From Planctomycetota bacterium (GTDB lineage: Bacteria; Planctomycetota; Planctomycetia; Gemmatales; Gemmataceae): DNA of 36,330 nt. A model generated the notes under the pieces. That model ran no database searches and was not told where the DNA came from. It saw only the letters and a list, made by a program, of their open reading frames with translations. The stretch's first letter is position 1, and every line of letters begins with the position of its first letter. The stretch covers positions 1 through 36,330 of the forward strand of contig JAKBCS010000043.1 of NCBI GenBank assembly GCA_021807595.1, read 5' to 3'. A program made the position numbers and the translations under genes. Shown one piece after another: positions 1-36,330 of this stretch.

Positions 1-110
1 TGCTCTTCCTTGCTCAACGGCTTGGGATCTCCCAGGGCCGGCGATATGCAGAGTGCAAGAGCAGCGAAGGACGCCGAAGCAACGCGAACGAGAATTGAAT
101 ACGACATCAT
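1..110 (-). CDS. N-terminus of a secreted protein (cut by window start)
   Basis: Reading leftwards from ATG at 110 there are 36 open codons that run off the window. The first codons are ATG-ATG, then a short polar start, a hydrophobic stretch rich in Ala, Leu and Ile, and a likely signal peptidase site after Ser-Pro-Ala-Leu-Gly, before Asp-Pro-Lys-Pro-Leu. This is a typical Sec signal peptide, so the product is probably exported. A strong ribosome binding site (AAAGGAGACGG, 111-121) sits directly upstream and fixes the start. Nothing of the mature protein is visible, so no function can be given. Confidence 0.72.
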   Translation of the reverse strand, partial: MMSYSILVRVASASFAALALCISPALGDPKPLSKEE

Positions 111-680
111 CCGTCTCCTTTGCAGGCCGTGGGGGTCAAATCCACTTCTGTTCACAATGATGTACCACTCCGCACATGGCAATGTATCTTTGAAAGGTAC
201 GGCGGAGTGAAACGGGGATTATCCGTGGCGAGCATAATCGACATGCCAGCGGTGGCTCTTGACTCGCCAATGCGATCCGTCATTGCGAATGGAACTAGGC
301 GCGTGGCGCGTGGATGTTATTCATCGAATAGAACATCGGGGTCGCGTCCTTTTGGGAGTTGAGGCATGGGCGTAGTCGCAACCGTTTTCTACCGCCTATC
401 CTAGAAACGCGACTCAGCGATTGTCAAGTCCTATTTCGATCTTCTTTGAATTTTTCCCGCAAAATTTGCTTCAAGCATTTCGAGGCTATCCGCGAAGCCC
501 GCTATCCCCTGTACTCAGGCGAGATGGGCCACGGGTGAGGGGCGAGAAGTGTCGGAAAGATCACCCCCTCACCCCAACCCCTCTCCCCCTGAGTACAGAG
601 GGAGAGGGAATTCTCGGATCGCCTGTATGGGCAATTTGGCACTTTTTTCCTAGAGATCAACCCGGTGGCAATGTCAATAC
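111..680. other. Gene-free stretch between a secreted-protein start and the SAM hydrolase stop
   Basis: About 570 bases with no convincing gene on either strand. Short open frames here lack ribosome binding sites and familiar sequence. It must hold the promoter of the leftward gene starting at 110. The right half carries the large inverted repeat element described separately (488-622). The section 360-490 is AT-richer than its surroundings but shows no clear structure. Confidence 0.6.
488..622. repeat. Imperfect inverted-repeat element, largest copy of a dispersed family
   Basis: The left arm contains CCCCTGTACTCAGG and GGGTGAGGGGCG. The right arm contains CCCCTCACCCC and CCCCCTGAGTACAG. The two arms are near reverse complements of about 40 bases around a short centre (aagtgtcggaaagat). 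The outer ends also pair: ATCCGCGAAGCCC on the left and GGGAATTCTCGGAT on the right. The right end TCGGATCGCC (613-622) recurs exactly at 21271-21280 next to another copy. It looks like a MITE or REP-like element that codes for nothing. Confidence 0.65.
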
Positions 681-1472
681 TCACGTCTGCCATTCAATCG
701 TCACCGGCGTGCCGACGCGGGCATCGAGGAGGCGCGCGGCGTCGCCTTGATTGACGGCCACTTCCAACCATTCGACGCTCGACACCAGGGCGATGAGGGT
801 GCCGGGTTCGACCTCGGAATAGATGCGGACGATGCGCGGCACCTCGACGCCATCGACGCGCAGGCGTTTGGGCCGGTCGTCGAGCGACAGCGCCTCGCCG
901 GGAATGTTGGTGATGAGATTGCCGAAGCGATCGACGTACAGCACTTCGCCGCGAATGCCCTTGGCGTCGTGGTGCGGCGTGGGACGATCGAGGCGGACCC
1001 AGTCGGCGACGAGCGGCCCCAGTTCGCGCGGGTCGAGACCGAGGCTGAGATTGGCGGCGACGGGGGCGAAGATGTCCCTTCCGTGAAAGGTATCGCTGAT
1101 GCGGCTTCGCCAAAATCGCTTCTCGGTCAGCCGCACCACGCGCGGACGACGACGGCCTCCCTCGATCAACCACGTCCAACAGCCGTTGTCCGGCACCAGC
1201 AAGCGCAGGTTCGCCAGTTCGACGTAGAGTATCGACCGCTCGCCGCCCACGCCGGGATCGACGACGACGACATGCAGCGACTCCGGCGGAAAGTACGGCA
1301 GCGCCGACACGAGAAAGAATGCCGCTTGACGCAGATCCTGAGCCGGGATGTCGTGACAGAGATCGACGATGCGAACGTCGGGGTTGAGGGCGAGAATGAC
1401 GCCTTTGGCAGCGGCGACGTAATGCGAACCGTTCCCAAAATCGGTAGTGAGTGTGATGAGTGGATCGGCCAT
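681..1472 (-). CDS. SAM hydrolase (DUF62 / SAM hydroxide adenosyltransferase family)
   Basis: 263 residues, the usual family length. Members split S-adenosylmethionine into adenosine and methionine using water; halogenating relatives (fluorinase, SalL) use a halide instead. Seen: an N-terminal TTDFG motif, VVVDPGVGGER holding Asp72 and Arg79, a TFHGRD segment holding His130, and YVDRFGN in the C-terminal domain. Asp, Arg and His have the order and approximate spacing of the hydroxide adenosyltransferase catalytic triad, which favours the hydrolase. The start is ATG at 1472, only 5 bases after the zinc-ribbon stop, so the two are probably cotranscribed and translationally coupled. The open frame extends further upstream, but that part overlaps the zinc-ribbon gene and lacks family similarity. 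The biological purpose of this enzyme is poorly known. Confidence 0.9.
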   Translation of the reverse strand: MADPLITLTTDFGNGSHYVAAAKGVILALNPDVRIVDLCHDIPAQDLRQAAFFLVSALPYFPPESLHVVVVDPGVGGERSILYVELANLRLLVPDNGCWTWLIEGGRRRPRVVRLTEKRFWRSRISDTFHGRDIFAPVAANLSLGLDPRELGPLVADWVRLDRPTPHHDAKGIRGEVLYVDRFGNLITNIPGEALSLDDRPKRLRVDGVEVPRIVRIYSEVEPGTLIALVSSVEWLEVAVNQGDAARLLDARVGTPVTIEWQT

Positions 1473-1477
1473 GTCGT

Positions 1478-1675
1478 TCACAGTTTTTGCAATGCCCATC
1501 CCAATGCCACAAGCAGGCAGAGAAGGGCGCAGATCAAAAACCACCACGAGCGCCGCGACGGCGCGTCCTCTTCCGAAAGATAATTCTCGCAGTGCGGGCA
1601 GCGAACCGAATCCTCATGGATGGCACGGCGACAGTAGGGACAAGGCATTGTCTCATCGTCGTCCTGCCAACTCAT
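1478..1675 (-). CDS. Small zinc-ribbon membrane protein
   Basis: 65 residues. It starts MSWQDDDETMPCPYC: a CPYC and a CPHC pair about 15 residues apart form a rubredoxin-like zinc ribbon. A short acidic linker (SEEDAP) and a single C-terminal transmembrane helix follow (WWFLICALLCLLVALGWAL). The ribbon would face the cytoplasm, attached to the membrane. ATG at 1675 is chosen over 1699 because GGGGGGAAA lies about 8 bases before it. It is the first gene of a pair with the SAM hydrolase. I recognise the type from other planctomycetes, but no function is known to me. Confidence 0.82.
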   Translation of the reverse strand: MSWQDDDETMPCPYCRRAIHEDSVRCPHCENYLSEEDAPSRRSWWFLICALLCLLVALGWALQKL

Positions 1676-1707
1676 CGGCAATTTCCCCCCTGCAAGCATT
1701 CGAGTCG

Positions 1708-1713
1708 ATTATA
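1708..1713 (-). promoter_or_regulatory. Candidate -10 box for the zinc-ribbon/SAM hydrolase operon
   Basis: A perfect TATAAT on the minus strand, about 33 bases before the zinc-ribbon ATG at 1675. There is no good -35 box at 16-18 bases (GGACTT is the nearest), so the call rests on the -10 match and its position. Confidence 0.4.
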
Positions 1714-1767
1714 CGATGAAAGAAAAGTGAAAGTCCAGACGGAGACGACGGCGAACGGCGTCCGCGT

Positions 1768-1773
1768 TATAAT
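1768..1773 (+). promoter_or_regulatory. Candidate -10 box before the Uma2 remnant
   Basis: TATAAT on the plus strand, 43 bases before the ATG of the truncated Uma2 frame. No clear -35 box is visible. It may be the original promoter, kept while the gene body was lost. Confidence 0.35.
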
Positions 1774-1815
1774 GCCGTTCGTTCGCCGCGACCAAGTTTC
1801 TGTCGGGAGGATCGC

Positions 1816-1944
1816 ATGTCTACCGTATCCGCTCCCTCCGCCGTCCGCGATCGTCTGTATTTGGACAAAGTGGACTGGCGTACCTACACGCACTTCCTAC
1901 GTCTCTTCGCGGAACGTCCGGGTTACCGCACGAGAACAGCGTGA
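1816..1944 (+). pseudogene. Truncated Uma2-family (DUF820) protein, N-terminus only
   Basis: A 42-codon frame starts at ATG 1816 with a good ribosome binding site (GGGAGGA). Its sequence, including DRLYLDKVDW, YTHFLRLF and AERPGY, matches what I know of the N-terminus of planctomycete Uma2 proteins, which are about 200 residues with a PD-(D/E)XK nuclease-like fold. Right after GYR, where family members continue with LTYDRGELEIM, the frame changes to unrelated residues and stops at 1942-1944. The nuclease core is absent from the next 90 bases, and the antisense MazF toxin gene follows. It is therefore a decayed fragment, not a functional enzyme. Its promoter and ribosome binding site look intact. 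Confidence 0.65.
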
Positions 1945-2029
1945 TACGGCTATTCAGAACATGGATAAAACAGCAGCTTGCCGGCGGAGGACAAACTACC
2001 ACCCCGCCGTAGCAGCCGAGAGCCTCAAA

Positions 2030-2365
2030 TCACAGTTCAAGAATTGCGCGCAAAGCATAGTCAATCTCGCTTATCCGGAGAGTGGAAAGCGAGCCGAGCT
2101 GTCGGATCAATCTATCGTGATCGAGAACTCGAATTTGCTCTGCGAGTGCCACGGAATCTTGCGTCAAACCTCCTTCTCCCGCCGGAACGAGTACATGGCT
2201 CGGCAACAACCGTTGGCGTATCTTTGTGGTGAACGGAACGATGATGGTGTGTGGACTATTCTGATTCGCGCGATCGGTTTGCACGATCGTGACAGGGCGC
2301 ACGCCCGATTGTTCGGTTCCGCGTGTCGGCGATAAGTCCGCCAGCCAAACTTCGCCGCGCTTCAC
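2030..2365 (-). CDS. mazF: MazF/PemK-family mRNA interferase toxin
   Basis: About 111 residues, the normal length. Members are ribosome-independent endoribonucleases that cut mRNA at short motifs and are neutralised by a partner antitoxin. Seen: N-terminal KRGEVWLADLSP (the RGEVW signature), VRPVTIVQTD followed by Asn (the family's RP-x-[LVI]-x(2)-[ST] core strand), SHVLVP, and SVALAEQIRVLDHDRL near the C-terminus, the standard MazF helix. GTG at 2365 gives a GTGA overlap with the antitoxin stop, typical of translational coupling. An in-frame TTG at 2371 is an alternative start. The gene follows its antitoxin, the usual type II order. Confidence 0.85.
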   Translation of the reverse strand: MKRGEVWLADLSPTRGTEQSGVRPVTIVQTDRANQNSPHTIIVPFTTKIRQRLLPSHVLVPAGEGGLTQDSVALAEQIRVLDHDRLIRQLGSLSTLRISEIDYALRAILEL

Positions 2366-2568
2366 TGCCAATGGATCTCGCCTCGCGCCAATTTCGCTTC
2401 GTATTCAGACAGTTTTTCCAAGTAATCTCCCACGTCCGATAATTCGGTTTCTTCTTCCGGCTCCAAAATAGTAACCATCACGCGCACGGGGCGTCCGGGC
2501 AAATCGGCTGGCGCGAGCGTCACTTTGCCGTCCGGATGCAACACGCCCTCCAACGTTCGATAGGTCAT
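2362..2568 (-). CDS. Antitoxin partner of the MazF-type toxin
   Basis: 68 residues starting MTYRTLEGVLHPDGKVTL. The beginning reads like a short beta-strand DNA-binding region of the AbrB/SpoVT type (a 'hPDGKvtL' pattern). The rest is an acidic, probably flexible tail (LEPEEETELSDVGDYLEKL) of the kind antitoxins wrap around the toxin. The start is fixed by AAGGAGA about 8 bases before the ATG. The stop overlaps the toxin start by 4 bases. Such pairs usually repress their own promoter, which would lie in the 60 bases before 2568. I infer the role mainly from the toxin next door; the family itself is not one I can name with certainty. Confidence 0.7.
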   Translation of the reverse strand: MTYRTLEGVLHPDGKVTLAPADLPGRPVRVMVTILEPEEETELSDVGDYLEKLSEYEAKLARGEIHWQ

Positions 2569-2631
2569 GTTCTATGTCTCCTTCGATAGCGGCTTCTCTT
2601 CCACCATCTTATCAGACGACGCGAAATCGAG

Positions 2632-3861
2632 TTATTCCCCAGCCCAGACGCGCGCCAACTCCATCAGAACGCGAACCGCCGTCGCCATCTCTTCCAGACA
2701 GGTCCATTCCAGCGGCGAATGCAGGTTGTGTTCGCCGGTCGAGAGGTTCGGCGTGGGCAGGCCGATTTCGGTCAGACGCGAACCGTCGGTGCCGCCGCGC
2801 ACAATGGTCAACTTCGGTTCCACGCCCGCGCGGCGCATCGCCTCTTGCGCGAACGCCACGGCGCGCGGCTCCTTGGCCAACCCCTCGGCCATGTTGCGAT
2901 ACTGCGGCGTTACGGTTACGTCGATCGACGCGCCCGGATACTCGGCCACGACCGTTCGCGCCACGGCTCGCAACAGTTCGGCGCGCTCGGCCAAGCGCGG
3001 CGTCTCGAAGTCGCGCAGCAGAATGCGAATCGTCGTCTCGGCCACGCCGCCGTCGATGCGATAGGGATGGAGGAAACCTTGGCGGTCGGCGGTGGTTTCC
3101 GGCGACTGCGTCAGACGCGGCAGACGGTCGAGAAACAGCCCGGCCAGACGCACGGCGTTGATCATGCGGCCCTTGGCGATGGCCGGATGAATGTTGACGC
3201 CGCGCACGGCGACGACGGCCAGATCGGCGGAGAACGTCTCGCCGTCGACTTCGCCCACACCGCCGCCGTCGAGCGTGTAGCCGGCCACCGCGCCGAGCTT
3301 TTTCAGATCGACATGATCGACGCCGTGGCCGATCTCCTCGTCGCAGGTGAAGCAAATGCGGATCGGCCCGTGCGGCAGTTCCGGCCGCGCCATCAACTGC
3401 GCCGCCGCCTCCATGATGACGGCCACACCTGCCTTATCATCCGCACCCAGCAGCGTCGTTCCATCGGTGGTAACGAGCGTGTGCCCTTTGAGATTTAACA
3501 GTTCCGGATTATCGCTAACGCGGATGACTTTGCTCGGATCGCCGGGCAGCACGATGTCGCCGCCTTGATAGTTTTCGTGAACGATGGGTTTGACGTTGCG
3601 TCCGGTCGTCTCCGGCGAGGTATCGACGTGAGCGATCCAGGCGATGGTCGGCGCGGGGTGCGACACGGTGGCGGGCAGCGTGGCCACGACGATGCCGTAC
3701 TCGTCCTGCGCGGCGTCGCGCACGCCCATCGCCCGCAGCTCCTCGGCCAGCATCCGCCCCAGTTCGAGCTGCCCCGGCGAACTGGGATAGGTCCCGGCAT
3801 TCTCAACGGCGGTCGTGTCGATGCGAACGTAGCGGCAGAAACGATCTAACAGGGTTCTCAT
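2632..3861 (-). CDS. pepT: Peptidase T (tripeptide aminopeptidase, M20B)
   Basis: 409 residues, matching PepT. It removes the N-terminal residue of tripeptides in the cytoplasm using two zinc ions. Seen: HVDTSPETTGRN with His78 and Asp80, LLGADDKAG with the bridging Asp near 142, TCDEEIGHG with the catalytic Glu pair near 175, the zinc-binding Asp in GYTLDGG near 198, and a C-terminal RGGTDGSRLTEIGLPTPNL plus EHNLHSPLEW carrying the last His. The dimerisation domain lies between, at roughly 210-320. The start is ATG at 3861 (MRTLLDRFCRYVRI), with GAGGAA 6 bases upstream; the frame opens further upstream through a repeat, which is not coding. It is a single gene. Confidence 0.93.
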   Translation of the reverse strand: MRTLLDRFCRYVRIDTTAVENAGTYPSSPGQLELGRMLAEELRAMGVRDAAQDEYGIVVATLPATVSHPAPTIAWIAHVDTSPETTGRNVKPIVHENYQGGDIVLPGDPSKVIRVSDNPELLNLKGHTLVTTDGTTLLGADDKAGVAVIMEAAAQLMARPELPHGPIRICFTCDEEIGHGVDHVDLKKLGAVAGYTLDGGGVGEVDGETFSADLAVVAVRGVNIHPAIAKGRMINAVRLAGLFLDRLPRLTQSPETTADRQGFLHPYRIDGGVAETTIRILLRDFETPRLAERAELLRAVARTVVAEYPGASIDVTVTPQYRNMAEGLAKEPRAVAFAQEAMRRAGVEPKLTIVRGGTDGSRLTEIGLPTPNLSTGEHNLHSPLEWTCLEEMATAVRVLMELARVWAGE

Positions 3862-3894
3862 GCGATTTCCTCGACGAATGACGGCGGGCGGGAC

Positions 3895-3946
3895 TTCTCT
3901 CCCCCTTCTCCCAGAATAGGCGAAGGAGGCAAGAGGGGTAGAGGGA
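3895..3946. repeat. Degenerate C-run/G-run hairpin
   Basis: CTCTCCCCCTTCTCC and GAAGGAGG...AGAGGGG face each other around a short loop, giving an imperfect stem just before the pepT ribosome binding site region. Its base pattern resembles the dispersed palindrome family, but the central GTAC and the conserved ends are missing, so it may be a decayed copy or chance. Confidence 0.35.
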
Positions 3947-4118
3947 AAGCGCGTTTCCGAGGCTGGATTCCCAAGGGATATTTGGACCAAACGAAATCGG
4001 AGTTACGCTACCTTGTTAGGTCGGTATTTTCCTCCACGAGTCCTCCGAAGGCCAAGTGGATGTGGCGTGGAAGGATTCGGTTCGGAAGAACATCCCGATT
4101 GAGGAGCTTGGTCGAGAA

Positions 4119-4192
4119 CATGGTGGGTCTCGCCGCGCTTCGACCCACCCTACGGAACGGGTAATTCGTAGAGTGGGTCGAGGAACGAGACC
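4119..4192. repeat. Pair of GTGGGTC-type repeats in inverted orientation
   Basis: The minus strand at 4119-4155 reads CGTAGGGTGGGTCGAAGC then GGCGAGACCCACC, itself a hairpin (GGTGGGTC with GACCCACC). The plus strand at 4167-4192 has a second version, CGTAGAGTGGGTCGAGG then GAGACC. This matches a kind of short intergenic repeat seen in many bacteria. A related copy occurs at 26269-26295. It does not code. Confidence 0.6.
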
Positions 4193-4224
4193 TGTCGGAG
4201 ATTACTTCGCCGTTCGTCCGCGCG

Positions 4225-5571
4225 TTATTTCGCGTCCAAACGCTTGATCTCAATGTTACGAAACGCCACGGGGTCGTTATGGCCGGCGAAGCCGAAGTGG
4301 CCGCTGGTGCGGTCTTTGCCCGGATGCGGACTGTTGGCCATGAACTTCGTCACCTTGCTTAAATCGCAATCGAGGATGACGCAGCCGTTCAGTTCGACCT
4401 TGATCTTCGATCCCTTGACCGTGACTTCCTGATAGTTCCATTCGCCGATGGGACGCTGATAGCCTCGCTGAGCGGCTACCATGCCGTAAGCCGAACCGTG
4501 AGCCTGACGTGGATCGATCCTTTCATAGGCATCGTCCAGCACTTGCAATTCGCACATACCGGAATAGGCCGTGTCGCCACTGCCGGGATAGCGAATGGCC
4601 AGACCATTATTACCGTTCTTGGGCAGCTTGAACTCCAACCGAGCCGCGAAATCGCCGTACTCTTCCTTGGTATGGATGGTTCCGCCCTTGCGCGGTTTGC
4701 AAACGATGGAGCCGTCCTTCACTTCGTAGTTCTCGACGGGTCCAGCCCATCCGGTGAAATCTTCTCCGTTAAAGACTTTCTGAAATCCTTTGCGGTCGCT
4801 CATGTCGCGGAGGAGCTTGTTGGCTTCGTCGCCGGGAATCTCGCGGACATAGACGTTGCGCCAGCGGATCTCGCTACCGTGCGTTTGGAGCTGAATCGGC
4901 CCCTTGACGGGCAAGGGCAGACCGCGTTTCCAGAAGTTTTCGAGCCGTGCGTGCTTGACGACGAGCTTGCCGTTCAGATGCACCGTGACGCGGTCACCGA
5001 GCATCAAAATGCGAAAGTGGTTCCATTCGCCGAACGGTCTGTCGGCCAGTTCGAGGGGGTCTTTGCCGGGAGCGCCAGGGCTGTTGTTCCACAGGCCGCC
5101 GCTGCCCTTATCCGCGCCGAGGTTCCATTTGCCGCCTTCCTTGGTGTAGTCCCAAATTTGCACTTGGGGAGTGGCTTTGAGATAGATGCCGCTGTCGCCC
5201 TTGGGATACATCTTGTAGTCGATCAGCAACTCGATGTCGCCGAACTCTTTGTCGGTGGTCAGATAGACGCCGTTGCCGTCGTTGACGATCTCGCCGTTTT
5301 CGACCTTCCAATGTTTCTTCAGATCGTCGTTCCATTTTTCGATCTGCGCTTTGCGTTCGGCGTCGGGCAGTGCGGCTAACTTATAGGGATCCTGATGGGG
5401 CATGCCGTGCCAGCCGGTGAAATCCTTACCGTTGAACAGAGCGGTGAAACCTTTGGGAGGCGCGTTGTTGGTTGCCGGTTTGTCTTCGGCAAAGGCGAGA
5501 GAAAAAGCCAGGGTCAGGACGGCGAACGGGACGAACCGCCGCCACGGTTGGGGGAGCATGTCGTTTCGCAT
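4225..5571 (-). CDS. Secreted protein with two DUF1080 (3-keto-disaccharide hydrolase) domains
   Basis: 448 residues. A Sec signal peptide (hydrophobic FVPFAVLTLAFSLAFA, then Glu-Asp) is followed by two copies of the concanavalin-like DUF1080 fold. Domain 1 (about 42-250) starts FTALFNGKDFTGWHG. Domain 2 (about 265-446) starts FQKVFNGEDFTGWAG. Each holds the usual hallmarks: an early 'GeIV/gSIV' strand, GDSGIYL or NNGLAIRYPG, GEWNHFRI or GEWNYQEVTV, a 'hLNGk' strand, and a final 'IRWRNVYVREI' or 'VAFRNIEIKRL'. Family members are linked to cleavage of 3-ketoglycosides and are very abundant in planctomycetes. Start: ATG at 5571, with TAGGA 7-8 bases before it; the upstream in-frame TTG at 5577 is less likely. 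It is a single gene, acting in the periplasm or outside the cell. Confidence 0.88.
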   Translation of the reverse strand: MRNDMLPQPWRRFVPFAVLTLAFSLAFAEDKPATNNAPPKGFTALFNGKDFTGWHGMPHQDPYKLAALPDAERKAQIEKWNDDLKKHWKVENGEIVNDGNGVYLTTDKEFGDIELLIDYKMYPKGDSGIYLKATPQVQIWDYTKEGGKWNLGADKGSGGLWNNSPGAPGKDPLELADRPFGEWNHFRILMLGDRVTVHLNGKLVVKHARLENFWKRGLPLPVKGPIQLQTHGSEIRWRNVYVREIPGDEANKLLRDMSDRKGFQKVFNGEDFTGWAGPVENYEVKDGSIVCKPRKGGTIHTKEEYGDFAARLEFKLPKNGNNGLAIRYPGSGDTAYSGMCELQVLDDAYERIDPRQAHGSAYGMVAAQRGYQRPIGEWNYQEVTVKGSKIKVELNGCVILDCDLSKVTKFMANSPHPGKDRTSGHFGFAGHNDPVAFRNIEIKRLDAK

Positions 5572-5751
5572 TGGCAAATCCTACGGAGGGAGGGAGGGTA
5601 AGCGTTCCATCGAGTGTGCGGCTGCCCGGTGCAGCGAGGGAGGATTCATTCTCTCGATGGAACCGCGGTCCATCCTATTCATTTGTGGGAGCATCCGCCA
5701 GTAGCTATTAACGCGGCCTGGATCGAGGGGCGACCGTTTGGGCAGGCGCGA

Positions 5752-7293
5752 TCAGGGCGAGACGTTGGCCTGTTCGGCGCGCTTCTGCCATTCGTCGAGT
5801 AGTTTGCTAATATCGCGATAGGAAAAGTCGATATTAGCCAGCATCGTGCCCATGTCGATGGCCTTGTTGAGGTCGTGGGCTTCCGCACAGCCGGCGGCCA
5901 ACTCGTAGAGAATCTCCTTGCGATGATCCGTCTCCCCGGCGGGCAGATTCTTCAAGGCTTCCTCGAAGTTCAACTCGGCCAGCCGCCAATTGGAGCGCGC
6001 TTTGAAGCACAAACCGAGAGCGAGCAGCGCTTGCCAGCGCGAGCGCGGATCGACGCGCGCGGCCTGCAACTCGCGGATCGCTTCGTCGACTTGTCCGGCT
6101 CGGTACAGCCGCACGCCGACTTCGTAGCGATGAATCATTTCGGTGGGATAGCGCTCGGACTTTTGGCGGAAGAGGTCGAGTTCGCGCGAGTTGATTTCTT
6201 TGCGCAGCCGGATGCCCAGGCGACGCAACTCGGCACTTTCGGGATCGGCTCGGAGTTTCTCTTCGGCAATGGCCAAATTGCGTCGAAACGGTTCGATGTC
6301 GAGATCGGCCAATTGCACGCTTAGCTCGAAGGCGTTGCCGGTCGGCCCCAATCCTTCTTGCAATACGGCGCGAGCCTTGTCGAGTTCGTCGCCGCGCCGG
6401 TAGACGGCGGCCAATTGCAGATAGGTGTAGGGACTGGTCGGATCGTCTTTGAGGCGCGTGCGGAGAGGGGCGGCTTCCCGTTCGAGCCGATCGTTGGTCG
6501 ACGTCGCTTCACGGTCGGAAGCGGCGGCGTTCCGACCGGGTGGCGGGGTGCTTCCATCGTGGAGCCACCATCCGGCCGGCATCTGGTCGGTGCTGTCCTT
6601 TTTGGCGCGCGGCGCGGCCGCGCCGACCGTCGGCGATTCCGGCTCGTCCGAGGAGGTATCATTGGCCTGAACGTGAATCTGATATTGAGCGCGGGCGATG
6701 GTGTCGTCGGCGGCTAAATCTTTGATTTTATGCTGAGCCTCCTGATCGCCGGGCTTGACCTTGCGGATCAACTCCCACAGGGCGATGGCCTGGGTGAAGT
6801 TGCCTCGCTTTTCGTACAGGTGAGCCAAGGCCCGATTCAGCCGCGCGTCGAATCCCGATTTCTGCCGCGCCTGTTCGAGATTCCAAATGGCCAAATCGAG
6901 GAGACCGAGAACCTCGGCGGCATCGGACATATCCATCTGCGCGCCCACATCCCAAGGATTCTTGGTCAGGATGCGTTCGCCGTACTCCAAAACCTTAACG
7001 TAGTCGCCGGCGCGAAGCGAGGCTTTCATGCGGGCGCGCAGAGGCCAACTCGTCCAGCGCGCGAACAGGCTGCCGCGTAGATTGTTGCGATACTTGGCCT
7101 TTTGCGTGCGGCGCAGGGCTTGACGGTAGATGAGATTGCTCGGATCGAGCCTGCAGCAGTCGAGAAGCAAGTGAATGCCGTAATCGTGGTTGCCGGTGGA
7201 GACGACCTGATTGGCGCGGTCGAATTTGCCGGCCGCGATACGGCGGTGTTCCGCGGTGACTGGGGGCAGGTTCGAGACATGGCGCTTCGTCAT
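5752..7293 (-). CDS. TPR-repeat protein
   Basis: 513 residues without a signal peptide, so probably cytoplasmic. Two blocks of tetratricopeptide helices are visible: about 40-215 (e.g. WNLEQARQKSGFDARLNRALAHLYEKRGN, split over two helices) and about 295-505 (TYLQLAAVYRRGDELDKA; RYEVGVRLYRAGQVDEAI; ALGLCFKARSNWRLAELN). A low-complexity linker rich in Pro, Ser and Asp lies between. TPRs bind other proteins, so it is a scaffold of unknown partner. Start: ATG at 7293 (MTKRHVSN), with a GGAG upstream. It follows the ECF sigma gene by 160 bases on the same strand, but a promoter-like sequence sits between them. No enzymatic domain is seen. Confidence 0.8.
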   Translation of the reverse strand: MTKRHVSNLPPVTAEHRRIAAGKFDRANQVVSTGNHDYGIHLLLDCCRLDPSNLIYRQALRRTQKAKYRNNLRGSLFARWTSWPLRARMKASLRAGDYVKVLEYGERILTKNPWDVGAQMDMSDAAEVLGLLDLAIWNLEQARQKSGFDARLNRALAHLYEKRGNFTQAIALWELIRKVKPGDQEAQHKIKDLAADDTIARAQYQIHVQANDTSSDEPESPTVGAAAPRAKKDSTDQMPAGWWLHDGSTPPPGRNAAASDREATSTNDRLEREAAPLRTRLKDDPTSPYTYLQLAAVYRRGDELDKARAVLQEGLGPTGNAFELSVQLADLDIEPFRRNLAIAEEKLRADPESAELRRLGIRLRKEINSRELDLFRQKSERYPTEMIHRYEVGVRLYRAGQVDEAIRELQAARVDPRSRWQALLALGLCFKARSNWRLAELNFEEALKNLPAGETDHRKEILYELAAGCAEAHDLNKAIDMGTMLANIDFSYRDISKLLDEWQKRAEQANVSP

Positions 7294-7364
7294 CGAAATA
7301 TCCCGTCTCCGCTGTCGGGGTCGACTCTGCTGCCGGGGATTTTTACCGTTCCTCCACAAGTTAC

Positions 7365-7392
7365 ACACTATCACAGACGGTTTGTCCGTCAA
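7365..7392 (-). promoter_or_regulatory. Candidate promoter with overlapping inverted repeat before the TPR gene
   Basis: The minus strand reads TTGACG (7387-7392), a 16-base spacer and TAGTGT (7365-7370). The -35 box overlaps an inverted repeat, GACGG-acaaa-CCGTC (7376-7390), which could be an operator. The transcript would carry a leader of about 65 bases before ATG 7293. Confidence 0.4.
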
Positions 7393-7453
7393 GCAGACAA
7401 TCGTGGAAGCGGGGCGATGGGTCCATGAATGCGAGGGGTGTCCGGTGGAGCGG

Positions 7454-8059
7454 TCATGCCGACAATTCGGCGAAATGGGGGGCGAGGGCATCGCGCAACA
7501 GTTGGCGGGCGCGATGCAGACGACTTTTGACGGCGGGCAAACTCAGATTCAGGCGTTCGGCGATCTGGGCGTTGGGTAATTCGTCCACATCGGCTAAGAG
7601 GAAGACCTCGCGATAGAGCGGCGGAAGTTTGGCAATGGCTCGTTCGATGAGGGCGTGGGATTCGCGGCGTACCAGTTGGACTTCGGGGGTCGGCATGCCG
7701 AGGGCATCCGCGGTCTCCGCCACGATGGTATCGAATGGATCGTGCAGGCGTCCCTCCTCGCGAACGGCCAACTTGCGCCGATGCGAAAGTACGGCATTGA
7801 CCGTGACGCGATGCAGCCACGTCGGGAGCGCCGAAGCGCCGCGGAAGGTAGGCAGCTTGCGAACCACCTTCAGCAACACGTCTTGCGTCACGTCTTCGGC
7901 ATCCGCATCGTTGCGCACCATCTTCCGAGCCACGTTGTAGACGCGCGGGGCGTAGGCGTGGTAGATCTGTTCCGCCGAAAGTGAGACGGGAACGGTCGAA
8001 AAATTGTCCTCACCGGCCACCGACGTAAAGCCGGTTCCGTTCGTTCGTATTGCGTCCAT
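7454..8059 (-). CDS. ECF-type RNA polymerase sigma factor (sigma-70 family)
   Basis: 201 residues, typical of extracytoplasmic-function sigma factors. Region 2 (about 35-100) contains AYAPRVYNVARKMVRNDADAEDVTQDVLLKV, here split for length into the core helix and the DAEDVTQDV motif. Region 4 (about 140-195) contains IAKLPPLYREVFLLADV and a helix-turn-helix IAERLNLSLPAVKSRLHRA that reads the -35 box. It would direct RNA polymerase to a small regulon. The start is ATG at 8059, behind a very strong GGAGGAGGGGAGG. No anti-sigma gene (zinc-binding zf-HC2 or other) is adjacent, unlike most ECF loci; the next gene is the TPR protein. The trigger and regulon are unknown. Confidence 0.92.
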   Translation of the reverse strand: MDAIRTNGTGFTSVAGEDNFSTVPVSLSAEQIYHAYAPRVYNVARKMVRNDADAEDVTQDVLLKVVRKLPTFRGASALPTWLHRVTVNAVLSHRRKLAVREEGRLHDPFDTIVAETADALGMPTPEVQLVRRESHALIERAIAKLPPLYREVFLLADVDELPNAQIAERLNLSLPAVKSRLHRARQLLRDALAPHFAELSA

Positions 8060-8210
8060 GTTCCTCCCCTCCTCCACGAGGGGTCATCAATGCTTTGCAC
8101 ACTCTTTCTTCTTCTACTTATCACCATACGGAGACGCCCCCACGAGAGACAAGGGGAAATTCTCGCAGGTTCGCCATCGGCCTCGGTAATTCGTAGCGTG
8201 AAAGAGAAGA

Positions 8211-8286
8211 TTTAGCGATTATCGCATAAGCCCGGTCTCCCCTGTACTCCGGGGGAGGGGGCTTATGAGACGGACTTTTAGCGATT
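8211..8286. repeat. Palindromic element flanked by 10-base direct repeats
   Basis: CATAAGCCC (8225-8233) pairs with GGGCTTATG (8259-8267), and CTCCCC (8237-8242) pairs with GGGGAG (8252-8257) around a GTAC-containing loop. The right end GCTTATGAGACGGACT (8261-8276) matches 9051-9066 at 14 of 16 bases. The exact direct repeat TTTAGCGATT at 8211-8220 and 8277-8286 brackets the element, as a target-site duplication would. It lies between the divergent sigma factor and phosphatase genes. Confidence 0.65.
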
Positions 8287-8319
8287 CTCTGTTTTGCTCG
8301 AATTCAAGGCTTCCTTTCC

Positions 8320-9003
8320 ATGAGTCAATCCCTGCTTCCGTGGACGGAGAATCTTCGCGCTGTCCTTTTCGATTTCGACGGCACGCTCGGGGACAGTTAT
8401 CCCGCCATCACGGCCAGCGTCAATCACGTCCGCGCCCGCCACGGTTTGCCGCCGATGAGCGAGGCGGAGGTGCGGCCCCACGTCGGGCGCGGCGCGGCCA
8501 ATCTCTTACAGCAAATCGTGCCCGATAGCACCACGCCGGAGGAGGATGTGGCGGCGTATCGCGCCCATCATCCCTCGGTGCTGCACGGGGGAACGCGCCT
8601 CATGCCGGGAGCGATGGAAGCGCTGCGGACGCTGAGTCAAAGCGGACTCCAAGTCGGCATTTGCAGCAATAAGCCGATCGCGTTCACAAGAGATTTGATC
8701 GCCTTTCTCGGCATCGAACCCTATTTGCACGTCGTACTCGGACCCGAAGATGTTGCCAACCCCAAACCGGACCCGGACATGCTGTGCGAGGCGATGATCC
8801 GTCTCAAAGTGATGCCGAGCGATACGCTCTACATCGGCGACATGGTGGTGGACATCCAGACGGCGCGAGCGGCCAACGTCGCGGTATGGGTCGTGCCCAC
8901 CGGCTCCGAAGACATCGCAGCCTTGCGGCTAGCGCAGCCGGATCGATTGCTGCGCGATCTGTACGAACTGGCGGACATCGACAAGGAGAACCTCTCGAAA
9001 TAA
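8320..9003 (+). CDS. HAD-superfamily phosphatase, phosphoglycolate-phosphatase-like
   Basis: 227 residues of the HAD-IA type. Motif I is FDFDGTLGDS, with nucleophile Asp18 and acid Asp20. The alpha-helical cap lies at about 30-95. Motif II is ICSNKP (Ser116). Motif III Lys149 is in NPKPDPD. Motif IV is YIGDMVVD (Asp174, Asp178). All catalytic residues are present. Close relatives remove phosphate from 2-phosphoglycolate or similar small phosphoesters in the cytoplasm, but the substrate cannot be read from sequence, so I avoid the gene name gph. Start: ATG at 8320, after AAGGCTTCCTTTCC, a modest ribosome binding site. It is a single gene, ending in a palindrome shared with the converging gene. 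Confidence 0.85.
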   Translation: MSQSLLPWTENLRAVLFDFDGTLGDSYPAITASVNHVRARHGLPPMSEAEVRPHVGRGAANLLQQIVPDSTTPEEDVAAYRAHHPSVLHGGTRLMPGAMEALRTLSQSGLQVGICSNKPIAFTRDLIAFLGIEPYLHVVLGPEDVANPKPDPDMLCEAMIRLKVMPSDTLYIGDMVVDIQTARAANVAVWVVPTGSEDIAALRLAQPDRLLRDLYELADIDKENLSK

Positions 9004-9021
9004 GAGACTGTTCCGAAAGCT

Positions 9022-9051
9022 CCCCTCTCCCCTGTACTCAGGGGAGAGGGG
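9022..9051. terminator. Perfect palindrome between convergent genes, likely two-way terminator
   Basis: CCCCTCTCCCCTG (9022-9034), loop TACT, then CAGGGGAGAGGGG (9039-9051): a 13-base-pair perfect stem. It lies between the phosphatase stop (9003) and the reductase stop (9067). No U-run follows, so termination is inferred from structure and place. It is also a member of the dispersed palindrome family, with outer arms extending over roughly 9003-9068. Confidence 0.6.
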
Positions 9052-9066
9052 CTTCTGAGACAGACT

Positions 9067-10212
9067 CTAAGAAATCGGCGACGGCAGGCTCAAGACCTCG
9101 TGCAACAGAGGCGGCGTGCGTCCGAATCGCGTTTGAAATTCGTCGCGCGTCGGAATCAGCCGCACCGACACCTTGTCGGCGTGATGGGCGGCAATCGATG
9201 CCAGTTGATGCTCGAAGAACGGATTGCGGAAGCGATCCAGCACCTGTCGGGCAAACGCTTCCGGCCCGTCCACTCGCCCATGCAGCACCGGCACGATCTC
9301 CTCAAACAGCAGGCGTTCGAGCCATGGTCCCAACTCGGCGTCGAGAACGGCGTCGCGCACGGTTCTGAAGCCGCGCGGCCACGCCTTGATGAGCAACGCC
9401 GTGTGCGCTCCGTTGAGGATGCGCACCTTCCGCAGAAAGTACGGCTGCACGTCCGGCGTCCAGACGATCGCCGAATTGCGAATAAACGGAGTCTTTTTTT
9501 CCTGAATGGCCCACAGTGCGTACGGCTCGCACACGGTCAACATGGCGTCCTCGGCGCGTAGCGGATGATCCGCCGCGGGATCGACGACGATGCGATCGAC
9601 CAGGGTGTTCAACCAGACACATTCGGTTTGCATCCAGTCGCGGAAGTCTTGGGACAGCTTCCACTCGCCGGCCAATTGCAACAAGAGACCGCGCAGGGTA
9701 TCGGCGTTGTGTTCGCGCAGTTCGCAGGGAACGATAGCCAAGCCGCGTTGTCCGGCGTCGAAGCGCTCGCGCAGCACGGCCAACAGTTTTGCCGGAAACG
9801 AACGCGGCGGCGCGTCGCCAGGTTGGTCCGCCGGATCGAGAGTGTACCCCGATTCCGTCGTGTTCGACAGCACCACGCGCAACTCCGGCGACCGTGCCAG
9901 CGCGCGAACCTCGTCCCATTGTGACGCGGCGACGAGGGCGCGGCTAATGCTCGCCGACGTTTCGACCCGATCGACGACATTGCCGTTCTCGTACCCGCGC
10001 ACGGCAACGTGATAGCGGCCCTGCTGGCGATTCAGCGCCGCCGCCCGCTCGTCGCCGGTCGATTGCACGATGACAATCCGACCGACGTTCTGGCCTTCTT
10101 CGTTGGCTTGATGTACGAACAAATCGGCGAAGGCGCGCAGAAACCGTCCCGAACCGAACTGGAGGATGGTTTCGGGAAGAGTAGTCGTAATCACGGTGCG
10201 GTAGTTCTCCAA
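9067..10212 (-). CDS. Tagaturonate reductase-like (UxaB / mannitol dehydrogenase family)
   Basis: Up to 381 residues. The N-terminal Rossmann part begins ILQFGSGRFLRAFADLFVH, close to the family motif 'ILQFGeGNFLRaFvdw'. The C-terminal helical domain has KVRILNGAHTALL, which carries the catalytic Lys and His-containing K-x(n)-NGAHT signature, and a later RNPFFEHQL (family N-P-[FY]-[IL]-x-[DH]). UxaB enzymes reduce tagaturonate to altronate with NADH in hexuronate breakdown. This copy is about 100 residues shorter than E. coli UxaB, so the exact substrate is uncertain. Start is unsure: TTG at 10212 has no ribosome binding site, while GTG at 10194 has GGAG 12 bases before it. No other hexuronate genes are nearby. 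Confidence 0.75.
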   Translation of the reverse strand: MENYRTVITTTLPETILQFGSGRFLRAFADLFVHQANEEGQNVGRIVIVQSTGDERAAALNRQQGRYHVAVRGYENGNVVDRVETSASISRALVAASQWDEVRALARSPELRVVLSNTTESGYTLDPADQPGDAPPRSFPAKLLAVLRERFDAGQRGLAIVPCELREHNADTLRGLLLQLAGEWKLSQDFRDWMQTECVWLNTLVDRIVVDPAADHPLRAEDAMLTVCEPYALWAIQEKKTPFIRNSAIVWTPDVQPYFLRKVRILNGAHTALLIKAWPRGFRTVRDAVLDAELGPWLERLLFEEIVPVLHGRVDGPEAFARQVLDRFRNPFFEHQLASIAAHHADKVSVRLIPTRDEFQTRFGRTPPLLHEVLSLPSPIS

Positions 10213-11406
10213 ATGCGAACGATTTCAAACCGACATTCAAAACCAGGGTATTCCAAAACGATGAGGTTGTCCGCCAGTACGATTTCGGGCGAACACAAAA
10301 GAACAAGTTCTACTTCTACTGGGGGCCATATTCTCTTTGGCCGATTCTCAACGGCGGCAAGCGGTTAAGGGCTTTCCATCTGTACAGACTCCCTTCCTCA
10401 ATACGACGCAAACGACGCCTCGCCGTGCGACGCTGGTACGCACAAGGACTCGTACCCAAAACGACGCTCCAACACGCCCGCAAATAATCTCTGCAACGTC
10501 GCCACCTTCAACGCCGGAGTCTTTTTTTCGACCGGCTTCAACCGTCAAGAACTATGTCGATGGCAGGATTGACATCGGCGTCGGCCAACATATCGTCGCG
10601 GCGAGCGGCAAACCGGCGGTTCACGGCTAATTCCTTCCAGAGGATTCGTGTCCCCGAAAGTATTTTGTAGAAAACAAGTTAGCTCTGGTAAAGAAAGGCC
10701 GACAGTAGAAGTAGTGAAGACTGGCACCCCGGATCGTGAAATTCTCCCGGAATTCGAAGTGCCGTCTCTGCCAAGTGGACAAGATAGGTTACCCAACAAA
10801 CCCATTCATTCCCAGTGTTTTTTGTTCGATCGCTGAGCTTATTAGTCCGTAGGTCCTGGGTTCGAGAACCAGCGCCTTCATTGTTTGCGGAGCGGTTCGT
10901 TCTCGAGATTTCTCCTTCGTTTTTTGGAACGGATGTATAGCGGCAGAGATTCCCTGCTTGCTAGGGGCCGTGGCTTCGACAAATCGCTTGCACTCATCAA
11001 AAAAGTAACCTACGTTACTACTGTCCTCTCCTTTTGGGGAGAAGGGGAGGTACATGCGAGCCGCCGGCAGTGAGGGGATTGCCGGCGGCTCTTTTTCATT
11101 TCCATCGGTAACGATTCTTCGAGCCTTCTCAGTATCCCGTCAAGTGCGACTCCGAACCTGAATTGCACGCCGAATATAACTCATTCGCATCTCGTGAATT
11201 GCTACGCGCGGCACACTGCACCATCCAGGAAAAGGAGGGCGCGAAGGCGAGAGATGCCTGCCATTTTGACAGCGACGGCGCGGCGTTCGATGCGTGGATA
11301 CTCCGTCCTGAAAAGCGAAGCGGCTTTTTTGACAGGGCTTGAACCGTTTCCTTAGAATGAAGAAGATGTGAGGTCAGGTCGCCCCCCCAATAAGGAACCC
11401 CACGGC
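10213..11406. other. 1.2 kb without a convincing gene
   Basis: Both strands hold only short open frames without familiar sequence. A tRNA T-arm-like piece is at 10850-10875 (CCTGGGTTCGAGAACCAG) with no matching acceptor or anticodon arm. Three consecutive hairpins lie at 11008-11096, the last being a strong terminator. A plus-strand TTGCAC-N17-TACGTT (10988-11016) could start a small RNA ending at that terminator. The composition is patchier and AT-richer than in neighbouring genes, suggesting decayed or foreign DNA. Confidence 0.5.
11058..11096 (+). terminator. Strong Rho-independent terminator
   Basis: GAGCCGCCGGCA (11058-11069), a 10-base loop, TGCCGGCGGCTC (11080-11091), then TTTTT (11092-11096). 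The 12-base-pair stem is perfect. It points to plus-strand transcription ending here, although no plus-strand gene is recognised in the 850 bases before it. Confidence 0.9.
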
Positions 11407-12183
11407 ATGCACATTCTCACAGCGATTCCCGTCTACAACGAAGCGCGCCATGTCGAAGGCGTATTGCGGGAAGTGCGGCGCTATAGTCCGCGGATCTTGG
11501 TTGTCAACGATGGTTCGACCGATGGGACGGGCGAGATCCTGGCGCGGGAACAAGGACTGGAAATCATCGCCCATCCGGTCAATCGCGGCTATGGAGCAGC
11601 CCTTGTGTCGGCCTTCGACTATGCGCGTCGGCAAGACATGGAGGTACTCATCACCATGGATTGCGATGGTCAGCACGAGCCGTCGCGCATTCCCGTCCTC
11701 TTGGAGGCCATCCACGACGCCGACATCGTCTCCGGCAGTCGCTATCTCCGCGACTTCCATCAAGACTCTCCCGCCCCCCTCGATCGACGGCGTATTAACC
11801 GCGAGATTACTTCCGACTTGAATCGCCGATTCGGGTTGAACTTGACCGACTCGTTCTGCGGCTTCAAGGCGTATCGCCGCCAGGCGTTAGAGCGATTGCA
11901 CATCACGGAGACCGGCTGGGGCATGCCGTTGCAGCTGTGGGTGCAGGCGGCTCGGTTGGGATTGCGCGTCAAGGAAGTGGGCGTGCCGCGTTTGTATCTC
12001 GATCCCAATCGCGCGTTCGGGGGCGTTCTCGACGACGAAACGGAGCGTTTGACGTACTATCGCAAGGTGATCGCCGCGGCCGAGGCCGATCCGGGCTTGG
12101 TCTCGACCTCGGCTGCCGAGGCCGACGGCGACAAGGCGAGTGCCTGTTGTTGGATGGGTCTGTTCAAGAGGACTTGCCTTTGA
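11407..12183 (+). CDS. Family 2 glycosyltransferase
   Basis: 258 residues. GT-A fold: ILTAIPVYNEARHVEGVL at the N-terminus, LVVNDGSTDGT near 33-41, NRGYGAALVSAF near 59-70, and a DxD metal/nucleotide-sugar site in ITMDCDGQHEP (Asp85, Asp87). It resembles dolichyl-phosphate mannosyltransferase/DPM1-like GT2 enzymes, which transfer one sugar from a nucleotide sugar to a lipid or protein acceptor. No transmembrane helices are seen, so it is cytoplasmic or membrane-associated. Start: ATG at 11407 (MHILTAIPVYNE), with AAGGAACC upstream; the longer frame from 11368 lacks family similarity. The stop overlaps the next gene by 4 bases (TTGA), implying a coupled two-gene unit with the BshC-like protein. 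Confidence 0.87.
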   Translation: MHILTAIPVYNEARHVEGVLREVRRYSPRILVVNDGSTDGTGEILAREQGLEIIAHPVNRGYGAALVSAFDYARRQDMEVLITMDCDGQHEPSRIPVLLEAIHDADIVSGSRYLRDFHQDSPAPLDRRRINREITSDLNRRFGLNLTDSFCGFKAYRRQALERLHITETGWGMPLQLWVQAARLGLRVKEVGVPRLYLDPNRAFGGVLDDETERLTYYRKVIAAAEADPGLVSTSAAEADGDKASACCWMGLFKRTCL

Positions 12184-13778
12184 GCGAACGGAACGTGCCG
12201 CGCGCCCCCAGCCGCTCTGGCGGCATCGTCGCCGATCCTCCGTTGCACGAGGCCGGCGTCCTCCTGGCCGCCAATCGCCAAAGCCTCTCGGCGCGCGGCG
12301 ACCTGCTTGGTCGTCCCTGGTCCGAGCTTCGCCGCCACGCACGCCTCGCTGCCGTCGCCGCCGCCCAAGCCTATCTGGGCGATACGTCGGCCATCGCTGC
12401 CGACTCCCTGATCGTCGCCGGGCATCAGCCGGAGTTGTTTCATCCGGGCGTCTGGGTCAAGAACTTTGCCCTGTACGGCCTGGCTCGCTCGCTCGGTGTT
12501 ACTCCGCTCAATCTCGTCGTGGATAACGACACGGTGAAATCGACGGCATTGCTTTTGCCCGACCCTCCGCACGTTCGCCGCGCGCCCTTCGACCGTTGGA
12601 CCGGCGAGACGCCCTACGAAGAGCGGACCATCGTGGATCGAGATACCTTCGCTCGTTTCGCGGAGCGTATCGGCGCATGGCTCGACGACTGGCCCTACGA
12701 ACCGCTCCTTCCCGCATTCTGGGACGAAGTAAAGCGGCAGAGCGATCGCACTGCGATTCTCGGTGAATGCTTCTCGGCGGCGCGGCGGAGCATCGAGCGT
12801 GCTTGGGGATGCCGCAATCTCGAAGTGCCGCTCAGCACCATCTGCGACACCGAGCCGTTCGCCTGGTTCGCCTGTCATCTTTTGACACATTTGCCCCATT
12901 TTCACTCTCTTTACAATACCATTGTCGCCGAGTATCGCCGCCGGCACGGCATCCGCGACGACCGGCATCCCGTGCCCGACCTCGCCGTCGAGGGCGATTG
13001 GCTGGAAGCGCCCTTTTGGATTTGGCGCGCCGGCGCGGTGCGGCGCGGCCGAATGTTCGCACGCCGTGCGGGAACGCGCCTGCAACTGCGCGGCAAGGAC
13101 GAAGTTGTGGAGTTGAGCGCCGATCCTCAGATGCGGGCGATCGAGTGGCACCATCTGGCGCGACAAGGCATCAAAATCCGCAGCCGCGCCTTGACGACGA
13201 CGCTGTACGCGCGAATGTTCTTGGCCGACCTGTTTATTCACGGCATCGGCGGCGGTAAATACGACGAACTGACCGACGAATTGATCCGCCGCTTCTACGA
13301 CCTTAAAGCGCCGGCTTATCTCGTAATGTCGGCGACCTTATGGCTTCCCTTGCCGCAGTTCGACGTCTCAAGGGACGAGTGCCGTCGCCTGAGCCGCGAA
13401 CTGCGCGATGTGCATTACAATCCACAACGACATCCGCGAGGCATCGAAGAAAGCCAGCCTTTTTCCGAAGCGGCTGCGCGCAAACGAGAATGGATCGCAC
13501 GGCAGCCGACAACTTCCACCGAGCGCCGCGAACGCTTTCACATGCTGCGATCCCTGACCGAGCAACTCCGCCTACCCCTGCAACCGCTCGAAGAACAATT
13601 GCGCCAGCAATGGCTCCTCTGCCAAAAGCAAATGCGCGACAATGCCGTGCTGCAACGGCGCGACTATTCGTTTTGCCTGTATCCCGAAAGCGTTCTGCGT
13701 CCCTTCTGCACGCAATTCTTGGACGAACATTCGATGCCCTCCGGTCATGGGTTGGTCGCGGATTCCCCTCTCCCCTGA
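12180..13778 (+). CDS. Conserved hypothetical, possibly BshC-like
   Basis: 532 residues from TTG at 12180, which has GAGG about 8 bases upstream and overlaps the previous stop (TTGA); GTG at 12195 is an alternative. I do not recognise the family with certainty. The architecture recalls BshC, the putative cysteine-adding enzyme of bacillithiol synthesis: an early IVAGHQPELFHPGVWVKN (compare 'GQQxGLxGGPLYxxYK'), then LVVDNDTVKS; a middle section LTTTLYARMFLADLFIHGIGGGKYDEL (shown here as one block of helix and loop; compare 'lrPlxQDxllPtxayvGGpgEixY'); a following KAPAYLVMSATLW; and a predicted C-terminal coiled coil (about 450-505, e.g. EEQLRQQWLLCQKQMRDNA). It has no signal peptide. The link to BshC is by eye only; an unrelated fold is possible. 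Confidence 0.55.
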   Translation: MSERNVPRAPSRSGGIVADPPLHEAGVLLAANRQSLSARGDLLGRPWSELRRHARLAAVAAAQAYLGDTSAIAADSLIVAGHQPELFHPGVWVKNFALYGLARSLGVTPLNLVVDNDTVKSTALLLPDPPHVRRAPFDRWTGETPYEERTIVDRDTFARFAERIGAWLDDWPYEPLLPAFWDEVKRQSDRTAILGECFSAARRSIERAWGCRNLEVPLSTICDTEPFAWFACHLLTHLPHFHSLYNTIVAEYRRRHGIRDDRHPVPDLAVEGDWLEAPFWIWRAGAVRRGRMFARRAGTRLQLRGKDEVVELSADPQMRAIEWHHLARQGIKIRSRALTTTLYARMFLADLFIHGIGGGKYDELTDELIRRFYDLKAPAYLVMSATLWLPLPQFDVSRDECRRLSRELRDVHYNPQRHPRGIEESQPFSEAAARKREWIARQPTTSTERRERFHMLRSLTEQLRLPLQPLEEQLRQQWLLCQKQMRDNAVLQRRDYSFCLYPESVLRPFCTQFLDEHSMPSGHGLVADSPLP

Positions 13779-13916
13779 GTTTCGGCAAGAGTCGATGTGC
13801 ATCAATTACGAGTGCATTCTTGTAGGATGACGGAGAGGATTCGGAGAGACAAGGAGGCGATGTGCCAAAATCGATCCCGCCTTCGTTGAGACCGGGATTG
13901 ACGAGGAGTGTGTGTC

Positions 13917-16448
13917 TTGCACCAAGCCAAGCGGACCTACCGGAGTCCAGACTTCGCTCGGTTTAGGGTCGCGTTGCAACTGACATCGTTCGCGGTGTTT
14001 TTGTTGGTCGTCTGGCAATGGCGGCAGGCGGAACGTCGCGCGGCTACCGAGGGTGAGGCGGCTCTTGCGGTTCGGGAAGAAGCGGCGCGCGAAAACAAGG
14101 CTCGGCTTCAGGCGCAACGTCTGGTTGCTCGCAACGCGCTATCCGAGGGCGCGGGGCTGTGCGAAACCGGCGAAACGGCGCGCGGCCTGCTGTGGATGGC
14201 GCACGCCGTGGAGTTGGCCGAAGCGGATGGCGACGACGACTTGGCACGCGCCGCCCGCCTCAACCTTGCGGCTTGGCAGCCGTACCTCGTTCGCCTTCAA
14301 GCCGATTTGGTCCATGCGGGTAAAGGGTGCTGTGCGACCTTCGCCGCCGATGGTTCCCTGGCGACAACCGGAGGCGAAGATAAAACGGTTCGGCTGTGGG
14401 ACCGCGAGGGTCGGCCGCGAGGCAAGCCTTTGGTCCATCGCTTACCCGTCTGGCTTGCCGCGTTTAGCCCCGATGGGAAAACGCTGCTGACGGGCAGCGG
14501 CAGCAGCGAGGGTGGCGAAGGATGTTTATGGGATGTCGCCACCGGCCGATTGATGGCCTCGTGGCCCCACGCCAGCCGGGTGTTGACCGCGACTTTTCAT
14601 CCTACCGGAGCGACGTGTCTAACGCTTTCCGTCGATGCGGCCGTCGTTCGGAGCGTTCCGGACGGCAAACAATTGGGACGGACCATCGAACATCCTCGAC
14701 CCGCGCGAACGATGCCGGAATCCCCAACACCCTCAATCGGAGGCTTCCGTCCCGACGGCAAACTCGTGTACACCGCCGGCGAGGATGGCACCGTCCGATT
14801 TTGGAATGCGGAGACGGGCGAGCCGCAAGGCAAGACGCTCCGCGCCGGCTCACCCATTCTGGCGGCCGCGTTTAGTCCGGATTCACGCACTCTGCTAATC
14901 GGTTGTGTCGATGGAAAGGCTCGTCTGTGGGATGTGGACGCCGGCTTGCCGCGCAGCCCTCTCATGGTGCATCGCGGTCGGGTTCGCGCTGTCGCCTTCA
15001 GCCCCGACGGCGCGCTTGCCGCCACGGCCAGCGCCATTCAAGAAGTGAACTTTCAAACCCGGACGACCACGATCGGAGGCGGGGAGGTTCAACTTTGGCG
15101 CGTGCCGACCGGCGAGGCGATCGGGCAGCCGTTGCCGCATCCCAAACCCGTCGAGTCGCTGGCGTTCAGTCCCAAAGGACGCCGACTGTTGACCGGCTGC
15201 GAAGATGGCGATGCCCGCATGTTTCTCATTGCCAGCGGCGAGCTGATGGCCAAATTGCCCTCCAATGGGGGGATGATTGCGCAGGTGGCGTTTCGGAGCG
15301 ACGGCGAGGGCTGCTCGATCTCTTGCATCGGAGGAAAATCCACGAGCGGCGCTCGGCTCTGGAGCGTCGCGCCCGAAGATGGCCTGCCGCGCCTCCTGCT
15401 GCACGGCGAGACCGTACGCACCCTGGGCTTCAGTCCCGATGGCAGCGCGCTCTTTTCCGGAGGAGACGACCGCGTCGGCCGACTTTGGGAAGTGGCGACG
15501 GGTCGGCCTCATGGATCGCCGATGCCCCATAAGTATCCCATCACCCTCGCCGTCTTCAGCCCCGATGGTCGGTCTCTCTTCACGACTTGCGAGGGGGTCG
15601 AGCAATCGAGCGGGCCGGTGAGACTCCGCTGGTCTTCCGCCTTTTGGGAGTTGGCCGCCGGACGCAAAAGTCTCGACCTGCGCGTGCCGCGTCGCCCCGT
15701 TTGCGCCGCCTTTTGCGATGGGGGCCGCGCGCTGGTCGTCGGCGACAGCGCAGGAGAAGTGCAATTGTACGACGCCTCCACCGGCAAACCCCTCGGCCCG
15801 CCGCTGATGGGGCGAGGTTCGATCCATACGCTCGCGTTCGATGGCAATGGGCAAACCCTCTTGACCGGCGAGAATGGTCGAGCCGTTCTCTACGACTGGA
15901 AGGGGCGGCGAGAGCGAAAGCGGTTGCCGTTCGGTGATTCCGCCGTCGAGGCGCACTTCTGCCCCGACGGACGCGGTCTCCTGCTCGTGTCGAACGGGTT
16001 CGCGCGGGTTTGGGACCGCGAGGGCGACGAGTGCAAAACCCCGCCGCTCTTCCACACCGAGGGTGGCATCCATCGTCTTTCGTTCGGTCCCGATGGCTGC
16101 GGCATTCTTATCAGCGACGGCGAGAATCGAGCGCGCTTGTGGGACATTGCCACCGGCAAACGCATCGGTCCCGCGCCGGGACAATCGGACACTCCTCTGG
16201 TCGCCTTCAGTCCGAGCGGACAGCATTTTGCGGTCGGCGGCAAGTACGGGCGGATCGCGCTGTGGCAATCGCCTCTGCCGATGCGAGGCAGCGCGGAACG
16301 ACTGCGATTGTGGACCGAAGCGCTTGCCGGTCTGGAACTCGACTCGCAAGAGATTGCCCATCCCCTCAACGCTCTCCAACTCCAACGCCGCCGCGCTCGT
16401 CTCCACGAACGGGGAGGCGGTCCCGAACGGGCGATGCCCAACGAATGA
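13917..16448 (+). CDS. Membrane-anchored WD40-repeat protein without kinase domain
   Basis: 843 residues. One transmembrane helix (about 20-38, LTSFAVFLLVVWQW) is followed by an Ala/Glu/Arg-rich coiled coil (about 40-75), a helical section with GLCETGETARGLLWMAHAVELA (seen in two helices), and then about 12 WD40 repeats to the end. Repeats carry the pattern 'AFSPDGxxLLTGxxDGxxRLWD' (e.g. LATTGGEDKTVRLWD, FSGGDDRVGRLWE, LISDGENRARLWD), folding into one or two propellers. In planctomycetes this layout normally follows a Ser/Thr kinase domain; here none is present, so it may be a scaffold. Start: TTG at 13917, with GAGGAG 8 bases upstream; GTG at 13908 is the alternative. It stands alone, 138 bases after the BshC-like gene. 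Confidence 0.83.
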   Translation: MHQAKRTYRSPDFARFRVALQLTSFAVFLLVVWQWRQAERRAATEGEAALAVREEAARENKARLQAQRLVARNALSEGAGLCETGETARGLLWMAHAVELAEADGDDDLARAARLNLAAWQPYLVRLQADLVHAGKGCCATFAADGSLATTGGEDKTVRLWDREGRPRGKPLVHRLPVWLAAFSPDGKTLLTGSGSSEGGEGCLWDVATGRLMASWPHASRVLTATFHPTGATCLTLSVDAAVVRSVPDGKQLGRTIEHPRPARTMPESPTPSIGGFRPDGKLVYTAGEDGTVRFWNAETGEPQGKTLRAGSPILAAAFSPDSRTLLIGCVDGKARLWDVDAGLPRSPLMVHRGRVRAVAFSPDGALAATASAIQEVNFQTRTTTIGGGEVQLWRVPTGEAIGQPLPHPKPVESLAFSPKGRRLLTGCEDGDARMFLIASGELMAKLPSNGGMIAQVAFRSDGEGCSISCIGGKSTSGARLWSVAPEDGLPRLLLHGETVRTLGFSPDGSALFSGGDDRVGRLWEVATGRPHGSPMPHKYPITLAVFSPDGRSLFTTCEGVEQSSGPVRLRWSSAFWELAAGRKSLDLRVPRRPVCAAFCDGGRALVVGDSAGEVQLYDASTGKPLGPPLMGRGSIHTLAFDGNGQTLLTGENGRAVLYDWKGRRERKRLPFGDSAVEAHFCPDGRGLLLVSNGFARVWDREGDECKTPPLFHTEGGIHRLSFGPDGCGILISDGENRARLWDIATGKRIGPAPGQSDTPLVAFSPSGQHFAVGGKYGRIALWQSPLPMRGSAERLRLWTEALAGLELDSQEIAHPLNALQLQRRRARLHERGGGPERAMPNE

Positions 16449-16545
16449 TGCCGCTGAGGGCGTACGGGTCGGCTGCATCCGTGGTCGAATGCGCAGCCAC
16501 GGCCCGACGCTCGGTCCTCCCAGCCTGCATCGCTTCACCGCCTCG

Positions 16546-16842
16546 CTCAAGGGCTTATTACGATGCGTGCCCTGCGACTGTGCCATGATGCCGTCCCAGA
16601 CCACGCGCAAGGGCGGTCAGCGCTATCGCTATTACACCTGCGTCAACGCCCAAAAGCGCGGTTGGCAGAACTGTCCGTCCCAGTCGATCCCGGCAGCGGA
16701 GATCAAGCAAGTGGTGGTCGAGCAGATGCAGCGCTTGGGCCGCGATTCGCTGGTGCTGGAAAACATGCTGACGCAGGTGCGGCAGGAAGACGATGCCCGC
16801 CTAGTCGAGTGGGAGAGCGAAGCGCGCCGGTTGCCGAATGCG
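16546..16842 (+). pseudogene. Fragment of a large serine recombinase (zinc-ribbon region)
   Basis: In one frame the residues LKGLLRCVPCDCAM, then RYRYYTCVNAQKRGWQNCPS and IPAAEIKQVVVEQM, match the recombinase zinc beta-ribbon of large serine recombinases (Cys-x2-Cys ... Cys-x(n)-Cys). The catalytic N-terminal domain and most of the C-terminal coiled coil are missing. There is no start codon with a ribosome binding site, and the frame runs at about 16842 into sequence that belongs to an integrase on the other strand. It is a dead remnant, lying right behind the WD40 gene. Confidence 0.75.
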
Positions 16843-17085
16843 TCCGATGCGTTGGTTGACGACGCCTCTGCAAAGTCCGGCGTCGATCATTTTTTCGCGG
16901 ACGGGTTTAAGGGCCAAAGGCCCGAAGTCTTTGGCAAGCGTGTGGCCGTACAATTCCCGCAACGGCTTCAAGGAATAGCGGTAATCGCTCAATTCGTTGG
17001 TGGGATTGCCGTCTCGATCCAGCCGCGTCGGTCAACGTTACGACGGCTTGCCCCGACGGTTTGTGGTACCGATACGAAGGGATAC
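16838..17085 (-). pseudogene. Remnant of a tyrosine recombinase (phage-type integrase)
   Basis: Two pieces on the minus strand in different frames. First, IPSYRYHKPSGQAVVTL (about 17085-17035) is typical of the N-terminus of planctomycete integrases. Second, DGNPTNELSDYRYSLKPL followed by RELYGHTLAKDFGPLAL and GLCRGVVNQRIGRIR (about 17012-16838) is the core-binding (SAM-like) domain. The stretch normally between them is deleted, with a frame change. The whole catalytic domain (R...HxxR...Y) is absent, cut off where the serine recombinase fragment begins. It sits about 130 bases from the 3' end of tRNA-His, the classic place for an integrase gene of an element inserted in a tRNA. Confidence 0.75.
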
Positions 17086-17217
17086 CGCGAGGTCGTACTC
17101 TGAGAACAGCCCTTTCCGAGTTTTGCGGAAGGTTCCGCATAATTCGGGTTTTAAGGCCGCTCTCTTGACCGCCAAGAGGTACGCTTAAGTTGCGTTCGGC
17201 AAAGGAGTTATCTAGAG

Positions 17218-17292
17218 GGTGGGTGACGGGATTCGAACCCGCGACTTTCAGAGCCACAGTCTGACGCTCTAACCATCTGAGCTACACCCACC
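17218..17292 (-). tRNA. tRNA-His (anticodon GTG)
   Basis: Reverse strand cloverleaf. The acceptor stem GTGGGTG pairs with CACCCAC; an extra G at position -1 faces discriminator C73, the identity marks of tRNA-His. D arm GCTC...GAGC; anticodon arm TCAGA-CTGTGGC-TCTGA with anticodon GTG; variable loop AAGTC; T arm GCGGG-TTCGAAT-CCCGT. The CCA end is not encoded. It lies 56 bases downstream of the solute-binding protein gene on the same strand. Its 3' end borders the integrase remnant. Confidence 0.96.
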
Positions 17293-17348
17293 AGACGTTT
17301 GAATTATAGCCGATTTCACGATGTTGACAAGATGGCCGATTCGAGACG

Positions 17349-20123
17349 CTACTTGTACCGCACGCGCCATTGCTCGACATCGACGAAGACTTGCGACGCC
17401 TCCAATGCCGAGGGTTGTACTTCGCGCCGATAGGCCAACAGAGGATCGAGCTGCCAGAGGGGGACGAACGGCATTTCCTCGTTCAGCAGCGCGTGAATCT
17501 GACATTGATAGAGGCGGAACTCGGCGAAATTGCGATAATTCCCCTCCTTTGCGAGCAAGTTCAAGAGCGAAGATTGAGCGAACTTGAACGCGCTTTTATC
17601 TCCGTCCGTGCCGGGAGGCGGACCCAACAGGGGAGCCAACCAAAAACTCTCGTCTGGAAAATCGTACGAATAGTACGCGAGATCGTAATCTTGCGTTAGC
17701 TCCACGTCCTCGCGCAATTGGTATGCCGAACAAGGAGCAAGCTCCAACTCGATCCCCGTAAACTCTTTGACATTTGCCGCCAACCCTTTCATGGCCTCTT
17801 CTAAAACGGGATCGCCGCTGGGATACTTCAGCTTCAACGTCCCCACCTTCGCGCCGTGGCTTAAGGTTCGCGCTTTATCGGGGTCGTGGAGGTCCATCCC
17901 ACTCTTGTTGGCGCGGTCGCGCACATTCGGATTGCAGGCCCACGAACCGGACGGGAACGGGCCATAGAGGACGCGATGGAGATTCTCCTTCGGGGCCGCG
18001 CGGAAGTACTTGTCCAGCAACGCCTCGCGGTTGACGGCGAACGCCAGCGCGCGGCGGAGTTTGGCGTCCGGCAGATGGCTCGTGTTAATCGCCAAGAAGT
18101 AAATCCGTCGATTCGGCGTCGTCTTCGACGGGAGCGGCACTTCGATCGACAGTGCCCCAGAGCGTTGTTTCTCGCGCAGTTCCTCTGCTTCCTTGGCCGT
18201 CAGGTCGAGGACGAGATCCAGTTTCCCCTCGGCCAATTCGTCCGCGGGCTTCGTGTACGAATAGAAGCGTATCTCTTGAATGTGCGGCGCGCCGCGCTTT
18301 GCCGGACGCAGGCCGTAGGAGGAATTCGCGGTAAAAATGACACAAGGGCGATTCTTTTCGTCGGATTGTCGTGGATCGAGTCGATAGGGGCCGCTCGTCA
18401 CGGGATGGCGAGCGAACTCCTCGCCGAGAACCTCTCGATCGCGCGGCAAGATTTTGAACGACATTAACGCCAACGGATCGAGGAAGCCTTGCTTCATGCG
18501 TACCGTCACTTCAAACGGGTTGCTCTTTCGCTCCAAGTCCGCGAGTAGTTCGCCCCAAACGCGCGACCGACCGACGCCCTTGCCGTTTTGCAGCAGTTTC
18601 AGCGAAAAATCGAGATCGGTGGAGTTCAGGCGTTGTCCGTCGGACCAAAAGGCGTTGCGCGGCAAGTCGAAACGTCGGCCCAACGGCGCGACCTTGGGAC
18701 GCGACTGAGCCAAGCCGGGAACATAGCGGAAGCCGCCCGCATCGTCGGAGACGCGTTTGACCAAACTCTCGAAAAGCAAATCGACGGCTCGCCATTCGTT
18801 GTCGGTACATGCGCGCGCGGGAGAGAGATTGAGCGGCAGTCCACCGCGCACGCCGACGCGCAAGATGGGATGTTCCAGGTTTAGCCGTCTCTCGATGGCT
18901 TGCAGTTCCGGTAATTGCGGCCACGCCTCTTTGGCCCGTTCCACATAGCCCTGGGCCTGTTGGAGTTTCTTGGGATCGGAGCCATCGCCGATCAACTCGT
19001 TGGCGATCCGCAGCAAGTCTTTGGCATTGGCAATAAGAAGATCGCTAATCGGTTGAAAGGCCGGATTATTGGGAAACTCGCGCTCCAAGTCGGCCAGGCC
19101 CTTCAGAGCCTGTTGCTTCTTCGCCGCGCTGCCGGTTGGGTCTTTCAAGGCGCTTTGAATCATGTCGGCCACGGGTCGAAAGATTCGCGCTCGATCCTCG
19201 GAGGAGGGATAGGCGATCGCCAGTCGATGCGCTCGCTCCAAGACGCGATCCCAATTTTTTTCGTCGGCGAGTACCTTAATCTGAACCAGCATCACCTCGT
19301 CGAGCAGTTGCTTGCGCAGCGCCGACTCAATCGGTCTCCACTCGTCGTTGCCGCGCTGGCCGGTTTCTTTGGCCGACTCGTGCCAGCGCAAAACCGCCGA
19401 CAGAACTTGCTCGGCGGAAGTCAACGTGTCGTAGCGAGAGAGAAAAAGAGGATCGTCCCGCTCGCGCCGGTCGTAGTCTTCTTGGAGAAAGCGTCGCACG
19501 GCATCGCGGGCAATTTCCTCGTAAGGTCGGACGAATACCAGCGACTCCAAAAGAGGTTCGTAAGGCTTGCCCGGTTGCCAATTGTCTAAAAAAGGCGTGA
19601 AGCGAAGCCTTCTGTGACGGAGATTCGGCTCGTTGCCGAGATAGTAAGCGATTGGAACGATGTTGTCTTCGCGCTGCGTTCGCTCTCCCGATTTGGTGAC
19701 GCGGGGCGTCGGCTTGTAAAAGGCGACATCGTGAGGAACGGCCAACTCAAGAAAGAGTTTCTTCAATGCCTTATGATTCGTTTGCTCGGCCAACAAGCTC
19801 AGATCGGTACCGGCGGCCGCATCCTTGACGCGCGGCGGCGTGGTTTTGTCTTTCGGCGTCTCCTCTTCCTCCACGCGAATGACTTTGGGTTTCGATTTCT
19901 TCCGCGGCGCGTCTTCCTCTTCTTCGCCCCTTTTCTTTTTGCCGGTAGGCACCTTGGCCTTGGGCGCTTCCTCTTCCTCTTCGACTCTCGGTTTCTTCTG
20001 GGCCGGAGCCTGGCCGCGAAGATCGGCGGACTTCCAGACGCCGAACATTCCGACGGCGAGCAGCACGACCGCCAACCCGGTTCGTATCCATTGAGGAGAA
20101 GCGTATTGAGAAATCGGCATCAT
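17349..20123 (-). CDS. Membrane-anchored family 5 extracellular solute-binding protein with long N-terminal extension
   Basis: 924 residues, far longer than the usual 500-600. A single hydrophobic helix (about 14-32, TGLAVVLLAVGMFGVW) acts as signal or anchor. Then come a low-complexity stretch of Glu/Lys clusters (about 45-105), a helical region (about 110-420, with TPR-like features), and an SBP_bac_5 domain (about 425-915). Family marks are FWSDGQRLNSTDLDFSLKLL, VTSGPYRL, INTSHLPDAKLRRALAFAVNR, and the final EEMPFVPLWQ. Such proteins deliver peptides or nickel to ABC permeases, but no permease or ATPase gene is nearby, so an orphan receptor or a changed role is possible. Start: ATG at 20123 with GATGGAAAC before it. 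tRNA-His follows on the same strand. Confidence 0.85.
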   Translation of the reverse strand: MMPISQYASPQWIRTGLAVVLLAVGMFGVWKSADLRGQAPAQKKPRVEEEEEAPKAKVPTGKKKRGEEEEDAPRKKSKPKVIRVEEEETPKDKTTPPRVKDAAAGTDLSLLAEQTNHKALKKLFLELAVPHDVAFYKPTPRVTKSGERTQREDNIVPIAYYLGNEPNLRHRRLRFTPFLDNWQPGKPYEPLLESLVFVRPYEEIARDAVRRFLQEDYDRRERDDPLFLSRYDTLTSAEQVLSAVLRWHESAKETGQRGNDEWRPIESALRKQLLDEVMLVQIKVLADEKNWDRVLERAHRLAIAYPSSEDRARIFRPVADMIQSALKDPTGSAAKKQQALKGLADLEREFPNNPAFQPISDLLIANAKDLLRIANELIGDGSDPKKLQQAQGYVERAKEAWPQLPELQAIERRLNLEHPILRVGVRGGLPLNLSPARACTDNEWRAVDLLFESLVKRVSDDAGGFRYVPGLAQSRPKVAPLGRRFDLPRNAFWSDGQRLNSTDLDFSLKLLQNGKGVGRSRVWGELLADLERKSNPFEVTVRMKQGFLDPLALMSFKILPRDREVLGEEFARHPVTSGPYRLDPRQSDEKNRPCVIFTANSSYGLRPAKRGAPHIQEIRFYSYTKPADELAEGKLDLVLDLTAKEAEELREKQRSGALSIEVPLPSKTTPNRRIYFLAINTSHLPDAKLRRALAFAVNREALLDKYFRAAPKENLHRVLYGPFPSGSWACNPNVRDRANKSGMDLHDPDKARTLSHGAKVGTLKLKYPSGDPVLEEAMKGLAANVKEFTGIELELAPCSAYQLREDVELTQDYDLAYYSYDFPDESFWLAPLLGPPPGTDGDKSAFKFAQSSLLNLLAKEGNYRNFAEFRLYQCQIHALLNEEMPFVPLWQLDPLLAYRREVQPSALEASQVFVDVEQWRVRYK

Positions 20124-20172
20124 GTTTCCATCTCATCGCGCGGAACGCGAGTGGCCTAGTTCGACTCTTCTA

Positions 20173-20178
20173 ATTATA
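20173..20178 (-). promoter_or_regulatory. Candidate -10 box for the solute-binding protein gene
   Basis: A perfect TATAAT on the minus strand, about 50 bases before ATG 20123. The best -35 candidate (TTGTGG) is 19 bases upstream, longer than ideal. The spacer contains the imperfect palindrome GCGAGGAGATCTCTTCGC, a possible operator. Confidence 0.4.
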
Positions 20179-20307
20179 CCGCGAAGAGATCTCCTCGCCA
20201 CAAGTCCACTTTTGGATTCCGGGGAACTGCCGCCCCTGCGCGAGCCGAGAACATCGTCTGCCGGATCGCGAGAAACCGCTCGACGGAGGACGCCGCCGAT
20301 CCGTCGG

Positions 20308-21165
20308 TCATTTGGGGAAGAAGAACGTCTCCGCCGTGCGCCGCAGCAACCATTCTTTCTCCGATGCGTCGAGAAAGTCCAAGCGCTTGCCGATGAGTTC
20401 GATGCTGTCGGCGTACTTGTGATCCTCCACCTGAAACGGACAATCGCTCTCCCACATGCACCGTTCGACGCCGAAAGCCCCAATCACTTTGCGGATCAGC
20501 GGTCCCAGATCGGTGTACGGCGGCTTCTTCGCGCCCAGAGCGTAGAATGCGCCGAGCTTGACCATCACTTTTTTCTGTTTGGCCAATGCGCACAACGCCT
20601 TCACGTCGTCGTCGCGAACGGTGCCGTCCGCGCCGATTCGGCAGAGATGGTCGAGGATGACTGGAGCGCCAGGATATTTGCGACACATGCGCTCCACTTC
20701 GGGCAGTCCGTCGGGGTTGATGAGGCAAGCGATGGCTCGATTACTTTTGGCAGCGGTGGCGAACATCTTGTCGTACCCGGCGGCGCGCAGCCAATTCTGC
20801 CCCTTGCCTTCATTCGGCTTGATTCCCCGTTCCAGGCCGGGATAGATGCGGAAAGCGCGCACCCCCTTTTTCGCCAACTCACCCATAAGACGATCCGGCG
20901 ACTCTCCGCTCGGGTCGATGACTGCCGTGCCGCAAAAGACTTTTTTGTGCAGCCCGATCATGTCCAGCATGTAGCTGTTGTCGAAACCGTAAAAGCTCAT
21001 CTGAATGAGATTGACGCGCTCGACTCCCGCCGCTTTCGTGTGTTGGAACAGATCGTCCGGCGTGAAGTGTTTGGGCTTCATGTCTTCGGGTTTGAAGCCG
21101 CGTGCCAGGGGATAATGAATCGTGTCGTCGGTCCAAATGTGAACGTGCGCGTCGATAAAGCCCAT
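20308..21165 (-). CDS. Amidohydrolase-family TIM-barrel hydrolase (Amidohydro_2)
   Basis: 285 residues. The metal site is recognisable: N-terminal GFIDAHVHIW (HxH motif), a central His in VILDHLCRIG, and a late Asp in CMWESDCPFQ, as in the Amidohydro_2 group (e.g. 2-pyrone-4,6-dicarboxylate lactonase, uronate and aromatic-acid lactonases or decarboxylases). It lacks a signal peptide, so it is cytoplasmic. Reaction class: metal-dependent hydrolysis or decarboxylation; the substrate is unknown. ATG at 21165 has AAGGAAAAA upstream. It is separated by about 185 bases from the solute-binding protein gene downstream and by a palindromic repeat from the TIGR03000 gene upstream, so it is probably transcribed alone. 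Confidence 0.83.
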   Translation of the reverse strand: MGFIDAHVHIWTDDTIHYPLARGFKPEDMKPKHFTPDDLFQHTKAAGVERVNLIQMSFYGFDNSYMLDMIGLHKKVFCGTAVIDPSGESPDRLMGELAKKGVRAFRIYPGLERGIKPNEGKGQNWLRAAGYDKMFATAAKSNRAIACLINPDGLPEVERMCRKYPGAPVILDHLCRIGADGTVRDDDVKALCALAKQKKVMVKLGAFYALGAKKPPYTDLGPLIRKVIGAFGVERCMWESDCPFQVEDHKYADSIELIGKRLDFLDASEKEWLLRRTAETFFFPK

Positions 21166-21214
21166 CGATTTTTCCTTGGGTTGCGCGGGCCGTTGGTGGA
21201 ATCAGAGACCAGCT

Positions 21215-21280
21215 GCAATGCCCCCCACCCCAACCCCTCTCTCCCGGAGGTACGGGGGGACAGGGGCTTGTCGGATCGCC
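21215..21280. repeat. Copy of the dispersed palindromic element
   Basis: The minus strand reads CGACAAGCCCCTGTCCCC, CCGTAC, CTCCGGGAGAGAGGGG, then GGGGTGGGGGG. This matches the copies at 488-622, 8225-8267 and 9005-9068. The outer end TCGGATCGCC (21271-21280) is identical to 613-622. It lies 3 bases from the stop of the TIGR03000 gene and may act as its terminator. Confidence 0.6.
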
Positions 21281-21282
21281 CC

Positions 21283-21993
21283 TCAGCGCGGCCGACGTTG
21301 TAAGTAAGCGGCCTCAATGCTTCCGGCTTGAACGGGGACCACTTGCGTTTGGCTGACCCAATGGCCGTCTTCAATCCACATGGCGCGAACGCGATAATTG
21401 TACTTTCGTTCGGGTTTCAGGGGTGGGGACTGAAAGCTGCGCGTCCGTCCCGTCAAGCGCGTGCGGGTATCCTCGACCCAAAGCAGCGCATGTTCGGGTA
21501 GATGAACGATCAAACCGGCGGACTCGGTGCGCGCTGTGCGTGGCTGTGGGCGAAGCGTCGCGATTTCCAGCGAGTATTTTTTCGGCTTGGCCAACGAGGT
21601 GTCGGCGGGGACGCGAATCGATTCGCTGTAGTCCTCAAAGTCCACTCGGTTCCACGGAAACGACTCCGCGGTAATCTCGGTCGTCGGTCGGCTTATGTTG
21701 GCGGAGTCTGGGCCTTGAGGTTCCCGCGTCGGGGAGAAGCGAGAATCATCGTAATCGTTGTCGGGTGAATACGAACTGGACTTTACGGAGGGAGCGGGGG
21801 GCGTCCCCGTTCTGCTGGGAGGCATGGAAGAGGGAACGATGGGATCCTTGGAACGGCGAACCTGAACGTAACCACCGTTGTAGTGGATCTCCGCAACTGC
21901 CACGGATCGACCCACTTCGAGCAGAGCTAAAATCGATAGACTCGTGCCGAGAACGATTGGGAGAAGGTTTGTGATTCCTCGATTGATTCGCAT
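21283..21993 (-). CDS. Exported protein with a C-terminal TIGR03000-type domain
   Basis: 236 residues. The N-terminal hydrophobic helix (about 8-33, LLPIVLGTSLSILALL) is a signal peptide or anchor. The region 45-145 is Pro/Ser/Thr/Asp-rich and probably disordered. The C-terminal about 65 residues match the small planctomycete-specific beta domain TIGR03000: IVHLPEHALLWVEDTRT, TRSFQSPPLKPERKYNYRVRA and HWVSQTQVVPVQAG (in family members 'a.lwVdG..T...G..R.F.SPpL.pG..Y.Y.v.A.w..dG'). Its function is unknown; it is presumably cell-surface or periplasmic. Start: ATG at 21993 with GGAGGGGAAAG 5 bases before it. It is monocistronic, with its own promoter at 22156-22184. Confidence 0.83.
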   Translation of the reverse strand: MRINRGITNLLPIVLGTSLSILALLEVGRSVAVAEIHYNGGYVQVRRSKDPIVPSSMPPSRTGTPPAPSVKSSSYSPDNDYDDSRFSPTREPQGPDSANISRPTTEITAESFPWNRVDFEDYSESIRVPADTSLAKPKKYSLEIATLRPQPRTARTESAGLIVHLPEHALLWVEDTRTRLTGRTRSFQSPPLKPERKYNYRVRAMWIEDGHWVSQTQVVPVQAGSIEAAYLQRRPR

Positions 21994-22347
21994 CGTCTTT
22001 CCCCTCCACAAGGCCGTCCGTACGGCCGAGAGTGTCTGGAGCGGTCCTAGCGCGCCGGGCGAGAACCCGAAGGAACGCGCGAGATGCCGATGTGCGGAAG
22101 TTTCCCCACATCTCTCTATTATTCTAATCGCTTCTGATGGAGTTGTTACATCTTTATTGTAGATACGCAACGGGAAGTTTGCAAGAGTATAACGATTTTT
22201 CCTTATGCGCTGCCAAAAGCACGAATCGAAGTGGCGCGGATTGTTTGCGTCAATCCGATTGGGCGGGATAGATCGAGTATCGGTCGGCCCGATCGCAACG
22301 AGCGTGTCGGATTGTCGCGTAGACCGAATTGAGAAGTCGGGCTGGAT
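21994..22347. other. Promoter region between fabH and the TIGR03000 gene
   Basis: 354 bases without a gene. The section 22125-22215 is clearly AT-rich and holds a good promoter. The rest (22220-22347) shows no distinct terminator for fabH. Confidence 0.55.
22156..22184 (-). promoter_or_regulatory. Sigma-70-like promoter for the TIGR03000 gene
   Basis: Minus strand TTGCAA (22179-22184), a 17-base spacer, then TACAAT (22156-22161), inside an AT-rich island. It predicts a transcript start near 22148 and a leader of about 155 bases. Confidence 0.6.
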
Positions 22348-23349
22348 TTAGAGCGTCCACACGCCGCCGGCCCACGTTAAGCCGCCGCCGAAGGCGATCA
22401 GCAACACCCGATCGCCTGGGGCGGCTCGCCCGGTGCGCATGGCCTCGTCGAGGGCGATCGGAATCGACGCCGCCGAGGTGTTGCCGTTGCGTTCCAAGTT
22501 GACCATTAACTTATCCGTGGGGAAGTTCAAATCGGCGAAGGCAGCGTCGATGATGCGTTGATTCACCTGATGTGGGATAATCAAGTCGATGTCGGAGGGG
22601 GACAGGTTGCATTCGATCAAACTTTCGTCGATCAAGTCGATAATCGTGCGGACGGCAAATTTGAAGACTTCGCGGCCATTCATGCGCAGAAAGTCGAACT
22701 CATCGGTGATGCGCGGTTCGGCGGGACACGAAGCCGGTGGCCGAAGGCGCGTGCCGTTGAGGCGAATCAGATCGGCGCGTCGCCCATCGGCATAGAGACG
22801 AAACCAGTGTTCGCCGCGCCCGTCTCCCTCGGCCGGTCCAATAACCACCGCCCCCGCGCCGTCGCCGAACAACACGCAGGTGGTCCGGTCGCTGAAATCG
22901 ACCACGCGGCTCAGCGTCTCGGCTCCGACGACGAGAATGCGACGACAAGTTCCTGTGCCAACGAATTGAGCGGCGACGGTGAGTGCGTACAGAAAGCCAG
23001 TACAAGCTGCGTTGAGGTCGAAGGCGGGGATGGGTCGGCAGCCGAGTCCCGCTTGGATGACACAGGCATTGGAGGGTACCATCATATCCGATGTGACGGT
23101 AGCGCAGATAATCATGTCCACATCGGCGGGGTCGAGTCGAGCCGACTCCAACGCGCGACGCGCAGCCAACAAGCCGAGGCTGGCCGATGTCTCCTCGACG
23201 GCGGAGATGTGCCGTTCCCGAATGCCAGTGCGGGTGCGAATCCATTCGTCGGAAGTATCGAGACTCGCGGGAAAGTCGCCGTTACGCACCAAGCGATCCG
23301 GTAAACTGCTACCGGTACCCAGCAGTATAACTCCGTGAGAGGTACTCAT
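22348..23349 (-). CDS. fabH: 3-oxoacyl-ACP synthase III (KAS III)
   Basis: 333 residues, the usual FabH length. It joins an acyl-CoA primer to malonyl-ACP, the first condensation in type II fatty-acid synthesis, in the cytoplasm. The catalytic triad is complete: Cys116 in NAACTGFLYAL, His260 in IPHQVNQRI, Asn290 in ERNGNTSAAS. Also seen: the N-terminal SDEWIRTRTGIRERHI and a C-terminal GGGLTWAG, both standard. Start: ATG at 23349 with GAGGTGA upstream. No other fab or plsX gene is adjacent, whereas FabH is often clustered with these. Primer preference cannot be read from sequence. Confidence 0.94.
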   Translation of the reverse strand: MSTSHGVILLGTGSSLPDRLVRNGDFPASLDTSDEWIRTRTGIRERHISAVEETSASLGLLAARRALESARLDPADVDMIICATVTSDMMVPSNACVIQAGLGCRPIPAFDLNAACTGFLYALTVAAQFVGTGTCRRILVVGAETLSRVVDFSDRTTCVLFGDGAGAVVIGPAEGDGRGEHWFRLYADGRRADLIRLNGTRLRPPASCPAEPRITDEFDFLRMNGREVFKFAVRTIIDLIDESLIECNLSPSDIDLIIPHQVNQRIIDAAFADLNFPTDKLMVNLERNGNTSAASIPIALDEAMRTGRAAPGDRVLLIAFGGGLTWAGGVWTL

Positions 23350-23421
23350 GGATCACCTCATCTGGAGAATCGATCTTTGGGAGTTTGTCGCACGATGCAC
23401 GGCTCCTTCCGCTACTGCACC

Positions 23422-23430
23422 AGTATAGCA
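23422..23430 (-). promoter_or_regulatory. Extended -10 promoter for fabH
   Basis: Minus strand TGCTATACT: a TATACT -10 hexamer with the TGn extension, about 75 bases before ATG 23349, in an AT-rich section. The -35 region is weak, as often in extended -10 promoters. Confidence 0.45.
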
Positions 23431-23535
23431 ATACGAAACGGCAAAGCAGAAACGTATCTCTCCAAAAAAATCGGCCAAGGGCGGAATGAACGCGCCGCGC
23501 CTGCTGCCTAGAGAAGCGCGGCAAGAAATAACGAA

Positions 23536-23582
23536 CGCCTCGCCGCGCCAAAGCGGAAGCGCTGCGAAAGCGCGGCGAGGCG
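23536..23582 (-). terminator. GC-rich hairpin behind the Gfo/Idh/MocA gene
   Basis: CGCCTCGCCGCGC and GCGCGGCGAGGCG form a perfect 13-base-pair stem with a 21-base loop, starting 10 bases after the stop codon at 23592. The minus strand continues TTCGTTATTTCTT, a poor U-run, so it may be a terminator or an mRNA-stabilising stem. Confidence 0.6.
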
Positions 23583-23591
23583 GCATAACCG

Positions 23592-25052
23592 TTAAACTTT
23601 CGCTGGCACCTCGAATCCTTTGCGGTATTCGCGCGTGAGCATGGCGTTGGCGTCCTTGTCGTCTACGAACCGTTCGGTGGCGGGATCGAGCGTCAATTTG
23701 CGGCCCACGCGGCACTTGACCTCTTCAACGTCGATCTTGTTGTCCTTCAGATGCTTCTCCATGCGCTCGAAGGTTTCACCGGCGTCCTTGTCTTTGGCAA
23801 ATGCCTGCGGGGCTTGGCCGAACGGCTTCTCGTCGCCGAGGCGATAGCTGATGTTGCCGAGATGGCACAGCGCGCTCGACAGATGGCCTTCGAGTATTTC
23901 GCCGTTGAGATCCTCGTTCTTGCGATTGCGCACGGCCTGGATGAAGTTGGCGAAGTGATCGCCGCCGCCGTCGAACTTTCGGATGACCTCGCCCTTGGGA
24001 GTGAAAGCCGTAGCGCTGCGATAGTTGGTACCAACCATATAGCCGTCGGTTCCATACCAGATGTTGCCGACTTTCGCACCGAGGAAATCCTTGGTCAACA
24101 GGCCGCGAACCTCGAAGATCAACTCGCAGTCGCCGTAGTCGAAGACGCAAATCTGCGTGTTGGCAGTCTGTCCGTCATCGACGTAGCCGAACCGTCCGCC
24201 GACGCTGACGACGCCCTTAGCCAGCTCGTGCTTGTTCAATCCCCAGCGCGCCTTGTCCATTTCGTGAATGCCCTGATTGCCGAGATCGCCGTTGCCGGTG
24301 TCCCAAACCCAGTGCCAATCGTAGTGCAGACGCTTCCGCATGAGCGGAGCTTTGGGCGCGGGACCGCACCAGAGGTCGTAGTCGCAGCTTTTGGGGATCG
24401 GCTGCGCTTCCGTCACTTTGCCGATGCTGCCGCGCGGCTTGTAGCACAGACCGCGCGCCACCTTGATCTTACCGAGTTTGCCGTCGTGCAAGAACTTCAT
24501 GGCGTCTTGCAGACCTTTACTGGATCGGCTCTGCGTGCCGGCCTGACAAATGCGATTGGTTTTTCGCGCCACTTCGACGATGCGACGGCCTTCGCTGACA
24601 TTATGGCTAACTGGCTTTTCGACGTAGACATCTTTGCCGTTCTGCATTGCCCAAATGGCAGCGAGCGCGTGCCAATGATTCGGCGTGGCAATGCTTATGA
24701 TGTCGATGTCTTTGGCTTCGACGACTTTGCGGATGTCTTGCTCGAACTTGGGCGCTTTGCCCTGCTTCTTCTCGATGGATTTCATGGCCCGACCGATAAC
24801 GCCCTCATCGGCGTCGCAGACGGTAGTGACGACGGTATTCAGGCGATTGTTGCCTGCGAAGCCGTCGATATGACTCATACCGCGTCCGTTGACGCCGATG
24901 ACGGCAACGCGCAGCTGGTCGTTCACTTGACCCTTTTTGACGGCTGCCACAGCCTTCTCGGCAGCCGAAGCCTCCGAGGTCAGCCCGACGCCGGCCAGAG
25001 CGGCCATGATCGCGGAATCGTGCAAGAAATCGCGCCGATCAATCGAACGCAT
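23592..25052 (-). CDS. Tat-exported Gfo/Idh/MocA-family oxidoreductase
   Basis: 486 residues. The N-terminus has a twin-arginine signal (IDRRDFLHDSA, then a hydrophobic Ala/Gly run ending near EASAAEKA), so the folded protein is probably exported with its cofactor. The Rossmann domain begins LRVAVIGVNGRGMSHIDGF, with a GxxGRG variant. The family motif VYVEKPVSHNVSEG carries the catalytic EKP lysine. The C-terminal alpha/beta domain includes WDTGNGDLGNQGIHEMD, typical of the secreted planctomycete subgroup. Relatives oxidise or reduce sugars at C1-C6 with tightly bound NAD(P). Start: ATG at 25052 with GAGGAGACG upstream. A promoter-like sequence is at 25104-25133. Confidence 0.9.
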   Translation of the reverse strand: MRSIDRRDFLHDSAIMAALAGVGLTSEASAAEKAVAAVKKGQVNDQLRVAVIGVNGRGMSHIDGFAGNNRLNTVVTTVCDADEGVIGRAMKSIEKKQGKAPKFEQDIRKVVEAKDIDIISIATPNHWHALAAIWAMQNGKDVYVEKPVSHNVSEGRRIVEVARKTNRICQAGTQSRSSKGLQDAMKFLHDGKLGKIKVARGLCYKPRGSIGKVTEAQPIPKSCDYDLWCGPAPKAPLMRKRLHYDWHWVWDTGNGDLGNQGIHEMDKARWGLNKHELAKGVVSVGGRFGYVDDGQTANTQICVFDYGDCELIFEVRGLLTKDFLGAKVGNIWYGTDGYMVGTNYRSATAFTPKGEVIRKFDGGGDHFANFIQAVRNRKNEDLNGEILEGHLSSALCHLGNISYRLGDEKPFGQAPQAFAKDKDAGETFERMEKHLKDNKIDVEEVKCRVGRKLTLDPATERFVDDKDANAMLTREYRKGFEVPAKV

Positions 25053-25103
25053 GAGATCGTCTCCTCACGAGAGGGCATGGAGGGGTGGGGGAATACTTCT
25101 GAC

Positions 25104-25133
25104 AATGTATCCGCTCTGAGGGGTATCGGTCAA
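25104..25133 (-). promoter_or_regulatory. Candidate promoter for the Gfo/Idh/MocA gene
   Basis: Minus strand TTGACC (25128-25133), an 18-base spacer, then TACATT (25104-25109). It lies after the terminator at 25155, so the gene can be transcribed independently of the upstream RNA. Confidence 0.45.
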
Positions 25134-25154
25134 TCAAGTAATGGGAAAAGGGAG

Positions 25155-25199
25155 AAAAAACAGAGGCCCCACCGCGTGTAACGCGAATGGGAACCTCTG
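25155..25199 (-). terminator. Rho-independent terminator
   Basis: Minus strand: CAGAGG ... CCC ... CGCGT-tac-ACGCG ... GGG ... CCTCTG followed by TTTTTT (25155-25160). The stem has three paired blocks (6, 3 and 5 base pairs). It ends the candidate RNA unit that begins near 25413. Confidence 0.85.
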
Positions 25200-25413
25200 C
25201 CTCGGTGGAGGATGCCGTCGCTCCCCTCCCTCTACCGGCTACCCTTGCGGGTAAATGGCACAGGGAGGGGAGGACCGCGACCGGCGGATACCGAGTGGCC
25301 GCCAGAGGATAAAAATAAGCGGCTTCAAAGGCTTACGCCTACAAGAGGGGAGTGTTGATGGGCGAAGGGAGTGTCGTCGGATTCGCTTTGACCTCATTGT
25401 CCGCGAGCCTCCG
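25155..25413 (-). ncRNA. Candidate structured non-coding RNA, about 260 nt
   Basis: The unit has a promoter-like sequence (25420-25448), a predicted start near 25413 and a strong terminator. Its centre folds into a long rod spanning 25194-25308. From the outside inwards: CCTCTG/CAGAGG, CTCGGT/ACCGAG, GTCG/CGAC with GCC/GGC, CTCCCCTCCCT/AGGGAGGGGAG (11 perfect pairs) and TACCC/GGGTA closed by a GCAA tetraloop. A smaller hairpin AGGC-GTAA-GCCT is at 25329-25340. The CAGAGG at 25194-25199 can pair either with the rod base (25303-25308) or with the terminator (25161-25166). I find no SRP, tmRNA or RNase P signature; the rod shape recalls 6S RNA, but that is only a shape argument. It could instead be the 3' UTR of the small protein gene. 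Confidence 0.45.
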
Positions 25414-25419
25414 TGCTGA

Positions 25420-25448
25420 AAAATAGGTCGCAAACGAGCGTCCGTCAA
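25420..25448 (-). promoter_or_regulatory. Candidate promoter of the structured RNA
   Basis: Minus strand TTGACG (25443-25448), a 17-base spacer, then TATTTT (25420-25425). The -35 box overlaps the last codons of the small membrane protein. Spacing is ideal and five of six -35 bases match. Confidence 0.5.
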
Positions 25449-25633
25449 CTTCGACAGGAGTTCGTCAGACCCGAGTCGCAGCTGTGGATCTGGTCGGCCA
25501 TGACCCACAGCATGTAGACTACTCGCTCGCGCAGCGTGCGTTCGCGTCGCTGGCACGATTGATGGTGGGCGCGCCACAGATAGTAGAGCGTTGCCACAGC
25601 CAGAGCAGCCATGTTCGTCACGATCGGTTGCAT
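25445..25633 (-). CDS. Small single-helix membrane protein
   Basis: 62 residues. The N-terminal part NMAALAVATLYYLW is a transmembrane helix; a basic, helical cytoplasmic part follows (RRERTLRERVVYMLWVMADQI). I recognise the phrase 'RERVxYMLWVMAD' from small planctomycete proteins of unknown function, which supports a real gene despite its size. ATG at 25633 is used; ATG at 25612 is possible, and neither has a strong ribosome binding site. The C-terminal about 12 residues are probably not conserved. It stands alone on the minus strand, divergent from the hypothetical gene at 25776. Confidence 0.6.
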   Translation of the reverse strand: MQPIVTNMAALAVATLYYLWRAHHQSCQRRERTLRERVVYMLWVMADQIHSCDSGLTNSCRS

Positions 25634-25775
25634 GAAAGTCTGCCTGTTGAGGGGATAACCTCGGATATTCCATTCCTAAACGATAGCTTACGCGGGGAAG
25701 GTAAGCAAATCGACGCCGCGGAGTACAATAAAATCGTCCGATGGCGGCGGTGGACGGCTCGGCGAGTTGGGGTGG

Positions 25776-26246
25776 ATGATGTTGGAACATCGCGTGTTGC
25801 TGCTGCGCGCGGGCGCATCTTGTGCCGAACGATCCATCGTCGATGGAGAGAGCGGCGTCCCACTCGGCACGGCGCGGTGGCGGAAAGAGAAGGGCCGTGC
25901 GTGGAGGCGTTGGTTTCGGCGCGGGATTATGGAAGTGCGCGAACGAGAGGACGAACCGTTGGTGTTCACCCTCCGCCGCGCTTGGAGCCTAGCTCCGCGC
26001 CGAGACGTGCGCGATGCCGACGAACAGGAGGTCGGTTTCCTATTGGGGCTTCGCGTCCACGATCGGTTTGGCCGTCCCGTTGCCGATTTTGACAACGGCG
26101 TCTTTCGCGCGCCGTCTCAGCATATCTTGGCCGAGTTGACGACAACGACCGACGGTCAAAATCTGACCTTCGGCAACGACATCGCTGGCGAACCGTTCGT
26201 CAAAATGCTGCTCTTGGCCGCCGTCTTGGCCTTCGGTTCACCGTAA
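25776..26246 (+). CDS. Hypothetical protein, scramblase/LURP-one-like by pattern
   Basis: 156 residues from the ATG-ATG at 25776 (a TTG at 25767 is in frame but unlikely). I do not recognise it with certainty. The middle (about 60-100) has PLVFTLRRAW, RRDVRDADEQEVGFLLG and VHDRFGRPVADFD, a repeating beta-strand pattern seen in tubby-like/phospholipid-scramblase-like (LURP-one-related) proteins. The C-terminus FVKMLLLAAVLAFG is hydrophobic and could be a membrane helix, as in that superfamily. The assignment is by visual pattern only. It is a single gene, followed by inverted repeats. Confidence 0.6.
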   Translation: MMLEHRVLLLRAGASCAERSIVDGESGVPLGTARWRKEKGRAWRRWFRRGIMEVREREDEPLVFTLRRAWSLAPRRDVRDADEQEVGFLLGLRVHDRFGRPVADFDNGVFRAPSQHILAELTTTTDGQNLTFGNDIAGEPFVKMLLLAAVLAFGSP

Positions 26247-26268
26247 CACCGCGAACGACGACTTTCGT

Positions 26269-26327
26269 GGGGTGAGTCGAAGCTCGAGGCCCACGGCCGA
26301 CCGTCGCGGGGGTACGGCCGACGGTCG
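26269..26327. repeat. GTGGGTC-type repeat plus CGACCGTCG inverted repeat
   Basis: GTGGGGTGAGTCGAAGCTCG...CCCAC (26269-26295) is a variant of the repeat at 4119-4155. Next to it CGACCGTCG (26298-26306) and CGACGGTCG (26319-26327) form a 9-base-pair stem; the same region also reads as two direct copies of ACGGCCGAC[C/G]GTCG. It may serve as a terminator for the gene ending at 26246. Confidence 0.5.
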
Positions 26328-26422
26328 AACTTCCATGCGTCGCTTGAAATCGAGGGAGATGAAGTAAAATGGAAATGGAATACCTTCCGCCGTCCCCAAG
26401 CCTCAACCCCGAGACGAAAACG

Positions 26423-27739
26423 ATGAACCCTCGAGTCCAGAAGATCGGTCGCCGCACGGTGCTAAAGGGTATCGGCGTTACGATGGCTCTACCGTGGTTC
26501 GAGGCCATCCCCTTGGTCGGCGGCGAATCGGCTGCGGGTTCGGACGTCTCCCCTCCTCAGCGTTTCGCGGCTCTGTTCATGGGCAACGGCATCAGTCCGA
26601 AAAACTGGTGGGCGAGAGGGGCCGGGGCCGACATGGAATTGAGCAAGAGTCTGCAACCGCTCGCTCCCCTGCGGACGAAGTTGAACGTCCTCACTGGCCT
26701 GTTCAATAAGAATGCCACCGGCGTGGGCATTCATCCGGGTCAGACGGGGAACATCTTATCGGGAGCGGCGCTGCGAAAGGGCGCGGTTCTGCACGGCGGC
26801 GTCAGCGTGGATCAGGTGTTGGCCGCACATTTCGAGGAAGCCACGGCGCAGCCGAGTCTCGTCTTGGGCTGCGAACAACCGATCACCGGCTACCACGAGA
26901 CGAACTTCTCGATGGCCTATAGCTCGCACATCTCCTGGAAGGATGCGAATGCGCCGGTGCCGATGGAGGTCTATCCGTCGCTGGCTTTCGATAGCCTGTT
27001 CGACAACCAGGGGAGCCGACGCACCGCCAGCATTCTCGATCGCGTGCGCGAACAGACCGCCAGCCTCCGACACAAAGTCAGTTCCGCGGACAGGGCCAAG
27101 CTCGACGAATACCTAACCAGCGTGCGCGACGTGGAGAAGCGCGTCGAGCGCGCGCGCGCCGTCCAGACAAAAGCCGACGAACGCGGTCGTCCCGTCCGCT
27201 CGATGCCGCGACCGGCCAACGGTCTGCCCGAAGACATCCGCGAACACATGCGCTTGATGTGCGATGTTGTTGCCCTCGCCTTCCAGACCGACAAAACGCG
27301 CGTGGCCACCTTGCTTTTGTGCCGCGATCTGTCCGGCTTGTTCTACCCGTTTCTCGGCGTCCGCACCGCCCATCATCCGACTTCCCACGACGATCAATCC
27401 GACGCCTACGAGCGCGTCGCGCGCTACTACGTCGGCCAACTCGCCTATCTGGCGGGGCGGCTTGCCGAGATGAAAGAAGGCGAGGCGACCGTCTTGGACA
27501 ACTCGTGCCTTCTCTTCGTGTCGAATATGTGGTCGGGCAGCCGCCACGATTCGAGCAAGCTGCCGGTGCTATTGCTCGGCGGTCTGGGCGGCAAACTCGA
27601 AACGGGGCGAGTCCTCGATTACACCGAGCGAGGCAACGAGAATCGCCGACTGTGCAGCCTGTATTTGTCGCTTATGAATCGCATGGGCGTAAAGGCCGAG
27701 CGATTCGGAGACGCGACGACTCCGCTGGCCGGGTTGTGA
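26423..27739 (+). CDS. DUF1552 protein with Tat-like signal
   Basis: 438 residues. The N-terminus IGRRTVLKGIGVTMALPWFEA is a twin-arginine-type signal shared by DUF1552 proteins. Other family marks: FAALFMGNGISPKNWWA, LNVLTGLFNKNATG, HPGQTGNILSG, DQVLAAHF, SSHISW, HHPTSHDD and LLFVSNMWSGSRHDSSKLPVLLLGG (helix and loop). DUF1552 belongs to the large group of secreted planctomycete proteins related to the alkaline-phosphatase/sulfatase-like DUF1501; no reaction is proven. Start: ATG at 26423 (MNPRVQKIGRR); the longer frame from 26369 adds a non-conserved Pro-rich piece. DUF1552 genes usually follow a DUF1592/1588/1587 cytochrome-type gene, but here that partner is missing. Confidence 0.88.
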   Translation: MNPRVQKIGRRTVLKGIGVTMALPWFEAIPLVGGESAAGSDVSPPQRFAALFMGNGISPKNWWARGAGADMELSKSLQPLAPLRTKLNVLTGLFNKNATGVGIHPGQTGNILSGAALRKGAVLHGGVSVDQVLAAHFEEATAQPSLVLGCEQPITGYHETNFSMAYSSHISWKDANAPVPMEVYPSLAFDSLFDNQGSRRTASILDRVREQTASLRHKVSSADRAKLDEYLTSVRDVEKRVERARAVQTKADERGRPVRSMPRPANGLPEDIREHMRLMCDVVALAFQTDKTRVATLLLCRDLSGLFYPFLGVRTAHHPTSHDDQSDAYERVARYYVGQLAYLAGRLAEMKEGEATVLDNSCLLFVSNMWSGSRHDSSKLPVLLLGGLGGKLETGRVLDYTERGNENRRLCSLYLSLMNRMGVKAERFGDATTPLAGL

Positions 27740-27876
27740 TCCTTCCTCAAGTCTCCCTCCCATGGGACGACGACCCGCTCTTGTGCCGATTGGACGAGTC
27801 GCTATAGAGGATGTCGCCTGGAGGTATGTCTCCTTGGAGGCACGGGCGATTCGTCCCAGATTGCGGAGGGAAACGC

Positions 27877-29109
27877 ATGTCTCGACACGGTTGGAGTATT
27901 TGGATTCTCGCGGCTTCGATGCTGCCCGTCGGCACCCTCCGAGCCGCGGAGCAAAAGAGCGAGATTATCGTCGAAGTGAAGTACGTCCTCCTCGCCCACG
28001 ATGTCGCCGAACAACTGAAACAGATGCGCTTGCTCGGCGGCTCGAAGCGCGGCAAAGACATTGTCTATCTCAGCGACCGCGAAATGAGGCTTTTCATGGA
28101 GGTGCTGCAGAACGACGTTCGCAGTAACGTCCTGCAAGCGCCGAAGCTTACGATGCTCGACGGTCAAAGCGGAGAGATCGAAGCTCTCGACGAACAAACG
28201 ATTACCAGGGGTGCGATGGTCGTTCAAACGGAACACGGAATCGTACTGACTTCTCACCAAGAAACCGTGCCGGTCGGTACAAAACTCCATCTCCGCTCGA
28301 ACATTTCGGCGGATCGACGCTCGGTTCGCGTCGAACTCAACACGCAAATAACGAATCTGGACGAGAGCCAACCGGATAGCTTCACGATTCAGATTTCGGA
28401 CAAAAACGCGAACGGCAAGGCGGGTACGATTCTGGAAATGAAACGGCCGCGCATCGTCAAAATGAGCGCCGAGAACACGATGGACATTGTCGATGGAAAA
28501 ACGGCGGTATTACCGGCAGGCATGAAGCTCTGCCAAGTAAGCGAGACGGTATGCCCCGAATGGGTGAAAGAGATCCCTCTGCTCCGCAATTTGTTCTGCA
28601 CGACGGAAACGCATCCGGAAGTGCATCATCTCTTCGTGACGGTGACGCCGCGTATTGTCGCGCCGAAGGAGAAGGAAGAGAAACGGACGCAGAAGGAGTC
28701 GGCTAAAAAGCTCTCGACCCGTCCGGATTGTTGCGACTATCGGACTCCCATTTATCCGCCCGTGTCTCAATGTGAGAAAATCGACTGCGGCGGAGAACCC
28801 GCACGGTCACGAGTGCTGCGGGCAATGGGGCCGCCCGTCACAGTTCCAGGGTTACTCGAGACGTCGCGCGACGACATTCGTATCGTCGCCGAACGTACCG
28901 TGTCGAAACTCGATCTGCCGCGCTTTTATCCACTCGTTGGCCTCGCGCAGTTTCATCACTCCCGTTGGAAATGCACCGTCTCTTACACGGAGACGGTGAG
29001 GGGAAGTTATCCCATCGCGTTCCGATGGACGCGGCCGATGATTCATGTGGTGTACCTCAATGCGGATCATTTGCATTCCGTGCCAAGCGATACCGAACCG
29101 AAAAAATAA
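27877..29109 (+). CDS. Secretin-like exported protein with planctomycete C-terminal region
   Basis: 410 residues. A signal peptide (WSIWILAASMLPVGTLRA, then AEQKS) is followed by a secretin-like part (about 25-270): EIIVEVKYVLL, NVLQAPKLTMLDGQSGEI, GTKLHLRSNISADRRSVRVEL, KTAVLPAG, LLRNLFCTTE and HLFVTVTPRIV, matching the C-terminal beta region of type II/III secretion and pilus secretins (GspD family), though without the full N-domains. After a charged linker, the last about 110 residues (LDLPRFYPLVGLAQFHHSRW, KCTVSYTETV, VVYLNADHLHSV) form a segment I have seen in other planctomycete proteins. Start: ATG at 27877 with GGAGGG upstream. No other secretion genes are nearby, so a role as a true outer-membrane channel is doubtful. 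Confidence 0.75.
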   Translation: MSRHGWSIWILAASMLPVGTLRAAEQKSEIIVEVKYVLLAHDVAEQLKQMRLLGGSKRGKDIVYLSDREMRLFMEVLQNDVRSNVLQAPKLTMLDGQSGEIEALDEQTITRGAMVVQTEHGIVLTSHQETVPVGTKLHLRSNISADRRSVRVELNTQITNLDESQPDSFTIQISDKNANGKAGTILEMKRPRIVKMSAENTMDIVDGKTAVLPAGMKLCQVSETVCPEWVKEIPLLRNLFCTTETHPEVHHLFVTVTPRIVAPKEKEEKRTQKESAKKLSTRPDCCDYRTPIYPPVSQCEKIDCGGEPARSRVLRAMGPPVTVPGLLETSRDDIRIVAERTVSKLDLPRFYPLVGLAQFHHSRWKCTVSYTETVRGSYPIAFRWTRPMIHVVYLNADHLHSVPSDTEPKK

Positions 29110-29126
29110 AGGCCAGTCGAGATCCG

Positions 29127-29160
29127 CTCCCCCTCTCCCCGGTCGTAGCGGGAGAGGGAG
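29127..29160. terminator. Palindrome between convergent genes, likely two-way terminator
   Basis: CTCCCCCTCTCCCCG, a 6-base loop and CGGGAGAGGGAG form an imperfect stem (one extra C) between the stops at 29109 (+) and 29197 (-). The flanks GATCCG and GGATCG resemble the ends of the dispersed palindrome family. Confidence 0.55.
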
Positions 29161-29196
29161 TTGAGGATCGACGAGCATTTGTTCGGGTCGTCCCGT

Positions 29197-32100
29197 TCAT
29201 TGACACGCCTTCAAAAAAGCCACCAGATCCGCCAATTCGCGCGGTGTCAATTGCCCGTCGAGGCCGGCGGGCATGATGGATACCCGGCTCGGCTGCACGT
29301 CTTCGATGTCCTCGCGTCCGATGCGCGCCTCTTGATTCACGCCGGTCGCCAAGACGATCTCCTCGGGCGCGTCTTTGCGGAGAAGACCATTGTGTACTTT
29401 GCCGCTCTTCGTTGTCACTTGAATTGGTTCGTAGCTCCGCGTCAAGCTGGCGCTGGGGAAGACGATCGATTCGAGCAGATCGCGTTCGGCGCGAATCTTG
29501 CCGATGTGCGTGAGATCGGGGCCGATGTTGCCGCCGAGATAGCCGATGGCGTGACAGGCCGAACACGATGCCTTGCTACTATTGAACACGACTTGACCGC
29601 GGCGTGCGTCGCCTTCTTTCAGCGCCGAGAGCAACTGTTCCAATCGGGCCGTTTGCTTGGAAACGTCTCCTTGCAGAACGACGTACAACTCGTCGGCTCG
29701 ACGCTGGACGGCTGGACCGAATTTGGCCAATCGCGGCTTGAGCGATTCGACGCGCAGACTGGCGCGCGCCGGAGACACTTTGAGTACGGACAGCAGAGCG
29801 AGGCCGGCCTTCTCATCGCCACACGAGATAAAGGCGTCCAACAAGCGATTCAATTCCAGCGGCCCTGCCGTCTTGAGCGATGCCGTCAGTGCGAGAAGCT
29901 GTTCGGCGGTCAGCTTGGCTTTGGCCAACGCCTCGGCGGCAGCGGCTCGGACGACGACCGGCTGCTCCGCGTCCAGATGCGCGCGCAAGAAATCGAAAAG
30001 CGATGCGTCCACACCGGCCAATCCTCCGGGCACGGCGGCGAGAGCGGCGACGCGCAGCTTCGCGGACGCGCTCGATTCGCCGCCGATCTTGGCGAGCGCC
30101 TCCGCCAACGGAGCGGCGCGCTTCGGAGTAAGACGCAAGGAGCGGACGGCGGCCACTGCCTCTATTTGGAGATCGCTATTGTCGCTTGAAAGGGAAGCAA
30201 CCAACGCATCGATCCACGACGGCGGCGTCTCCTTAAGGTTCGCGCGGGCGATGGCGCGAAGGGCGATTTGGCGCGTGGCGGCGTCCGAGGTTGAATCTCG
30301 AAGGCGGTCGGCCAGCATTTTCTGGATCGCCTCGCCGTTGGCAAAGCGCGTGAGATGTTGGGCCAATTCGTCTCGTCCAGCGGGCGTCAAAGTGGAGGCG
30401 GCAGCCAGGCGCTCGCGGAGGAAGCCGGCCACGGACGAGGCCCAGTCGGGATGCCGGCCGGCGATCCACCACGCCGTCTCTTTCAGCCGCGCCTCGGTGG
30501 CCGAGAACGAATCCGTCACCATTTCCGGTCTTAGATTCCCCTCTTTCATGCCGTCGAGAGCGACGAGAGCAGCGCGGCGGACGGCGGGATTCTTGCTCCG
30601 CAGCCCCTCGGCCGTTGCCTTGACATCGGCGATTTCGAGGAGAGCATAAGTCAGCGAATGTTCGAGGGCGCGATCCGTTGGCTCGGCGAGGGCGGCGAGC
30701 AGAGCGGGCACGGCAGTGTTCTCGCCGATGCGTCCGAGCGCCTCGGCCGCGGCACGACGATTGGCCATCGACTCGTTTTGCAGCAGTTTCCGCAGCGCGG
30801 GCACGGCATCGGCGTCGCGCCGCACGCTCGCCGCACGAATCGCAGCTTGCCGCGTCGTCTCGTCGGCGTCTTCCAGAGCCAATCGTGAGGCGGCGTGCGC
30901 GCCGGCAGCGTCGATGCGCGTGGCGGCCCACACCGCGTTACGCCGCAGCCGAGCGGAATGGCTCGACCGAATTGCCTTCGTCAATGCCGGCACCGCCTCG
31001 GTTCCCTTTCGTCCCAATGTCTCCACCGCGCGCCGCCGCACCGCCGGACGCGCATCGTCGAGGAGAGCGGCCAATCGTTCGGGCGACATCGTGGCCCATT
31101 TCAATTTCCGCCCGCGCGGGTCGTGAACTCTCGCCGCCCCCTTACGCCGAACGCGATAAATCGCCCCCAGAATATCCGGTTTACGCAGCTGCGAGGTTGG
31201 GCAGCACAATTTGTACCAGCCTCCGGTATCGACGATCAGTAAACTCCCGTCGGCGTCTTCGACAACGTCGGTCGGATGAAAATCGAGATTGTCCGAGACG
31301 AGAAAATCCTCGTCGCGCGTCCGAAACGAGGCCCCGTCGGCAATCAAAACGTGCCGAGAGAGTTTGTGCATGTTGAACTGACAGGCGAACAAATTGTCTC
31401 GATACTCGTCGCCGAAGGTAAGAGATTGATAGCGGATCAAGCCGCACGGCGCGGCTGCGCCAAAATGAGTTAGCACCGGCATCAGTTGCGGACTGGTCCA
31501 CTTATGAACCGGGTCGTGGATGACATCGTGATCCTTGCCGTAGATACCGCCGTAGACGGCATGGACGAGACCGTCGCGCCGTCCGCCGCCGGGATGCTGA
31601 AAAAACGTGGTCGTGAAAATAGGCTCGCCACCCGGCGTGAACACGACATCAACCGGGTTATCCATGCCGCCCGACATCACCGGCTCGATGGGTCCGCCTT
31701 CGGGTCGGCGGCGAAAGATGTGGGCCGCGCGCGTCACAAACGGCGGCTTGCCCGCCCTTTCATACGTCTGTTTGGCGAACGCCCCCTTGCACCAATAAAT
31801 CCACCCATCGAGTCCGAGATAAGGCCCGTGTAGATCGTTGGCGCAGCCGGTCAGTGTCTTGCCTACAAACCACTCTTCGCGCCGGTCGGCCACTCCGTCG
31901 CCGTCGGTATCGGTCAACTTCCAAATACTCGGCGGGGCGGCCACATACAGCGATCCGTCGTGCCACATGCAGCCTTCCGGAAACATCATCTTGTCGGCAA
32001 ACACCGTGCGTTTGTCGAACTTGCCGTCGCCGTCGGTGTCTTCGAGGCGCACGATTCGATGCGGCTTCTTGCTCAGTTGCACGCCGACCGGCTCATTGGA

Positions 32101-32328
32101 ACCGGACGAATCGGCGACGTACAGGCGTCCCTCGTCGTCGAAATCGGCGACGATGGGCCGTTCCACCATTGGCGTCGCCCCAGCCAATTCGACGACGAAA
32201 TCACTGGGTAGGGTAAAGACGTGGCCATTCAATGCCATCCGATGCGTCTTGGCGTTCGCCTGCGCGCCCGCGGCGAACCCGACGGCGAAGACGATCGGTA
32301 AGCAACCGGCCCAGGAAATCGAACGCAT
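29197..32328 (-). CDS. PVC-type haem-binding CxxCH protein with beta-propeller and HEAT repeats
   Basis: 1043 residues. A Sec signal peptide (CLPIVFAVGFAAGAQA) is followed by a propeller of the sorbosone/PQQ-dehydrogenase-like type (about 35-400; VADFDDEGRLYVADS, RIVRLEDTDGDGKFD, KLTDTDGDGVADRRE, DNPVDVVFTPGGEP, VDTGGWYKLCCPTSQL). HEAT repeats come next (about 410-880, runs like ALTKAIRSSHSARLRRNAVWA), then a C-terminal cytochrome-c-like domain with the haem site CSACH (922-926), a GPDLTHIG loop and a likely distal Met in SIMPAG. This fusion is typical of Planctomycetes and other PVC bacteria and is thought to oxidise sugars or alcohols and pass electrons to haem in the periplasm. Start: ATG at 32328 with GAGGAG 7 bases before it. 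It is monocistronic. Confidence 0.92.
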   Translation of the reverse strand: MRSISWAGCLPIVFAVGFAAGAQANAKTHRMALNGHVFTLPSDFVVELAGATPMVERPIVADFDDEGRLYVADSSGSNEPVGVQLSKKPHRIVRLEDTDGDGKFDKRTVFADKMMFPEGCMWHDGSLYVAAPPSIWKLTDTDGDGVADRREEWFVGKTLTGCANDLHGPYLGLDGWIYWCKGAFAKQTYERAGKPPFVTRAAHIFRRRPEGGPIEPVMSGGMDNPVDVVFTPGGEPIFTTTFFQHPGGGRRDGLVHAVYGGIYGKDHDVIHDPVHKWTSPQLMPVLTHFGAAAPCGLIRYQSLTFGDEYRDNLFACQFNMHKLSRHVLIADGASFRTRDEDFLVSDNLDFHPTDVVEDADGSLLIVDTGGWYKLCCPTSQLRKPDILGAIYRVRRKGAARVHDPRGRKLKWATMSPERLAALLDDARPAVRRRAVETLGRKGTEAVPALTKAIRSSHSARLRRNAVWAATRIDAAGAHAASRLALEDADETTRQAAIRAASVRRDADAVPALRKLLQNESMANRRAAAEALGRIGENTAVPALLAALAEPTDRALEHSLTYALLEIADVKATAEGLRSKNPAVRRAALVALDGMKEGNLRPEMVTDSFSATEARLKETAWWIAGRHPDWASSVAGFLRERLAAASTLTPAGRDELAQHLTRFANGEAIQKMLADRLRDSTSDAATRQIALRAIARANLKETPPSWIDALVASLSSDNSDLQIEAVAAVRSLRLTPKRAAPLAEALAKIGGESSASAKLRVAALAAVPGGLAGVDASLFDFLRAHLDAEQPVVVRAAAAEALAKAKLTAEQLLALTASLKTAGPLELNRLLDAFISCGDEKAGLALLSVLKVSPARASLRVESLKPRLAKFGPAVQRRADELYVVLQGDVSKQTARLEQLLSALKEGDARRGQVVFNSSKASCSACHAIGYLGGNIGPDLTHIGKIRAERDLLESIVFPSASLTRSYEPIQVTTKSGKVHNGLLRKDAPEEIVLATGVNQEARIGREDIEDVQPSRVSIMPAGLDGQLTPRELADLVAFLKACQ

Positions 32329-32613
32329 CGGTCATCTCCTCGATTCGGTTGAATGCGAATCTGCACGGAAAGTCTATGAACGACTTCCACGATAGTCTTG
32401 CCGCATTCGCTCCAACGCGATCGTTGTAAGAACCCTTCGGCCCGCTCCATCCGCAGTGAATCGTTTCTTCAAAGCAACTCGTCGCCCCCGCTCTCAAGAT
32501 GTAGGATAGCCGCACATGCCGGGAGGTCGAACCCCGGTTCTCGAATGCGTGTCCGGTCGAGGGCTGGCTCGTTGTAGGGGCGAGTCTTCGACCGCGACTT
32601 ATGGAGGGATTCC

Positions 32614-34854
32614 ATGCTCACTCTGAAACTTCCCGATGGCTCCGTCCGCCAGGTGGCCGAGGGCACTCGACCGCGCGACGTGGCCGCGGCCATCGGCAAA
32701 CGACTCGCACAAGCCGCCGTTGCCGCCAAGGTGAACGACAAGGTAGTCGATCTCGATAGCGAACTGCCCGCCGGCAACGGCGAGACCTCGTTTCAAATCC
32801 TCACCGACAAGGACAAAGAAGCGCTGGCCGTACTGCGGCATAGCTGCGCTCATATCATGGCCCGCGCCGTCATGCGTCTGTTCCCCGGCGTGCAATTGGC
32901 CTTCGGTCCCGCGCTGGAAAACGGCTTCTACTACGACATCGACGCCCCGACGCCGATCCGAGAAGACGATTTTCCACGCATCGAGGAGGAAATGCGCAAG
33001 ATCGTCGCCGAGGCCGAGCCGTTCGAGCGGTTCGAGCGCTCCGTGGACGAGGCCCGCGAACTGGTGCGCGATCTCGGTCAGGGCTACAAAGTCGAACACA
33101 TCGACGACGATTTGAAACGGTATCCGTCGCTGAGTTTTTATCGCCAGGGTGAGTTTATCGACCTGTGCCGCGGCCCGCACATTCCCCATGCGGGAAAGGT
33201 CGGCGCAATCAAGCTGCTCAGCATTGCCGGGGCGTATTGGAAGAACGATTCCAGCCGCAGGCAATTACAACGCCTCTACGGGACTGCCTTTTTCAATCAA
33301 AAAGATCTCGATGCGTATCTGAATCAACTCGAAGAAGCGAAGAAGCGCGATCATCGTGTCTTGGGCAAGCAGTTGAAACTATTCACCATCAGCCCTGACA
33401 TGGTTGGCAGCGGATTGATCCTGTGGATGCCAAAGGGCGCAATCGTCCGAGGCATTCTCGAAGCCTTCATCAAGGACGAGTTGTTGAAGCGCGGCTACCA
33501 GCCGGTCTACACGCCACACATCGGTAGATTGACCATGTACGAGACGAGCGGTCACTACCCGTACTATAAGAAGTCCCAGTTCGCGAGGACTCCGGCCAAC
33601 CCCTTTCAACCTGACGTCCATGGCCATCGAGATTTTCTCAGACAATTCATAGCTGTAAGAAATCAGCTACCAGAACACCAAGCAAGGGTGGAAGAAGCTG
33701 CCTTGGAACAAGACCAGAAGTTCACACACGAGGTGGTCCCTGAAATCGAGGAGGTCGATCCCAGGTTCCCCGGCGTCGAGTATCGGAAGGGTGATCTGCA
33801 GAAGAAACACGACATCCTGTCGGCGTGGCTTGACGTGCAAGAGCCGGAGACGTACCTCATCAAGCCGATGAACTGCCCGCATCACATCCAGATTTACAAA
33901 GCCGAGCCGCACAGCTACCGCGACCTACCGGTGCGACTGGCCGAGTTCGGCACCGTCTATCGCTACGAGAAAACCGGCGAGCTATCGGGCATGACCCGCG
34001 TGCGCGGCTTCACCCAGGACGACGCCCATCTGTTCGTGACCGCCGAGCAGATCGAAGCGGAGATTGGCTCGAATATCGATCTCGTCTTGTTCGTGTTATC
34101 GAGTCTCGGCCTGAACGATTACCGCGTCCGAGTCGGCCTGCGCGATCCGAACAGCGACAAGTACGTCGGCAAGCCAGAGAATTGGCAGAAGGCGGAACAA
34201 ACGCTGATCGAAGTGGTCAAATCGCGCGGCATGAACTACAGCGCCGAAGAAGGCGAGGCGGCGTTCTACGGCCCGAAGATCGACTTCGTGGTGCGCGACT
34301 GCATTGGCCGCGAATGGCAACTCGGCACCGTGCAACTCGATTACAATTTACCGGAGCGCTTTAATCTGGAATACATCGGCAAAGACAACGCGGCCCATCG
34401 TCCTGTGATGATCCATCGCGCTCCGTTCGGCTCGATGGAACGCTTCATGGGCATTCTAATCGAACACTTCGCCGGTGCCTTTCCGCTGTGGCTGGCCCCC
34501 GAACAGGCCCGCATCATGCCGGTCAGCGAGCGTTTCCGCGACTATGGCGAGAAGGTCGAGAACGAGCTAAAGGCGAACGGCTTCCGCGTCCACGGCGACT
34601 ATCGCCCGGAGAAGATCGGCTACAAGATCCGCGAGGCGCAGTTGGAGAAGATTCCCTACATGCTTGTCGTCGGCGACAAGGAGCAAAGCGCCGGCACGGT
34701 GTCGGTGCGCGACCGCGTAGACGGCGACCTCGGCGCGATGCAGCTCGTGGAACTGATTCAGCGACTCGGCGAGGAGGTAAACGAACGGCGCATCCGGCAA
34801 GTCAGCACCGCCAGCGCCGGCCTGAGCGACCGCGACGCACAATTTGGCGATTGA
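32614..34854 (+). CDS. thrS: Threonyl-tRNA synthetase with an about 85-residue insertion
   Basis: 746 residues; the usual size is about 640. It charges tRNA-Thr in the cytoplasm. TGS domain 1-62; editing domain with HSCAH (His76, His80) and CRGPH (Cys185, His189); class II catalytic core from about 250, with zinc ligands Cys421, His472 and His601, spaced as in E. coli (334, 385, 511); motif 2 TVYRYEKTGELSGMTRVRGF; anticodon-binding domain from about 645. All key residues are present, so it should be active. Between SGHYPYY (312-318) and YLIKPMNC (414-421) lies an extra segment (about 33560-33850) whose codons (AGG, AGA, ATA, CTA, GTA) differ from the rest. Start: ATG at 32614 with GGAGGGA upstream. 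Its promoter lies in the 285-base divergent gap with the haem protein, where I see no gene. Confidence 0.95.
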   Translation: MLTLKLPDGSVRQVAEGTRPRDVAAAIGKRLAQAAVAAKVNDKVVDLDSELPAGNGETSFQILTDKDKEALAVLRHSCAHIMARAVMRLFPGVQLAFGPALENGFYYDIDAPTPIREDDFPRIEEEMRKIVAEAEPFERFERSVDEARELVRDLGQGYKVEHIDDDLKRYPSLSFYRQGEFIDLCRGPHIPHAGKVGAIKLLSIAGAYWKNDSSRRQLQRLYGTAFFNQKDLDAYLNQLEEAKKRDHRVLGKQLKLFTISPDMVGSGLILWMPKGAIVRGILEAFIKDELLKRGYQPVYTPHIGRLTMYETSGHYPYYKKSQFARTPANPFQPDVHGHRDFLRQFIAVRNQLPEHQARVEEAALEQDQKFTHEVVPEIEEVDPRFPGVEYRKGDLQKKHDILSAWLDVQEPETYLIKPMNCPHHIQIYKAEPHSYRDLPVRLAEFGTVYRYEKTGELSGMTRVRGFTQDDAHLFVTAEQIEAEIGSNIDLVLFVLSSLGLNDYRVRVGLRDPNSDKYVGKPENWQKAEQTLIEVVKSRGMNYSAEEGEAAFYGPKIDFVVRDCIGREWQLGTVQLDYNLPERFNLEYIGKDNAAHRPVMIHRAPFGSMERFMGILIEHFAGAFPLWLAPEQARIMPVSERFRDYGEKVENELKANGFRVHGDYRPEKIGYKIREAQLEKIPYMLVVGDKEQSAGTVSVRDRVDGDLGAMQLVELIQRLGEEVNERRIRQVSTASAGLSDRDAQFGD

Positions 34855-34922
34855 GGGGAGAAAAACTCTTCTCCGGGACGAATTGTCTTCTTGCGAAGCC
34901 TTGCGAACTGAGGGAGCGAAAC

Positions 34923-36330
34923 GTGAACGAGGATGTCGATCCCTCAAAGAAACAAGGTGCTTTGCCTCGCGTTGTGATGCTTGGAATCTGGGGGGCGACA
35001 CTGGCTGGAACCGTCGCCCTCTTTTTTCTCATCGACGCCTGCGGCGCAAGACTGCAGGCACCGCTCGCCGCGTCTCCGCCACCAGACAAAACCTCGATAA
35101 GCGGCAAACCGGATGCCTTGTTTCATGTCCTCGTGGCGCTGATTGCAGTTCTCGTCACCGGCCAACTACTGGCTCGGCTCTTCCGCTACATCGGGCAACC
35201 GCCGGTTATCGGCGAAGTCGTGGGCGGGATCCTGTTGGGGCCATCATTTTTAGGGCGAGTGTGGCCGGAGGCGGCCGCCTTTATTTTGCCGCCGTCGGTC
35301 GGACCCTATCTCGGCGTTCTTGCCCAACTCGGCGTCATCCTGTACATGTTTCTGATCGGTTTGGAGCTGAACCCCGCCGAGTTGCGCGAGCGCTTCCAGT
35401 CCTTGTTGGCGATCACGCATAGCGCGATGGTCGTACCGTTCCTCCTGGGAGCGGCCCTGGCTCTTTACCTGTATCCTCGCTTCTCCAGCAACGACGTCTC
35501 GTTTACCAGTTTTGCACTCTTTGTCGGCGTCTCTCTATCGATTACCGCATTTCCAGTCTTGGCTCGCATTTTGACCGACCGCGGAATACAGAAGACGGGT
35601 CTAGGCGTTATGGCGCTGGGATGCGCGGCGATGGGCGATGTGATTGGATGGTGTTTGCTGGCTTTCGTGGTCGGCGTGGCTCAGGCGAAAGTGAGCGGTG
35701 CCTTCGTCGTTTTGGGACTGACCGCCGCATACCTGGGGTTCATGTTCTTGGTTGTGCGTCCGATCGTCGCTCGGTTGCTCGCTCGCGCGGACGAGATGCG
35801 CTGGACGCAAGGAATCGCGGCCTCGGCCTTCGCAGCGTTGCTGCTGTCTTCGTTGGCCACCGAGGCGATCGGTATTCACGCCCTCTTCGGAGCTTTTCTC
35901 CTGGGTGCCGTCATCCCGCATCACAGTCCCCTTGCCTCGACGATGACTCAGAAGTTGGAAGACCTCGTCGTCGTGCTGTTGCTTCCAGCTTTTTTCGCTC
36001 TCACCGGCATGCGCACGCAAATCGGACTCGTCTCTGGGACGGAGGAGTGGCTCGTTTGCGGCCTCATCGTTGTCGTCGCCAGCGCCGGAAAGATCGGCGG
36101 CACGTTATTGGGAGCGCGATGGGCCTCCGTTTTCGGCTGGCGCGACCGCGTGAAGTTAGGCATCCTCATGAACACACGTGGATTGATGGAATTGATCGTC
36201 TTGAATATCGGCTTGGAACTTCGTCTGATCTCGCCGACGCTATTCGCCATGATGGTGCTCATGTCGTTGGCGACAACCTTGGCGACATCGCCCCTGTTGC
36301 ACTGGCTTGAGCCGAAGCTCTCAAAACAGC
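34923..36330 (+). CDS. Cation/proton antiporter, Kef/CPA2 type (3' end cut by window)
   Basis: 469 codons are visible without a stop. After an N-terminal transmembrane helix (about 18-38) and a Pro/Ser loop, a typical 12-helix sodium/hydrogen exchanger fold follows: PPVIGEVVGGILLGPSFLG (the first conserved helix pair), GVILYMFLIGLELNP, a discontinuous helix SLSITAFPVLARILTDRG, GDVIGWCLLAF holding the ion-binding Asp, GAFLLGAVIPH, PAFFALTGMRT and MNTRGLMELIVLNIG. These are hallmarks of CPA2 antiporters (KefB/KefC, NapA), which exchange K+ or Na+ for protons in the inner membrane. The visible part has no TrkA-N domain; one might follow beyond the edge. Start: GTG at 34923, with AGGGAG about 7 bases before. 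It lies 68 bases behind thrS, possibly read through from it. Confidence 0.9.
   Translation, partial: MNEDVDPSKKQGALPRVVMLGIWGATLAGTVALFFLIDACGARLQAPLAASPPPDKTSISGKPDALFHVLVALIAVLVTGQLLARLFRYIGQPPVIGEVVGGILLGPSFLGRVWPEAAAFILPPSVGPYLGVLAQLGVILYMFLIGLELNPAELRERFQSLLAITHSAMVVPFLLGAALALYLYPRFSSNDVSFTSFALFVGVSLSITAFPVLARILTDRGIQKTGLGVMALGCAAMGDVIGWCLLAFVVGVAQAKVSGAFVVLGLTAAYLGFMFLVVRPIVARLLARADEMRWTQGIAASAFAALLLSSLATEAIGIHALFGAFLLGAVIPHHSPLASTMTQKLEDLVVVLLLPAFFALTGMRTQIGLVSGTEEWLVCGLIVVVASAGKIGGTLLGARWASVFGWRDRVKLGILMNTRGLMELIVLNIGLELRLISPTLFAMMVLMSLATTLATSPLLHWLEPKLSKQ

Follow-up and report, generated by a model that had tools for sequence, protein, structure and literature searches.

Features of the locus

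The window, i.e. the whole stretch of 36,330 nucleotides analysed here, contains on its minus strand a region flanked by a Gfo/Idh/MocA gene (25052-23592) and by a previously unlisted ORF of 62 aa (25633-25445), within which a small RNA is predicted. Its start is placed by prediction about 7 nt past the -10 element, and its end corresponds to the U-tract. The features of the region are:

25445..25633, minus strand: 62-aa small membrane-protein-like ORF (LRERVxYMLWVMA), an associated gene outside the RNA
25420..25448, minus strand: promoter TTGACG-N17-TATTTT, with a -35 hexamer that shares bases with the stop codon of the small ORF upstream
25154..25412, minus strand: predicted small RNA of about 259 nt, delimited by the promoter and terminator positions
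25309..25412, minus strand: 5' leader carrying a pair of CUCCC(C) motifs, at 25371-25367 and at 25352-25347, predicted to be mostly unpaired
25281..25305, minus strand: P1 hairpin, CUGGCGG/CCGCCGG, with a loop containing CUCGGU (25295-25290); supported by covariation
25217..25278, minus strand: P2, the 'rod', an expansion, particular to this lineage, of a hairpin which most relatives have in short form
25201..25216, minus strand: linker GGCAUCCUCCACCGAG, identical in 16 of 16 solid members
25214-25207, minus strand: linker part CAUCCUCC, predicted to be single-stranded
25206-25201, minus strand: linker part ACCGAG, complementary to the P1 loop (putative pseudoknot)
25155..25199, minus strand: P3, intrinsic terminator CAGAGG...CCUCUG followed by TTTTTT; supported by folding energy and a compensatory change

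Promoter, terminator and rod had all been proposed in a preliminary description of the sequence, and each of them is found. The hexamers TTGACG (25448-25443) and TATTTT (25425-25420) lie 17 nt apart on the minus strand, in agreement with a promoter scan; together they are the top match within the 200 nt upstream of the core, and outscore 99.5% of Markov shuffles. The terminator hairpin (25199-25161) has a folding energy of -25.1 kcal/mol and is followed by TTTTTT; it is not among the results listed by a simple terminator scan. The rod (25278-25217) is formed, in the MFE fold, by an 11-bp run, CUCCCCUCCCU/AGGGAGGGGAG, and a hairpin closed by GCAA. The locus carries two marks of a small RNA gene, a promoter of its own, from which the start is predicted, and an intrinsic 3' terminator.

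The minus strand between 25415 and 25150 folds with a predicted energy of -122.6 kcal/mol (z = -5.2), a stability reached by none of 200 shuffles, and the core alone has a z-score of -7.3. Within the leader, a small hairpin, AGGC-GUAA-GCCU, may form at 25347-25325 (minus strand); in the close relative G003 roughly this position is occupied by a different hairpin, GCCAA-GACC-UUGGC.

Of the 95 genomes of the family, 69 contain homologues of the 62-aa ORF. The protein, for which searches of Pfam and NCBIfam matched no family, features one hydrophobic stretch followed by LRERVxYMLWVMA; its gene is often located just upstream of hisF and sometimes occurs in two copies. In several genera the small gene is flanked by a divergent gene (25767-26246, plus strand, in the window; L103:2385-2921; L091:946-1386), whose family produced solely a sub-threshold match to Bflower. 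In several relatives, a gene for a DtxR/MntR-type iron-dependent repressor with a FeoA domain lies near the RNA locus (L091:287-952, confirmed by Pfam; L102:1283-1966 and L109:6298-6975, identified by sequence similarity); it is absent from the window.

Conservation among related genomes

A nucleotide search of 59 relatives revealed a short, strongly conserved block, at about 25217-25155, in several genera. By comparing the related loci a common core of 105-165 nt was recognised (25305-25155 in the window), composed of P1, a variable P2, the invariant linker and the terminator P3. A covariance model of the core matched 17 of the 95 genomes of the family and 19 of the 102 of the order, where the first pass of the search scores few candidates per genome, so that absences are not proven. 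One member from a different order, G159, was added by a class-wide pattern scan (model score 53.7 bits). One coding-like match (G017) was removed and three degenerate copies (G015, G060 and G023) were set aside; the weak model matches L096 and L144, which resemble coding sequence, were also dropped. The resulting 16 solid members, 13 from the family of the window, 2 from a second family of the same order and 1 from a third family, come from 16 genomes with a single copy each, and span 12 genera and 3 families of one class.

In a set of 84,980 named genomes every occurrence fell within Planctomycetota, including records titled Gemmataceae or Gemmatales. No family member was found in the viral contigs, phages and plasmids searched, and among another 392 genomes drawn from the phylum a strict pattern matched only the window's own. 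A mobile or repeated element was discarded as an explanation, given the single copy in the genome and the zero matches in phages, plasmids and viral contigs. A protein-coding reading, suggested by an overlapping ORF (25239-25790, minus strand), was rejected as well: in relatives the core shows indels and covarying stems, and no such ORF is seen outside the nearest species.

Comparison of the region with Rfam, proposed in the preliminary description, returned no family, with no meaningful match at the locus under either gathering thresholds or a permissive E<=5; the sole Rfam match in the window is a tRNA gene at 17218-17291 (minus strand). The segment 25412-25154 (minus strand) is very probably a conserved, real RNA gene, and the best explanation of the data is that it belongs to a family not yet described, present in Gemmataceae and near relatives.

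Secondary structure

Folding z-scores range between -2.3 and -7.3 across all 16 members. In 6 of the 7 pairs of P1 both positions vary in the alignment, which was made without structure information. The covariation score of this stem is 0.419, versus 0.248 in shuffles, none of 500 reaching the observed value; shifting the pairing partner drops it to 0.28 or less. Within the P1 loop UCGG is invariant, usually as CUCGGU. P3 and its U-tract are found in 16 of 16 members, and the stem shows a compensatory exchange of A-U to G-C. In a scripted, R-scape-like test two pairs, one in P1 and one in P2, reached E<0.05, a small number, given how little power 16 sequences provide; none remains significant if all column pairs are taken into account. 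In its direction this test is in accord with the results for P1 and P3.

When the P1 loop is held open, nearly all members form P1, P2 and P3 and leave the linker unpaired; P1 or P2 are formed poorly or differently in G001, G014 and G159. The rod described at first corresponds to P2. It is present and more stable than expected by chance, but it is the least conserved part of the RNA, being expanded in G000 (the window genome) and G003, and independently in G029, and reduced to a short hairpin elsewhere.

In every one of the 16 members the sequence of the linker segment ACCGAG complements that of the P1 loop, at minimum as UCGG/CCGA (4 core pairs each), and loop and stem lengths are compatible with an H-type pseudoknot. 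A pseudoknot between P1 loop and linker is probable. Since both sides are nearly invariant, no covariation signal can be expected from them, and we infer this pairing rather than demonstrate it.

Stable folds and long spurious ORFs also arise by chance in GC-rich genomes, and the locus might on these grounds be taken as a functionless intergenic region that happens to end in a terminator. The non-random folding of all members, the identity of the linker across families, the covariation of P1 and the retention of the promoter speak against this; given such conservation, the chance explanation is refuted and hardly credible.

Promoter and relation to the upstream gene

A promoter of the form TTGAC[ACG]-N17-TAnnnT is located 47-104 nt upstream of the core in 10 of the 16 members. 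The spacing is always exactly 17 nt, and each of the ten is the best match in the 200 nt upstream of P1; compared with shuffles, all ten have P <= 0.05 and nine P <= 0.01. No own promoter is visible in G001, G002, G006, G007, G029 and G032; in these six members the RNA may be cut from the 3' UTR of the small gene.

This arrangement raises the question of whether the RNA is in general a structured 3' UTR, or terminator, of the mRNA for the small membrane protein, with a cis effect on its stability or processing. Of the 16 solid copies of the RNA, 13 lie behind the small gene, as do the degenerate copies G015, G060 and G023, and in the promoterless G001, G002 and G029 the RNA begins about 25 nt or less from the stop codon. 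However, dozens of copies of the small gene in the family are not accompanied by such an RNA, and ten copies of the RNA have their own promoter. In G014, G030 and G159, moreover, RNA and promoter are retained although no remnant of the small gene is present upstream of them; the G030 locus still includes a gene of a kind that is found next to the small gene in other genomes. A 3' UTR with a cis role is, on balance, rather unlikely.

An independent small RNA, one of the two options of the preliminary description, is supported by the promoter of 10 of the 16 homologues and by downstream genes that are unrelated and often convergent. The conserved promoters, the copies devoid of the small gene and the variety of the downstream genes point together to a separate RNA gene.

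Downstream genes and the terminator

The other option was a regulatory leader, either riboswitch or attenuator, of the Gfo/Idh/MocA gene. This gene lies on the same strand, 103 nt after the terminator, and a Gfo/Idh gene comes next in G000, G001, G003 and G014; the putative loop-linker pseudoknot, adjacent to the terminator, also resembles a riboswitch. Elsewhere, however, the RNA is followed by hisF, by glycerol-3-phosphate-dehydrogenase-like or by tilS-like PP-loop genes, or it faces convergent neighbours, such as genes for phosphofructokinase, an LRR protein or very large proteins. The downstream context thus comprises at least 5 unrelated gene families, several of them convergent. In addition, the Gfo/Idh gene has the promoter-like sequence of its own that had been noted at the outset, TTGACC-N18-TACATT (25133-25104, minus strand), located directly past the terminator and visible also in G001 and G003.

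The terminator itself had been described as switchable, by means of an alternative pairing of CAGAGG (25199-25194) with CCUCUG (25308-25303). The 6-nt complementarity is present, but only 2 of the 16 members, G000 and G002, have the upstream CCUCUG at the equivalent position. Forcing this pairing changes the energy of the full RNA from -122.6 to -114.0 kcal/mol, i.e. 8.6 kcal/mol worse, and its probability is about 2% before the 3' arm of the terminator exists. The switch is therefore rejected, the alternative pairing being both unstable and unconserved. Given the variety of the downstream genes and their frequent convergent orientation, the RNA is not regarded as a leader of the Gfo/Idh gene, a role which appears highly improbable.

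Candidate mode of action

The 5' leaders are rich in short C-rich motifs: 13 CUCCCC are found in 12 leaders, versus 3.0 expected, and none of 500 shuffles reaches this number, an enrichment which could partly reflect the G-poor composition of the leader. Twenty [CU]UCCC motifs have a predicted mean unpaired probability of 0.78, and some of the C-rich motifs of G102, G030 and G014 sit in the loop of a leader hairpin. The motif is absent from the most distant leader, that of G159. The CCUCC contained in CAUCCUCC is the anti-Shine-Dalgarno core. No Hfq gene was found in the genome (assembly about 95% complete), which fits C-rich seeds working without Hfq. Pairing of UCCC(C) seeds with Shine-Dalgarno sequences is an established mechanism of RNAIII and RsaE, the latter of which carries a duplicated UCCCC motif (PMC9217828).

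The accessible C-rich motifs, the precedent of these two RNAs and the failure to find Hfq make translational repression in trans the likeliest function, and a trans-acting C-rich small RNA is the reading we favour, with an estimated probability of about 0.5. The RNA would be started by a housekeeping-type promoter, situated at the end of the small membrane-protein gene or replacing it, and ended by the strong intrinsic terminator. P1, P2, the probable pseudoknot and the terminator would provide a stable scaffold, leaving as working surface the CUCCCC motifs of the leader, as a rule two of them and in some cases placed in loops, perhaps together with the invariant CAUCCUCC. By pairing with other mRNAs at their G-rich Shine-Dalgarno regions, this surface would block translation without Hfq.

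The leader motif is too short for a sequence-based target search. For the invariant linker, a search for conserved complementary targets yielded nothing but coding sequence, including the codons for GILHRD of Ser/Thr kinases, and thus no conserved target. Perfect 14-nt complements (e.g. G000:C280:25334-25347) sit inside reading frames, and 3 of 5 inspected encode GILHRD; the excess of linker complements over a reversed-pattern control is, because of these codons, at least partly a codon effect. The GILHRD coincidence, seen in three relatives, would mislead target searches based on the linker.

Conservation of the linker exceeds what a Shine-Dalgarno seed needs, and may point to a protein- or ribosome-binding role. 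Accordingly, the invariant CAUCCUCC and the pseudoknot could be supposed to mimic or sequester a component of translation, the C-rich leader being secondary. The invariance of 16 nt across three families would agree with such a function, as would the unpaired state of the linker in folds that keep the P1 loop open; against it stand the lack of a known partner and the enrichment of C-rich motifs in the leader as well, and we consider it distinctly unlikely. A dedicated module, in which linker and pseudoknot bind the ribosome or an RNA chaperone of Planctomycetes, is a similarly speculative proposal. Were it true, this RNA would be the first described member of an Hfq-independent regulatory RNA system in the phylum, one linked at its origin to a small membrane protein.

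Small RNAs are nearly uncharted in Planctomycetes: a 2022 survey counted 8 Rfam small RNA families in the whole PVC group versus 345 in Proteobacteria (PMC9029176). A conserved small RNA gene with defined promoter, core and candidate seeds, in a bacterium whose genome yielded no Hfq gene, would offer an entry point to riboregulation in Planctomycetes.

Comparison with known RNAs

The likeness to 6S RNA (RF00013), drawn in the preliminary description, is limited to a rod-like region and a size below 300 nt. The comparison is left unsupported by the lack of an RF00013 match at the locus (gathering or E<=5), and identity with 6S was dismissed, since a separate canonical 6S gene lies on another contig of the same genome (G000:C148:7249-7435, 68.2 bits).

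Pseudoknotted riboswitches with expression-platform terminators have a hairpin loop that pairs with a downstream strand beside the terminator, as the P1 loop and linker may do here. In contrast to them, the RNA described here has no fixed downstream gene, has several convergent neighbours and shows no conserved alternative terminator pairing.

A parallel is offered by RsaE and RNAIII of Staphylococcus aureus (PMC9217828), which, like the RNA predicted here, are independent small RNAs with an intrinsic terminator and repeated C-rich motifs, some of them in loops, that suit pairing with Shine-Dalgarno sequences, and for which Hfq is likely unneeded. There is no sequence homology with these RNAs, which come from a different phylum, and descent from the RsaE family is not indicated, no Rfam small RNA model matching the locus. 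The core of P1, P2 and probable pseudoknot, with its invariant linker GGCAUCCUCCACCGAG, belongs to the Planctomycete RNA and not to RsaE or RNAIII.

Another parallel is found in the CcsR RNAs, whose motif CCUCCUCCC we take to resemble CAUCCUCC and CUCCCC. CcsR1-4 are encoded downstream of ccaF1 in Rhodobacter sphaeroides, and thus also lie directly 3' of the gene for a very small protein; they exist as four copies, released from the ccaF1 3' UTR by cleavage (PMC8625941). The RNA of the window, by contrast, is a single one that usually has its own promoter, and the associated small protein is of membrane type and unrelated to the ccaF1 product.
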